From positions 1-48,640 of the IMG/VR virus record IMGVR_UViG_3300021417_000001: a stretch of 48,640 bases of DNA; one strand, given 5' to 3'. Source of the DNA: a virus. The notes beneath the pieces were generated by a model that did no database searches, was not told where the DNA came from, and saw nothing but the letters and a program-made list of their open reading frames with translations. This document shows, piece after piece, positions 1 through 48,640 of the stretch (positions within the stretch are counted from its first letter, which is position 1; every line of letters begins with the position of its first letter). A program made the position numbers and the translations under genes.

Positions 1-51
1 CTGGTGCCGCGAGGGAGAATTGAACTCCCGGCCTCATCATTACCAATGATG
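1..51 (-). repeat. attL: attL core: 3' fragment of tRNA-Thr(GGT)
   Basis: The 51 bases are identical to 48590-48640. Read on the minus strand they give an anticodon stem CATCA/TGATG around loop TTGGTAA (anticodon GGT), a T arm GGGAG-TTCAATT-CTCCC, acceptor strand TCGCGGC, discriminator A and CCA. The sequence beyond position 51 does not continue as a tRNA 5' half, so this copy is the displaced 3' fragment carried by the phage. Confidence 0.93.
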
Positions 52-56
52 ATTTC

Positions 57-1145
57 CTACCCAGATTGAGCTTTGTTTTCGTTGTCTTTTTCTCTCGGGC
101 TGTATTCTTGCTGCCCGGATATTGCCCACTTCCGTGACGACACCTCACCAGCCAACGCATCATCAGCCAAGTGTACGTATCGCTTGATCAGGTCATCATT
201 CGTCCAACCGCCATCATGCATCAGTCGCAGACGGTCCCGGTGTACCGCGTAATGCCACGTCGCCCAGGTGTGTCTCAAAACGTGTGGCGAGAGCGGGGGA
301 ACGTTGATTGCCTTGCAGGCGGTTTCCAGCATCTTGCGCGGGCCATTCCGGTCTGACCACGCATAGCCCCGCGAATTGACGAGCGCGCGGCCTGGAGCGA
401 GGCTAATGACCGGCATGAGGAACTCTCGAGCGCGCGGTGGTATCCTGACCGTGCGACTATAGAATCCCTTTGTGCCCTCGTATCCCTTCTCAGCTGCGCC
501 AGCGTCATCGTCCCACGCTGTGCCCTGTACAGTCACCTGCGAGAGGTCTGGCGCAAAGTCTCGACCGTCAGCGAACACAGCTTCCGATACCCTGAGCCCG
601 CATCCCACGAGTAGAGCGGCGATCCCTCGGCCCTGCGGACTTGATATGGCAGCGAGAATATCCTCGATCTGACCCGGCCGGCGCCAGTCAGTGCGCGCCT
701 GTCTCTCTCGCTTACGCGGCCATTTGCGCAGTGCGACACGATTGTCATCCGCCGCCCAACACATGATGGCGCTGATCGGGGAGATGATGTTTCGGTTGAT
801 GGTCGATGCTTTGGCGTTGGGATAGATGCGAGTAGCCAACCGGTCACAATCGGCTGGCGATATGTCTTCGAGGTTCTTCTCTGCGAGATCCGCGATGATT
901 TCTTCTGCTTTAGGGCCGAGGTCGCGTCCTGCTGTCAGGTAATCGACTGCAAGCTCCGCGAAGCTCTGCGAGGGCCTTTTGCCGAGGACGACTTGTTCGA
1001 AGACTTTGCGCTCTGCCGCTTCCTTGAGCGCTTCTGCTTGTTCTCGCGAGCGAGTCTTAAGGCTTCGGTCTTTTGCTGGGACACCGTGGTGAGTCCCCCT
1101 AAGCCGGTAGAACCCGTTGTCTCGCTTGTCGATGTAATACGGCAT
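57..1145 (-). CDS. int: Tyrosine integrase
   Basis: This 362-residue site-specific recombinase integrates and excises the phage at the tRNA-Thr site. The N-terminal half (about 1-150) carries arm- and core-binding regions. The catalytic domain (about 155-335) shows Arg185 (GCGLRVSEA), His288 and Arg291 (SPHVLRHTW), Trp314 in the second His/Trp position and the nucleophile Tyr323 (KRYVHL). The catalytic Lys is probably Lys220 or Lys226. The length is normal for phage integrases. The stop codon lies 5 bp from the attL repeat, the usual int-att arrangement. It is the last gene of the leftward operon and its start lies inside the candidate excisionase gene upstream, so it is probably translated from the PL transcript. 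Confidence 0.96.
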   Translation of the reverse strand: MPYYIDKRDNGFYRLRGTHHGVPAKDRSLKTRSREQAEALKEAAERKVFEQVVLGKRPSQSFAELAVDYLTAGRDLGPKAEEIIADLAEKNLEDISPADCDRLATRIYPNAKASTINRNIISPISAIMCWAADDNRVALRKWPRKRERQARTDWRRPGQIEDILAAISSPQGRGIAALLVGCGLRVSEAVFADGRDFAPDLSQVTVQGTAWDDDAGAAEKGYEGTKGFYSRTVRIPPRAREFLMPVISLAPGRALVNSRGYAWSDRNGPRKMLETACKAINVPPLSPHVLRHTWATWHYAVHRDRLRLMHDGGWTNDDLIKRYVHLADDALAGEVSSRKWAISGQQEYSPREKDNENKAQSG

Positions 1146-1312
1146 GCCTTATTCCTCAGTATAACTTTTGCGGAAGCGACATCCCCCGCCTCAAACGACC
1201 AGCGGCCATTAAGGCGCATGCCCAGACCATGCTCAAGGCAAATCTCTCTGAGGCTGCGCCAAGGGAAGCCGACGCGCTCGGCGAATTCGTCACGGGTGAG
1301 GGGGTTACTCAT
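935..1312 (-). CDS. Candidate excisionase / small DNA-binding protein overlapping int
   Basis: 125 residues. The first ~55 look like a compact winged-helix Xis-type domain (DEFAERVGFPWRSLREICLE, then a basic GMRLNGRW turn). The remaining ~70 residues are Lys/Arg/Ser-rich and are read in a different frame over the first 211 bp of int. The start overlaps the upstream stop by ATGA (1309-1312), which supports translation. Function is inferred from position next to int and from size. The long out-of-frame overlap is odd: either the basic tail is real, or a frameshift links this domain to Int. No close family was recognised. Confidence 0.55.
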   Translation of the reverse strand: MSNPLTRDEFAERVGFPWRSLREICLEHGLGMRLNGRWSFEAGDVASAKVILRNKACRITSTSETTGSTGLGGLTTVSQQKTEALRLARENKQKRSRKRQSAKSSNKSSSAKGPRRASRSLQSIT

Positions 1313-1548
1313 ACCAAATGCGCCCCCTCGATCGCGTCGACCACAGCGGCGTTCAGCGCGCGGTCATATCGTGCCTGCAGGACAACCGGGATGCGGTTCG
1401 CGCAGGCGGCTTCGTGATAGGTCCGGGTGACAGCGCGCAGCCGCTTCCTCGCCCGCCGGCCGACAAGCGGCCAGTGACGGCTGCAGAACCACCAGTAATA
1501 GTGGTTCTTTGCCCTACCGGGGCAGAAGGGGAGCGCGCAGGGGGTCAT
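1309..1548 (-). CDS. Small Cys/His protein, unknown function
   Basis: 79 residues with a Cys/His cluster near the N-terminus (Cys4, Cys9, then a WWFCSRHW motif), spaced like a small zinc knuckle, followed by a basic RRARKRLR stretch. A nucleic-acid-binding role is possible but unproven. It is coupled by 4-bp ATGA overlaps to genes on both sides (1545-1548 and 1309-1312), which is the main evidence that it is a real gene. Confidence 0.6.
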   Translation of the reverse strand: MTPCALPFCPGRAKNHYYWWFCSRHWPLVGRRARKRLRAVTRTYHEAACANRIPVVLQARYDRALNAAVVDAIEGAHLV

Positions 1549-2009
1549 TTCAGCCAGCCGCGCTCGCGTATATAGGTCGCCGGGTCTGCGCCATGATCAA
1601 TACTGGCGCCCAATTCATTGCGGGCCAAAGGCAGAAGCTTCTCCAATGGATCAGAGCCATCATCATCAGCCGTTATGGCCGACGGCCAAAGCTTCACGAC
1701 TCCCGCCTCGTTCTGCAAGCGAAGGTGCTCCTGCTCATCCTGATCAATGTAGACAAGCCACTTCCGGCCACTCCGGCCAATGACGGTTCCCATCACCCCG
1801 TCAACATCTGAGAGTTCATATCCACCATCATAGTCGCCAGCATATTTGAGGTAGACAGATACGCGCTGACCGGGTGTGAACAGGTTGCGATAGTCGGGGC
1901 ACCGAATGCGGACGGCCGAAACTGGGGCGCCGCGCATCTGTTTCTGAACGGCCTCTTTTCGAGCGCATGGGTTCATGGGGCATTGGGTGCAGGGAGTGTA
2001 GCTAGCCAT
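1545..2009 (-). CDS. Hypothetical Cys-rich protein
   Basis: 154 residues, not assigned to a family. An N-terminal CTQCPMNPC cluster plus a later Cys (RIRCPDY) could bind a metal. Residues ~45-100 form a predicted beta-rich stretch containing GTVIGRSGRKWLVYID, which resembles small SH3/KOW-like barrels (inference only). Its start overlaps the end of the upstream zinc-finger gene by 8 bp and its stop overlaps the next start by 4 bp, so it sits firmly inside the leftward operon. Confidence 0.65.
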   Translation of the reverse strand: MASYTPCTQCPMNPCARKEAVQKQMRGAPVSAVRIRCPDYRNLFTPGQRVSVYLKYAGDYDGGYELSDVDGVMGTVIGRSGRKWLVYIDQDEQEHLRLQNEAGVVKLWPSAITADDDGSDPLEKLLPLARNELGASIDHGADPATYIRERGWLK

Positions 2010-2478
2010 TCTCCTTCTCCCGTTTCTGCTGCTCTTTCACCCACCGCCGAACGTCCGTGTAGGTGGTCTTTTTGAGGATTGCGTAAGCCTGCCGGCACTG
2101 CTGAATGTCGAACATTCCCGTGTGGCAGTCATCGACGCTGATGCCCATCTCAGCGGCCAGATATCGATATACGCGGCGACGCATCATAGACTTCAGCTGA
2201 TGGGGCTCCAGCTTGCCCTTGCCGCTGTACTGGGGCGGTATAGTCCGCCACAGCGGGTCCAGTATCCGGTGGACATATTTGCGGGCGTTGCGGGTTTCCT
2301 TTCCAGCGGTCGCGCCCAACGGATCGGTGGTGCCTGGGTGGCACCCGCAATAGGCGCCGCACGGGCACAGCCAGAACTTTTTCGCGTGCAGATCAGGCCG
2401 GTGCGGATAGATGCGCTCACCCGTCACAAGGTCGGGGGTGATGCAACCGCATTCGATGCAGGGGCGGTGTTCCGTCAT
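2002..2478 (-). CDS. Zinc-finger-containing phage protein (DUF3268 type)
   Basis: 158 residues. The first third holds paired cysteines (PCIECGC near residue 7 and WLCPCGAYCGCHPGTT near 37-52), then GKETRNARKYVHRILDPLWR. This combination is characteristic of the DUF3268 zinc-finger family of phages and proteobacterial islands. The biochemical role is unknown; a nucleic-acid or protein-binding zinc ribbon is likely. It overlaps the DUF5131 gene by 4 bp upstream, so the two are translated together. Confidence 0.78.
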   Translation of the reverse strand: MTEHRPCIECGCITPDLVTGERIYPHRPDLHAKKFWLCPCGAYCGCHPGTTDPLGATAGKETRNARKYVHRILDPLWRTIPPQYSGKGKLEPHQLKSMMRRRVYRYLAAEMGISVDDCHTGMFDIQQCRQAYAILKKTTYTDVRRWVKEQQKREKENG

Positions 2479-3488
2479 GCCTCCGGCCTCCCGTCATGCT
2501 GAACGCCATCGAGAAGACGGCCAGCACGGGCCTTTCCGACGCGCTGAAATGCGAAATGGTTTTCACCGTTGGCAACAAAGCCAAGCCCATCGTCCCAGTT
2601 TTTGTCCGTATCTATATCAACTGGAAGCAAACAGTTGTGTTCTGCGCGCCCGCCCGCCGGGCTTATCCATTCCGGCGGGCACCCGCTTTCCCAAGGCTTC
2701 CACTCGCCCCATTGTTTGAACAGGAACGGCACGTCCGCTTCGGCGCATTGGTCGCGCAGGGATCTGAACCAGTCGGGATGCGAGGGCCGGGCTTGCGGGC
2801 CGGACTCGCCCCCGGCGATGACCCAATCAATACGCTGCCCTTTGTTGTCGCGTCCGTGGACGAATCCATCAGCATCTTCGTGCCACATTTCGCCTGTTAG
2901 CACGTTCGTGAAATAATACCCCGTGCAGATGTCATCCAGCCTCACCGGCCCCAGCAACGGCTCACACGACAGGAACCGCTTCACCGCAGGCACGGCCAAT
3001 AGCGCCGGAATGTTCCGGTCAGCGGCTTCCTGACTTTCCACGGTCGTGCCGAGCCAGACGTTCGGCCAGCCTTCGCCCCATGCAGGCCCACCGCGTGAAT
3101 AATGCTGGCCGGGGTTGGGCAGCATCTTTGCGATGTTCTGCGGTCGTTTCGTCAGCAGCAGCCAGGTCAGGTGCGGGGTTTCTGCGATCAGTTCCCACAG
3201 ATCCCGTCGCCATTCGATCGGAACCTGGTTGTCGAACACATCAGCCAGTGATGCGCAGAACACGAAATGCGGCTTGCCGGACTTCTCGGCGTCGCGGTTC
3301 CACTTCCGAGGCTTGCGCCAATTCGCGTCGGACGTGCGCTTGCGGGGATTGTCGCCCCATTGCACTTGCCCGAACCGGCCAGCCCATTCCTCTGCATAGC
3401 AATGATCGCACGCCGCGCTGATCTTGGTGCAGCCAACCCACGGATTCCAAGTTGAGTCAGCCCACTCAATCTTTGTGTTCTCACCCAT
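2475..3488 (-). CDS. DUF5131 (phage Gp37/Gp68) family protein
   Basis: 337 residues from the ATG at 3488, chosen because GGAGAAAGCAG stands just upstream and the protein then begins MGENTKIEWADSTWNPW, as the family does. A longer reading frame to 3551 has no such support. Cys20-x6-Cys27-x2-Cys30 (GCTKISAACDHCYA) is a radical-SAM-like cluster typical of Gp37/Gp68 proteins; further conserved blocks are LLLTKRPQNI and WVIAGGESG. The reaction is unknown. It overlaps the endonuclease VII-like gene by 8 bp upstream and the zinc-finger gene by 4 bp downstream. Confidence 0.88.
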   Translation of the reverse strand: MGENTKIEWADSTWNPWVGCTKISAACDHCYAEEWAGRFGQVQWGDNPRKRTSDANWRKPRKWNRDAEKSGKPHFVFCASLADVFDNQVPIEWRRDLWELIAETPHLTWLLLTKRPQNIAKMLPNPGQHYSRGGPAWGEGWPNVWLGTTVESQEAADRNIPALLAVPAVKRFLSCEPLLGPVRLDDICTGYYFTNVLTGEMWHEDADGFVHGRDNKGQRIDWVIAGGESGPQARPSHPDWFRSLRDQCAEADVPFLFKQWGEWKPWESGCPPEWISPAGGRAEHNCLLPVDIDTDKNWDDGLGFVANGENHFAFQRVGKARAGRLLDGVQHDGRPEA

Positions 3489-3942
3489 CTGCTTTCTCCA
3501 AATATGACATTGCTCTGCGAAAAACGACTGGATCCTCTTTGAACTGCCCAATGGCTGTGTTGCATCCCGAACATAGTAACCCGCGCACCCTGCCTGTCTT
3601 ATGGCAGTGATCGATATACAGGCTTTTGGAGCGCTCGCAGATTTCGCAACGGTTCCCCCTGGACCTTTTGAACAATCGCAGTTCTTCGATTGTCATTTTG
3701 TACCGAGACGCCGTTGATGCCTCAGAGCAACATCGCTTGCAGATGCTGGCTCGGCCACTGCCGCGTGTTGAATCAATGCTAAAGTATTTCGATCGCTTCC
3801 ATGTCTTGCACCGATAGCACCGCCGCTCTCCTGCCGACCTTCTGGACATCCACTCTTCCACGGAGCACCCACACTTCTTCGCGGCGCTTTTGTAGGAACC
3901 AAGGGTTCTGCCAGTTGCATTAATGTTGATGGCGTCACTCAT
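3481..3942 (-). CDS. Recombination endonuclease VII-like HNH nuclease
   Basis: 153 residues. The C-terminal half has the endonuclease VII/HNH signature: CEICERSKSLYIDHCHKTG with the His-containing metal-binding turn, then GLLCSGCNTAIGQFKEDP. The N-terminal half has a second pair of CxxC motifs (RRCYRCKTW and ICKRCCSEAS). T4 endonuclease VII resolves branched DNA; many phage relatives are free-standing homing-type nucleases. Base composition is visibly more AT-rich than its neighbours, and it overlaps both neighbours by exactly 8 bp, which suggests acquisition between two older operon genes. Confidence 0.85.
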   Translation of the reverse strand: MSDAININATGRTLGSYKSAAKKCGCSVEEWMSRRSAGERRCYRCKTWKRSKYFSIDSTRGSGRASICKRCCSEASTASRYKMTIEELRLFKRSRGNRCEICERSKSLYIDHCHKTGRVRGLLCSGCNTAIGQFKEDPVVFRRAMSYLEKADG

Positions 3943-4573
3943 CGGCTATCTCCTTCAGGGTATCGACATTCGCGCGGATCACCTCGAACTGGATCGCCAC
4001 CACCATCGGATTGTCCGCCCACGTCTCGCCGGGCTTGGTGTGGAGCTGATCCCATAGATTGCCGAAGGCGTTGCGAGCCGTGTTGAAGAAGTGATCGCGC
4101 TGGTCTGCCGCTGGGAGCCAGGATTTGACCTCGCCACCATAAACCGTAGCCGGATACATTCCCTCCGCAATCGCGTCTGCTTCGCTGATACGCTGTATCG
4201 GATCGAAGAACACGCGATTGACGCGCAAGGTCAGGCGAGAAGCCGCGCGGGGAAAGAACATGGCCGGGCGAATGAAGGGTCCACCATCGGCATCGCTGCG
4301 GCGCCACCAGGATTCTTTCATATCCTCGGCCGGCAGCTTGAACCATGTCCGGGTCCGGGTTGCCGCAAAGTCCAGGCATGTATTCACGAAACGTCCAGCA
4401 CTGGTTGTGAAGAACTGGTTCTCCTGAATCGTGAACGCCTCCCGCACATAGAGCAGATCCCCGACTTCGGTTTTCGAAAGCGGGCAGGGCGTGATGCGGC
4501 GGGTCTGAGTCTTGCGGCCGGCCAGCAGGGCACGGACCATCGGGCCGCTGAAGATTATGGGTCTAATTGTCAT
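3935..4573 (-). CDS. ASCH-like phage protein
   Basis: 212 residues beginning with the block FSGPMVRALLAGRKTQTRR, typical of ASCH/PUA-like phage proteins sometimes labelled morphogenetic protein, followed by GDLLYVREAF and later RVNRVFFDPIQRISEADAIAEG and WDQLH. ASCH folds bind RNA or modified nucleotides in some families; no enzymatic role is shown here. It overlaps the upstream gene by 11 bp and the downstream nuclease gene by 8 bp. An internal Met12 is an alternative start, but the longer form contains the complete family N-terminus. Confidence 0.75.
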   Translation of the reverse strand: MTIRPIIFSGPMVRALLAGRKTQTRRITPCPLSKTEVGDLLYVREAFTIQENQFFTTSAGRFVNTCLDFAATRTRTWFKLPAEDMKESWWRRSDADGGPFIRPAMFFPRAASRLTLRVNRVFFDPIQRISEADAIAEGMYPATVYGGEVKSWLPAADQRDHFFNTARNAFGNLWDQLHTKPGETWADNPMVVAIQFEVIRANVDTLKEIADE

Positions 4574-5033
4574 TGGAGGTGTCCTTTAGGGTTGCGCGGA
4601 GAACCTCCGCAGCATCAGCTGGAACGCCAGCATCGCGATCATGTTCATCCAAGCGCCACCAATCCCACGCATTGAGGAAGCCCTTTGCCGCCTCCCGCAT
4701 TTCCCCCACCTCCGCCTGCAGGGCGCGGATGGTGGACAGGAGGAAGGCGCGGTCCAGGTGCGCGCGATGCAAGTTAGCGCTAAGCCAGCGGACGCGATCC
4801 TTAGCGGTCGTCTGCGCAGCTACTAAATTCAAATCATGCCGGTTTGCGGACGCAATCTCAAAAGCGACTTCCATATCAGTTAGACGCGATCCACAGAGAG
4901 AGGTGAATGCCATTGCCTCGACACGCCTCATCATGTGCCGACCTTCCTCGGTTTTCGGCTCCTGCCCGGTGCTGTCGAACGCCTCGTGCCGCGCCTCAAT
5001 TTCATCAATCCTGCTCATGGCTACTTCAGTCAT
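4563..5033 (-). CDS. Hypothetical helical protein
   Basis: 156 residues with no enzymatic motif. MSRIDEIEARHEAFD near the start and LSANLHRAHLDRAFLLSTIRALQAEVGEMREAAKGFL in the middle make it mostly alpha-helical, with a short predicted coiled coil. This type is common in early operons of phages of alphaproteobacteria. The start at 5033 has GGAG eight bases upstream; Met6 (5018) is an alternative. It follows the Cys-rich gene at 5046 after 12 bp. Confidence 0.65.
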   Translation of the reverse strand: MTEVAMSRIDEIEARHEAFDSTGQEPKTEEGRHMMRRVEAMAFTSLCGSRLTDMEVAFEIASANRHDLNLVAAQTTAKDRVRWLSANLHRAHLDRAFLLSTIRALQAEVGEMREAAKGFLNAWDWWRLDEHDRDAGVPADAAEVLRATLKDTSNDN

Positions 5034-5045
5034 TTGTCTGCTCCT

Positions 5046-5477
5046 TCAGTCCGTGTAGGCGACATATTCAAACTTGCCGCCCCCGAAGCTCTCGAACCGC
5101 CCTCCAAAGGTTCCGCGAACGCGAGATTCGACTTCGGCCCTGGTTGTGCCTTCCGGGTAGACGCCCTTCTTCAGCATGGAAGAGCTGCTATGGGGGAATG
5201 ACCGGAAGCTGATTTTCGTGGGGTCTAGCGGAGTCGGCTTGTACAGCACTTCACCAATTCCCGGTGCGACCTGGCGATGCTTTGGCCAATCCTCTTCCGA
5301 CGCCTCCCATCCGCACTCTTGACAGTATTCACGCGGAGCGGTGCACGCGCCACAGGGTGGGGCGATGTGGCAGGAACAATTCTCTACCGGCTCGACCTCA
5401 ATGATGCCCTTGCAGCCTTTACGGCCACACGTTTCGCCCTCGGTCCACCCGAGCATTCCGCCGTCTATTTCAGCCAT
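5046..5477 (-). CDS. Hypothetical cysteine-rich protein
   Basis: 143 residues; the family is not recognised. The first 60 residues contain at least ten Cys/His positions in close pairs (CGRKGCKG, NCSCHIAPPCGAC, YCQECGW), suggesting one or two zinc ribbons. The C-terminal part (residues ~85-143) is Gly/Phe/Ser-rich. GGATGAAGTGA precedes the ATG at 5477. A 44-bp gap separates it from the upstream gene. One of four Cys-rich small proteins in this operon. Confidence 0.62.
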   Translation of the reverse strand: MAEIDGGMLGWTEGETCGRKGCKGIIEVEPVENCSCHIAPPCGACTAPREYCQECGWEASEEDWPKHRQVAPGIGEVLYKPTPLDPTKISFRSFPHSSSSMLKKGVYPEGTTRAEVESRVRGTFGGRFESFGGGKFEYVAYTD

Positions 5478-5521
5478 TCACTTCATCCTTCATGCTAAGG
5501 GTTATGCCGCGCTCTGCGGCG

Positions 5522-5866
5522 TCACCATGGAATCTCGTCTTCCAAGTCTTCCTCATCGTCATGCGGAAGTTCTGGCGTTTCGCTCTTTCGATACTCGACC
5601 GGCTGGACGGGCTTGCGAAGCGCGCCATAGCGATCACTGGCCGCATCTCGTGCGATGTCCTCAGTGCATGGCCGGATCGAATAGATGGATGCCATGGAAT
5701 AGAACTCTGTGATGTCGCCATCGACTGTCGGGACATCTACGCGGAGCATCTTGGCGCCAGCGATCTCAACCTCGCGGACAAATCCGGGGCGGGTGCGGTG
5801 GCCCAGAATTTCGAGGACTGCCCATCCCTCGAAGGCGGGCGCTGTATCTTTAGTTTGGGTAGTCAT
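5522..5866 (-). CDS. Hypothetical phage protein (WAVLEIxGHR type)
   Basis: 114 residues from the ATG at 5866. A longer reading frame exists, but its extra N-terminus overlaps the exonuclease gene. Conserved-looking blocks are GWAVLEILGHRTRPGFV, GAKMLRVDVPTVDGD and FYSMASIYSIRPCTEDIA, a layout I recognise from early-region phage proteins of unknown role. It ends in an acidic tail (HDDEEDLEDEIPW), unusual for a DNA-binding protein and compatible with a protein-interaction or DNA-mimic role (speculative). Start and upstream stop overlap by one base (TGATG). Confidence 0.7.
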   Translation of the reverse strand: MTTQTKDTAPAFEGWAVLEILGHRTRPGFVREVEIAGAKMLRVDVPTVDGDITEFYSMASIYSIRPCTEDIARDAASDRYGALRKPVQPVEYRKSETPELPHDDEEDLEDEIPW

Positions 5867-6549
5867 CACTGATTGCCTTTCAGATGGTGATTGATCGTGT
5901 TCAGAACGTCTTCGTCCCAGTCGCCATTGCCCTGCATCCATTCGAGGTATGAGCGGGGAACATCTGCCCAGGCCTTCCCCCGGTGCTTCCCAAAGGTGCA
6001 AACGCGAAGCAGGCGGGGCCGGGACGAAACCTCAAGCATGCGCTCTATCGTCCATCCGCGGCTTCTCAGATCGTCGAGAATGCCAAGCGTGGTGTAGCAA
6101 TCATAGAGCGCTCGGTGCGCATGGCCTGTGCCTTCCGGTGGGCGGGGCGTTCCCAGCCAATAAGACAGCGCCTGGTTGCCGTATGATGGCGCATCGTGGA
6201 ATTCCTCATAGGCGCACTTCATCGTGCAGATCCACTTGTCGCCCAGCTGACCGACGAATTGCCGGTCGAAGGCTGCATTGTGCGCCACATAGACATCCGC
6301 GCCCCGGAACAGGGGCAGGGCGTCCTCGAAGGATGGCGCGCCTCGAACGTCCGCATCGGTAATGTGATGGATCGCTGACGCTGTGGCGGGAATTGGGACT
6401 CCCGGGTGAACCAGCGTCTGGACAGGCGATCCCACCTGAAAGCGGGACATGCCCGGATGCTGTTCGAGCGGGATGCCTGCGATTTCGACCACCTTGGCGT
6501 CGGTTTCAACGCCAGTGGTCTCTGTGTCGATGACCATCAGTTTTGTCAC
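5866..6549 (-). CDS. DnaQ-like 3'-5' exonuclease (DEDDh)
   Basis: About 227 residues. Exo I is VIDTETTG near the N-terminus, Exo II is HNAAFDRQFV near residue 93, and Exo III is HAHRALYDCYTT near residue 143 with His and Asp spaced as in DEDDh enzymes. A C-terminal segment (CTFGKHRGKAWADVPRSYLEWM) resembles the small DUF3820-type tail found on phage exonucleases. The enzyme should trim 3' ends of DNA or RNA during replication or recombination. GTG at 6555 overlaps the recT stop by 4 bp, but a GAGGAGG site sits 7 bases before the next GTG at 6549, so 6549 is preferred. Confidence 0.88.
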   Translation of the reverse strand: MTKLMVIDTETTGVETDAKVVEIAGIPLEQHPGMSRFQVGSPVQTLVHPGVPIPATASAIHHITDADVRGAPSFEDALPLFRGADVYVAHNAAFDRQFVGQLGDKWICTMKCAYEEFHDAPSYGNQALSYWLGTPRPPEGTGHAHRALYDCYTTLGILDDLRSRGWTIERMLEVSSRPRLLRVCTFGKHRGKAWADVPRSYLEWMQGNGDWDEDVLNTINHHLKGNQ

Positions 6550-6551
6550 GA

Positions 6552-7754
6552 TCACACCTCCTCATCCGAAGCCGGAGAGTTCATCGCATCATTGATGATC
6601 TCAGCGGCCGCATCAGTGATTTTGGCAGCCAGGTTGATTTGCTGATCGAACTTGCCGCCAATCGTGACATCCGCGCGTTCGGCCTTGGTCAGCGATTTGT
6701 ACCAAGCCGCCCACGACTCCGCCCACGCTTCGGCGCCAGCTGCTGTCTGGATGATGGTCTGGTTCGGCTCCTTCACCACAGGCGAGGTGGCCGCGTCCAG
6801 CGCATCATCGACAGCCTTTGCCGCGCTGGTCTGGCCTTCCGGTGCCGGTTGCTTCAGCTTCGCGCCGTTCGCATCGGTAGCAGGTTCATCGCCCAGCAGG
6901 TCGCCCTGCGATGCTGGCTGCTCTGGTTCCGGCTTGCGCTCCAGTTCATCCTGCATGGCATCAAGCACCTCAGATTCGGTGGCGGCTGGCTGTGCTTCCT
7001 CGAACTCCGCATCCTGCGGCTCTGGATCAGCTGGGGCTGGTTCCTCCGCTTTCGCCGCCTCAGTTTCCGCGCGTTCCTGGCTGGACCGTTCGATGGACGC
7101 GGATAGGCGGGCGGCGGGATCATCGTTCTTTGCGGGAGTGACGTTGACCATTTCCTCGGCTTCATCACGGGAATAAACACCCATGAGGATGTGAGGCGCA
7201 TGGCGACGTGCCCAGAGGCGGGAGCCGTAATAGGCAAGCTGCTGATCAGGTTCACCGGTCCAGTTCGGACTGTTCTTGACAGGGATCTGTTTGATCGGGC
7301 TGGACTGGATGCTCTGGCTTTTCGTGTGCCCGCGCAGGCGACCGGTCACGATGATGTAACGATCCACGCCCTCGCCCCGATACTCGAATTCCAGAAGGCC
7401 ATCGAGTTCGCCACTTCCGATCAGCATCGCGTAGATAGCTTGAGCCTCCCACGACTGAACCTCTACGCCACTTTTGCTCTTGGTGATGTACGCTTTGTGC
7501 GAAAGCAGGAATGGGTCGAGGCCAAACCGACCCGCCATCATGGTAACGGCCATGCAGGCACCGACATTGCCCCGGCAGGCCGGGCCAACCATGACTCCAG
7601 CACCCGCCATTGCGGCCGCAAACTCCATGACTTGCCCTGCGTCCGAAAACGCGACGCGGAAGCCGCCCCCGGATTGGGCGACGGGCACGCCCGCACCCCT
7701 GTTCTTGGCTTCCATCAGGGTTTTTGGTTTTTCGATTTCGGTTACGTCAGTCAT
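6552..7754 (-). CDS. recT: RecT-family single-strand annealing protein
   Basis: About 400 residues. The first ~200 match RecT/Redbeta-type annealases: GNVGACMAVTMMAGRFGLDP, QSWEAQAIYAMLIGSG, DQQLAYYGSRLWARRHAPHILMGVYSRDEAEE. It anneals complementary single strands in phage recombination, partnered by the nuclease at 8864. RecT is usually about 270 residues; here an extra ~180-residue tail rich in Ala, Glu, Pro and Gln follows and is probably disordered, with a folded-looking end (EAWAESWAAWYKSLTKAERAD). There are two ATG codons in a row at 7757 and 7754; GGAG is 6 bases from the second, so 7754 is chosen. Confidence 0.88.
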   Translation of the reverse strand: MTDVTEIEKPKTLMEAKNRGAGVPVAQSGGGFRVAFSDAGQVMEFAAAMAGAGVMVGPACRGNVGACMAVTMMAGRFGLDPFLLSHKAYITKSKSGVEVQSWEAQAIYAMLIGSGELDGLLEFEYRGEGVDRYIIVTGRLRGHTKSQSIQSSPIKQIPVKNSPNWTGEPDQQLAYYGSRLWARRHAPHILMGVYSRDEAEEMVNVTPAKNDDPAARLSASIERSSQERAETEAAKAEEPAPADPEPQDAEFEEAQPAATESEVLDAMQDELERKPEPEQPASQGDLLGDEPATDANGAKLKQPAPEGQTSAAKAVDDALDAATSPVVKEPNQTIIQTAAGAEAWAESWAAWYKSLTKAERADVTIGGKFDQQINLAAKITDAAAEIINDAMNSPASDEEV

Positions 7755-7763
7755 CATCGACTC

Positions 7764-8834
7764 CTAGAATTTCAGTGAAACGTGGGGGACGTTGCCGGCG
7801 AGGATCGCGGTCACGATGTCTGCGGCGGCGGCCTCACCAACCATGCCGTGCTTGGCGATGGCGGCGGCGGCCTCAGCCTGTACCCGCTCACGGTGTTCGG
7901 CATCGGCTTTGCGCTGTTCCTCGGCAGCTCTTTCAGCGGCCTCCGCATCGCGCTGGGCCTGCAGCTGGCGCTCGGCCTCGGCGGCGCGGTCACGTTCAGC
8001 TTGCAGGGCGGCAGCGGCCTCGGCATCCTTCTGGCGCTGGCGTGCCTCGGCTTCCTCGCGGGCCTTCTGCTCGGCATCCCGCGCGGCCTGTTCCTGCGCG
8101 GCCTTGATGCGTTCGGCCTCTTCGGCTTTCCGGCGCTCCTCGGCTTCTGCGGCCTCCTTCTGGCGCTGCGCCTCTGCCTCGCGTTCTTCGCGTTCTGCCT
8201 GTTCGCGGCGCAACTTTTCCAGCTCGGCGCGTTCAGCCTCGGCCTTGCACGCGGCCTCCAAAGAGGTTTCGGCATCGGCAATGCGTTGGTTTAGCGCAGC
8301 CTGCGCATCGGCTAGTTCCCCGCGGAATACGTCCGGGTCCAGTTCAGTGGCGCGCAGTTCTGCCAGGTTGGCTTCGATGGCGGCCACGGTGTTGTCGGGG
8401 CGTTGCGCCAGCCAGTCATGGAACTGGTCGACGGCCACCTTGCGGGCCTGCTCGGCAGCTTCCCATTCATCCAGCGGCTTGCGGGCCTGGTCGATGATCG
8501 CATCCAGTGTGTCCTTCACTTCGTTGCGGATACCGTTGACTTTCTTGACGGCGGCGCGGTGTTCCTCGGTCAGTGCCAGTCCGGCCTTGTCGATAGATGC
8601 TTTCAGCTTGCGGATGTTATGCGCACGGCTGGCGATATCGTGACGGCCCACATTGGTTTCGAGGTTCACGTCAGCGGCGTCGATCTCTTCCTGTAGTTCG
8701 GAGACCAGCTGCTTCAGCATATCCGGTTCATCGAAGATGGCGGCGGGATTCTCGCGTAGGATTTCTCCCACGGCGGCTGAGTTGTGACCGATGGTTGCCT
8801 CGGCGGGAGCTGGGGGGGCTTGAACGTCTGTCAT
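7764..8834 (-). CDS. Coiled-coil protein of the recombination cassette
   Basis: 356 residues. The N-terminal third (to ~150) is a helical domain with ATIGHNSAA and IDKAGLALTEEHRAAVKKVN blocks seen in phage proteins encoded beside RecT. Residues ~160-325 form an extremely long Glu/Ala/Arg/Gln-rich charged single helix or coiled coil. The C-terminus is KHGMVGEAAAADIVTAILAGNVPHVSLKF. The role is unknown; the position between the annealase and the nuclease suggests a structural or loading partner. AAAGGA precedes the ATG. Low-complexity repeats make the length likely to vary between relatives. Confidence 0.75.
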   Translation of the reverse strand: MTDVQAPPAPAEATIGHNSAAVGEILRENPAAIFDEPDMLKQLVSELQEEIDAADVNLETNVGRHDIASRAHNIRKLKASIDKAGLALTEEHRAAVKKVNGIRNEVKDTLDAIIDQARKPLDEWEAAEQARKVAVDQFHDWLAQRPDNTVAAIEANLAELRATELDPDVFRGELADAQAALNQRIADAETSLEAACKAEAERAELEKLRREQAEREEREAEAQRQKEAAEAEERRKAEEAERIKAAQEQAARDAEQKAREEAEARQRQKDAEAAAALQAERDRAAEAERQLQAQRDAEAAERAAEEQRKADAEHRERVQAEAAAAIAKHGMVGEAAAADIVTAILAGNVPHVSLKF

Positions 8835-8863
8835 GATAGATTCCTTTCGGGTGGGGGCGGTGA

Positions 8864-9805
8864 TCAGGCGGGGACAAGTTCGGGGGCGCGCTTGGCCATT
8901 TCGGCCAGTGGCTCGACGCGCGGCAGGATCTCGTCATGCTCTTCGAGCCGTTTGCGCGCGTAGGCCGGAAGTCCGCAGGCGACAGGCCCTTCGTGATAGG
9001 ACGGCCAGTCATTGGCTTCGAGGCAGCGCGCCAGACGGTCCAGCGCAAAGCGGTTCAGGCGAGCGCCCCACTCGATATCGATGTCGTAAAGCGGTGCCAC
9101 CGTGACCGTGTAGGGCCGTTTCTTCTCCTGCAGGACGAGGGAGAAACTCTCCATCACCCGTCCACAGACTTTCGCCATGCCCTCGGCCATTAGCGCCAGC
9201 TGGCAGTGATAGCCATACTTGTCGATAGCCCGCTCAATGTCCGATTTCTCGGCGCTTTCGGTGGTCTTGTAATCGGCCAGAATGGTATCGTTCGGGATCA
9301 TGTCCGGGCGGCTCTTGATCCAGATCCCGGTGGCTTCATCTTTCCAGATCAGCGACGCTTCGATGATGCCGCCGGAAAGTGCGAGGTCCATGAGCGGTTC
9401 CTGCGCAAGGCGCTCGGCCATGCCCTGGATGTCCGCAACCTCCGTTTCCTTGAAGACGGTCAAGCCATCGGCTTCGCAGGCAGCCTTCCACTCTTTGGCT
9501 TCCTTCGTGCGGAAATCGTCATAGGGCGAAATCACGATGTCGGACGGCCAGCGTTTCTCCACGCATAGCACGTGCGCCATGCGGCCGAAGCGCTTTGCAT
9601 TGGTCTCTGGTTCCGGCTCGCCGTTTGGGTTCAGGGGAGAAGAGTCCCAGAACTTCTCCGGGCAGGCTTCTATCTTGCGCAAGCCGGTGTTGCTGATGGA
9701 TGGGCCATCGAACAAGTCAGCATCATGATGGTATCTGTGAATAGGTATGTAATAGATACCCGGCTTGGTGATCTTCTCATCGTCCCTGATCGTGATCGGC
9801 GTCAT
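8864..9805 (-). CDS. PD-(D/E)XK exonuclease, RecE/DUF3799 type
   Basis: 313 residues. Typical N-terminus of exodeoxyribonuclease VIII-like phage nucleases: YHHDADLFDGPSISNTGLRK, then AKRFGRMAHVLCVEK. Catalytic motifs are the Asp of IKSRPDMIP and the D-Y-K of ILADYKTTESA, followed by GYHCQLALMAEG (motif with Gln/Tyr). It should resect double-stranded ends 5' to 3' to give single strands for RecT. It lies two genes upstream of recT in the same operon. Its start overlaps the stop of the upstream coiled-coil gene by one base (TGATG). Confidence 0.9.
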   Translation of the reverse strand: MTPITIRDDEKITKPGIYYIPIHRYHHDADLFDGPSISNTGLRKIEACPEKFWDSSPLNPNGEPEPETNAKRFGRMAHVLCVEKRWPSDIVISPYDDFRTKEAKEWKAACEADGLTVFKETEVADIQGMAERLAQEPLMDLALSGGIIEASLIWKDEATGIWIKSRPDMIPNDTILADYKTTESAEKSDIERAIDKYGYHCQLALMAEGMAKVCGRVMESFSLVLQEKKRPYTVTVAPLYDIDIEWGARLNRFALDRLARCLEANDWPSYHEGPVACGLPAYARKRLEEHDEILPRVEPLAEMAKRAPELVPA

Positions 9806-10134
9806 CAGAAAGGCACCTCCTCGTGTGTGAACTCGTGGGATTGGTCGCTCTCGACCTTGGCCAAGCGTTCGGGGCCGCCGCCGTCGATGACCAGGAATGC
9901 CCCGCGCAGCGTTGCGTAAACGCGCTCCAGATATTCGACGCGGGCACGGAGAATTGAGCCCGCCGCCTCCTCGCGATTGAGGTCGCGCTGGAATTTCCTG
10001 GCTTGCTTTTCGGTTTCGTTTAGCGCTTCCTTTGCTGCCTCCAGCCGCCGTTCCAGAACGCCGATAGCGGCATCTTTGGCTTTCAATTCCTGGGCGTGTT
10101 CAGCTTCCAGCTGAGCTATGGTTTTACGCGGCAT
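9805..10134 (-). CDS. Hypothetical coiled-coil protein
   Basis: 109 residues; residues 5-75 are a nearly continuous amphipathic helix (IAQLEAEHAQELKAKDAAI, then further heptads) predicted to form a coiled coil. The C-terminus is short and acidic. No family function is recognised. It lies immediately upstream of the nuclease gene with a TGATG junction and overlaps the end of the next upstream gene by 11 bp. Confidence 0.6.
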   Translation of the reverse strand: MPRKTIAQLEAEHAQELKAKDAAIGVLERRLEAAKEALNETEKQARKFQRDLNREEAAGSILRARVEYLERVYATLRGAFLVIDGGGPERLAKVESDQSHEFTHEEVPF

Positions 10135-10366
10135 TTTCTGCCTCCTGTTGCTTCAGCCACTCAGCGCGTCCGCCGGCGTAATCGAACCCGGTGGGCTTGC
10201 CTTCGAGGGCCTTTGCCAGATCGTCAGCCATGCGGTTTCGCGCGCGGGCCTTTTCGGTGTCGCCGCGGACCAGCCAGCCGATGGCATCAAGGCGCAGCAT
10301 GCTGACGATCCGGCCTGCCTCGTAATCGAGGCGCTCGCGGTCGCGGGTAGAGCGGGGGCGGATCAT
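10124..10366 (-). CDS. Small hypothetical protein
   Basis: 80 residues from the ATG at 10366, which overlaps the upstream stop by ATGA; a longer frame to 10423 would run deep into the upstream gene. It is rich in Arg and Glu (RPRSTRDRERLDYEAGRIV, then GDTEKARARNRMADDLAKAL), helical, with the ending FDYAGGRAEWLKQQEAENAA. No function can be assigned. It overlaps the downstream coiled-coil gene by 11 bp. Confidence 0.62.
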   Translation of the reverse strand: MIRPRSTRDRERLDYEAGRIVSMLRLDAIGWLVRGDTEKARARNRMADDLAKALEGKPTGFDYAGGRAEWLKQQEAENAA

Positions 10367-10740
10367 TCTGCCGACTCCGCTTCGGCCTCGAGATTGTCGA
10401 ATACTTCGCGTGGCCAGAACCACACATCCTTGACGATATGGCCTATGGCCTCGATCCCGGAGTGAGTTTGGCGAACGCGAATGGTCTTGCCCGGCAATTT
10501 ACTCCAAGCGTCAACCCCCGCCATGCGCATGACCTGCTCAATGAAGATGCCAGCATAATTTGGGCCTTCCTCGCTCGCCTTGCGGTGGGTGTAGCTGGGG
10601 CCGAGCAACAGCACATACCCCCCGAAGCCTTGGCCGGAGCCGCCATAGTCCAGATGGACCCACGCACTCAGGCAGTCGCGGTCGAAATTGATTTCCGCGC
10701 CATCAATAACCGCATTCCGAATTGTCGGTGCCTCACCCAT
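10363..10740 (-). CDS. Hypothetical phage early protein
   Basis: 125 residues. Recognisable blocks are INFDRDCLSAWVHLDYGGSG with GFGGYVLLLG, FIEQVMRMAGVDAWSKLPG and TIRVRQTH, an arrangement recurrent in early regions of tailed phages, always of unknown function. It looks like a compact alpha/beta domain with an acidic tail (EAEAESAE). It joins its neighbours by TGATG (10738-10742) and ATGA (10363-10366) overlaps. Confidence 0.68.
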   Translation of the reverse strand: MGEAPTIRNAVIDGAEINFDRDCLSAWVHLDYGGSGQGFGGYVLLLGPSYTHRKASEEGPNYAGIFIEQVMRMAGVDAWSKLPGKTIRVRQTHSGIEAIGHIVKDVWFWPREVFDNLEAEAESAE

Positions 10741-10946
10741 CAGCCGAACCTCCGCAGGGAGACGGCCCGGCGCTGCATGCGGCGTAGTTTCGTCATCGCA
10801 TGCGCCCGCGCGGCGGGGTTGGCGAACTTCGCGGCCACGATGGCCTGCGACGCTTCCTTGATCAGGTTGCGTTCGCGTTCGTCGCCCTTGCTTTTCAGCT
10901 GGCTCTCGAAATCGAGGGCGGAAATGTTGGTTCCGGGATTAGCCAT
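10740..10946 (-). CDS. Small basic helical protein
   Basis: 68 residues from the ATG at 10946, which overlaps the upstream stop by 8 bp. Helical and basic: KGDERERNLIKEASQAIVAA, then ARAHAMTKLRRMQRRAVSLRRFG. The Arg-rich C-terminus suggests nucleic-acid binding, but nothing more specific is visible. A longer in-frame reading to 11147 is Pro-rich shadow coding and is rejected. Confidence 0.58.
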   Translation of the reverse strand: MANPGTNISALDFESQLKSKGDERERNLIKEASQAIVAAKFANPAARAHAMTKLRRMQRRAVSLRRFG

Positions 10947-11184
10947 TATCAGTGTCCTCCTTGATGGCTGCGAGGATCGATTCCTCGCTAAACTGGTCGG
11001 GGGTGGGTTCACCCATTGCGCGGTCACAGATCGCGCGGGCCTCAGCGGCGCCGGGAAGGCCATCCAGAATGTGGTCGATGGCGTGACCAGCGGCGGCGCG
11101 GAGTTGTTCGCGGGCGCGGGCGGCGTTGGCCTCCTCAATGCGCGCACGGCGTTTGGCGTTGAAGTCGATGATGAACTCGCTCAT
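10939..11184 (-). CDS. Small hypothetical helical protein
   Basis: 81 residues from the ATG at 11184 (ATGA overlap with the upstream stop). It begins MSEFIIDFNAKRRARIEEAN, continues as an Ala/Arg-rich helix, and ends acidic (FSEESILAAIKEDTDNG). No family was recognised. It is the second gene of the PL transcript. Confidence 0.58.
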   Translation of the reverse strand: MSEFIIDFNAKRRARIEEANAARAREQLRAAAGHAIDHILDGLPGAAEARAICDRAMGEPTPDQFSEESILAAIKEDTDNG

Positions 11185-11645
11185 GCCACCACCTCGCTGG
11201 TGCGGCTGAAGCGCAACATTTCCGGCCATGTGGCGCCCTCAATCGGGAGGTCACCGATGCGTTCCAGAACCCGCCCCTTGAACAGCGTCACATAGCCATC
11301 GACCAGCGACAGCGGATGAGCTGGGGCGTTGTAATTGTGGGAGGGGCGCGTGCGCGTGACGATGCGGACGCTCCAATCCTTGCGCGGGCCAAGGCGCTGA
11401 AGGAACACATCCCCCACCTGTGCGCGGTTGCGCATGCGGCGCTCTGGCAGGCGGTAGGCGCTCAGATGGTCAACCCATGCGCCAACCTGATCTTGATGGT
11501 TTTCGAGGAAGTCTGAGCGGTCGGTGGAAACACCAACCCGCTCGAGAAAAGCGGTCAGGAATGCACCGCTGTCGATGTACTGGCGGCCCACCAAAGCCGT
11601 GGCAACTGCCTCGGCGGTCGGGGTTGATGGAGTGTCATATGGCAT
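11181..11645 (-). CDS. First gene of the PL operon, hypothetical
   Basis: 154 residues from the ATG at 11645, preceded by GAGGAAACAAGCG, a good ribosome-binding site; the longer frame to 11714 would start upstream of the promoter's -10 and is rejected. There is no family hit by eye. It contains a helical N-terminus (TPTAEAVATALVGRQYIDSG) and a beta-rich C-terminal half (GDVFLQRLGPRKDWSVRIVTR, SLVDGYVTLFKGRVLERIGD). As the first delayed-early product it is in the position of lambda N or other takeover proteins, but it lacks an Arg-rich N-like motif. Confidence 0.62.
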   Translation of the reverse strand: MPYDTPSTPTAEAVATALVGRQYIDSGAFLTAFLERVGVSTDRSDFLENHQDQVGAWVDHLSAYRLPERRMRNRAQVGDVFLQRLGPRKDWSVRIVTRTRPSHNYNAPAHPLSLVDGYVTLFKGRVLERIGDLPIEGATWPEMLRFSRTSEVVA

Positions 11646-11670
11646 CGCTTGTTTCCTCTTCGATGAGGAG

Positions 11671-11722
11671 ACAATGCATAATGCATAATGCGTAGTCAAC
11701 AGGAAATTCTGCAAAACGCATA
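11671..11722 (-). promoter_or_regulatory. PL promoter with OL operator array
   Basis: On the minus strand TTGACT (11699-11694), 17 bp, CATTGT (11676-11671) forms a leftward promoter in front of the gene at 11645. Within the spacer lie three head-to-tail 7-bp units on the plus strand: ATGCATA (11674), ATGCATA (11681) and ATGCGTA (11688). A further unit ACGCATA stands upstream at 11716-11722. The same units recur at the repressor-cro region (12831-12884), so this is very probably the repressor-controlled left operator. Confidence 0.72.
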
Positions 11723-11800
11723 ATTTTGGGCCGCGAGCCGGTAACTATCGGCCAAACGACAGAAGGGTGATGCAGTTGTAGGTGGGCTTACGGTGGAGGG

Positions 11801-12157
11801 TTAGCTGTCAGGTGTTGCGGTCTGTGGTTTCTGCCCAACGAACAGAATAAGTCCGACCAGGAAAAGGAATGGGCCTGCCATCATCGACGCCAAGCCGGGC
11901 AGGGTGAATGTTTCGGCTCTGTCGGCCAGTTCGGTTTCGCGCATTTCAAGCCTGGCTACGCTCTCGGAGCAATCGGTATAGTTCCCGTCATAGCGGTCCA
12001 GCATTTTCGTCGCTTCGCACAAACCGGCAACAGATCTATCGGCCTCCAGTATTAACTGCTCAGATTCCGATGGTTTGCTCAGCCCGAAATACATGACCAG
12101 GCCGACCGCAAAGACGAATATGGACGTGATCATCAACCCCTTGCCCAGTGACCTCAC
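11801..12157 (-). CDS. Two-TM membrane protein coupled to the repressor
   Basis: 118 residues starting at GTG (12157), whose last base begins the repressor stop overlap (GTGA), so it is translationally coupled to the repressor and should be made in the lysogen. TM1 is about residues 8-26 (LMITSIFVFAVGLVMYFGL) and TM2 about 88-108 (LASMMAGPFLFLVGLILFVG). A ~60-residue loop with two Cys lies between. Expression with the repressor suggests a lysogen trait such as superinfection exclusion, but there is no recognised family. Confidence 0.62.
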   Translation of the reverse strand: MRSLGKGLMITSIFVFAVGLVMYFGLSKPSESEQLILEADRSVAGLCEATKMLDRYDGNYTDCSESVARLEMRETELADRAETFTLPGLASMMAGPFLFLVGLILFVGQKPQTATPDS

Positions 12158-12807
12158 CCCAACACTCTCCCGATCCAGATCACTCGGCCCAGAACGTCGA
12201 CGCGCTCGGCATCTGTGACCGTCATTGTCTCATAGGCGGGATTGTCCGACTTCACGATGATATGTCGGGTCTGAAGGTCCACCTGGCACCGCTTGACTAG
12301 CAGGTCATCCTCCAAGGCGATGATGTAGATCCCGTCACGGCCCACCTTGCGGATGGACCGGTCGACCAGCACCTGATCTGCATTAGCCAGCGTTGGCTCC
12401 ATACTGTCACCGGCAACGCGGATCACCGCCAGATTGTCCTCCGCCGTCCGGGTGATGCGGCTGAGCTCTTGCTGCCTGTATGGCTGGTATCCGATTGGCT
12501 CTCCATCCTCAGCCATCGCGCCGGGGCCGGCACTGGCCCGAATGTCATAGATTGGGATGGTGGTGATCGCCTCCCGGTGTGATGGTTTCAGGGCGGTCTG
12601 CGCACCCGTCAATAGCCATTCGATAGGGACGCGAAACGCTGTGGCGTAGCGCTTGAGGGAATCGGCCTTGACGCCCCTCGAACCATTCTCATGCCCTGCA
12701 TAGGTGGCGTATTTGAACCCAAAGGCTTCGCAAGCCTCCATCACGGTCTCGTATCCCGCATTGATGCGGGCTTCTCTCAGTCGTGCTGCAATCGCGGAAT
12801 CGGTCAT
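12154..12807 (-). CDS. cI: Phage repressor, HTH plus S24 LexA-like peptidase
   Basis: 217 residues. N-terminal XRE-type helix-turn-helix (residues ~5-65; the block FKYATYAGHENGSRG spans the recognition helix). C-terminal S24 domain with the nucleophile Ser135 (AGDSMEPTL) and general base Lys172 (LLVKRCQ); Ala93-Gly94 (ASAGPGA) is the likely self-cleavage site. It should hold PL and PR shut and be inactivated by RecA during SOS. GAGAAGG precedes the ATG. It is transcribed leftward from a promoter with -10 TAATAC that overlaps the right operator, so autoregulation is expected. Confidence 0.93.
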   Translation of the reverse strand: MTDSAIAARLREARINAGYETVMEACEAFGFKYATYAGHENGSRGVKADSLKRYATAFRVPIEWLLTGAQTALKPSHREAITTIPIYDIRASAGPGAMAEDGEPIGYQPYRQQELSRITRTAEDNLAVIRVAGDSMEPTLANADQVLVDRSIRKVGRDGIYIIALEDDLLVKRCQVDLQTRHIIVKSDNPAYETMTVTDAERVDVLGRVIWIGRVLG

Positions 12808-12823
12808 GCCTTCTCAGTACCGC

Positions 12824-12884
12824 ATTGTATTATGCATTAGGCATTGACTTTGCAGAATGCATAACGCATAGCGATTTTATGCGT
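12824..12884 (+). promoter_or_regulatory. OR operator with PR and PRM promoters
   Basis: Rightward PR is TTGACT (12844-12849), 17 bp, CATAGC (12867-12872). Units ATGCATA (12857) and ACGCATA (12864) lie in its spacer, and TATGCGT at 12878-12884 is the inverse of ACGCATA with a 7-bp gap. Leftward PRM has -10 TAATAC (minus strand, 12832-12827), overlapped by units TATGCAT (12831-12837) and TAGGCAT (12838-12844). The arrangement lets the repressor block PR and tune its own promoter, as in lambdoid phages. Confidence 0.72.
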
Positions 12885-13154
12885 TTTGTTAAAGACATCT
12901 TTGCGAAGTTCGGTGGCAACGGCGTGATCGCTGAGATCACTGGCGAAAAGTATCCCACGGTTTCCAGCTGGCTTGTCAGGTGCAGCATTCCTCCGAAGCA
13001 CTGGGCGGCGCTGGTCGCTGCCGCGCCTTCGTACGGGGTAGCGCTGACCACTGACACGATGATCGCGATTGCGGCGAACCGCGATGAAGAAAAGCGCCAG
13101 CGCTCGATCGAAGCGGCGGCGAAGAAAGAAGTTCACGCGGAGCCGGCCCAATGA
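12879..13154 (+). CDS. cro: Cro-like regulator
   Basis: 91 residues. The segment DIFAKFGGNGVIAEITGEKYPTVSSWLVR is a helix-turn-helix of the Cro/YdaS-like type found divergent to phage repressors. The rest is helical and ends in a basic tail. It should repress PRM and PR during lytic growth. The ATG (12879) lies only about 7-10 bases after the predicted -10, with no Shine-Dalgarno sequence, so the mRNA may be leaderless; the start codon is also inside operator unit TATGCGT. A longer frame from 12783 crosses the repressor start and is rejected. Confidence 0.8.
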   Translation: MRFVKDIFAKFGGNGVIAEITGEKYPTVSSWLVRCSIPPKHWAALVAAAPSYGVALTTDTMIAIAANRDEEKRQRSIEAAAKKEVHAEPAQ

Positions 13155-13438
13155 CGCCGGCTGACCGCCACCTGTGCAAATGCGCGGAATGCCGCGCCAG
13201 AGAAACGGCTTCACCTCCCGTCCCCTTGGGTGATGACGCCGGAGCAGGGCGGGTTGTCCCCACCCCCCGAACGGCCCGTCCTGCTCATCCTTTCCAACTG
13301 ATCCGCAAGTTCCAGCTTGCGTTTCGCGTTCTCTATCAGGAACGAGGCGGCCACCGCCAAGTGCTCTACCTCGTCCCGCAATTCCTTCGGTCTGCTGTTC
13401 ATGCCGCCTCCTTGCCTCAACACTTATGGAGGCTGTGA
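13151..13438 (+). CDS. Doubtful small Cys-motif protein
   Basis: 95 residues. The start overlaps the cro-like stop by ATGA, and the first residues (DRHLCKCAECRARE) form a plausible CxCxxC metal motif. Beyond residue ~35 the sequence is Pro/Arg-rich and looks like the antisense of the small leftward gene at 13211-13402. Either the first part is a real short gene with a long junk tail, or the leftward gene is real; both may be. Confidence 0.35.
   Translation: MTPADRHLCKCAECRARETASPPVPLGDDAGAGRVVPTPRTARPAHPFQLIRKFQLAFRVLYQERGGHRQVLYLVPQFLRSAVHAASLPQHLWRL
13211..13402 (-). CDS. Possible small antisense helical protein
   Basis: 63 residues from the ATG at 13402, which has a strong AAGGAGG site four bases upstream on the minus strand. 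A helical stretch (ELRDEVEHLAVAASFLIENA, then KRKLELADQLERM) is followed by a Gly/Arg-rich tail. It would be transcribed toward the cro-like gene, against PR. Coding quality is better than that of the opposite strand here, but no promoter is evident. Confidence 0.42.
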   Translation of the reverse strand: MNSRPKELRDEVEHLAVAASFLIENAKRKLELADQLERMSRTGRSGGGDNPPCSGVITQGDGR

Positions 13439-13441
13439 CAC

Positions 13442-13846
13442 ATGCATTTCGAGGTCAGAAATCCCCAGAATTTGCCGTTGGGGCGGCGCATTCAGGTTTA
13501 CCTGAAAACAAAGTTCGGCAGGGACGCGGCCAAGCACGCGGCGGCTCTGGCGAATGTGGACGTTCGCACCGCACGCGGATGGCTTGAAGAGGGCAGGGAG
13601 CCGAAAGGCGATGCCCTGCTGGCAATCATAACAGACATGGGCCGCGACGGCTTGCTGGCGATCTTTTCGCCGGAGGTCGAATGCCACGAGGCGCGCCTTC
13701 GGAGGAAGATCGATGAACATGGGCAAGAGATCGCGCGCCTTCGCGCGCAGCTGGGAAAGGGCGCGCCTGCGCCTGCAAATCAGAATGCTCTTGTTCCGTG
13801 TACGCTTCCGGAAATGGCGCGCGCAAATGGATCTGAACATCGGTGA
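13442..13846 (+). CDS. HTH regulator, CII-like position
   Basis: 134 residues. Residues ~12-60 (GRRIQVYLKTKFGRDAAKHA, then VDVRTARGWLEEGREPKGDA) form a helix-turn-helix DNA-binding domain. A helical segment (RLRRKIDEHGQEIARLRAQL) could oligomerise, and the tail is Pro/Ala-rich. GGAGG stands nine bases before the ATG. Its position right of cro suggests a CII-like or second early regulator; that identity is inferred only from position. It overlaps the next gene by 134 bp. Confidence 0.7.
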   Translation: MHFEVRNPQNLPLGRRIQVYLKTKFGRDAAKHAAALANVDVRTARGWLEEGREPKGDALLAIITDMGRDGLLAIFSPEVECHEARLRRKIDEHGQEIARLRAQLGKGAPAPANQNALVPCTLPEMARANGSEHR

Positions 13847-13997
13847 TGAGATGATCCGTTGTGGCCGGGCAACAGGCCATCCGGGCCTTGTCTTCGCCGG
13901 TCACGCCACCTGCGACCGCGCCATGATGATCCTCAACGAAATCGAGACCGGTGAACGGCAGGTGCCGCGTCCCGCCAGCTATTGGCACGATCGATAG
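13713..13997 (+). CDS. Hypothetical protein overlapping the regulator
   Basis: 94 residues if started at 13713, where GGAGGA lies seven bases upstream; the N-terminal ~38 residues are strongly basic (RLRLQIRMLLFRVRFRKWRA). A shorter form from 13827 (56 residues, MDLNIGDEMIRCGRATGHPG) overlaps the upstream gene by only 20 bp and contains the part that looks most protein-like. No function was recognised. The start is unresolved. Confidence 0.5.
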   Translation: MNMGKRSRAFARSWERARLRLQIRMLLFRVRFRKWRAQMDLNIGDEMIRCGRATGHPGLVFAGHATCDRAMMILNEIETGERQVPRPASYWHDR

Positions 13998-14031
13998 CCC
14001 CCAATCCCTGCCACCAGGAAAGGACCCCCGC

Positions 14032-14463
14032 ATGGCGAAAGATGCGAAAGACAAGAGCAGTGATGCGCCGAAAGTGTTCACACCGGCTACCAAGTCGGAT
14101 TTGCGGACTGCTCTCGATAATTACGAGGCGATCAACAACGAAAAGAGTGACAAGGCTGACGCCCAGAAAACCCTTCTGGAGCGGTTCAACGAACAGCATT
14201 CATTGCCGCCTTGGATCTTCAAGATCGTCCGCAAGTTCGACAAGCTCGAGCAGGATGACAGTGCCGAGTCCGCACGCTCAAAACGCGCGCTGACACACGC
14301 GCTGGATCAACTGGGCATCGGCCGTCAGACCGACATCGAGGACTTCACCGGCGCCGCGAACGATGCCGATGACGACGACACGCCGGACGCAGAATCCAAG
14401 GCACAGCCTACGTCTGATGAAGAGTGGGACAATGCAGCCCCCCAACAGGCGGCTGCACATTGA
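14032..14463 (+). CDS. Hypothetical early protein with acidic tail
   Basis: 143 residues from the ATG at 14032 (GGAAAGGA upstream); the longer frame from 13951 overlaps the preceding gene. A helical N-terminal domain (SDLRTALDNYEAINNEKSDK, RFNEQHSLPPWIFKIVRKFD) resembles small phage proteins of DNA metabolism in alphaproteobacterial phages, but I cannot name a family. The last ~35 residues are Asp/Glu-rich (NDADDDDTPDAESK). It is coupled to the resolvase gene that follows. Confidence 0.65.
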   Translation: MAKDAKDKSSDAPKVFTPATKSDLRTALDNYEAINNEKSDKADAQKTLLERFNEQHSLPPWIFKIVRKFDKLEQDDSAESARSKRALTHALDQLGIGRQTDIEDFTGAANDADDDDTPDAESKAQPTSDEEWDNAAPQQAAAH

Positions 14464-14990
14464 TCCTCGCCATCGACCCCTCCGTAAGCAGAACGGGTTG
14501 GTGCAAAGGCCACCCCGGCGGCCCCGTGCAAACGGGTTCGCTGGGGCTTGGCTCCTATGGCAAGGAACTCGGCCCCACCCTGAACGCCTTGGAGCAATGG
14601 CTCACGGGCGCTCTGGATGGTGTCGACTTCGTTTTCTACGAACAGCCAATTCAGTTCGGAAAGCAGTCATTCGACAGCCGACGCAAGCTCTATGCATTGG
14701 GCGCGTTGATCGAGTTGGTCTGTCACCGCCGCCGCATTCGTGTGCGGGAGGTGAACAACCAGACCTGCAAGGCGCTCTGTTACGGCAGCGCCAAGATGAA
14801 ATCCGCTGAGGTGAAAGAGCGGGGCGTGGACCTCGCCAAAGCCTGGGGATTTGACCCCGCCAACCATGACCAGGCTGACGCCTGCGCCGTGTTCCTCGTG
14901 GGCGTGCGCGAATGGTTTCCGGATGACTTCAAGACATGGGTGGACCGCAAGGCCGCGCTCGCCCGCAATCAAGGGGAGTTACTCATATGA
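14424..14990 (+). CDS. RuvC-like Holliday junction resolvase
   Basis: 188 residues in the long form. RNase H-fold active-site residues are Asp18 (LAIDPSVSRTGW), Glu73 (FYEQP), Asp149 and Asp152 (NHDQADACAV), as in phage RuvC-like nucleases. It should cut branched DNA formed in replication and recombination before packaging. The start is uncertain: ATG at 14424 overlaps the upstream gene by 40 bp, whereas TTG at 14460 would give a 4-bp TTGA overlap and put the catalytic Asp close to the N-terminus, as the family usually has it. Confidence 0.82.
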   Translation: MGQCSPPTGGCTLILAIDPSVSRTGWCKGHPGGPVQTGSLGLGSYGKELGPTLNALEQWLTGALDGVDFVFYEQPIQFGKQSFDSRRKLYALGALIELVCHRRRIRVREVNNQTCKALCYGSAKMKSAEVKERGVDLAKAWGFDPANHDQADACAVFLVGVREWFPDDFKTWVDRKAALARNQGELLI

Positions 14991-15814
14991 CCAACGACCA
15001 AGAGGGGGCTACCCTCCGAACCACCATGCCGGGCACTGGACTGGTCAATGGGCATCCTGCCGAAGCCGGGGAATTGGGAAGCCGCCCGGCTGAGGTCAAA
15101 TCCGCGCCCCCTCCACCTGAAGGGGGTTCAACCCCTGATGATGGTGCATTTGAAGCGGTCAAGGATGCCAACCCGCGCGCTGCTTTCCGCAATCTGAGTC
15201 CACTCGCCTATGATTTGATCATGGCAGATCCGCCATGGCGGTTTGAGACGTACTCGGACAAGGGACATGGGAAATCCGCTCAACGTCACTACGACTGCGA
15301 ATCTCTGGATTACATCAAAGCCTTGCCGGTCCACGAACTCGGCCGGGGTGATTGCATCCTCTGGCTTTGGGCCACGCACCCGATGCTGCCACACGCCATG
15401 GAGGTGGTTAAAGCATGGGGGTTCAGATACGCCACCAGCGGCGTCTGGGTGAAGCGTACCGTCAACGGCAAGCTGGCCTTCGGCACCGGCTACAAGCTGC
15501 GCTGTGCGTCCGAGCCCTTCATCATCGCCACGCTCGGCAATCCCCAGACCGCGCGCGATATCCGCACCGTAATCGAAGGCCCTGTCCGCGAGCATTCACG
15601 CAAGCCCGATGAAGCCTATGCGGCGGCTGGCCGGATGTTCCCCAAAGCCGTCCGCAAGCTGGACATGTTCAGCCGCGAGTCCCGGCCCGGCTGGGATACG
15701 TGGGGGAATGAGGCGGGCAAGTTCGACACACAGCAGGCTGAGCACACCTTCGAGAACGCGGGGGATGTGGCCGCGCGCGTGGTCGCCAATGCAGCACGGG
15801 GAGGGGCTGAATAA
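14987..15814 (+). CDS. MT-A70 family N6-adenine methyltransferase
   Basis: 275 residues from the ATG at 14987 (GGGGAG upstream, ATGA overlap with the resolvase). After a ~70-residue Pro/Gly-rich leader, the catalytic motif DPPW is at 81-84 (LIMADPPWRFETY), then LPVHELGRGDCILWLWATHP and WVKRTVNGKLAFGTGYKLR, both typical of MT-A70 proteins. Expected to methylate adenine in DNA, perhaps at a host or restriction site, giving protection or regulation. The target cannot be read from the sequence. It is adjacent to the cytosine methyltransferase with a one-base TAATG overlap. Confidence 0.9.
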   Translation: MTNDQEGATLRTTMPGTGLVNGHPAEAGELGSRPAEVKSAPPPPEGGSTPDDGAFEAVKDANPRAAFRNLSPLAYDLIMADPPWRFETYSDKGHGKSAQRHYDCESLDYIKALPVHELGRGDCILWLWATHPMLPHAMEVVKAWGFRYATSGVWVKRTVNGKLAFGTGYKLRCASEPFIIATLGNPQTARDIRTVIEGPVREHSRKPDEAYAAAGRMFPKAVRKLDMFSRESRPGWDTWGNEAGKFDTQQAEHTFENAGDVAARVVANAARGGAE

Positions 15815-17388
15815 TGGGACTCATCATCGACAACTTCGCAGGCGGCGGCGGTGCCAGTGTGGCGCTGGAGGAAGCGCTCGGTCGCCCGGTCGACATCGCA
15901 ATCAACCACGATCCAGATGCCATCGCCATGCATGAGGCAAACCATCCGGACACGCTGCATTTGCAAGAGGATGTATTTGCGATCAAGCCTGCCGAATTGT
16001 GCGCCGGTCGCCCTATTGACGTCGCGTGGTTCAGCCCGGACTGCAAGCACTTCAGCCGTGCCAAGGGCGGTGCCCCGGTTTCCAAGAAGATCCGGGGGCT
16101 GGCATGGGTTGTCCTGCGCTGGGCATCGCTTGAGAAATGGCAGCGCCCGCGCGTCATCTTCCTCGAGAATGTCACGGAGTTTCAGACCTGGTGCCCGGTC
16201 AAACGGAACGGGCAGCCGGACATGTCGAAGAAGGGCGAAACGTTCCGGCTTTGGGTCTCTCACCTTGAGGCGCTCGGCTATTGTGTCGAGTGGCGCGAGT
16301 TGGTGGCGTCTGACTATGGCGCGCCCACGATCCGCAAGCGATTGTTTCTTGTGGCCCGCTGTGATGGCGAGCCGATACGCTGGCCGGAACCGACGCACGG
16401 CAACCCGTCCGCGAAGGGCTTCGCCAAGTCCGGGCTCGCGCCCTGGCGCACCGCCGCCGACATTATCGACTGGTCTATACCATGCCCGTCAATTTTCGAG
16501 CGCAAGCGCCCGCTGGCAGAGAAGACGCTCGCCAGGATCGCGCGCGGCATTCAGCGTTACGTGATCGACGATCCTCAGCCCTTCATTGTGCCAGTCACGC
16601 ACACCAAGTCGGGCGACCTTTCCTATCCCTCGCGCGAGCCATTGCGAACGATTACGACAGCGAAGGGCGGGGAAATGGCGCTCGTAGCGCCGGTGCTGGA
16701 ACGGCAGTTTGGCAATTCCTCGGGCGGCTCGGCAAATGCGCCAGTTGGCGCCATTACGGCTGGCGGCATGGGAAAGACAGCTCTCGTCGCCGCCTTCCTG
16801 GCGCAGCACAATGGCGGGCCGCGCAATGGCTCGCTTAGTGGTCGGTCGGCAGATGCCCCGATTTCCACCATCACCGGACGGGGCACACAGCAACAGCTCG
16901 TCACCTCGCACCTTCTGAAGCTACGCGGCACTTGCAAGGATGGCCAACCCGTCACCGAACCGGCTCCGACGATAACGGCCGGCGGGCTCCATGTCGGGGA
17001 AGTTCGGGCGTTCCTGCTGAAGTATTTCGGCACCGAGCAGAACCCGCGTTTAGACGAGCCCCTGCACACCGTCACGACGAAACACCGTTTCGGATTGGTC
17101 ACCATCCACGGCGAGACGTTTCAGATCGCTGACATCGGTATGCGGATGCTGGCAGAGCATGAACTCTATGCCGCGCAGGGGTTCCTGCAGGTGCGTCCCG
17201 ATTACGTCATCCGCCCCGTGATCAACGGAAAGAGGATGACGAAGACGGCATCGATCGCGCGGTGTGGAAACTCTGTCAGCCCGCCGCCGGCAATCGAACT
17301 GGTGCGAGCTAACGCGCCGATGTTCTCAACACTGCTTGGGGCAGGCCGTAACTTTACACCGCCAGCACCCGCTTACGGTGGCGTGTGA
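15814..17388 (+). CDS. C5-cytosine DNA methyltransferase
   Basis: 524 residues. Motif I (DNFAGGGGASVALEEALG), motif IV with the catalytic Cys77 in FSPDCKHFSRAKGG, motif VI Glu118-Asn119-Val120 (LENVTEF), motif VIII-like ASDYGAPTIRKRLFLVAR, and motif X near the end (ARCGNSVSPPPAIELVRANAP). Motif IV reads P-D-C rather than P-C, a variant known in phage enzymes. The target-recognition region (~265-425) consists of about four diverged repeats built around TIT(A/T)GG. It probably protects phage DNA from host restriction. Stop and helicase start overlap. Confidence 0.94.
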   Translation: MGLIIDNFAGGGGASVALEEALGRPVDIAINHDPDAIAMHEANHPDTLHLQEDVFAIKPAELCAGRPIDVAWFSPDCKHFSRAKGGAPVSKKIRGLAWVVLRWASLEKWQRPRVIFLENVTEFQTWCPVKRNGQPDMSKKGETFRLWVSHLEALGYCVEWRELVASDYGAPTIRKRLFLVARCDGEPIRWPEPTHGNPSAKGFAKSGLAPWRTAADIIDWSIPCPSIFERKRPLAEKTLARIARGIQRYVIDDPQPFIVPVTHTKSGDLSYPSREPLRTITTAKGGEMALVAPVLERQFGNSSGGSANAPVGAITAGGMGKTALVAAFLAQHNGGPRNGSLSGRSADAPISTITGRGTQQQLVTSHLLKLRGTCKDGQPVTEPAPTITAGGLHVGEVRAFLLKYFGTEQNPRLDEPLHTVTTKHRFGLVTIHGETFQIADIGMRMLAEHELYAAQGFLQVRPDYVIRPVINGKRMTKTASIARCGNSVSPPPAIELVRANAPMFSTLLGAGRNFTPPAPAYGGV

Positions 17389-18872
17389 TGACCGGGCGCA
17401 AATCCATGGAAGAGATACACTTCCCCAGATCAGAACCGCCAGCACCGCCCCCGCACAATCTGTCGGCCGAGGCGGCGGTGCTGGGCGCGATCCTGTTCGA
17501 CAACAATGCCTATGAGCGGGCCAGCGCCTTCGTGCGTGCCACCGACTTCTACGCACCTGCCCATGAGAAGCTTTACCATCGGATGGCTACGCTGATCGAA
17601 AGTGGTCAGGTTGCTGATGGGGTGACGATTTCTGAATGGGTGAAGGCCGAGCCCCTGTTGAACGAACTCGGCGGCCTCCGGTATCTTGAGCAGCTGCTCG
17701 ATTCCGCGGCCTTCGGTCCGGAGGTCTCGGACTACTCCAAGGTGATCGTAAACCTTTCTGCCCGTCGCGGGCTTTTGGATGTAGGCGAAACACTGGTCGC
17801 TGACAGCCATTCACCTGATCCCGACGAGCGCATCGGGGACGTGATTGATCGCGCCAGAAACGGCCTGCAGGACGTCGAAGACTTCCGCCTTCGCGCCAGC
17901 GTGGCGACCGTCACCGCCGATGTGGCGGATGAAACATTCGACGAGGATCCGGCCAAGACGCTCCAGCCGACAGGCATGACCGAACTGGACCATGAACTCG
18001 GCGGCCTGGAGCCGGGCGCAATATCGTTTGTGGGCGGCCGTCCTGGCATCGGCAAGACCGCCTTTGCCATCTGCCACATGGCAAACGAGGCAGCCGCAGG
18101 AAGCTCTGTGGGCATGTTCGCCGCCGACACGGGCGCAACCGTCTGCCGGCAGCGTCTCGCATTCTATCTGGCATGGATGGCAGGCGAGGAAACCCCGTTC
18201 TTCTCCGAGATGCGCAAGCGCGGATCGCCCTGGATCACCCCAGAATTTCGCGAGCGCATGAAAGGCCATCTGAAATCGGAGGTTGGCCAGCGCATCTTCA
18301 TCGACGGCAGGGGCGGACTTACGACGCGCGCGGTGTCTGCGCAGATCCGTGCATGGAAAATGATGTGCGCCCGTCGCGGGCTTCCGCCACTGCGGCTGGT
18401 CTATCTCGATCACATTGCCAAATTCATGCCGTCGCAGAAGTTCGGGTCTCTGTATGAGAAAACCTCCTATGCCAGCAATGAATTGCTCGACGTGGCAAAG
18501 GATCACCCGGAAATCGTCTTTGTGCCGCTTGTCCAGCTGAAGCGGATCGACGAGGGCCATGCTCGCCGTCCGAACATGCAGGACATGCGCGACTCCGGGA
18601 AGCTGGAAGAGGATGCCTCAGCGGTCCTGCTCCTGCACCGTCAGGACCACTATCTGTCGCTGCTGTCAAAGAACCAGGACCTGCCGGAGTCGGAACGTAC
18701 CGCCGCTGAGGAAAAACTTGCCGACGTTCGCGGCCGTATGGAGGTCATTCTTCCAAAGAACAGGAATGGCGAACCCAGCGTGGTCAGCCTCCGTCATGTC
18801 ATCGGGAAAAACATCATCCGTGGCGGTTCTGACCGGCCGCGCGGGTACATCAAACAGGAGTCAATGCTGTGA
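17388..18872 (+). CDS. dnaB: Replicative DNA helicase, DnaB-like
   Basis: About 494 residues. The N-terminal DnaB domain (PHNLSAEAAVLGAILFDN, then DFYAPAHEKLYHRMATLI) is followed by a RecA-fold ATPase with Walker A GGRPGIGKT near 217-225, Walker B LRLVYLDHI, and later LKRIDEGHARRPNMQDMRDSG with LEEDASAVLLLHR, all DnaB hallmarks. The hexamer should unwind the fork at the phage origin, which probably lies in the next gene. ATG at 17388 forms TGATG with the methyltransferase stop; GTG at 17385 is also possible. Confidence 0.94.
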   Translation: MTGRKSMEEIHFPRSEPPAPPPHNLSAEAAVLGAILFDNNAYERASAFVRATDFYAPAHEKLYHRMATLIESGQVADGVTISEWVKAEPLLNELGGLRYLEQLLDSAAFGPEVSDYSKVIVNLSARRGLLDVGETLVADSHSPDPDERIGDVIDRARNGLQDVEDFRLRASVATVTADVADETFDEDPAKTLQPTGMTELDHELGGLEPGAISFVGGRPGIGKTAFAICHMANEAAAGSSVGMFAADTGATVCRQRLAFYLAWMAGEETPFFSEMRKRGSPWITPEFRERMKGHLKSEVGQRIFIDGRGGLTTRAVSAQIRAWKMMCARRGLPPLRLVYLDHIAKFMPSQKFGSLYEKTSYASNELLDVAKDHPEIVFVPLVQLKRIDEGHARRPNMQDMRDSGKLEEDASAVLLLHRQDHYLSLLSKNQDLPESERTAAEEKLADVRGRMEVILPKNRNGEPSVVSLRHVIGKNIIRGGSDRPRGYIKQESML

Positions 18873-19735
18873 GTATTCAGGCCGTGGGTGCAGTGATTGA
18901 GCTGCGCGACATACCGACAACACCGAAAATGATCCTTCTGCTGCTGGCAAATGCACACAACCGGCACACGGATAAATGCTTCCCGGACCAGCAGCGCCTG
19001 GCAGACGAAGCGAATGTCGATGTGAAGACTGTTGCCCGCCACTTGAAGTGGCTGGAGGACGAAAAACTGATCCGTCGACACACGACACATCTGGGTCGGG
19101 GAAGGGGGTCGGAGACGCACTTCGAACTGCTGTTTTTGCACCGGACAAATTGTCGTGTGCAAGGTGATAGACCCCTCACTGGTGAGATTAAGACCCCTCA
19201 GCAGCGAGATTTAGACCCCTCAGCATTGAGGGGTGAGAATAAGAAACCGGAATCTCAACCGGAATCTCAAACCGGAAGCGTGAGCGTCAAGGTGGTCGCA
19301 GATGCATTCTGGAAGGCGGCGCCTGATCAAAGCCGAAAGCGATCTTCCAGGAAGCGAACTGAGCAGGCTGTTCAGAAGGCGTTGAAGGACGAAACACCCG
19401 ATCGTCTGTTGAAAGCGTGGCATGCTTACCTGGCCTCGCCTGATGCGATCAAGGACGGAGGGAAGTTCGTTCCCGGAATTCACACATGGATCAACGATAG
19501 CAAATTTGACGCTTGGCTTGCGCAGGAGCCTGACCTGCTGGCCCAGCATGACCGCGGTGTGGCGTGGAAAACCTGGGCGAAGGCGATCGGCTGGTATGGC
19601 GAGACGGGCCAATGGGACCTTGAAAGCATCAGCCCACCGCCGCACCGGCCGGGCTGCAAAGCGCCTGAAGACCTGATCGTGAAAGTCCGGGGGCGTATTG
19701 AAGTCATGAAGCGGATGGAGGGTATCGATGCGTAA
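18869..19735 (+). CDS. Winged-helix replication initiator-like protein
   Basis: 288 residues from GTG at 18869 (GTGA overlap with dnaB). N-terminal winged helix (HTH_36 type): DIPTTPKMILLLLANAHNRH, CFPDQQRLADEANVDVKTVA, HLKWLEDEKLIRR. A linker (~100-145) is encoded by the iteron repeats at 19169-19280. The C-terminal domain contains RTEQAVQKALKDETPDRLLK and FVPGIHTWINDSKFDAWL, as in phage O-like or helicase-loading proteins. The likely role is origin recognition and DnaB recruitment, analogous to lambda O. Overlaps the next gene by 8 bp. Confidence 0.83.
   Translation: MSIQAVGAVIELRDIPTTPKMILLLLANAHNRHTDKCFPDQQRLADEANVDVKTVARHLKWLEDEKLIRRHTTHLGRGRGSETHFELLFLHRTNCRVQGDRPLTGEIKTPQQRDLDPSALRGENKKPESQPESQTGSVSVKVVADAFWKAAPDQSRKRSSRKRTEQAVQKALKDETPDRLLKAWHAYLASPDAIKDGGKFVPGIHTWINDSKFDAWLAQEPDLLAQHDRGVAWKTWAKAIGWYGETGQWDLESISPPPHRPGCKAPEDLIVKVRGRIEVMKRMEGIDA
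19169..19280 (+). repeat. Iterons inside the replication gene, probable origin
   Basis: Three contiguous 22-bp units begin at 19169, 19191 and 19213, each starting AGACCCCTCA and having imperfect dyad symmetry CTCA-N4-(T/C)GAG. The third forms a perfect palindrome ACCCCTCA-GCAT-TGAGGGGT (19215-19234). They are followed by two exact 12-bp units ACCGGAATCTCA (19246, 19258) and a partial third (19271). The 22-bp period is not a multiple of three, so the repetition is conserved at the DNA rather than the protein level. This matches the lambda plan of initiator-binding iterons within the initiator gene. Confidence 0.68.
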
Positions 19736-20321
19736 GACGCCCGATTGGCATCACCAGACGCACCTGGAGCGGCGCAGGCTCGCCATCAGTTTGACTGAGA
19801 GCCCGATAGAAGCGCTGTTCGCCGGGGAGTTGGCCACATCTCCGAGTTTTGGTGTCTGTCGCACCAAGCCCCCGCAGGAAGAATTTTCGAGGGGCCGAAT
19901 TGCTCTTGTGCCTCAGCAGCCGGCGGGGCGCTTTAGGATCGATATCGCTGCATTCTTGCTGGACCAGAATGGCAAGTTTCACCAGATCGCCATCGAATGC
20001 GATGGTCATGCGTGGCATTCCTCACCAGCGCAAATTGCGCGGGACACAAGGCGCGATGAGTGGCTGGTGGCGGCAGGCTGGTGTGTATGGCGCTATCGGG
20101 GCTGGGCAATCCATCATCATTGGGCGGATGCTGTCGACGAAGCTGAAGAGGCCATTCGCAATCTAGCAGTCGATAATCCTGTTTGCCACCTTTGGGCCAG
20201 CAGCGTGAACGGACAAGAACCGGATCGGGCAAAAGCTGCTCGCATGTATCTGGAGCGTGCTGACGATTATGAGCGGATCACCGGCAATCGGATCGAGCGC
20301 AGGGAGCATGGCGATGACTAG
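19728..20321 (+). CDS. DUF559/VSR-like PD-(D/E)XK nuclease-fold protein
   Basis: 197 residues. The core resembles very-short-patch-repair/DUF559 endonucleases: SPIEALFAGEL (Glu), GRFRIDIAAFLLDQ (Asp), IAIECDGHAWH (E-x-D), then DTRRDEWLVAAGWCVWRYRG. A nicking or structure-specific DNA nuclease is expected, perhaps acting with the neighbouring replication and methylation genes. The last ~55 residues are a helical tail of unknown role. The start overlaps the previous stop by 8 bp. Confidence 0.82.
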   Translation: MRKTPDWHHQTHLERRRLAISLTESPIEALFAGELATSPSFGVCRTKPPQEEFSRGRIALVPQQPAGRFRIDIAAFLLDQNGKFHQIAIECDGHAWHSSPAQIARDTRRDEWLVAAGWCVWRYRGWAIHHHWADAVDEAEEAIRNLAVDNPVCHLWASSVNGQEPDRAKAARMYLERADDYERITGNRIERREHGDD

Positions 20322-20439
20322 CTCCCCGAAACCGCGATTCGCAAACGCAAAGTACCCGGCCTGGCAGCGTTGCCTGCTGATCGTCGGCTTATCCGCTGCC
20401 CTGTGGGGCACAATCATTCTGGCAATGGAGGTTCTGTGA
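20314..20439 (+). CDS. Small single-TM membrane protein
   Basis: 41 residues from the ATG at 20314 (GGGAG seven bases upstream; overlaps the nuclease stop by 8 bp). Short basic N-terminus, then one membrane segment CLLIVGLSAALWGTIILAM. No family was recognised. It is coupled to the following gene by TGATG, so it is probably made early. Confidence 0.55.
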   Translation: MTSSPKPRFANAKYPAWQRCLLIVGLSAALWGTIILAMEVL

Positions 20440-20816
20440 TGTTCGAGATCGGGGAGAAAGTTGCATGCGTGATCGATGACTGGCCGAACGACTTCGGCCC
20501 GCCACTTATTCAGCCTACACCAGCGTTCGAGTTGACCAAGGGAGCAGTGTATCGGGTGCGGGCAGTCTATCCTGTCGGGCACACAGAGGTATCCGGCCTC
20601 AGACTGAGGATCCCGTGCATCGGAATAGGAAAGTGCTTTGAAACCCTGCGGGCTGAAGTCCGCCAGACGAGTTGGGGGAACTGGTCCACCTTCGACGTTT
20701 GGCCCGCTGATTGGTTCCGCCGCCTGCAGCGCAACGCTGAGAGCGTCGAGCAGGCCATGACCATCTTCCACAAAATGACAGAAACCACGAAAACACCGGA
20801 GGTGATTGGAGCATGA
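20439..20816 (+). CDS. Hypothetical early protein
   Basis: 125 residues from the ATG at 20439 (GGAGG upstream, TGATG junction). It begins FEIGEKVACVIDDWPN and has AVYRVRAVYPVGHTEVSGLR, a beta-rich layout seen in small phage proteins of unknown function, then a helical C-terminus (RRLQRNAESVEQAMTIFHKM). The gene also carries the 13-bp palindrome CCTCAGACTGAGG (20596-20608). Confidence 0.62.
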   Translation: MFEIGEKVACVIDDWPNDFGPPLIQPTPAFELTKGAVYRVRAVYPVGHTEVSGLRLRIPCIGIGKCFETLRAEVRQTSWGNWSTFDVWPADWFRRLQRNAESVEQAMTIFHKMTETTKTPEVIGA

Positions 20817-21304
20817 AAAATGCATGGACGCAGCCAGAGATGGATCATGTGAAATCCGCATGGGCAAAGGGGTATTCCGCCAGCCAGATCAGCCGCACAG
20901 TCAGCGCGACGTTCGGCAACAATCGCACCCGGAATGCGGTGATCGGGATCGTTCACCGGATGGGGCTGGACCAGCGGTCAGTTCCCACCCGCCCCGTCAG
21001 GATCAAGCCCCGCCGCAAGCGCGTGATTCCGGTGCTGAAGGCCAAACAGAAGCCTGCATCAGAGCCAAATTTGATACCGCCGGCCGAGCCCGAAATGTGG
21101 GAACCGGAGGGCGCGTTCGACATCCTGGACCTGAAACCGCATCAGTGCCGGTGGCCGGTCAGCACAGGCGATGACCATAAATTCTGCGGCAAGACCCAGA
21201 CCACCGGTTCCAGCTACTGCCGGGAACACATGAGGCGCTCTGTGTCGATCCATTCCGCCAGCACACTGATGACTGATCCGGTAACGGGAAAGGCCGCAAA
21301 ATGA
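20813..21304 (+). CDS. gcrA: GcrA-family cell cycle regulator homologue
   Basis: 163 residues. The N-terminal helix-turn-helix MKNAWTQPEMDHVKSAW with GYSASQISRTVS and TRNAVIGIVHRMGL is the GcrA signature. The C-terminus has the GcrA Cys/His block CRWPVSTG...FCGKT...YCREHMRR. Bacterial GcrA binds sigma70-RNA polymerase and activates promoters bearing GANTC methylated by CcrM; it is confined to alphaproteobacteria. Length is normal (about 170). A phage copy near the end of the early operon could redirect polymerase to phage late promoters. It is ATGA-coupled on both sides. Confidence 0.92.
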   Translation: MKNAWTQPEMDHVKSAWAKGYSASQISRTVSATFGNNRTRNAVIGIVHRMGLDQRSVPTRPVRIKPRRKRVIPVLKAKQKPASEPNLIPPAEPEMWEPEGAFDILDLKPHQCRWPVSTGDDHKFCGKTQTTGSSYCREHMRRSVSIHSASTLMTDPVTGKAAK

Positions 21305-21528
21305 GAAAGACGCAAAGGCGAGGCCCCGCCACGGAAAAGGCGCTGAAGGAAGAACAAGGCCGGGTTGAGCGCATCAAAGCCTACTGGATGGCGCGCGGTT
21401 ACCTGGTCGACGTCACCGTGGAATTGGGTGGCTATAGCGAGGAAATCTATCAGGCGATCACGGTGGTCCGTTCCGATCTGGTGAACGGCCTGCCAGTGCG
21501 CCGCGTGACGGAGGTTGTGAGGCGATGA
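21301..21528 (+). CDS. Hypothetical protein downstream of gcrA
   Basis: 75 residues, basic N-terminus (RKTQRRGPATEKALKEEQGR) and a beta-containing C-terminal half (GYLVDVTVELGGYSEEIYQAI, VVRSDLVNGLPVRRV). This small protein type recurs beside gcrA-like genes in phages as far as I recall, with no known role. It overlaps its neighbours by ATGA. Confidence 0.6.
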   Translation: MRKTQRRGPATEKALKEEQGRVERIKAYWMARGYLVDVTVELGGYSEEIYQAITVVRSDLVNGLPVRRVTEVVRR

Positions 21529-22169
21529 AAGCCGATGAATTGAAGCCATTGGCGGTCGATTGGTTGCGCGCCCGCTTCCCGGAGGCGCACATTACCTGCG
21601 AACTCAGTCTCGCTGAATACGGCGGAGCACTTATCGACGTAGGTGCAATCTGTTCGGATCAGATCGTTGGCGTGGAGATCAAGGGCGATGGCGACTCAGC
21701 CTCGCGCCTGAAGCTGCAAGGTCAGATGTATTCTCGGGTGTGCAGATCGGTCTACCTGTTGCCTAGTCTCGACCTCTTGAAATCCTGCAAGAAGCATATA
21801 CCACCGGAGTGGCGGATGCTTGTCCCACCGGGCGGTGATCTGGGAGTTCATTCAAGTCGCCGGTTATGTCCGGATTCGGGGATTTCGTGGGGCTCCACGT
21901 ATGGATCAGCGGACCCGAAGCGGGGTGAGGGGTATGGGCTTTCCCCAGCCGCTTTGGCGGCGATGGTTTGGACCACCGAGTACGGCGCTTTCCGCTACCA
22001 CATACAGGAAAAGCACTTCACCGCACTTCCCAGCCGCAAGGCTGATTTCATCCGCTTTGTCGCTGAGCGATACCCGCTGCCCGTGATCGAAACGGCCGTG
22101 TGCGCCACCTTACGAGAGCGCAATTGGAACGGTTTGAAGGAAATCCAATACCCGGAGGTAACCCAGTGA
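21525..22169 (+). CDS. Putative PD-(D/E)XK nuclease-like protein
   Basis: 214 residues. The first ~75 look like a MmcB/VRR-type nuclease fold: ITCELSLAEYGGALIDVGAI supplies Glu and Asp, and IVGVEIKGDGDSASRLKLQG supplies E-x-K and a downstream Gln. The rest (winged-helix-like LSPAALAAMVWTTEYGAFRY, then DFIRFVAERYPLPVIETAVC) may bind DNA. Catalytic identity is inferred from motif spacing. It follows the small gene by ATGA and joins the next by TGATG. Confidence 0.62.
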   Translation: MKADELKPLAVDWLRARFPEAHITCELSLAEYGGALIDVGAICSDQIVGVEIKGDGDSASRLKLQGQMYSRVCRSVYLLPSLDLLKSCKKHIPPEWRMLVPPGGDLGVHSSRRLCPDSGISWGSTYGSADPKRGEGYGLSPAALAAMVWTTEYGAFRYHIQEKHFTALPSRKADFIRFVAERYPLPVIETAVCATLRERNWNGLKEIQYPEVTQ

Positions 22170-22702
22170 TGGCCACCAAACCCCGTCGCCGTGCTGGCCG
22201 AAAGCGTCGCCAGGACGTTCAGCGCCAGCCCAGCGGTCAGATTCGCAAAAGCACATATGCCGAGCGTGTGACCCCAACAAAGGAAACCCAGCGCCGGCGG
22301 GAGGATCTGTTGGGCGACAAGAACGCGACAGGCGAGATCGATTGTGCACTTGACGTCATCGCCAGCCCGAAACAGCGCCTGATCACCCCCAAGCAGGCCG
22401 AGGCCGGGCGGCGCTATGCGGTCGCGCGGGTGAGGTTGTTGAAAACCCTCGGCACCAGCCCGGACCCGACGACGCCCCGACTGTCAGAGTGGATCGATAA
22501 CGGACAATCCGTGGCCGATGGTCCTGATGACGGCAAGGCGGCATTCAACTGGCGCAAGGCCAGCATGTGCATTCACGATTGCGGCGCTGATGTCCGCATC
22601 GTCATCGATCGGGTGTGTCTGGAAAACCAGCTGCCGCGGAAAGATCAGGTGACGAAACTCCGCATCGGTCTGGATGCGCTCGTAAGGCTTTGGAGGATCT
22701 GA
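22169..22702 (+). CDS. Hypothetical basic protein, possible late regulator
   Basis: 177 residues from the ATG at 22169 (GGAGG upstream). A strongly basic N-terminus (KPRRRAGRKRRQDVQR), then a helical region (KQRLITPKQAEAGRRYAVAR) and WRKASMCIHDCGADVRIVID, LENQLPRKDQVTKLRIGLDA. The layout and its place near the end of the early operon resemble lambda Q-like or DUF-type late regulators, but no family is recognised; this is positional inference. Confidence 0.6.
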   Translation: MATKPRRRAGRKRRQDVQRQPSGQIRKSTYAERVTPTKETQRRREDLLGDKNATGEIDCALDVIASPKQRLITPKQAEAGRRYAVARVRLLKTLGTSPDPTTPRLSEWIDNGQSVADGPDDGKAAFNWRKASMCIHDCGADVRIVIDRVCLENQLPRKDQVTKLRIGLDALVRLWRI

Positions 22703-22938
22703 TGAACACAGCAATTCAGGATAACTGGGCAATCCCGGATGAGGCAGAGCGCGGCGCGGAATTCGTGCTGACCCGATCTATGGGGGACCACGCGGTTTAT
22801 CAGGTCCGGGGCGTTATCGACGGCCGCGCGGTCTGTCGCCGCTGGAACACCACCCATAGCCGTTGGGAATATGAGGCATTCGGACCTGGCTGGTTCCGGG
22901 GCAGGGTCAATGACATCGAATGGAGGCAGGCGGCATGA
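22702..22938 (+). CDS. Small hypothetical protein
   Basis: 78 residues, TGATG junction with the previous gene and GGAGG upstream. It contains GAEFVLTRSMGDHAVYQVRG and TTHSRWEYEAFGPGWFRGRV, a compact beta-rich protein rich in Trp and Arg. No function was recognised. Confidence 0.58.
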   Translation: MNTAIQDNWAIPDEAERGAEFVLTRSMGDHAVYQVRGVIDGRAVCRRWNTTHSRWEYEAFGPGWFRGRVNDIEWRQAA

Positions 22939-23135
22939 CCCCAGAACACGTAAAAGCGCGAGTTGAGGAAATCGAACGCGAGTCGATGGACAGTGAATCT
23001 GCGCACTGCATGGAGGACACCCTTCACCAAGACGTTTTGAGGGCGATTGGAGAAGGTGCGGCGACCGATCCGGCGGCCTGTGCTCGTGAGGCGCTGAAAA
23101 CCAGTGAGATCGAATTCGCGAGGTGGTATGCCTGA
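22935..23135 (+). CDS. Small acidic hypothetical protein, last early gene
   Basis: 66 residues from the ATG at 22935 (ATGA overlap; GGAGG upstream). Helical and acidic (HVKARVEEIERESMDSES, VLRAIGEGAATDPAACAREA). It ends the rightward early operon; the 165-bp late control region follows. Confidence 0.55.
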   Translation: MTPEHVKARVEEIERESMDSESAHCMEDTLHQDVLRAIGEGAATDPAACAREALKTSEIEFARWYA

Positions 23136-23191
23136 CCCCCAAAACCTAGTGCCTCACTCGACCGACAGGCACACCATCTGGACGCTATCGC

Positions 23192-23227
23192 TTGACAGGT
23201 GAAAAGAAGCACCTCATAGCCCGAGTC
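23192..23227 (+). promoter_or_regulatory. Candidate late promoter with a GANTC site
   Basis: TTGACA (23192-23197), 17 bp, CATAGC (23215-23220): a consensus -35 with the same weak -10 hexamer as PR. GAGTC, a GANTC sequence recognised by CcrM, lies at 23223-23227 near the expected start of transcription. This is the only sizeable gap between the early and late genes and points into the DUF6527 and packaging genes. GcrA dependence is inferred from the phage gcrA gene and this site. Confidence 0.55.
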
Positions 23228-23245
23228 AAATGCAAATTCGAGAAT

Positions 23246-23277
23246 AGCGCCTGCGGCCCATCTGGATCGCGGGCGCT
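23246..23277 (+). terminator. Late-leader hairpin, possible terminator
   Basis: AGCGCCTGCG (23246-23255) can pair with CGCGGGCGCT (23268-23277) over ten positions with one G-T pair and a 12-base loop. It is followed by TTTGCGTTT. It lies just after the candidate late promoter and before the first late gene, where lambdoid phages carry a terminator overcome by antitermination. The T-run is poor, so it may be a regulatory hairpin instead. Confidence 0.4.
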
Positions 23278-23300
23278 TTGCGTTTCAGCGGGAGGTTGGC

Positions 23301-23612
23301 ATGGGCGAGGCAGTCGGTTCCAAGCTCTACGGTCTCACGGCTCCTGACCGGCAGATACTGCTGTTCTATTGCCCCGGCTGTAAGCGCACGCATCCCTACC
23401 ATGTCGGCAACAAGACCGGGCCAAGCTGGAACTGGAACGGAGACGGTGACAAGCCGACCTTCACGCCCAGCCTGCTGGTCTATGCCAGTGAGACAACACC
23501 CCGCTGTCACCTGTTCCTGACCGATGGTGTCATCCGGTACTGCGGCGACAGCCAGCATGATCTCGCTGGCCAATCCGTTCCTTGCCCTGATTTTCAGCAC
23601 GATTCAGACTGA
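23301..23612 (+). CDS. DUF6527 family protein
   Basis: 103 residues. Four conserved cysteine or histidine sites in the family pattern: [14 protein letters not shown], then [40 protein letters not shown], and PCPDF. It is likely a small zinc-binding protein. It is commonly encoded just before terminase genes of tailed phages, as here; its role is unknown. CGGGAGG precedes the ATG. Confidence 0.82.
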
Positions 23613-23863
23613 CCTGTTTCAGAGAGGTGCTCTCACAGACCTCCGAACGGCCCAAAGAGAGCGTAAGCCGTTCACCCCGCTTCCCCAGTTCATCGCCGCA
23701 GCCCAGCTGTTGGCACCTCCGCTCCTTGCCATGGCAACAGGCGGAGACCGTTCCAGAATTCACCACCCGGCGCATGGCCAATCATGTTTCCTCCCTTTCA
23801 GCGTTGGCGCGCGTACGTGTGCCGGGTGGTGATCCCAATCCCCCAAATCCAGTGAGTTCCATC

Positions 23864-24364
23864 ATGGCCGCACCCGAAGGCAACAGGTTCTGGGAAGCTC
23901 GCAGCTCCCACGGTCGCAAACCAATCTTCGAAACAGCCGAGGATCTGTGGAACGCCTGTGTCGAATATTTCGCATGGGTGGAGGAAAACCCGCTCTATAC
24001 CACTGAGCTGGTCAAGTATCAGGGAAGCGCAGAGCAGGTCGAAGTCCCCAAAATGCGGGCAATGACCATCACGGGGCTCTCCCTTTTCCTCGATATCGAC
24101 GTGACGACATGGAAGGCGCAGGCGAAGCGAAGCAAAGATTTTTCCACTGTCGTAACGCGAGCCGAGGGCATCATCTACGATCAGAAGTTCTCCGGCGCTG
24201 CCGCCGACCTCCTGAATGCCAACATCATCGCCCGCGATCTTGGTCTGGCCGACAAGCGAGAACACACCGGAAATGATGGCGGGCCGATCAAGGTAGAGGG
24301 CCGGACATGGCGCGACGTGCTGAGGCAGGAAACCGATCAGCCGGAGGCGGAGTCGGAAGGATAG
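23864..24364 (+). CDS. terS: Terminase small subunit (GP3-type DNA packaging)
   Basis: 166 residues. The N-terminus [25 protein letters not shown] is typical of gp3-like packaging proteins; a helix-turn-helix-like middle ([20 protein letters not shown]) and the C-terminal [20 protein letters not shown] complete the family pattern. It recognises phage DNA and recruits the large subunit. The ATG at 23864 has only a weak ribosome site; 250 bp of non-coding sequence stands upstream. It overlaps terL by 58 bp. Confidence 0.86.
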
Positions 24365-25782
24365 CCCGGCCTCTCACCAATCCCGCTCTGTTCGAGTTCT
24401 GGGAAGAAGTCTTCCTTGGCGGCAATGATACGGCTGTCCTTCACGGTGGCCGGTCCAGTTCGAAGACACGGGATACAGCCTGTCAGCTCGTGCGCCTGGT
24501 CGACCATGTTGGCGTCGGCATGCGTATCCTCTGCATCCGGCGCTTCCAGAACCGCATCAAGGATTCGGTCTATACAGAGCTGAAATGGGCGATCAATCAT
24601 CTGGGGCTGTCGGACAAGTTCGAGATCCAGAAGAACACGATCATTCATATTGAGACTGCTTCAGAGTTCATCTTCTACGGCACCGAACGCAACATCGATG
24701 ACATCAAGGGCACGTCCGATGTTGACATCCTCTGGGTGGAAGAGGCGGAAAAACTGACCGAGGAACAGTGGGTCATCATCGGCCCGACGATTCGGAAAGA
24801 GGACAGCCTGGCAATCCTGCTGTTCAACCCGAAATTCGTGACCGATTACGTCTGGAAGAACTTCGTGGTGAACCCGCCGCCGCATACGGTGGTTCGCAAG
24901 ATAAACTATTCGGAGAACCCGTTCCTCTCACAGAAGGCGCTGCGGGATATCGCGGCCATGGAGGAACGCGACCCGGAGATGTTCGAACACGTCTATGGCG
25001 GCGTTCCTCTGGGAGACAGCGAACTCTCCATCTTCAAGCGCCGCTGGCTGGATGCCTGTGTGGATGCGCACGATGTGCTCGGCATCGACCTGGCTGGCCG
25101 GAACGTGATCGGGTTCGACCCGGCGGATGACGGCGAAGACAAGTGCGCCACCGCTGACAAGATCAATGGTGTCTTCATCGATGCTGAGGACTGGTCATCC
25201 GGCAAGGATGAACTGGTGCAGAATGCCAAGCGGGTGTGGGCGAAGGCCAACCGCATCAAAGGCTGTGTCTCCTACGACACGATTGGCATCGGCGCATTCG
25301 TCGGTGGCTACATCGATGAGCAGAACGAGACAGAAGGCGGGGATGTGGAGCACTATGCTTTCCATGCAGGCGGGGCCGTCATGGATGGCGACAAGCCCAG
25401 CGATCCGCAGAACGATAACAGTCCGCTCAACAAGGACGAGTACCTGAACCTGAAATCACAGGCATGGGCCAACACCGCCCGCAAGGCGATGCTGACCTTC
25501 AACGCTGTCACCCGTGGCCAGTCGGTCAAGCCGGAGGACATCTTGTCATTCTCATCCTCAATGGGCGCGGAGAAACTGGATGCGCTGTTCACTGAGTTGT
25601 GCGTGCCCTGGTGGGTGGAGACGGAAGGCAAGAAGCGCGTTGTCCCCAAGGCCAAGCTCAAGAAAGACCTTGGCGTGAAATCGCACAACCTCGCTGATGC
25701 CGTGATTGCTGCTGACAATATCGACCTTGGAGGCCAGCGCCACTACGCCGGCATGCTGCTGTCAAAAAGGAAGCGCTCATGA
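24307..25782 (+). CDS. terL: Terminase large subunit
   Basis: 491 residues, PBSX/Terminase_3 type. ATPase: Walker A GGRSSSKT at 47-54, Walker B with catalytic Glu in [10 protein letters not shown] near 139-148, and a coupling motif near AILLFNPKF. RNase H-like nuclease: Asp in [12 protein letters not shown] (~270), [12 protein letters not shown] (~330), and [11 protein letters not shown] near the end. It pumps DNA into the procapsid and cuts it. Full length and intact. Confidence 0.95.
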
Positions 25783-27152
25783 CCCGACTATCCTCTCTCG
25801 TGAACGCAGCAGAGCGCAGGCTGGCTGCGATCTTCCCCGGCTATTTCGAGGGCGCCAAGCACGATCACTATCAGGATTTTGGCTATCCAAAGACGATCAC
25901 CTTTCCGATGTTGCACAGCATGTACTGTCGCAACAGCATCGCCCGCGCGGCTGTGGACAGTACCGTGGAGAAGGTCTGGGAGACACATCCGCAATTGCTG
26001 GAGAGCGACGCCAGCAAGGAGGAGACAAGCCTCGAATCCGAAATCCGTCAGCGCTTCCGCGACCTGCGCTTCTGGCAGAATATCATGGATGCGGATACCA
26101 AGTCGCTGGTCGGTGCCTATTCCGGCGTGATCCTGCGCCTGGCTGATGGCAAGCGCTTTCGTGAGCCCGTCGACACAGTGCCCGGCGGTCTGGATGGGCT
26201 GGTCGAGATTATCCCGGCATGGGAAGGCCAGCTGACCGTCTCCACGTGGGACACGGATGAACTCTCTGAGACCTATGGCCAGCCGACCATGTTCCAGTTC
26301 AACGAGTCATCGATCGGCAACACCAACACACAGCAGCCGCGCCAGTTCGAGGTGCATCCTGATCGCGTGATCATCTGGTCGAAAGATGCCACCGTCCACA
26401 ACCGGTCCTTCCTTGAGCCCGGTTATAACGACCTGATGACGCTGGAGAAGGTCATCGGCGCCGGGGGCGAAGGCTTCTGGAAGAACGCCAAGCGCGATCC
26501 GATCATCAACGTTGAGCCTGACTTCAAGGTCGCCAACATGGCCAAAGCCATGGGCGTTGCCGAGGATGAATTGCTCGAGTTGATGAACGATCAGGTCGAC
26601 GACTGGCAGAAGGGTTTCGACAAGCTGCTCATGCTGCAGGGCATGAAGGCCGAGACGCTATCAGTAACCTTGCCCAGCCCGGAGCACTTCATCTCCGGTC
26701 CGCTGCAAGTGTTCGCTGCCTCTATCCGCATGCCTATGAAGATCCTCGTCGGCACCCAGACTGGAGAGCGCGCCAGCACCGAGGACGCCAAGCAGTGGAG
26801 CAAGACCTGCATGTCCCACCGGGAAAACCGGGTGGTCCCGAACATCATGGACGTGATCAACCGCCTGGAGCAGTTCGGCATCCTGCCAGATCGGGATTGG
26901 AACCTAGACTGGGATAGCCTGACCGACTCCAGCGAGGATGAGAAAATGGGTCTGGCCTCGAAGATGTCTGAGATCAACTCCAAGATGGAGCGCTCGGGCG
27001 AGATCGTGTTCACGCATGATGAGATCCGCGAAGTCACCGGCCGTGACCCGCTCAGCGATGCGGACAAGTACCGCGAAGAAGATGAGCCGGACGAAGAGGA
27101 CGAGGCAGCCGCGCTGGGCCTTGTACCGGAAGAGATCGAAGCCGCGGCCTGA
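25779..27152 (+). CDS. Portal protein (DUF1073 type)
   Basis: 457 residues. Typical blocks: FPMLHSMYCRNSIARAAVDS, SLVGAYSGVILRLADGK, IPAWEGQLTV, VHPDRVIIWSKDATVHNRSF, and FAASIRMPMKILVGTQTGER. The C-terminus is an acidic tail (EEDEPDEEDEAAALGLVPEE). It forms the dodecameric channel at the capsid vertex through which terL translocates DNA. ATGA overlap with terL. Confidence 0.93.
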   Translation: MTRLSSLVNAAERRLAAIFPGYFEGAKHDHYQDFGYPKTITFPMLHSMYCRNSIARAAVDSTVEKVWETHPQLLESDASKEETSLESEIRQRFRDLRFWQNIMDADTKSLVGAYSGVILRLADGKRFREPVDTVPGGLDGLVEIIPAWEGQLTVSTWDTDELSETYGQPTMFQFNESSIGNTNTQQPRQFEVHPDRVIIWSKDATVHNRSFLEPGYNDLMTLEKVIGAGGEGFWKNAKRDPIINVEPDFKVANMAKAMGVAEDELLELMNDQVDDWQKGFDKLLMLQGMKAETLSVTLPSPEHFISGPLQVFAASIRMPMKILVGTQTGERASTEDAKQWSKTCMSHRENRVVPNIMDVINRLEQFGILPDRDWNLDWDSLTDSSEDEKMGLASKMSEINSKMERSGEIVFTHDEIREVTGRDPLSDADKYREEDEPDEEDEAAALGLVPEEIEAAA

Positions 27153-27181
27153 CCGGCCTCACCCCCGTATCAAACGCAGCA

Positions 27182-27205
27182 GGCGGTCCATGTGGCCGCC
27201 TTTTT
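27182..27205 (+). terminator. Intrinsic terminator between portal and protease genes
   Basis: GGCGG-T-CC (27182-27189), loop ATGT, GG-CCGCC (27194-27200), then TTTTT (27201-27205): a GC-rich stem with one bulge and a T-run. It lies in the only gap between the packaging and head genes, so it could attenuate transcription to set a low portal to high capsid ratio, or require antitermination. Confidence 0.6.
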
Positions 27206-27220
27206 CATATGGAGCATCCG

Positions 27221-28420
27221 ATGCCCAAACTATTCCCGGCCTTCCTCGTCAACCGCAGCACCAAGGATGAGCAGGTCGCCGTCCATGTTCGCTGTAACCT
27301 CGCAGGCAAGATCAAGCGCGAGATGCGTGAGGGGCGCGAAACCATCATCCTGCCCAGCTATGCGGCCAAGGCTGACACGGTGCTCAATGGCACGCTCTAT
27401 CCGCGCGAAGAACTGCAGAAGTCCTATGCTGGCCTGAACCGGACCCCGGCCCCTCTCGGTCATCCGCTGATCAATGGCAATTTCGTCGCCGCACTCGACC
27501 CTGAGGCGTTGGCACGAAACTACGTCTTCGCCTGGAACGAGAACCCGCGCTGGGATGGCGAGCGCATTGCTCTGGATGTCGTCATCGATGTCGCCCGCGC
27601 CAAGGAGAGCGAAGGCGGCAAGCAGGTCCTGAACGCGATCGATGCTGGCACTCCAATCAGTACCTCCACGGGTCTGCTCTGCATGCTGGAATATGTTGAG
27701 GGCGCTGAACACGACTCCATCGCGCGCGAGATTGTCTGGGATCACGTGGCGATCCTGCTGGATGAGGAACCAGCCATCAGCACCGACCAAGGCGTCGGCA
27801 TCTTTGTGAATTCGTCTCGCCAGACTGGCAAGACCACTGAACTGAAGGTCATCAACTCCACGATTGAGGAGGAGTTTGACCGAGAAATCGAATGGGCGGC
27901 AGAGAGCATCTGGCGCGCAGTCGAGCGACGCGAAGAGCGGGAAGATGACCGACCCGCTGTTGAGCGTATCAAGTCCGCTATCATGAAGGCACTTGGCCTC
28001 GAGCGGGAACCCTCTGCAAATCGAAAGGAAGCAGATATGTCGAAAGAGCAAATCGACGCGCTTTCCGCGAAGGTTGACGCCCTCTCGGAGTCGATCACGC
28101 CGGAAGCCCTGGGTAAGACCATCGGCGACGTGGTGGCCAATGCCATCAAGCCGCTGACGGACAATCTGAACGAACTTCAGAATGCCCAAAAGGCCAAGGA
28201 CGACGCCGAACTGGCAACCCTTCGCGAGAAGATCGTCAAGGCCAATCTCATGGACGAGGAAGCCGCTGGTGAGCTGACGCTCAACGCCGCGCGCGCTCTC
28301 GCCAAGAAGGCTGAGCCGAAGAAGGCCGCAAACCTCAACAGCAAGTTCGGCGGGTCGGGCGATGAAGCCGACCAGTGGGACGGCTACACCCTCAATCAGC
28401 ACGTGAAGACGGAGGTTTAA
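27221..28420 (+). CDS. Prohead protease (DUF2213) fused to scaffold
   Basis: 399 residues from the ATG at 27221 (GGAG six bases upstream; the in-frame ATG at 27209 has none). The N-terminal ~190 residues match DUF2213 proteases (LYPREELQKSYAGLNRTPAP, LGHPLINGNFVAALDPEALA, DAGTPISTSTGLL). A charged hinge follows, then a helical C-terminal region (ALSAKVDALSESITPEALGK, NLNELQNAQKAKDDAELATL) of scaffold type ending in SKFGGSGDEADQWDGYTLNQ. It processes and shapes the procapsid. The scaffold part can also start independently at 28037. Confidence 0.88.
   Translation: MPKLFPAFLVNRSTKDEQVAVHVRCNLAGKIKREMREGRETIILPSYAAKADTVLNGTLYPREELQKSYAGLNRTPAPLGHPLINGNFVAALDPEALARNYVFAWNENPRWDGERIALDVVIDVARAKESEGGKQVLNAIDAGTPISTSTGLLCMLEYVEGAEHDSIAREIVWDHVAILLDEEPAISTDQGVGIFVNSSRQTGKTTELKVINSTIEEEFDREIEWAAESIWRAVERREEREDDRPAVERIKSAIMKALGLEREPSANRKEADMSKEQIDALSAKVDALSESITPEALGKTIGDVVANAIKPLTDNLNELQNAQKAKDDAELATLREKIVKANLMDEEAAGELTLNAARALAKKAEPKKAANLNSKFGGSGDEADQWDGYTLNQHVKTEV
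28037..28420 (+). CDS. Nested scaffold protein from internal start
   Basis: 127 residues in the same frame as the protease gene, beginning at Met273 of that protein (MSKEQIDALSAKVDAL). AAAGGAAGCAG lies immediately upstream of the ATG, and the start falls exactly at the border between the protease domain and the helical scaffold region. This is the lambda C/Nu3 arrangement, where one gene gives both a protease-scaffold fusion and excess free scaffold. Inferred from the sequence; no expression evidence. Confidence 0.62.
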   Translation: MSKEQIDALSAKVDALSESITPEALGKTIGDVVANAIKPLTDNLNELQNAQKAKDDAELATLREKIVKANLMDEEAAGELTLNAARALAKKAEPKKAANLNSKFGGSGDEADQWDGYTLNQHVKTEV

Positions 28421-28424
28421 TCCA

Positions 28425-28871
28425 ATGGCTGGAAACGTGATCTATCGCGGCCCGATCAAGGACGAGCCTGAAACCGTCTCCGACAAGACGGTTGCCGGCG
28501 CTTACCTTCCGGGCGTTCTCGTCACCGAGTCAGCTTCTGCGCTGACGGTGGCTACCGGTGCCAACATCGAGGATGACCTGCTCGTCCTCTCCAATCGCCG
28601 CTTCGCTGGTCAGGATGTGGCAACTGCCTACACCTCCGGCGATACGGGCGTCGCCTATCGTCCGCGCCCGGGCGAAGTCTACCAGGTCCGCGTTGCGGCA
28701 ACCACTTACGCCAAGGGTGACCCGCTCACTGTCGGCGCCAGTGGCTATCTGGAAGACGCCGGGGCTGGCGAACGTGTTCTCGCATTCTTCGAGGATACGC
28801 CAGGCGCATTCTCCGCAGGCGACTTGGCTGATGTTCGCATCGCCAACAGCTTCAACATCGCAGCCGCATAA
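28425..28871 (+). CDS. Head decoration / structural cement protein
   Basis: 148 residues, beta-rich and low in charge: GNVIYRGPIKDEPETVSDKT, PGVLVTESASALTVATGANI, GEVYQVRVAATTYAKGDPLT, VLAFFEDTPG. It resembles DUF2190-like or gpD-like decoration proteins and lies directly between the scaffold and major capsid genes, where such proteins are found. It probably binds the expanded capsid surface. Confidence 0.75.
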   Translation: MAGNVIYRGPIKDEPETVSDKTVAGAYLPGVLVTESASALTVATGANIEDDLLVLSNRRFAGQDVATAYTSGDTGVAYRPRPGEVYQVRVAATTYAKGDPLTVGASGYLEDAGAGERVLAFFEDTPGAFSAGDLADVRIANSFNIAAA

Positions 28872-28882
28872 GGAGCCCTACC

Positions 28883-29911
28883 ATGCGCGTTTATAACTCC
28901 CGCAATCCTTCCGGGGCGGATACCGGCATCGATATTCCTGATCGCATGCCGATTGCCTCTGAGGAGCAAAACAACTGGCTGCTCAATCGCCGCCGCCAGG
29001 TCGATGCTCACGAGCTGAACTTCCTCGGCAATGCCAGCCCGCTTCCCCGCGATGTGTGGGGTGAATGGGATCGTGAGGGCATCGAGGTCCAGCGTGAAGT
29101 GCTGGCCGTCTTTGGTGACCTTGCCGCCGCCGTGGGTACGCCGATGCCGATTGGCAAGCTGATCCACTACTTCCAGCAGATCAGTGACTCCGGCGAGGCG
29201 CACGTCTCTCTGGATGGCCGCTCGAAAGGCCGCACCGATCAGCAGGTCATCAGCTATCAGGGGACGCCGCTGCCGATCATCGACAGCCCGTTCTCCTATG
29301 GCTGGCGCCAGATGGAAGCTGCCCGCACCGAAGGCTATCAGCTGGATGCTGCAGGCCGTCGCAACGCTGACTTCAAGGTGGCGAAGAAGCTGGAGAGCAT
29401 TGCGCTCGTCGGTGACACTTCCATCGTGGTGGACGGCAAGCCGCTCTATGGCCTGACCACTCACCCGAAGCGCAACACGCGCTCGACCACAAATGACCTG
29501 AGCGCTTGCACGGGTCCTGAGTGGGCAGATGATGTGAACGCGACGATCAAGCTGTTGCATGCGGACAATTTCCGCGTTCCGGCGACCCTGTATGTCAACT
29601 GGGATGACTGGTTCTATGCCACCCAGACTGACTATTCCACGCAATACCCGAACAAGACCATTGCCCAGCGTATCCTGGAGAATGGCGGCGTTCGTGAGGT
29701 GATCCCGGCATCTGATGTGCCGGCGGATACCATCATTGCCGTGGTCAAGGATCGCCGCAGCATCCAGGTGCTGAACGGCATGCCGATGAACTCCCGCCAA
29801 CAGTTCCGGGCTAACCCGGAAGACGATTACAATTTCCTCGTCATGGCGGCGCAGGCTGTCGAGATCAAGTTCGACGCCGAAGACAATTGCGGCATCGCAC
29901 ACTCCTCGTAA
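28883..29911 (+). CDS. Major capsid protein
   Basis: 342 residues of the HK97-fold type (DUF2184/encapsulin-like). Blocks include EEQNNWLLNRRRQVDAHELN, GEWDREGIEVQREVLAVFGD, VISYQGTPLPIIDSPFSYGW (the P-I-I-D-S-P-F-S-Y family pattern) and NTRSTTNDLS, with a C-terminal DDYNFLVMAAQAVEIKFDA. Its place after the scaffold and decoration genes and its length are as expected. AAGGAG precedes the ATG. Confidence 0.88.
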   Translation: MRVYNSRNPSGADTGIDIPDRMPIASEEQNNWLLNRRRQVDAHELNFLGNASPLPRDVWGEWDREGIEVQREVLAVFGDLAAAVGTPMPIGKLIHYFQQISDSGEAHVSLDGRSKGRTDQQVISYQGTPLPIIDSPFSYGWRQMEAARTEGYQLDAAGRRNADFKVAKKLESIALVGDTSIVVDGKPLYGLTTHPKRNTRSTTNDLSACTGPEWADDVNATIKLLHADNFRVPATLYVNWDDWFYATQTDYSTQYPNKTIAQRILENGGVREVIPASDVPADTIIAVVKDRRSIQVLNGMPMNSRQQFRANPEDDYNFLVMAAQAVEIKFDAEDNCGIAHSS

Positions 29912-29967
29912 GTGAACCGGGCGGCGGGGCTCCGGCCTCGCCGCTTCTCCCCCAAGGAATCCACATC

Positions 29968-30441
29968 ATGCAATACGAAATCACTCAGCCCGGCGTCTAT
30001 GACAGCAAGGGCAAGCCCGTGAAGGTCGGCACTGTATTCGACATCAAGGGCGACACCGTTCCGGCATGGCTCGTGAACAAGGGCCGCCGCCTCGGTGGTG
30101 ACACCGAAGGCAAGACGCCGATCACAAATCCGAAGAAGGATGCGCGATCTGCCGAAGCGAAGGCGAAGGCTGAAGCCGAGGAAAAGGCTCGCCTCGAAGC
30201 CGAGGCCGAAGCGAAGGCGAAGGCTGAAAACACCAAACCTTCCGCACAGGAGCGCCAACAGCGCCTGCGCGAACTGGTTGGCGAGATGAAGCCTGAAGCC
30301 TTCACCGCTGACGGCTCGCCAGACGTCAAGGTGCTCAACGGCATGCTGAAAGATGGCGAAATGGCCTTCACCGCTGAAGAGCGTGACCAGCTGTGGCCGG
30401 GCATCAAAGGCGAGTTCACCCCGCCTGCCACCGGTAAGTAA
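29968..30441 (+). CDS. Head-region protein with charged helix, unknown role
   Basis: 157 residues from the ATG at 29968 (AGGA upstream). The N-terminal ~45 residues are a small beta domain (YEITQPGVYDSKGKPVKVGT, FDIKGDTVPAWLVNKGR) seen in phage head-tail region proteins. The middle (60-95) is an Ala/Lys/Glu repeat. The C-terminus (RLRELVGEMKPEAFTADGSP, DVKVLNGML) resembles a small SAP/HeH-like helical domain. Possibly a capsid-associated or connector protein. Confidence 0.6.
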   Translation: MQYEITQPGVYDSKGKPVKVGTVFDIKGDTVPAWLVNKGRRLGGDTEGKTPITNPKKDARSAEAKAKAEAEEKARLEAEAEAKAKAENTKPSAQERQQRLRELVGEMKPEAFTADGSPDVKVLNGMLKDGEMAFTAEERDQLWPGIKGEFTPPATGK

Positions 30442-30499
30442 ACAGATTGCCGCCCTGTCCATGATGGGGCGGCGCTCACCCCAGCCAGGATGATCAGAC

Positions 30500-30928
30500 A
30501 TGCCATACGGAACGCTGGCCGGTTTCCGGTCATACTGGACGGATCGCGGCAATAGCGCGCCAACGGATGCGGATGATGCAGACGCCAATGCCGCGCTCGT
30601 CCGCGCCTCCGATCACATCAAGTACAGGTATGTAGCCAACCTGATCAAAGGCTATGACGAAACCCTCGATGTGGTTGAGTACGCGACCTATGAGGCGGCG
30701 CTACTCGAACTCTCCACAGTGGGCTTCTTCTCCAAGACATACACGCCAGCCCAGCAGAAGGTGCTGACGGGCGTAGACAAGATCCGGTGGACTGTGACCG
30801 GCGACGCCAGCAACAAGTATGCGCAGGTGCCTGTGTCCACTCTCATCGAGGCAATGTTCGAGCCCTATGTGCGCGATCTGAATGACGCGCAGTTTCGGTT
30901 CATGTCGATTGGCCCGGGAACACTCTGA
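30500..30928 (+). CDS. Head-tail connector / adaptor (DnaT-like family)
   Basis: 142 residues. MPYGTLAGFRSYWTDRGN with ANAALVRASDHIKYRYVANL and YATYEAALLELSTVG is the pattern of the adaptor family often labelled DnaT-like ssDNA-binding protein, which in phages sits right after the capsid gene and docks on the portal. It overlaps the next gene by one base. Confidence 0.8.
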   Translation: MPYGTLAGFRSYWTDRGNSAPTDADDADANAALVRASDHIKYRYVANLIKGYDETLDVVEYATYEAALLELSTVGFFSKTYTPAQQKVLTGVDKIRWTVTGDASNKYAQVPVSTLIEAMFEPYVRDLNDAQFRFMSIGPGTL

Positions 30929-31353
30929 TGGCAGAGGATTGGGCCAGCATCGCCGCCGAGGTCGAAGACGCCATCCGCTCGGTATCGGACACCAGCCAGC
31001 CAAGCGGCTTTCCCGCCACCATCCGCAAGGCCGGGACAACCGCTGGGGCGAACCCATGGGATCCGGACACGGGCACGCCAACCTATCACACGGTCTGGAT
31101 TGTCGACGGGGATCGCGTCATCCGTGATGAGACGGGCACGCGCATCGAGCGCATTGAACGGACGCTGATGGTCTCGGCCACCGGCACCGCCATCGAAGAC
31201 GAAGACATGATCGCTGTGGGAATCGCCGCCGACGATGCGAGCGAAGCCACACAGTGGGAGACTATCAAGGAAGTCCGCCCCGTCGCGCCTGCTGGCGTGG
31301 TGGTTTACTACAGCTTGGTCATCGACGGTGCACCGGGCAAGCTCTCAACCTGA
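30928..31353 (+). CDS. Head closure / neck protein
   Basis: 141 residues. ASIAAEVEDAIRSVSDTSQP at the start, PDTGTPTYHTVWIVDGDRVI, RTLMVSATGTAIEDEDMIAV and EATQWETIKEVRPVAPAGVV: a beta-barrel-like neck protein of the type that follows the adaptor gene in siphoviruses. Identified mostly by position plus composition. It overlaps the adaptor gene by one base (TGATG). Confidence 0.72.
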   Translation: MAEDWASIAAEVEDAIRSVSDTSQPSGFPATIRKAGTTAGANPWDPDTGTPTYHTVWIVDGDRVIRDETGTRIERIERTLMVSATGTAIEDEDMIAVGIAADDASEATQWETIKEVRPVAPAGVVVYYSLVIDGAPGKLST

Positions 31354-31364
31354 AGGAAGCCCCC

Positions 31365-31604
31365 ATGAGTAACACAGAAAAGACAGTCGATAGCGCATCC
31401 GATGACCGGACAGCGAATAACGCAGTTCGCCATCAGTACCGCGTTCTCTCCGATGAAGAGAAGGCCAAGATGGTCGAGATCAAGGATGCGGGCGCCAAGA
31501 TGCTCAGCCTTATCGACAGCATGGGCGGTAGCCGTGAACTGTCCCTCGCCAAGACCAAGACCGAGGAAGCCGTCATGTGGGCGGTGAAGCACCTCACAGC
31601 GTAA
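31365..31604 (+). CDS. acb2: Acb2/Tad1-hairpin family protein, likely anti-CBASS
   Basis: 79 residues from the ATG at 31365. After a short flexible N-terminus come HQYRVLSDEEKAKMVEIKDA and GSRELSLAKTKTEEAVMWAV plus KHLT: an all-helical hairpin with the Acb2 pattern (H-x-Y-R-x-L-S, I-K-x-x-G, S-R-E-L-S-L-A-x-T-K-x-E-E-A-x-M-W). Acb2 proteins form hexamers that sequester cyclic di- and trinucleotides, silencing CBASS and related cyclic-nucleotide immunity. It sits between neck and minor head genes, a frequent location for such accessory genes, and would be made late. Family assignment is by eye. Confidence 0.82.
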   Translation: MSNTEKTVDSASDDRTANNAVRHQYRVLSDEEKAKMVEIKDAGAKMLSLIDSMGGSRELSLAKTKTEEAVMWAVKHLTA

Positions 31605-31615
31605 CGGAGACCCCC

Positions 31616-31843
31616 ATGAAATACACCGTTCAGAAAGCCAACCAGTTCTTCAAGGGCGACAAGCCAATCCCGGTCGGGGGCGAAATCGAGCTGGAGGACA
31701 ATGCGCTGACGCGAAAGTTCATCGAGCGCGGTCATGTGAAGGCGCCTGCCAGCGGCGGTATGGTCTCGGACAAGTCGGAGTATCGCCCCGGCGAGAATGC
31801 CTCTGAGTTCAAGATCACGAAACCAGAGTCAGACGCTGACTAG
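31616..31843 (+). CDS. Small hypothetical head-region protein
   Basis: 75 residues from the ATG at 31616 (CGGAGA upstream). Beta-rich: YTVQKANQFFKGDKPIPVGG, EIELEDNALTRKFIERGHVK, then a polar tail. The pattern resembles the N-terminal domain of the head-region protein at 29968 (short beta segment ending in a K/R-rich turn). Role unknown. It abuts the next gene without a gap. Confidence 0.6.
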   Translation: MKYTVQKANQFFKGDKPIPVGGEIELEDNALTRKFIERGHVKAPASGGMVSDKSEYRPGENASEFKITKPESDAD

Positions 31844-32845
31844 ATGCCCCGCAACATCCCGGATTTCGACCAGCTGACAGAGCTGTGGGAACCGCGCCTG
31901 CGCGCTGCCTTCCTCGAAAGCATCGACGGCGTGACAGACCGGGTGACGCTAAAGCAGATCACGGCCCTGCTCGAACGCGGGGACATTGAGGGCCTGCTTG
32001 ATTACCTCCGCATCAACCGGCTGAGCTTCCAAGGCTTCGAGATCGCCATGCGCGATATGTACGAGGCCGGAGGCATGCGGTTCGGCTCGTCACTCCCGAC
32101 ACTGGCGCAATTCGTGTTCGACGTCCGCAATCCGCAGGCTGAGGCGTGGATACGCGACAGGTCATCCAATCTTGTCACCGAGATCGTGGAGGATCAGCGC
32201 AACATGATCCGGGGCCATCTGGTCGAGGGCCTGGCACGGGGCGACAATCCCCGCACCACTGCAATCGAGTTGGTGGGGCGCATCGATCGAGCGACTGGCA
32301 AACGCTCTGGTGGGATTATCGGACTCACACAGCAGCAGGAAGCGTGGCAGCGCGCCTATGCCGTAGAGTTGGCCTCTGATGACCCAGCCATGCTCCGCAA
32401 GGCTCTGGGGCGCAAGCTGAGGGACAAACGTTTCGACCGCGCCATCCAGAAGGCCATCAGGACCGGCAAGCCCATTCCAGCCGAGACGCGCCGCAAGATG
32501 ACCCGCGCCTATCGCAATCGCATGCTGAAGTATCGGGCGGACGTCATCGCCAGGACCGAGACGTTGCAATCCCTCGCAGGATCTCAGTACGAGACTTATC
32601 GGCAGGCCATTGATGCCGGCGAACTTCGCGCCGATCAGGTCACCAAGATATGGAAGAGCGCTCGTGATGAGCGCGTCCGCTTCTCTCATGCTATCCTGCA
32701 CAACGACAAGGCGCCATTTGATCAGCCATTCATATCCCCGCTTGGCAATGCAATGCGCTTTCCCGGCGACCGCTCGCTGGGCGCAACCGCGGCTGATACG
32801 ATCCAGTGTCGCTGCACACTGAACTACCGGGTGGCATTCGAGTGA
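31844..32845 (+). CDS. Phage minor head protein (Mu F / SPP1 gp7 type)
   Basis: 333 residues. The C-terminal domain has the family pattern ADVIARTETLQSLAGSQYET, TKIWKSARDERVRFSHAILH, FPGDRSLGATAADTIQCRCT with conserved Arg, His and the final Cys pair. The N-terminal half is helical. Members attach inside the head near the portal and may be ejected with DNA. Here it lies after the connector genes rather than next to the portal. The ATG directly follows the previous stop. Confidence 0.88.
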   Translation: MPRNIPDFDQLTELWEPRLRAAFLESIDGVTDRVTLKQITALLERGDIEGLLDYLRINRLSFQGFEIAMRDMYEAGGMRFGSSLPTLAQFVFDVRNPQAEAWIRDRSSNLVTEIVEDQRNMIRGHLVEGLARGDNPRTTAIELVGRIDRATGKRSGGIIGLTQQQEAWQRAYAVELASDDPAMLRKALGRKLRDKRFDRAIQKAIRTGKPIPAETRRKMTRAYRNRMLKYRADVIARTETLQSLAGSQYETYRQAIDAGELRADQVTKIWKSARDERVRFSHAILHNDKAPFDQPFISPLGNAMRFPGDRSLGATAADTIQCRCTLNYRVAFE

Positions 32846-33276
32846 TGGGCAAGTTCGTTGATGCCGTTCTCGATTTCAACGACAAGGCGCTGGAGCGCGC
32901 TGATCTAGTGCTGAAATACGCAGCACAGGATCTATCGGAGGATGTGACGAAGCCGATCTATGAGGGCGGCCGCATGCGGGTGGATACCGGATTTCTGCGG
33001 GCGTCCTTTCGCGCAACATTGGACGTTCCGATCCTGACCGCAATCGAAAAGCCGGACGGGGAATATTTCGCCTTCGATAGCGCCGCCATTGGCCTGACGA
33101 TAAACCGGATGACCATGGGGCAGACGCTCTATTTGACGTTCACTGCCAATTATGCGCGCCACAGGGAGTATGGTGCCAGAGGGCAGGCGCCTGATGCGTT
33201 TGTGCGGACATACACGGCCGACTGGCAGGGATACGTCAATCGCGCTGCGGAACGTGTGAAGAAGATGGACCGTTAG
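32845..33276 (+). CDS. Tail completion protein, HK97 gp10-like
   Basis: 143 residues from the ATG at 32845 (TGATG). FVDAVLDFNDKALERADLVL, RVDTGFLRASFRATLDV, FTANYARHREYGARGQAPDA: the R-V-D-T-G-F-L-R and Y-A-x-x-x-E-Y-G blocks mark gp10-like proteins that join tail and neck. Confidence 0.84.
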   Translation: MGKFVDAVLDFNDKALERADLVLKYAAQDLSEDVTKPIYEGGRMRVDTGFLRASFRATLDVPILTAIEKPDGEYFAFDSAAIGLTINRMTMGQTLYLTFTANYARHREYGARGQAPDAFVRTYTADWQGYVNRAAERVKKMDR

Positions 33277-33448
33277 CGGTCTGGCCGTCTTCCGTCATTT
33301 CGAAGCCAAGGATCATATAGGCCAGCGTCATCCGCGCTGTCTGCAATGCCGTGTCGGCTGATGTCGATGCGCCCCGTTCCACTCCGAGAACATCATGCGC
33401 GGCCCTCAGGCGCCGCAGGGTTTCAGCACTATCCAGAGGGTCAGCCAT
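33236..33448 (-). CDS. Possible antisense small gene within the late operon
   Basis: 70 residues on the minus strand, filling the 170-bp gap between two rightward tail genes. Helical, with protein-like composition and G/C-ending codons (PLDSAETLRRLRAAHDVLGV, TALQTARMTLAYMILGFEMT). Its start codon is back to back with the start of the next rightward gene (ATG on both strands at 33446-33449), and its end overlaps the gp10-like gene by 41 bp. No ribosome site or promoter is evident. Confidence 0.4.
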   Translation of the reverse strand: MADPLDSAETLRRLRAAHDVLGVERGASTSADTALQTARMTLAYMILGFEMTEDGQTANGPSSSHVPQRD

Positions 33449-33872
33449 GGCAACCGATCACGAGGAATCGGTGAGAGCGGCTTTGTTCGGTCATCTCACG
33501 GCCCTGACTACGACACCGGCCACAGAGATTGCGTGGCCAAATAAAAGCTTCGACCCGGACACTTACCCATATCTTCGGGTGAATGTCATCCCGACCCGGC
33601 CCGGAATGATGACCGAGGACGGCACACGCAAGCCGCACCGGGGCATCCTCCAGGTCGATGTCGTGACCAAGAGAGGCGGCGGATATCCGTCCGGTCTGGT
33701 CGACCAGCTCTGCCAGCATTTCCGGCAGGGCGCTCAAATATTTGGCTCAGATGGGCGGTTCATCCACATCACCGAGCCGCCATACCCCACGGCCCCGTTC
33801 AACGACGAGACCGAAACAGTCGTGCCGGTGCAAGTCCGGTACACCTCCTCATCAACTGTCAGCTCATCGTAA
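33447..33872 (+). CDS. Tail terminator-like protein (DUF4128)
   Basis: 141 residues from the ATG at 33447. EESVRAALFGHLTALTTTPA, PNKSFDPDTYPYLRVNVIPT, RGILQVDVVTKRGGGYPSGL and GRFIHITEPPYPTAPFNDET are typical of DUF4128 tail terminator/joining proteins related in fold to lambda gpU. It caps the tail tube. Confidence 0.86.
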   Translation: MATDHEESVRAALFGHLTALTTTPATEIAWPNKSFDPDTYPYLRVNVIPTRPGMMTEDGTRKPHRGILQVDVVTKRGGGYPSGLVDQLCQHFRQGAQIFGSDGRFIHITEPPYPTAPFNDETETVVPVQVRYTSSSTVSSS

Positions 33873-33884
33873 AGGAGACATTCC

Positions 33885-34364
33885 ATGTCTGACGGACGTA
33901 CAAACATTGCTTCCAAGCTGTATATTTGCGCGACGCCGCAGGAAGGCAATCTGACCAAGACCGAATATGAGGCCCTGACCTGGGTTCTGATCACCGGCGT
34001 CGGCACCTGCGGAGAATTCGGCACCGACGAGAACATCAGCGAGTACCAGCTGGAAGACGGCAACACGCTGAAGGCCAAGGGCTTCATGAACATGAAGAAC
34101 GTCGATGTCGAGTTCGTGCCCGACTATGATGATGCCGGTCAGGATGCCCTGCGCGCCGCTGGCGACACCTACACCTCCTATGCGTTCAAGCGCGAGAAGA
34201 ATGACAAGCCTGATGCAGGCGGCACCAACTCGATCTTCTACGCCATTGGCAAGGTCAAGAAGGTCACGCCTGTGGACGGCACTGGTGATGACTTCATCCG
34301 CCACATGACGACGATTGCGCAGGAATATGCGCCAGTGTTCGTCGAGCCGGCTGCCGGCGCATAA
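33885..34364 (+). CDS. Major tail tube protein
   Basis: 159 residues. A beta-rich protein (TNIASKLYICATPQEGNLTK, LITGVGTCGEFGTDENISEY, VDVEFVPDYDDAGQDALRAA, SIFYAIGKVKKVTPVDG) located between the tail terminator and chaperone genes, as tail tube proteins are. AAGGAG precedes the ATG. Confidence 0.85.
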   Translation: MSDGRTNIASKLYICATPQEGNLTKTEYEALTWVLITGVGTCGEFGTDENISEYQLEDGNTLKAKGFMNMKNVDVEFVPDYDDAGQDALRAAGDTYTSYAFKREKNDKPDAGGTNSIFYAIGKVKKVTPVDGTGDDFIRHMTTIAQEYAPVFVEPAAGA

Positions 34365-34374
34365 GGGACAGGTC

Positions 34375-34767
34375 ATGGATATCTCAGGCATTGATCCCCA
34401 CACCTCTGTTCTGCACCTCAAGCTGCCGGGCTCGTCCGAAAAGATCGGGCTCGCGCTTGAGCTGCAGAGCCTCACCAGCGATGCTTGCCAGAAGGTGATC
34501 GAAGAGAACCAGGCTACCTATGCAGAGGCACGTGAAAAGCATGGCGAAATCCCCAAGGAAACCTACGAAGAAGGCGGGCTGAAGCTTTACGCCGCAACCA
34601 TCGTGGGATGGACATGGGAGAAGGATGCCAGCTGGGGCGGAGAGCAGCTGAAGTTTACCAAGGCCAACGTCATGAAGGTTTTGGGTAAGGACTTTATCCT
34701 GCGCCAGGTCACCGAAGCGGCGAATGAGCAGAAGCGTTTTTTCGCCAAGTTTGCGAAGGGCTCGTAA
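34375..34767 (+). CDS. Tail assembly chaperone G
   Basis: 130 residues from the ATG at 34375. It matches the lambda gpG-like pattern: SVLHLKLPGSSEKIGLALEL, then helical SLTSDACQKVIEENQ, and near its end KANVMKVLGKDFILRQVTEA. It coats the tape measure during tail assembly. Just before its stop (34765-34767) lies the slippery heptamer T-TTT-TTC, where a -1 shift extends the protein into the T frame. Confidence 0.87.
   Translation: MDISGIDPHTSVLHLKLPGSSEKIGLALELQSLTSDACQKVIEENQATYAEAREKHGEIPKETYEEGGLKLYAATIVGWTWEKDASWGGEQLKFTKANVMKVLGKDFILRQVTEAANEQKRFFAKFAKGS
34737..34743 (+). other. -1 ribosomal frameshift site for G/GT
   Basis: TTTTTTC in the zero frame reads CGT-TTT-TTC, an exact X-XXY-YYZ slippery heptamer. 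Slipping back one base continues at CGC (34743) in the frame of the downstream gene, with no stop before 35115. This gives a 247-residue GT fusion (123 residues of G plus 124 from the T frame). The conserved G/GT frameshift is a hallmark of long-tailed phages. Confidence 0.85.
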
Positions 34768-35117
34768 GGCACCTTCGCAACCGGGTCCGGTATCACACGC
34801 CGGGCTATGACGGTAAGACGCGCGCGACCATCCACCGGGAATTCAGCCAGCCGGTTCCGCATGTGGCCAAGCCGAAAGGCGGCGATCACCTGCTGAGCTG
34901 GTTTTATCAGCTGAGCGATACGCGGTCCTACTCGGACGGAATGCCCCAGCCGATCACATTCACCGAAATCGAGGCTTGGTCGCGACTGTCGCGGACACGC
35001 CTCAAACCTCACCACATCGAAGCGCTGACGATGCTGGACGCCGCCTATCGGTCGGAGATGGCAGAGGCGATCACCTATTCAAATGAACGTCGCAGACGGG
35101 AGCAAGGCAAGAAATGA
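34743..35117 (+). CDS. Tail assembly chaperone T region (expressed as GT by frameshift)
   Basis: 124 codons open from the slip point; the only internal start candidate is GTG at 34863 and it lacks a good ribosome site, so synthesis as a fusion with G is expected. Sequence blocks: RHLRNRVRYHTPGYDGKTRA, HLLSWFYQLSDTRSYSDG, MLDAAYRSEMAEAITYSNER. T domains bind the tube protein and bring it to the tape measure. ATGA overlap with the tape measure gene. Confidence 0.82.
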   Translation, partial: RQVCEGLVRHLRNRVRYHTPGYDGKTRATIHREFSQPVPHVAKPKGGDHLLSWFYQLSDTRSYSDGMPQPITFTEIEAWSRLSRTRLKPHHIEALTMLDAAYRSEMAEAITYSNERRRREQGKK

Positions 35118-37441
35118 CCGATATCGCCACGCTCGGAATTGCTGTTACCTCTGACGCCAAGGGTGCGGCTGCGGACCTCGACAAGCTTGCGGGATCCGCT
35201 GGCGCGGCCGAGGGAGCGACCGAAAGCCTTGCGGAGTCGGCAGGCCGAGCCGCAGCGGCTGAGGGAAATCTCGGCAGCAAGGCCAGCATGGCTTCCTCGG
35301 CCATGAACGCGAACACGACAGCGGTGAAGACGAACACAGCCGCCCTGCATGCGCAGGCCGCTGCCGCCCGTTCCGTTGCCGGCCGTCAGCAGCAGATGAT
35401 GTATCAGTCCAACGACATCTTCATGATGCTGGCATCAGGTCAGGCTGTGCACATGATCGCCATCCAGCAGGGTTCCCAGCTGGCGCAGGTCTATGCCGGG
35501 CCGGGTGGTCTGAACAATGCGTTCAAGGACTTCACGAAGCTGATGGGCGGCGTCATCCGCACGATGCTTCGCTTTGCCGGGCCGCTCACGTTTGTCACCG
35601 TGGTCGCGGGCAGTTTTTCTGTGGCTCTGCAGCAGCTCAATCGAGAGGCTGAAGAGACAGAAAAACTATTGGAGGATATGCGGAACCTCAGCGAAGATAA
35701 CGCTGACGCGCTGCAGGACACCGCTGAGAGTGCCCTGAAGGTGGACTTGGCCCGTATTGGCCGTGAGGCAGACAATAGCGTCACACCCATGCGGGAGTTC
35801 AAGCACGAATTGACCGGCGTTGCCGCTGCGTTGAATGACATCACGGTCGCGAACTTCATCAAGCAGACCGGCGAGATGATGAAGCAGATTCGCGACACCG
35901 AGGCGGCCATCGACAAGTTGGAGCAAAAGGCGCTGAGGGAAGCGCCGAGTGTCAGCTTCGCCTACGGCTCAACGGGCGGTCTCTCAAACCCAGGCACAAC
36001 CCAGCGCGGCCTCACGCCTGAAGAACAGGAGGCGCTCACCTACGCTCGAAATGAACTGATTGGCCTCGAGCGTCGCCTCAACAGCTTCGGCAATGTTCTG
36101 TCTCCAGAGCAGTCCAAGGACATTCTCAACGCTTTGACGAGGGGTGACGCGGTAGGTGCTGCTGAAAAATTCCGTGATGCCCTCAAAGGCGTCATGGAAG
36201 ACAGTAAGACAACGACCTCCGAACAGAACAAACAGGCCACCACCATGGAGCGTCTGGCCAAGCTCGCAGAGCGTCAGCGCGAGGCCATGGTGAAAGCCCG
36301 CGGTGATGAGGTCGAACTCATCAACTACCGCCGGGATCAGGAAATCAAGGCGATCAATGACGCTGCTACCGAGGCCATCGCGCAAGGCAACAGTCGCCAT
36401 CAGGTCGAGATGCTGCGCGATCAGGCCGCTGCCGATGCGAGAATGGCTGCTGAGCGCGAAATCGCCAACTTCCGGGAGCAGGAGCACGAACGTGCCATTG
36501 CCGCCCTGCAACGCGACTTTGACCGGCTCATGCGGGATATGGAACGCACTGTCTCGGACCGCCAGCGGGCGGCTCAGCGCGGGGCGGATTTCGACAGATC
36601 CCTGCAACCGGCCACCGAGGCGAACCAGCTGGAGTGGTGGCGTCAGGATGCGCAAGGCGAGGCAGCAAGCATCCGGGATCGGGAGCTTGAGCTCTACCGC
36701 GGCAACCAGGAAGAGCAGCTGCGCATCAAGCAGGAATTTCTTGACCGGGAAGCTGAGATCGAGCGCATAGCAGCGCTGGAACGCACCCGCATCCGAGAGC
36801 AGCAGTATGCGGACTCCACCGGTCTGGCCTCGTCCTTCTTCGACTCGCTTGGCCAGTTGGCGCAGAACTACACTGACGGCCAGTCAGATGCCGCAAAGAC
36901 GCTGTTCGCCATCAGCAAGGGGCTGAACCTCGCGCAGGTGACGATGAACGCCTTCACGGCCTATTCGACCGCATGGGCTGATCCGACGCTGACATACTTC
37001 CAGAAGGTGTTCACCAGCGTGCAGGCGATGACCAGCGTGCTGACAGCATTGGCCAGCCTGCGCAATGTCCAGCTGAGCGGCGCACGCGAAATGGGCGGGC
37101 CTGTCTATCAGGGCGGCACTTACCTCGTCGGTGAGCGCGGCCCGGAACTGTTCACGCCCGGATCGTCGGGGCAGATCACCTCGAATGCCAACCTGCAGAA
37201 GGCCATGGGCGGACCAGCCAATGACAATGGGACATCCGGCACACTCCGCCTGATCGTTCCAGAAGGATGGCAGGTTCAGATGGATGAACAGGCCAAGAGG
37301 TTGGTTCAGGTCGAGAAAGCCGCAGCAGATGCGCCAGAGCGCGCTGCCGGCGTCGTGGCTCGCGATATTGCTCAGGGCGGCGGAACCGTCTCAGGCGTCA
37401 TCGAAAGCAAGTATGGACTTAACCGGGCAGCGGGTGCGTAA
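35114..37441 (+). CDS. Tape measure protein
   Basis: 775 residues. Starts with the alternating pattern of tape measures (IATLGIAVTSDAKGAAADLD), then QQMMYQSNDIFMMLASGQAV, HMIAIQQGSQLAQVYAGPGG and a hydrophobic stretch (RTMLRFAGPLTFVTVVAGSF). A long coiled-coil middle (~370-550, Arg/Glu/Gln-rich) and a C-terminal region with AREMGGPVYQGGTYLVGERG and PELFTPGSSGQI complete the family pattern. It sets tail length and is ejected with DNA. It is the longest structural gene bar the tail-tip protein. Confidence 0.94.
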   Translation: MTDIATLGIAVTSDAKGAAADLDKLAGSAGAAEGATESLAESAGRAAAAEGNLGSKASMASSAMNANTTAVKTNTAALHAQAAAARSVAGRQQQMMYQSNDIFMMLASGQAVHMIAIQQGSQLAQVYAGPGGLNNAFKDFTKLMGGVIRTMLRFAGPLTFVTVVAGSFSVALQQLNREAEETEKLLEDMRNLSEDNADALQDTAESALKVDLARIGREADNSVTPMREFKHELTGVAAALNDITVANFIKQTGEMMKQIRDTEAAIDKLEQKALREAPSVSFAYGSTGGLSNPGTTQRGLTPEEQEALTYARNELIGLERRLNSFGNVLSPEQSKDILNALTRGDAVGAAEKFRDALKGVMEDSKTTTSEQNKQATTMERLAKLAERQREAMVKARGDEVELINYRRDQEIKAINDAATEAIAQGNSRHQVEMLRDQAAADARMAAEREIANFREQEHERAIAALQRDFDRLMRDMERTVSDRQRAAQRGADFDRSLQPATEANQLEWWRQDAQGEAASIRDRELELYRGNQEEQLRIKQEFLDREAEIERIAALERTRIREQQYADSTGLASSFFDSLGQLAQNYTDGQSDAAKTLFAISKGLNLAQVTMNAFTAYSTAWADPTLTYFQKVFTSVQAMTSVLTALASLRNVQLSGAREMGGPVYQGGTYLVGERGPELFTPGSSGQITSNANLQKAMGGPANDNGTSGTLRLIVPEGWQVQMDEQAKRLVQVEKAAADAPERAAGVVARDIAQGGGTVSGVIESKYGLNRAAGA

Positions 37442-37938
37442 TGGCCGACAGTTCAGAACGCCTGAAGAAATACTATGCCTCCGCACCAGCGGGAGAAATT
37501 GCCCGGGAAGGACTCAGCCTCTTCCACTCGGCGTTCTCTCAGACCTGGCACTTCACCAACTACCCCGAGGCGTTCAGCGCAAATGTGCGGGGCGGGAGCG
37601 TCAACTTCCTGATCCATCCATTCACGTTCCGTGAGCCGGGCGCCTCCACAACGGGCAAGCTGGAAGTTCTCGTCGACATCTACAATTCCGGCCGGGACTT
37701 CATTGCCGAACTTCAGGCCGCCGCTGCGGATGCATCAAACCGGATCGAGATGGAGTACAATGTCTATCTTGATCCGGGCACGGATGCGGAGAAGACGCTT
37801 CTGCTGGATGTTCAGGCGGTCTCGCCGTCGCAAGACACGAGTAGCGCCACGCTTCGAGCAGTGGGAGCGAACGTTCTGAATAGCCCGTATCCGCGGATCT
37901 ACTACCGCACAAGCAAGTTCCCGGGGCTTCGACGATGA
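37441..37938 (+). CDS. Distal tail protein (DUF1833)
   Basis: 165 residues, TAATG junction with the tape measure. YYASAPAGEIAREGLSLFHS, FSQTWHFTNYPEAFSANVRG and FHPF-like beta segments (INFLIHPF is approximated here by VNFLIHPFTF) fit DUF1833, a family found between tape measure and NlpC-type tail protein. It is likely part of the tail tip complex. ATGA overlap with the next gene. Confidence 0.86.
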   Translation: MADSSERLKKYYASAPAGEIAREGLSLFHSAFSQTWHFTNYPEAFSANVRGGSVNFLIHPFTFREPGASTTGKLEVLVDIYNSGRDFIAELQAAAADASNRIEMEYNVYLDPGTDAEKTLLLDVQAVSPSQDTSSATLRAVGANVLNSPYPRIYYRTSKFPGLRR

Positions 37939-38321
37939 CCAGTGATGACGTGATCAACGCCATGCTGGCCACGGAGTACGAGCGCGGCGCGCGTGGACCA
38001 GATGCCTGGGATTGCTGGGGTCTGGTCTGCGAGACCTGCAGGCTGATGGATTGGCCAATTCCTTATGACCCGCTCGCACATTCTGATGATGTGCGCGAAT
38101 TGCTGACCATCTTTCGCCAGCATGTCCTGGCTGAAGATTGGAAGCTGACAGACTGCCAGAATGGCGCGGTAGCGTTCTTTGGGAAGTTCGCCGCCGCCCG
38201 CCACGCCGGAATCGTCATCAATGGCGGCGTCCTCCACACCCGCGAGGATACCGGTCCGCAATGGCTGGCTCCGGAGGATCTGGAAGAGCACAAGATCGAG
38301 TATGCACTATGGGCACGATAA
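37935..38321 (+). CDS. NlpC/P60-like tail tip peptidase (DUF6950 type)
   Basis: 128 residues. Catalytic-looking Cys in PDAWDCWGLVCETCRLM (about residue 27) and His in AARHAGIVINGGVLHTRED (about residue 94) follow the NlpC/P60 layout. Tail-tip peptidases cut cell wall peptide bridges during DNA entry. It is positioned between the DUF1833 protein and the large tail-tip protein, as usual, and overlaps the latter by 13 bp. Confidence 0.84.
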   Translation: MTSDDVINAMLATEYERGARGPDAWDCWGLVCETCRLMDWPIPYDPLAHSDDVRELLTIFRQHVLAEDWKLTDCQNGAVAFFGKFAAARHAGIVINGGVLHTREDTGPQWLAPEDLEEHKIEYALWAR

Positions 38322-40681
38322 CCATCCTGCACAGCCTGACCGATCCGGAAGCGCGCGAAGTCGTTGCATGGGAAGGTCCGTACATCGACTTCCTTGAGCA
38401 TCGTTTTCCAGGCGGGTTCAGCCAGCCGCATCGAACAGTGGACATGTCAAATGGTGGCGAGGTCTGGGGCGAGTCCGCGCTTGAACCTGTGGGAGAGCGC
38501 AATCTGACGTTGGCGTTCGCCCCGGGCGGAATAGACCCTTTCACCGCAGCGATCATCGTGGTGGCGTCCGTTGCCATATCGCTGGCTGTCACATTTTTGC
38601 TGACGCCGAAGGCACCTACGGCGGCTGATGGGAGCGGTGCTGGAGGTGTCTACAGTGTCAACTCGCAAGCCAATCAGGCCAGGCTTGGCGCGCCGGTTCC
38701 AGAACAGTTTGGCCAATGGGAGCGAACACCAGAGTACGCTTCGCAGAGCTATAGGGTTTATGCTGGCAATGAAGAGATCCGCTACTTCCTGCTGTGTCTG
38801 GGAGCAGGCAAGCATCAGGTAGACGGCGTGCGCATTGGCGACACCCCTGTCGCGGACCTGCCGTCTGGCATCATCGAGTACGAGACATATCAGCCAGCTG
38901 ATCATGGTTCGGCGCTGGGAACGATCGATGCCGATTTCGGCATTCACGAAAATGTGGCGACATCCGGCGAGGTCGACCAGCAAGAACTCAAGTCTCTGGA
39001 ACGCATCACCGATAGCCTGGTTGGCAGTGTGGTGCTGGTCGGAGACAATACGATCTCGTTCGAAGGTGAAATCGCCAACGCTGGAATATCTCCGGGCGAC
39101 CTTCTCATTGTGTCGACGCCAGCATCCATTGCTGGAACCTATTCGATCGCGTCCAGCACCACGACAAGCATCACAATCACCACGACCTTTCCGACAAGCG
39201 TGTTTGATGAGGTGATCAGCTTTCAGGTGAACGCGACGGGGGCTCAAGAGGCTGGACCATTCGTCGTCAATCGTTCAGGCACAACCACCCAGAAGATCGA
39301 GATAGACATTGAATTCCCGGCGGGCCTCTACATCCAGAAGGACAATGGCAGTTTCCAGAACCTGACCCTGAACTTCACAGCAAAGGTGCAAGAGATCGAT
39401 GACGCGGGCAACAATGTTGGATCACACACAAACCACGTCTTCAGCATCACCGAAGCCACCAGCACGCCACAGCGCAGGACCTGGCAGGTCACCAAGCCTT
39501 CAGGGCGTTACAAAGTAAGCCTGCGGCGTTCGGATTCTCAGGAGTTGAAAGCGCGTGATGCTCAGCGCTCTGTGTGGACTGGTCTGAAGGCGTATCTCGA
39601 CTACGACAACAGCGACACTCGATATGGTGATGTAACGCTGATGGCGATGAAAGTCACAGGCGCTCAGGCTATCTCCGGATCTTCGCAAAGCCGCATATTT
39701 GTGAAAAGCACCCGCGTCATCAATCAGCTTGGGACCACCACACCTGTTGCCGGTGGGAACCTCGCGGACGTGATGAGCCACATCTATGTCGACCAAGTGG
39801 GCAGGCCTTCTGGCGAACTGGATAGCGCGGCATTCTCCGCATTCAGATCGGCGCAGGCATCCCGATCCGGGTTCAATGGTGTCTTCGATAGCGTTGGTAC
39901 GGTGTGGAGCGCGTTGGAGACGGTTGCCGCACTCGGACGGGCGAAACCCTTCCCGAAGGCGATGACGCTCTCCCTGGTCACGGATGGGGTGAAGACGCGC
40001 AGTTCGCTGGTGGCGCCGCACAACACTTTGGAGGGTGGGGTCAGGGTCCAGTACAACTGGATTGATCCCGGCGGCTACGACGGTGTGGTGATTGAGTACT
40101 TCGACCCAGCCACGTTCGAGCGCAAGACAGCCAGTTGGCCCTCAGACGAAGACGATCTCATCAACCCGAAACAACAGAAGGCGCTTGGACTCACCAATGA
40201 CGCTGAAGCGTTGTCTATGGCAAAATACATCTGGCGCCAGATCACTCAGCGGAACGTCGAATTCAGCTGGCGGATGGAACTGGATGGCCGAAACTTCAAG
40301 CCATATGATCGCGTCGCAGTCGTTGTGCCAGAATTCAACTGGGCTGAAGCGGCTTTTGTCCGGTTCGTCAGTGGCAACGAAGTCACATTAAGCGAGCCAG
40401 CGCCAGCCGGCGCTCTTTCGGTCATCCTGAGAAAGTCAGATGGCTCCGTCAGCGACGTTTTGGGAGCAACCGGAAACGGGACGAATACGATCACACTCGA
40501 TAGCGCTCCACCGTTTGCGCTTCAGTACGATGGTACGCAGGTGCCGACTGTCTGCGCCTTTGCGCTTACATCCGAGTTCACAGTGCAGGATGTCACGATC
40601 ATGAAGGTGACCCCGGCGAAAACGTCCACAGCACTTGAGGCGGTGAATTACGACGCGACACTGTTTGATGGACTAGTCTGA
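38309..40681 (+). CDS. Tail tip / host specificity protein J-like
   Basis: 790 residues from the ATG at 38309; the longer frame from 38138 is antisense-like filler across the peptidase gene. N-terminal region with EVVAWEGPYIDFLEHRFPGG, one hydrophobic segment near 78-98 (FTAAIIVVASVAISLAVTFL), then a J-like series of beta domains (fibronectin-like and phage tail repeats), including VRIGDTPVADLPSGIIEYET and LSMAKYIWRQITQRNVEFSW. It probably contacts the receptor. Codon use and base composition become more AT-rich in its second half, suggesting mosaic exchange. Confidence 0.88.
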   Translation: MGTITILHSLTDPEAREVVAWEGPYIDFLEHRFPGGFSQPHRTVDMSNGGEVWGESALEPVGERNLTLAFAPGGIDPFTAAIIVVASVAISLAVTFLLTPKAPTAADGSGAGGVYSVNSQANQARLGAPVPEQFGQWERTPEYASQSYRVYAGNEEIRYFLLCLGAGKHQVDGVRIGDTPVADLPSGIIEYETYQPADHGSALGTIDADFGIHENVATSGEVDQQELKSLERITDSLVGSVVLVGDNTISFEGEIANAGISPGDLLIVSTPASIAGTYSIASSTTTSITITTTFPTSVFDEVISFQVNATGAQEAGPFVVNRSGTTTQKIEIDIEFPAGLYIQKDNGSFQNLTLNFTAKVQEIDDAGNNVGSHTNHVFSITEATSTPQRRTWQVTKPSGRYKVSLRRSDSQELKARDAQRSVWTGLKAYLDYDNSDTRYGDVTLMAMKVTGAQAISGSSQSRIFVKSTRVINQLGTTTPVAGGNLADVMSHIYVDQVGRPSGELDSAAFSAFRSAQASRSGFNGVFDSVGTVWSALETVAALGRAKPFPKAMTLSLVTDGVKTRSSLVAPHNTLEGGVRVQYNWIDPGGYDGVVIEYFDPATFERKTASWPSDEDDLINPKQQKALGLTNDAEALSMAKYIWRQITQRNVEFSWRMELDGRNFKPYDRVAVVVPEFNWAEAAFVRFVSGNEVTLSEPAPAGALSVILRKSDGSVSDVLGATGNGTNTITLDSAPPFALQYDGTQVPTVCAFALTSEFTVQDVTIMKVTPAKTSTALEAVNYDATLFDGLV

Positions 40682-41154
40682 TGGCAAACGTATTTACTTT
40701 TCCAGCCGCACTGCCGGTGCCAACGCTCTCGTCGGCAGGCGGTGACATCGACTTTGGCTATCAGAATAGCGCCATGCAAAACGGCGTCATCAGGCAACGA
40801 CAGACATTCGCGAACCAGCCTTTCAACCGGTCTGTCGAGTTGCTCCTCACCACTGTAGAGGCCTCGCGGCTCATAGCATTTCTAAGGTCACTTCAGGGCT
40901 CAAGCTTCGACATGGTACTGGCGGTGCCAGGCGAGCCTGAGAACGCCAGACCAACGGTTTCCGCCCGGTTCTTGGGAAACCTCAAGCAAAAGGCCACCAC
41001 CGGTCGGTTAGGACTTTATACCTTCGACGTATTCGTTGAGGCGCTTCCTGATGGTCCGTCCGATGATTATATCGAGTACTTCGATGCGCTGGCTGGAGAT
41101 CCGAATCCTTACTGGCAGGCTCTTGAGAACATAGTGAACAACTGGGGCGCCTAG
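40681..41154 (+). CDS. Tail tip-associated protein, unknown function
   Basis: 157 residues. Beta-rich (VFTFPAALPVPTLSSAGGDI, NRSVELLLTTVEASRLIAFL, RLGLYTFDVFVEALPDGPSD). It starts on the last base of the J-like gene (TGATG), so it is probably a structural partner of the tail tip. No named family was recognised. Confidence 0.65.
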   Translation: MANVFTFPAALPVPTLSSAGGDIDFGYQNSAMQNGVIRQRQTFANQPFNRSVELLLTTVEASRLIAFLRSLQGSSFDMVLAVPGEPENARPTVSARFLGNLKQKATTGRLGLYTFDVFVEALPDGPSDDYIEYFDALAGDPNPYWQALENIVNNWGA

Positions 41155-41185
41155 CTCGCGCCAAGAAGATAAATAGGAGCATTCG

Positions 41186-42694
41186 ATGGCTGATCTCAGC
41201 GGACTGTCGCCAACCCAAAAGATCGCGCGTGGCGCGCTCAACGAGCAAGCACGTGAAGACTGGGTCAACCAGCCCACGGGTACAGTTACGACGCCTGCGG
41301 GAACCGTCCTGAAAACCATTGGGCAGGTGATCCTTGATGCGCAGAACATGTTTGGCAACGAAGTCACTCAGCAAAAGGATGACTATGCGAGCTTGACGGC
41401 GATTGCTCCGGAAGATCGTTTCGACGGGCTGAACGTGTATGTGAAGTCGACGGGATCCATGTGGACCTTTGACGCCGCTTCTGCTGCAGGCGCAAATGGC
41501 GGAACCGTACTGGCTCCGGACTCCGGCTCCGGGCGCTGGCTTCTGAAGTTCTTCGGTCCACCAAAGGCGTCAGACTTCCCGTTGTCTGGCTCGGGCGTTG
41601 ACGCGCTCATCGGCGTGACCGGTATAGCGGACATCAACCAAAGCGTGTCGAACACCGACACGGCAATCAGTCTCGACTTCGGCCAGATGCTGAGGTTTGA
41701 ACCTGGAGCAGATATCTCTTCGTCCGGGGCAGGATCTTTGACGAATAACGGAGCACTGCTCAGATACAACTACAACCCTGACGGCTTCTCTTGGACAGGT
41801 TCGGCTACCCAGAACTACGAGGCGTTGTCAGTGGAGGTGGGGCCATTCGGCGCTCGGTCCTTTGGCAATATCGGCCTCCCGCACGCCATCTCAGGCGCGG
41901 TCTACGTGCCGTCAACTGCAAACATCGTCGCTCACGGCGCTGGACTTGCTGGCCACGCAAAAACAGAGAGTACGACCACCGGCGCGGTCGGCGTGTTTGG
42001 AGAGGCGGACGCGCGCGCGGATGGCGTGAACGTTTTCGGCGCCAACTTCGTTGCGAACGATCGAGGCTACGCTGCAGCGGGCGTGTTTGGAATTGAGATC
42101 GACGTCAATCAATCCAACGCGTCATCGACGGTATTTGGTATCTACATTGCCGGCGGGGGCACTGTGACGCCAGCAACCACTGCGCAAGCCATTCGCATCA
42201 ACCCTCTCGGCGTCGGAACGACTCCGAAGAAGCGCTGGACGCAAGCTATCGCGTTCACTGATGGAAGTGCTGATACCGCGCTAGAGATCGGCTCCATTGA
42301 AGAGACAGTCTCTGGGCCTCAGCTGATTGAAGCTTTCCGCCGCGATGGAGGCGGGTCGCGTCTGGCGCATTACACTATCGGTGGCGATGGAACCGGGAAC
42401 ACCTTCTTTCGTCAGGAAGCGTCGGGAGCCATATTCGATATCGAATTGAGCGATGGCGCGGGCGGCTACAACAGGAACCTGAGGCTGTACGGCGGAAACG
42501 TCGGCGTAGGTTACAACGGCCTGCCAGGGCACACACTCCACGTGGGCGGCCGGATATGCTTCGCGCCTGGCTCATCAGTGACGCCAGGCAACGATGGTGA
42601 AGTCGTCTTTGAGCTGACCAACAATACAACCCTTACCGTGAAGGCGAAGGGTAGCGATTCAACAGTGCGTAGCGGAACCGTTGCGCTTTCATAG
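41186..42694 (+). CDS. Tail fibre / receptor-binding protein
   Basis: 502 residues. The N-terminus (LSGLSPTQKIARGALNEQAR) probably anchors to the tail. A segment near 65-115 (PEDRFDGLNVYVKSTGSMWT, SGRWLLKFFG) is a repeat-like tail-fibre motif. The remainder is Gly/Ala/Thr/Asn-rich beta structure with a C-terminal trimer-like part (NLRLYGGNVGVGYNGLPGHT, LHVGGRICFAPGSS). AT-rich for this genome, consistent with recent exchange of a host-range gene. AGGAG precedes the ATG. Confidence 0.8.
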   Translation: MADLSGLSPTQKIARGALNEQAREDWVNQPTGTVTTPAGTVLKTIGQVILDAQNMFGNEVTQQKDDYASLTAIAPEDRFDGLNVYVKSTGSMWTFDAASAAGANGGTVLAPDSGSGRWLLKFFGPPKASDFPLSGSGVDALIGVTGIADINQSVSNTDTAISLDFGQMLRFEPGADISSSGAGSLTNNGALLRYNYNPDGFSWTGSATQNYEALSVEVGPFGARSFGNIGLPHAISGAVYVPSTANIVAHGAGLAGHAKTESTTTGAVGVFGEADARADGVNVFGANFVANDRGYAAAGVFGIEIDVNQSNASSTVFGIYIAGGGTVTPATTAQAIRINPLGVGTTPKKRWTQAIAFTDGSADTALEIGSIEETVSGPQLIEAFRRDGGGSRLAHYTIGGDGTGNTFFRQEASGAIFDIELSDGAGGYNRNLRLYGGNVGVGYNGLPGHTLHVGGRICFAPGSSVTPGNDGEVVFELTNNTTLTVKAKGSDSTVRSGTVALS

Positions 42695-42703
42695 GAGACC
42701 GAA

Positions 42704-43003
42704 ATGGAAGTTAATCTTGATAAAGTACTGGTGGACCTCGCCGGACAACCTTTGGAGCCAAGAATAACGCTGGGTGACGTCCTCCTAACGGCAGCCACTG
42801 CAGGGATACCGGAGGATCAGGGCGCCAGCGGGGAAAAGAAAATGAAGCTGTACCGTCTAGCCCAGAAAATATCCAAAGACGGCACGAGTCATTTGACGGC
42901 TGAGGAAGTGACGATGATCAAATCGCGGGTGAACGCGGTTTATCCGAGTCCTCTCCTGTACGGTCAGGTTTCTGATTTGATTGATCCGCCGGAGACGGTC
43001 TAG
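42704..43003 (+). CDS. Hypothetical protein after the tail fibre
   Basis: 99 residues. MEVNLDKVLVDLAGQPLEPR, LGDVLLTAATAGIP, KMKLYRLAQKISKDGTSHLT and AEEVTMIKSRVNAVYPSPLL: a small helical protein of the type found directly after tail fibre genes, sometimes with fibre-assembly roles. Function unproven. It is the last gene of the structural run. Confidence 0.7.
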   Translation: MEVNLDKVLVDLAGQPLEPRITLGDVLLTAATAGIPEDQGASGEKKMKLYRLAQKISKDGTSHLTAEEVTMIKSRVNAVYPSPLLYGQVSDLIDPPETV

Positions 43004-43110
43004 AAGCCGTGCTGGGTTACTTGGTAGATCACCATCAGCCACACAGCCCAGAAAAGTCCCCACCCAGCCAGTTTGAGTAAGCGGGAACGCCCCGCTGGTG
43101 TCGTAGCCAT
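43000..43110 (-). CDS. 36-residue single-TM miniprotein, convergent
   Basis: Minus-strand frame from the ATG at 43110: a short basic N-terminus (MATTPAGRSRLLK) and one membrane segment (GWGLFWAVWLMVIYQV), ending at a TAG at 43000-43002 that overlaps the end of the rightward fibre-associated gene. AAGGGGA lies seven bases before the ATG. It fills a gap otherwise empty of genes. A real small membrane protein is plausible; promoter unknown. Confidence 0.48.
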   Translation of the reverse strand: MATTPAGRSRLLKLAGWGLFWAVWLMVIYQVTQHGF

Positions 43111-43227
43111 AGTCTATCCCCTTCGCGCTATTTGAGCCGGACGATAGCCCATTGTCCTGAAGTTGCAACGACAAACCTGATGCCCCTCAGACTGAGGAGT
43201 CCTGAGTAGCGTAACCATCGCCCAAAC

Positions 43228-43254
43228 AGCCACGCGCTTTGCGTGGCTTTTTTT
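43228..43254 (+). terminator. Intrinsic terminator after the tail operon
   Basis: AGCCACGC (43228-43235), loop GCTTT, GCGTGGCT (43241-43248), followed by a run of seven T. A perfect 8-bp stem. It should stop rightward transcription of the structural genes, or be read through into the lysis genes that begin 28 bp later. Confidence 0.9.
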
Positions 43255-43281
43255 GTGCCTGACAAGCAAAGGAGACCCCCA

Positions 43282-43665
43282 ATGTCAGACAAATCCAGTA
43301 AGGAAATCGCTGTTGAAATGGCCTTCCAAGGCATGCTGCCCCTGATGGCCCAGCGCCTGCGGAACAGCGAACAATACCAGGCGATCATCAAGTCGATTGC
43401 CGAAGCGCGCGTCACCGCCCGCGATGTGCGTGCACAAGCGCGCTCGCGCATCGAAGAAATCATGACCGAAGCGCTGAACCGGATCGATGAAACGGACCAG
43501 CTGATTGAGGAAAAGCTGGCCGCACTGGAAACGCAGGCGTCTGATTTCCTGACCGAACACGGGCTGACCAGTGTGCTGGCAGACATCAGGGCGGCGGAAC
43601 CGGCCAAGCCGGAACCGTCGGCAACCGATAGCGATTACCCGGTTGCACAGGAAAGCGCGGACTAG
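43282..43665 (+). CDS. Helical protein of the lysis region, unknown function
   Basis: 127 residues from the ATG at 43282 (AAGGAG upstream). Residues 30-95 are helical and coiled-coil-like (SEQYQAIIKSIAEARVTARD, EALNRIDETDQLIEEKLAAL). The tail is Pro/Ala/Ser-rich. It is the first gene after the terminator. No family was recognised. Confidence 0.65.
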   Translation: MSDKSSKEIAVEMAFQGMLPLMAQRLRNSEQYQAIIKSIAEARVTARDVRAQARSRIEEIMTEALNRIDETDQLIEEKLAALETQASDFLTEHGLTSVLADIRAAEPAKPEPSATDSDYPVAQESAD

Positions 43666-43667
43666 CC

Positions 43668-44228
43668 ATGCTGTTCCAAGCAACGCAGGTCCGGCCCGTA
43701 TCCGCTGAGGTGCGCGCCGGACTTGTGCTTTCCTGGGAGGATGTACGCAAGACCGGCGCGACCCGTCAGGGACGGCCGGAATACGAAATCAAGCGGAAAC
43801 TATGGTTCCGGGGTTTCGAAGTGCCAGCCGGGTTCGTGTTCGACGTGCACTCCCTCCCACGCCTCTTGCGTCCGTGGCAACCGCGCCACCCGCAATGGTG
43901 GGGGCCGGCGGCCATCCATGACTGGGCGCTGGAAAGCGGGCTTGTGTCGATCGAGGAAGCCAATCGGCTTTACATGGCGGCGATGCAGGATCTGGGCGTG
44001 CGCTGGATTCACCGCACGGTTGCCTTCGCTGGCGTCGAGTTTGCGCGGCTCGCCTTCCCAAATCGCATCACCTGCATTGATCCGGATAATGCCCCGCTGG
44101 TCGAGGCCGTGTCAGGCCGGGACATGGTGTTCAAGGAAGACATGCCGAGCGTCCGCAAGGCCGTGTTCATGGCCGCGAAAGCGGCGGCCAAGGGCTACCT
44201 CGTTTCGAAAGGAGTGCCGCTGCCATGA
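43668..44228 (+). CDS. DUF1353 family protein
   Basis: 186 residues. GFEVPAGFVFDVHSLPRLLR, WWGPAAIHDWALESGLVSIE, ANRLYMAAMQDLGVRWIHRT: the F-D-x-x-S-x-P and A-x-x-x-H-D-W-x-Y/A-L blocks mark DUF1353, a family found beside phage endolysins. Its role is unknown; a lysis or structural accessory has been suggested by context. ATGA overlap with the endolysin gene. Confidence 0.88.
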   Translation: MLFQATQVRPVSAEVRAGLVLSWEDVRKTGATRQGRPEYEIKRKLWFRGFEVPAGFVFDVHSLPRLLRPWQPRHPQWWGPAAIHDWALESGLVSIEEANRLYMAAMQDLGVRWIHRTVAFAGVEFARLAFPNRITCIDPDNAPLVEAVSGRDMVFKEDMPSVRKAVFMAAKAAAKGYLVSKGVPLP

Positions 44229-44827
44229 TTGCTGTGTACTCTGAGAACTTCCTGATGGCCTTTGCTGAAACAATGGCGCATGAGGGCGGCTATGTGAACC
44301 ACCCGGACGATCCCGGTGGGATGACCTTCCGGGGGATCACCCGCAAGGCTTATGCCGCGTGGAAGCGTGTGCCGGTTTCCTCAATCACCGAACAGCAGAT
44401 GCGGAACATTCCGCTGGCTGAGTGTCAGCAGTTCTATCACGAGAATTACTGGCTGCCGGTGGGCGGGGATGACCTGCCAGGCGGGCTTGACTTCGTTGTC
44501 TGGGATATTGGCGTGAACAGCGGCCCCAAACGGGGTGTGAAGATGCTGCAGAAGGGCATCAACAAGCTAGGCCGGATCAAGGTCCAGGTTGATGGGGTCA
44601 TCGGTCCAAAGACGATCAGCGCGGCTGGCTATGCCAACGTTTTCGATCTGATTGATGAGATCGGGAACACCCGGCTGTGGTTCTACATCAGCCTGTCCAC
44701 GTTCAAGACCTTCGGCGGAGGCTGGATGAAGCGCCTGCTGAAGGTAACCAGTTTCGGCACGGCAATGGCGCTGGGCCGAGCACAGGCGGTGATCATGTCC
44801 CGCCAAACCCACCGAGGCGGCGCGTAA
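44225..44827 (+). CDS. Endolysin, glycoside hydrolase family 108
   Basis: 200 residues. The N-terminal catalytic motif HEGGYVNHPDDPGGMTFRGI (Glu of EGGY is catalytic in the family), then ITEQQMRNIPLAECQQFYHE and YWLPVGGDDLPGGLDFVVWD. The C-terminal part has a peptidoglycan-binding-like segment (KLGRIKVQVDGVIGPKTISA). It cleaves the glycan strands of the cell wall. There is no signal peptide, so release needs a holin, likely among the small membrane genes downstream. Confidence 0.93.
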   Translation: MIAVYSENFLMAFAETMAHEGGYVNHPDDPGGMTFRGITRKAYAAWKRVPVSSITEQQMRNIPLAECQQFYHENYWLPVGGDDLPGGLDFVVWDIGVNSGPKRGVKMLQKGINKLGRIKVQVDGVIGPKTISAAGYANVFDLIDEIGNTRLWFYISLSTFKTFGGGWMKRLLKVTSFGTAMALGRAQAVIMSRQTHRGGA

Positions 44828-44949
44828 TGAAGCCCCTCCGCAGGGCCGCTGTCATCGTGGCCCTGTTTGTTTTCCCCCTCACAATCCTTGCGGTGTGGTT
44901 CGGCCTCGTGATGGCCGGTCATGCCGTGTGGCGTTACGGCGCCCACTGA
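44827..44949 (+). CDS. Small membrane protein, possible lysis protein
   Basis: 40 residues from the ATG at 44827 (TAATG junction with the endolysin). Basic start, one long hydrophobic segment (AVIVALFVFPLTILAVWFGL). Size and place fit a pinholin-like or spanin-like accessory, but no family is recognised. Confidence 0.6.
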   Translation: MKPLRRAAVIVALFVFPLTILAVWFGLVMAGHAVWRYGAH

Positions 44950-44972
44950 CAGTCAATGAAAGGACTGAACCC

Positions 44973-45566
44973 ATGACCCATGTGAAACGTGTAATGATCG
45001 GCCTAGCGGCCATTTGCTCTCTCGGCCTGATTACGGCCTGTGCCAGTTTTGCCGGCCTGACCGCTGTTCAGGAACGCGAGGCGACACCGCGAGCGGCCGC
45101 ATTGATGATGCAGGCAGACATTGAGCCGGTTGTTTCCGAGCTGGCTGATGCCTGCGAGGCTGGCTTGCTGGATTCCGGCACGACTGACCTGATTGCCAGA
45201 TATGCGGACCCGATCCGCACTGCGATTGGTGCGTATGCATCCAGTGCACGCCCCTGCATCGTCGTTGATGGCAAGCTGATCACGGATCCAGCCGCCGGCG
45301 GGACTTGCTATCGCGGATCTGTCCAGCAGGCGTCCTCAGCCGTCCCATCAGTGTTGAAGGAAGTTGGCCTCGCTGTCGGGGGCGAGATCGGCAAGAAGGC
45401 TTTTCTGGCTGGCGTGGTTGCCACCAGCTTTGTCAGCCGCGGCGATGCCACCTCCGTGGATGGCTTTGATACCGAATACGTCGATTACTCGCTGACAGCG
45501 TTTGATGACACCTGGGCTTCGGTTCAGGCGGACGCTGACCGGCTGCAAGCCTGTGCGGCTGGATAG
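44973..45566 (+). CDS. Phage lipoprotein
   Basis: 197 residues from the ATG at 44973 (AAGGA upstream). The signal peptide MTHVKRVMIGLAAICSLGLI is followed by the lipobox LITAC, so the mature N-terminus is Cys23. The mature domain is mostly helical with few Cys. Lipoproteins in the lysis cassette may act as outer-membrane spanin partners or as superinfection exclusion factors; too long for a classical Rz1. Confidence 0.8.
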   Translation: MTHVKRVMIGLAAICSLGLITACASFAGLTAVQEREATPRAAALMMQADIEPVVSELADACEAGLLDSGTTDLIARYADPIRTAIGAYASSARPCIVVDGKLITDPAAGGTCYRGSVQQASSAVPSVLKEVGLAVGGEIGKKAFLAGVVATSFVSRGDATSVDGFDTEYVDYSLTAFDDTWASVQADADRLQACAAG

Positions 45567-45579
45567 TAATCTGACGTAG

Positions 45580-45628
45580 GAGCGCGGCCGGGCGGATAGC
45601 TTGGGGGCTTGGCCGTCTGGCCGCGCTC
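45580..45628 (+). other. Inverted repeat upstream of a membrane-protein gene
   Basis: GAGCGCGGCC (45580-45589) and GGCCGCGCTC (45619-45628) are perfect 10-bp inverted arms around a 29-base loop rich in GG. There is no T-run, so it is a poor terminator. It may be an RNA structure between the lipoprotein gene and the gene at 45656, for example protecting or delaying one of the lysis messages. Confidence 0.55.
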
Positions 45629-45655
45629 TATCTCACCAAACGCAGGGGGTGACCT

Positions 45656-46096
45656 ATGGCACCTTACAAGTTTGTAGCGCATTCCGGCGAGGTCATTCTG
45701 GGGATGGTCGCCGGGGCCGGCAGTGCGGCTGTGGGAGCCATTGGCGGTTCAGAATTCAATAGCCTTATATTCGCCGCAGCCTGTGCAGGATCTGCAACAG
45801 CGATTGCGTTCAATGCTTTCAACAGCGCGGAAAAGGAGGTTGGCACGATCGTGCGCCGGGTCACCCGGTCATTCGTGTTCTTTCTAATCGGTGTCAGCTT
45901 CGGGCTGTTCATGGGCACGTCATTCGCCGGCATCTTTCCCGGCGTTGATCGGATTGGTGGCACCTATCTCGGCGGACTGATGGGGTATGGACTGGTAGCG
46001 TTGCTGCTGAGTGGCACCATGCGGGAAGGATTGTTGGAAGCGTTTCTCGCTGTCCTGCGTTTAATCACTAAGGACAAAGACGATGACCATAGCTGA
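45656..46096 (+). CDS. Multi-TM membrane protein, holin candidate
   Basis: 146 residues with at least three or four hydrophobic segments (VILGMVAGAGSAAVGAIGG, LIFAAACAGSATAIAFNAF, FVFFLIGVSFGLFMGTSFAG, YLGGLMGYGLVALLLSG) and a charged C-terminal tail (ITKDKDDDHS). This is the holin pattern: small, multi-TM, charged cytoplasmic end, close to the endolysin. Assignment is by topology and position only. GGGGG precedes the ATG. It overlaps the next gene by 14 bp. Confidence 0.68.
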   Translation: MAPYKFVAHSGEVILGMVAGAGSAAVGAIGGSEFNSLIFAAACAGSATAIAFNAFNSAEKEVGTIVRRVTRSFVFFLIGVSFGLFMGTSFAGIFPGVDRIGGTYLGGLMGYGLVALLLSGTMREGLLEAFLAVLRLITKDKDDDHS

Positions 46097-46493
46097 CCTG
46101 ATCAACGCGCACGAAACACCCATCCTCATTATCGCCTGTTTGGTTCAGGTGATGTTCGCCTTCTTTGTCCTCGTGGCCACGGCGGAGCAGCCGGTGATGA
46201 CGCCAAGCCTGCCTTGGGTGAAAGCTGATCACAGGGGATGGCAAAACCTGCTGAGGTTCCTGATTTGCATGGGATGGATCGGCATCATTTTCGGTGCCTC
46301 GCTGTCAGCCAGCGGAATCTTCCTCGACATGACGGGCCATGCCCCACACACCATCAGCCAGGCGCAGAATGATTTCGGGGTGCTTGTATCCCGACTGTCC
46401 GGCGCGGTGATTATCCCGCATGCGGCCTATGTATCGTGGCGATTTGTGGTTCTTTGGGTGCAGTGCGAGCGTGAGCGAAAGCAGAATGGGTGA
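46083..46493 (+). CDS. Three-TM membrane protein, lysis cassette
   Basis: 136 residues. Hydrophobic segments near residues 12-33 (TPILIIACLVQVMFAFFVLV), 58-80 (FLICMGWIGIIFGASLSASG) and 103-125 (LSGAVIIPHAAYVSWRFVVL), with a basic end (CERERKQNG). It may be a second holin or antiholin paired with the 45656 gene, with which it is translationally coupled. No family was recognised. Confidence 0.62.
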   Translation: MTIADLINAHETPILIIACLVQVMFAFFVLVATAEQPVMTPSLPWVKADHRGWQNLLRFLICMGWIGIIFGASLSASGIFLDMTGHAPHTISQAQNDFGVLVSRLSGAVIIPHAAYVSWRFVVLWVQCERERKQNG

Positions 46494-46623
46494 AAATCGC
46501 GCCAGTTTGACCGCTGGCGGGTTATTTTCGCTTTTGGGTGCAGGAGCAGCAGAATTCAAAACGCGCGCTGACGGCCATTCTAGGGCGATGGTGCCCCATG
46601 TTAAGAATTGGGGCGGGAAGTGA
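46486..46623 (+). CDS. Doubtful 45-residue protein
   Basis: The frame from the ATG at 46486 overlaps the previous stop by 8 bp and gives MGENRASLTAGGLFSLLGAG followed by a basic stretch. It has only a weak ribosome site and no recognisable motif. It is listed because it occupies part of a 200-bp stretch before the terminator pair that otherwise holds nothing I can identify. Confidence 0.25.
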   Translation: MGENRASLTAGGLFSLLGAGAAEFKTRADGHSRAMVPHVKNWGGK

Positions 46624-46694
46624 TGGCCGGGCGCAACTTCATGATTTGATGGAAAATCGACGTTAAACGAAAATCGTTCCACACCTAATTGGAT

Positions 46695-46725
46695 CGCCCC
46701 GGCCGGAGGGCTGGGGCGTTTTTTT
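46695..46725 (+). terminator. Intrinsic terminator of the lysis operon
   Basis: CGCCCCGGCC (46695-46704), loop GGAG, GGCTGGGGCG (46709-46718) with a single G-T pair, then seven T (46719-46725). A very strong rightward terminator, placed between the lysis operon and the convergent cargo gene. Confidence 0.92.
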
Positions 46726-46758
46726 GTGTCTGAATTCGGGGTTATTTGCAGAAAGTGC

Positions 46759-46793
46759 AAAAAAAAGCCCCCGCGCCAGATGGCAACGGGGGC
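46759..46793 (-). terminator. Intrinsic terminator of the leftward membrane-protein gene
   Basis: On the minus strand GCCCCCG (46793-46787) pairs with CGGGGGC (46773-46767), a 13-base loop between, followed by eight T (plus-strand A run 46759-46766). It lies 11 bp past the stop of the gene at 46804 and faces the lysis terminator, isolating the cargo module. Confidence 0.92.
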
Positions 46794-46803
46794 AAGTTCA
46801 CGC

Positions 46804-47529
46804 TTAAGCACGCATCGGGATGACGTTGTCGTCGGCCTCGTCCAGATCTGCGAGCTTGCGCTCGAATTCTGCGATGGCTTTCTTGTCCCGTAACTTCTGC
46901 TGCCGCTTCTGAGCGCGGCGTTGTGGCTTGGTCAGACCCTTCGTGGAAGGGGTGGCCAGCGCATAGAGCCCGCCGATCTTCACCAGCTCGAACAGCGCGA
47001 GCAGGATGTAGATGATGCCTTCAGGAGGCGGGGCAGACTTCAAGGCTTCCAGCTCCTTGGCGTCTGCTGTCTTCTGACGGCTCTCATAACGTGCGAGGTT
47101 CATTTCGGAGTCGTCGGCAATGTAGATCGCCTTGTACTCGTCAGCGACACCTTGGGCCGCTTCAGCGCGAGCCTGAAGGGCTTTGTGGTTGGCGTCGGCC
47201 TCAAGGAACAATGTGCTGAAAGCCTTGTGACCGCTGAGAACGCATCCCGTGATGGCAAGCGCCAGGATGATGCTGGAAAGGCGAGCCTTCCAGAAACGGT
47301 TGTTCTCATAATCCGCAACGATGTGCCGAAGCGACAGAGCTGCGATGACCTCGCCTGATGCGATCACTGTCCCGAACACGATGCTGGTGAGCAGTGCCGG
47401 GAACATCTGTGATGCGCCGTAGACGTTAAGAGTGGCGGACCCGAAGGCCGCAACGATGATGGCGATTGCCGTGACCTTGCGGCCCTCGAAGTCTTGTAGA
47501 AAGCGTGAGGAGTTTTTAGATTGTGACAT
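46804..47529 (-). CDS. Four-TM membrane protein with coiled-coil and basic tail
   Basis: 241 residues from the ATG at 47529, which has GGAGA six bases upstream; a longer frame to 47595 runs through the leader hairpins. TM segments near 20-40 (TAIAIIVAAFGSATLNVYGA), 44-64 (FPALLTSIVFGTVIASGEVI), 85-105 (ARLSSIILALAITGCVLSGH) and 172-190 (GIIYILLALFELVKIGGLYA). A charged helical segment lies between TM3 and TM4, and the C-terminus is Lys/Arg/Gln-rich (KPQRRAQKRQQKLRDKKAIA). Not recognised; expected in lysogens, so possibly an exclusion or conversion factor. Confidence 0.8.
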   Translation of the reverse strand: MSQSKNSSRFLQDFEGRKVTAIAIIVAAFGSATLNVYGASQMFPALLTSIVFGTVIASGEVIAALSLRHIVADYENNRFWKARLSSIILALAITGCVLSGHKAFSTLFLEADANHKALQARAEAAQGVADEYKAIYIADDSEMNLARYESRQKTADAKELEALKSAPPPEGIIYILLALFELVKIGGLYALATPSTKGLTKPQRRAQKRQQKLRDKKAIAEFERKLADLDEADDNVIPMRA

Positions 47530-47547
47530 GGTGCTTCTCCGTAAGCA

Positions 47548-47602
47548 GCGCCTTGCGGCGCGGTGTCTGGCGGGTCCGATCCGCCAGCGCCCCACCGGGG
47601 CG
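47548..47602 (-). other. Triple-hairpin leader of the membrane-protein gene
   Basis: Three perfect stem-loops lie almost end to end: 47548-47561 (GCGCC stem; on the minus strand the loop is GCAA, a GNRA tetraloop), 47567-47587 (CTGGCGG/CCGCCAG, 7-base loop) and 47588-47602 (CGCCCC/GGGGCG, 3-base loop). They form a compact structured RNA in the untranslated region before the ribosome site of the gene at 47529. No T-run follows, so they are not terminators. Could be a regulatory or stabilising RNA element. Confidence 0.55.
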
Positions 47603-47734
47603 GGACAAAGCGTGTGTCGCTCTCTCCGGCTCCGGGTGTCTTCATCATTGTCAAACAGCTGAGGGGGTAGGCCCTCACCCCAAAACCCCGCCAGCTTGGG
47701 GCTGGTCGGGGCGCTTTGGTCGGTGCCGGTCTGG

Positions 47735-47830
47735 CTAGCTGGTCCGGAAACACTTGCGGCCGAAATACTTGGGGGCCTCTTTTTCGTGTTCGTGATCCGG
47801 CTGGTGCTCGGCGGTCTTGCTATCGGTCAT
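47735..47830 (-). CDS. 31-residue peptide at the head of the cargo operon
   Basis: From the second ATG (47830), which has GAGGAG six bases upstream on the minus strand; the first ATG (47836) would add two residues. Product MTDSKTAEHQPDHEHEKEAP plus KYFGRKCFRTS: acidic and His-rich first half, basic second half with one Cys. It stands about 20 bases after the predicted transcription start and before the structured leader. It may be a real small protein or a leader peptide. Confidence 0.5.
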   Translation of the reverse strand: MTDSKTAEHQPDHEHEKEAPKYFGRKCFRTS

Positions 47831-47855
47831 CGTCATCTCCTCTTCCGATGGTTAA

Positions 47856-47884
47856 AATATAGCGCCATGCTAAATAAAATACAA
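47856..47884 (-). promoter_or_regulatory. Promoter of the leftward cargo operon
   Basis: On the minus strand TTGTAT (47884-47879), 17 bp, TATATT (47861-47856). The spacer contains operator site A (GCGCCATGCTAAA on the plus strand, 47862-47874). The region is sharply AT-rich against the 60% GC surroundings. Repression by the small HTH protein encoded divergently is inferred. Confidence 0.68.
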
Positions 47885-47966
47885 GAGAAAACTTTAGCGT
47901 TATGATAAATTTTCTTTTGCCGGGATCAGAGAGTAAAGAAAACAAAGACTTGCGCGCCACGCTAAA
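47862..47966. promoter_or_regulatory. Operator cluster between divergent cargo genes
   Basis: Three related 13-bp sites: A at 47862-47874 (minus strand TTTAGCATGGCGC), B at 47893-47905 (plus strand TTTAGCGTTATGA) and C at 47954-47966 (minus strand TTTAGCGTGGCGC). A and C differ at one base; B shares the TTTAGCG half. C sits just upstream of the HTH gene and A inside the opposite promoter, so one regulator could control both directions. Confidence 0.6.
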
Positions 47967-47984
47967 CATTAATAGTGTGTTTCC

Positions 47985-48191
47985 ATGATGACTGGTGACG
48001 AACTTCGCGCCTTCCGGAAGGCTAAAGAGATGAAGCAGGCGGAGTTCGGTGCCTGGCTGGCCGAGCAGCTCGGTCAGGAACGTCCATATGCGCCGAGTGA
48101 AGTCAGCTCATGGGAGAAGGGGCACCGAGATGTCAGCTATGCGGTTCAGGCAGCGGTCTATCGGGCGCTGTGGCAAGAGGCCAAATCCTAG
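47985..48191 (+). CDS. Small XRE-family HTH regulator
   Basis: 68 residues. A helix-turn-helix of XRE type (DELRAFRKAKEMKQAEFGAW, then PSEVSSWEKGHRDVSYAVQA) and little else, so it is a minimal DNA-binding protein. Two ATG codons stand in a row (47985, 47988) with no Shine-Dalgarno sequence; the start may be close to the 5' end of the message. It faces the leftward operon and its own promoter region carries the TTTAGCRTGGCGC sites, implying autoregulation and control of the cargo operon. Confidence 0.8.
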   Translation: MMTGDELRAFRKAKEMKQAEFGAWLAEQLGQERPYAPSEVSSWEKGHRDVSYAVQAAVYRALWQEAKS

Positions 48192-48233
48192 TGATTTTTC
48201 GCAACCTGTAATCAGGACGAGCGATTCAGCCGC

Positions 48234-48422
48234 ATGACCGACTTTGCACACGACCTTTCGGTGGCGCTGGCCACCTGCCCGAAACGGTATTTCGATCAGG
48301 CCAGATCAAAGAACCCGCTGGAAGCCGATGAGGGCAGGTCGGCGATCGCGCGTCATTGCGCGGAACGGATGCCCAAATGGCAGGGCAAGCCGCCGGCACC
48401 TCACCATTCAGCTGGACGGTAG
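48234..48422 (+). CDS. Small hypothetical protein at the right end
   Basis: 62 residues with G/C-ending codons in the genome's style (TDFAHDLSVALATCPKRYFD, QARSKNPLEADEGRSAIARH). It has a weak ribosome site (GGACGAG, rather far upstream). It follows the HTH gene by 42 bp in the same direction. No family was recognised. Confidence 0.48.
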   Translation: MTDFAHDLSVALATCPKRYFDQARSKNPLEADEGRSAIARHCAERMPKWQGKPPAPHHSAGR

Positions 48423-48589
48423 GCGACAGGAGTGCCCGTGCGCAGCGAGCACCTTTAGTGAACAAAACGCCCAGATATTGCCCGTTTCTGTTTGAACGTT
48501 TCTGAACTGTTCTGCACGATCCTGCACATAGTCCACAGCCGCAAGGGGCCTGTGAAATGGCGGAACCTGTTGCAAATATTGTTGGAGAG
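48423..48589. other. Non-coding attP-arm region
   Basis: No gene is seen. Between 48484 and 48527 are GTTTCTG (48484), GTTTCTG (48498), the related TGTTCTG (48508), and CTGCAC twice (48512, 48522). Short direct repeats near the core site are what integrase arm-type binding sites look like. The other att flank has no room for them, because int ends 5 bp from attL. Confidence 0.45.
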
Positions 48590-48640
48590 CTGGTGCCGCG
48601 AGGGAGAATTGAACTCCCGGCCTCATCATTACCAATGATG
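48590..48640 (-). repeat. attR: attR core: 3' part of the host tRNA-Thr(GGT)
   Basis: Identical to positions 1-51. The tRNA reads leftward; its encoded CCA is at 48593-48591 and the anticodon GGT lies near the window end. The 5' half of the tRNA must lie beyond the window, so the functional tRNA gene is expected on this side, restored by the phage-borne 3' part. Confidence 0.93.

Follow-up and report, generated by a model that had tools for sequence, protein, structure and literature searches.

In the window, the whole 48,640-nucleotide stretch of viral DNA that was analysed (IMG/VR record IMGVR_UViG_3300021417_000001), the open reading frame at 31365-31604 on the plus strand encodes a protein of 79 amino acids, MSNTEKTVDSASDDRTANNAVRHQYRVLSDEEKAKMVEIKDAGAKMLSLIDSMGGSRELSLAKTKTEEAVMWAVKHLTA. 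An earlier note, made from the sequence alone, had described this frame and its motifs, and all of them are present: H23-x-Y25-R-x-L-S, I39-K40-D-x-G43 and S56-R-E-L-S-L-A-x-T-K-x-E-E-A-x-M-W72. The note also placed the gene between neck and minor head genes, in agreement with the order found here: head-tail adaptor Ad1 (30500-30928), head closure Hc1, the 79-aa gene, a 76-aa ORF and a Mu-F-like head morphogenesis gene. For the 76-aa ORF directly 3' of the gene (31613-31843, MKYTVQKANQFFKGDKPIPVGGEIEL...), searches of Pfam, PHROGs and PADLOC gave no hit. The features of the locus are collected in the table.

Features of the putative sponge gene and its surroundings (window coordinates)
Feature	Position	Strand	Basis or remark
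Head closure Hc1, upstream neighbour	30928..31353	+	phrog_161, E 1.7e-6
Shine-Dalgarno-like AAGGAAG	31353..31359	+	5 bases 5' of ATG; sequence read
Acb2-like cyclic-nucleotide sponge gene (putative)	31365..31604	+	79 aa; PF24729 E 1.6e-19, translation, fold
N-terminal motif VDSxSDxRTxNNxxRH, codons 8-23	31386..31433	+	conserved in clade, outside Pfam domain
Codon Y25	31437..31439	+	aligned with Acb2 Y11 and T4 Vs.4 Y8 (ligand stacking residue)
Predicted long helix 1, residues 30-51	31452..31517	+	AlphaFold2 on alignment A1
Codon K40	31482..31484	+	aligned with Acb2 K26
Predicted long helix 2, residues 57-78	31533..31598	+	AlphaFold2 on alignment A1
Codon R57	31533..31535	+	aligned with Acb2 R67
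Codon T64	31554..31556	+	aligned with T4 Vs.4 T68
Mu-F-like head morphogenesis protein, downstream neighbour	31844..32845	+	PF04233, phrog_3517

The HMM search against the Acb2/Tad1 hairpin family that the earlier note had suggested as a check gave a curated Pfam match far above the cut-off: PF24729 (Acb2_Tad1_hairpin) scored 70.2 bits against a threshold of 27, with residues 25-78 of the protein aligned to positions 2-57 of the 58-position profile, and the same profile matched 28 of 28 relatives. In PHROGs the protein matched solely families of unknown function, and searches of NCBIfam and PADLOC returned no match. The Pfam score, the occurrence of relatives in both viral contigs and prokaryotic genomes, and purifying selection on the protein (dN/dS about 0.03-0.26 in pairs whose dS could be measured) indicate that the motif pattern did not arise by chance. 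Because phmmer with the single sequence gave insufficient signal by itself in the PDB (Vs.4, E 0.35), a profile search of the PDB sequences was used, in which Acb2 homolog 43 (E 6e-4), Acb2 p26 (E 0.005) and Vs.4 (E 0.007) came first and Tad1 next. Direct identity to characterised Acb2 proteins is low, at 20-25%.

The AlphaFold2 monomer model, built on an alignment of 28 sequences (A1), is all-helical, with helices at residues 16-20, 30-51 and 57-78, and its two-helix hairpin is predicted with a pLDDT of 95-99. In a Foldseek search against the PDB, the best eight matches were all chains of Vs.4 from T4 or Acb2 from a Pseudomonas phage (probability 0.91-1.00), ranking above unrelated helical proteins; the E-values were 0.2 or more, a weakness attributable to the short chain. 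Over residues 1-20 the pLDDT is only about 50, which would fit a segment that becomes ordered only in an oligomer or with ligand bound. The combination that the earlier note had named as speaking against its family call, no family match together with a different fold, was thus examined, and a PF24729 match and a two-helix hairpin were found instead; with the published ligand-site positions also kept, as described below, the call stands. Judged by its sequence and predicted fold, the 79-aa protein is a member of the known Acb2 family and very probably a cyclic-nucleotide signal sponge.

Among the characterised proteins, T4 Vs.4/Acb2 (PDB 7UQ2) is the top fold match (probability 1.00) and has in common with the window protein the A-K-T-K-x-x-E-A-x-M-W-A segment and the Y8 and T68 positions, although identity is about 24% and the Vs.4 alignment shows no N-terminal motif. 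The Acb2 proteins of Pseudomonas phages (gp24/p26; PDB 8H2J, 8H2X, 8IXZ) likewise have the two-helix hairpin, the Y-R-x-L-S start, and a lysine and an arginine at the K26 and R67 positions, but they are only about 20-22% identical and about 92 aa long, whereas the window protein carries 14 extra residues before the key tyrosine, with a conserved motif, and its gene lies among the head-tail genes of a temperate phage, probably an alphaproteobacterial one. Acb2 homolog 43 (PDB 9PTQ), the top profile match, shares the second helix R-E-x-S-x-x-K-T-K-x-E-E-A but its alignment begins only midway through helix 1; no publication describing it was found in the literature searched.

The positions expected to contact ligand are among the most conserved in the protein. 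Acb2 K26 and R67 we take to be residues of the cyclic-dinucleotide and cyclic-trinucleotide sites, respectively. The residues of the dinucleotide site (Vs.4 Y8/Acb2 Y11 and Acb2 K26) are kept as Y25 and K40, and those of the second helix (Vs.4 T68 and Acb2 R67) as T64 and R57; across the 28 aligned relatives Y25, K40 and R57 do not vary, and conservation of T64 is at least 90%. Vs.4 Y8 was identified with chain position 9, on the assumption that the crystallised chain has one additional residue at its N terminus. In T4 Acb2, the Y8A variant is binding-deficient and T68M lowers binding (PMC12657230).

To relate the protein to host defence, we compared prokaryotic genomes carrying a relative with family-level samples of Rhizobiaceae, Rhodobacteraceae and Sphingomonadaceae, the family membership of the carriers being assigned from organism names. 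NucC, a CBASS nuclease activated by cA3, was found in 8 of 34 carriers and in 7 of 594 background genomes (Fisher p 1.6e-7). The match had an E-value below 1e-90 in seven of the eight NucC-bearing carriers; in all seven the strong NucC adjoins a CD-NTase, and at least four have the order HORMA-cyclase-NucC. The test is partly post hoc, as NucC was first noticed in three of the carrier genomes; without these three, the count is 5 of 31 carriers (p 1.3e-4; family-stratified p 0.028). The cleanest subset is Sphingomonadaceae, the sole family in which both genes were sought in all of the sampled genomes (200); there, NucC occurred in 1 of 6 carriers and 3 of 194 others (p 0.12). Rhizobiaceae showed no enrichment (0 of 10 carriers against 4 of 199). 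The association between NucC and the relatives is therefore suggestive, not proven. Across all CD-NTases (SMODS) the enrichment is modest, 8 of 34 carriers against 61 of 598 (p 0.024), and these counts are approximate because one genome, G002, matched in one search and not in another, a discrepancy showing that genome-scan counts depend somewhat on search set-up. A large class-level contrast (8 of 34 against 7 of 288) was set aside, its background being rich in small genomes, and the sole candidate for a CBASS operon and prophage on the same contig, G021, was dropped as the sizes of the two contigs disagree. The earlier note's suggestion that CBASS matters in this host is thus supported only indirectly, via the hosts of relatives.

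According to a review (PMC12043709), the affinity of Acb2 for cA3 exceeds that for dinucleotides, and the protein inhibits NucC. Considering that NucC answers to cA3, and that Acb2 is reported to bind this signal and block the nuclease, cA3 is the prime candidate ligand, so that the co-occurrence with NucC yields a specific ligand prediction; conservation and host co-occurrence together point to cA3 and cyclic dinucleotides as candidate ligands. The main ligand of a sponge with the same fold could also lie outside CBASS, for example a cADPR isomer of Thoeris, as in Tad1, a signal of type III CRISPR systems or a decoy nucleotide of Panoptes. PF24729 covers Tad1 as well as Acb2, and the D-x-R-T-x-N-N motif, absent from the characterised Acb2 proteins as aligned, could alter specificity; since type III CRISPR systems signal through cA3 as well, some overlap with that pathway is possible. 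Tad1 has an N-terminal beta domain that helps form the gcADPR pocket, and this antiparallel beta-sheet domain is absent from the all-helical 79-aa model. Tad1 chains align over the hairpin only and rank below Acb2 in both the PDB profile search and Foldseek; with the protein from a Clostridium botulinum prophage (PDB 7UAV, 8SMD, 8KBF) the similarity is that of the C-terminal hairpin tip, S-R-E-x-x-x-A-x-T-x-x-E-E-A-x-M-W, and the beta-sheet domain described for Tad1 (PMC12043709) has no counterpart in the window protein. Sponge homologs do vary in their ligand spectra (PMC12043709), but with NucC CBASS enriched in the hosts of relatives we regard a main ligand outside CBASS as very unlikely. 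Of the earlier note's statement that such proteins disable CBASS and, in related forms, Thoeris, the Acb2-like part holds, while the link to Thoeris is unsupported because the Tad1 beta domain is missing.

The position of the gene between Hc1 and the Mu-F-like protein, inside the head-tail run, would also suit a small assembly protein or chaperone of the head-tail pathway, encoded where it is used and sharing the hairpin by chance. In keeping with this, the relative in Sinorhizobium phage Aussie lies between the head-to-tail adaptor and the stopper, and the upstream neighbour is a portal gene in about one-sixth of the relatives. However, the neighbours differ across relatives: in the SI2 record the gene lies 3' of apparent tail genes, in MW202738 it adjoins an exonuclease and recT, and elsewhere it is found next to terminase, scaffold, protease, primase, endolysin, DNA methyltransferase or ParB genes. 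Relatives directly 3' of portals follow portals from several families, the portal and terminase families next to relatives are unrelated, and only a few loci have the window's structural neighbours in common. A close relative of the window's head-tail region was sought among annotated phages and none was found. Because the neighbours vary in this way, and with the sponge's ligand-site positions so strongly conserved, a structural role was set aside as hardly credible. The gene is often but not always in structural regions and, given its many genomic locations, is an accessory gene that moves between phage types, not a fixed part of the virion. In the near-identical phage L002, DNA identity to window positions 29630-35583 is 97.8% up to about 31756 and 92% from 31825; such a shift in divergence a short way 3' of the gene suggests recombination there. 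That the protein is a decayed or inactive family member retained through linkage is extremely improbable, given the strong purifying selection, the invariant ligand-site positions and the intact ORF with its ribosome-binding site.

We consider it highly likely that the gene encodes an Acb2-type sponge, and infer that it acts as a hexamer that sequesters cyclic di- and trinucleotides while the phage grows lytically, with an anti-CBASS effect. The protomer, a short N-terminal helix followed by the two-helix hairpin, would assemble into a compact homohexamer, in which cyclic dinucleotides may be held between head-to-head protomers via Y25 and K40, while R57 at the trimer interfaces may bind cyclic trinucleotides, cA3 among them. 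The gene is probably transcribed late, and the sponge would be produced together with the late head-tail genes. The free signal would then fall below the level needed by the CBASS effector, for which the cA3-activated NucC is the best guess, and the proposed outcome of the lowered signal is that cell suicide is held off until virions have been completed. Reportedly, Acb2 acts when a lysogen is induced and not during maintenance (PMC12043709), which makes placement in the head-tail run sensible.

Relatives of the protein are numerous, with at least 168 in viral contigs and 68 loci in prokaryotic genomes. Prophages with a member of the clade occur across many genera of Alphaproteobacteria, where the gene is usually left unannotated, and in phages of the annotated collection the gene is listed as hypothetical. 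Acb2 has been called relatively rare and confined to specific phage groups (2024 preprint, PMC11722364), whereas Acb2-like proteins were found here in well over a hundred viral contigs. In the N-terminal motif, D13, R15, N18, N19 and R22 are invariant in A1, and the motif is missing only from distant relatives (e.g. L142, L146, L148 and L149). A modest degree of added interest comes from how large this unannotated clade is and how widely its hosts range, from its conserved N-terminal motif and from the link to NucC. A more far-reaching proposal, which we regard as speculative and rather unlikely, is that the window protein represents a large, mostly alphaproteobacterial branch of Acb2 specialised against NucC-type CBASS signalling through cA3, in which D-x-R-T-x-N-N-x-x-R-H would contribute an additional, so far undescribed element to the ligand site or the hexamer, and the late placement would be timed to the triggering of CBASS by structural products.

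Several relatives depart from the common architecture. At L054:4995-5720 the ORF runs past the hairpin to 242 aa and seems to include membrane segments and a tail resembling a holin; this is either a genuine fusion or the result of losing the stop that separates adjacent genes. An insertion in the inter-helix loop just before S-R-E was seen at L068:5001-5342 and L122:8001-8294 and in L128, L130, L132 and L136. A relative with 72% identity is found in HQ332136.1 ('Dunaliella viridis virus SI2'; L151), a record classed as Caudoviricetes with a green alga given as host; its true host is probably an associated bacterium.
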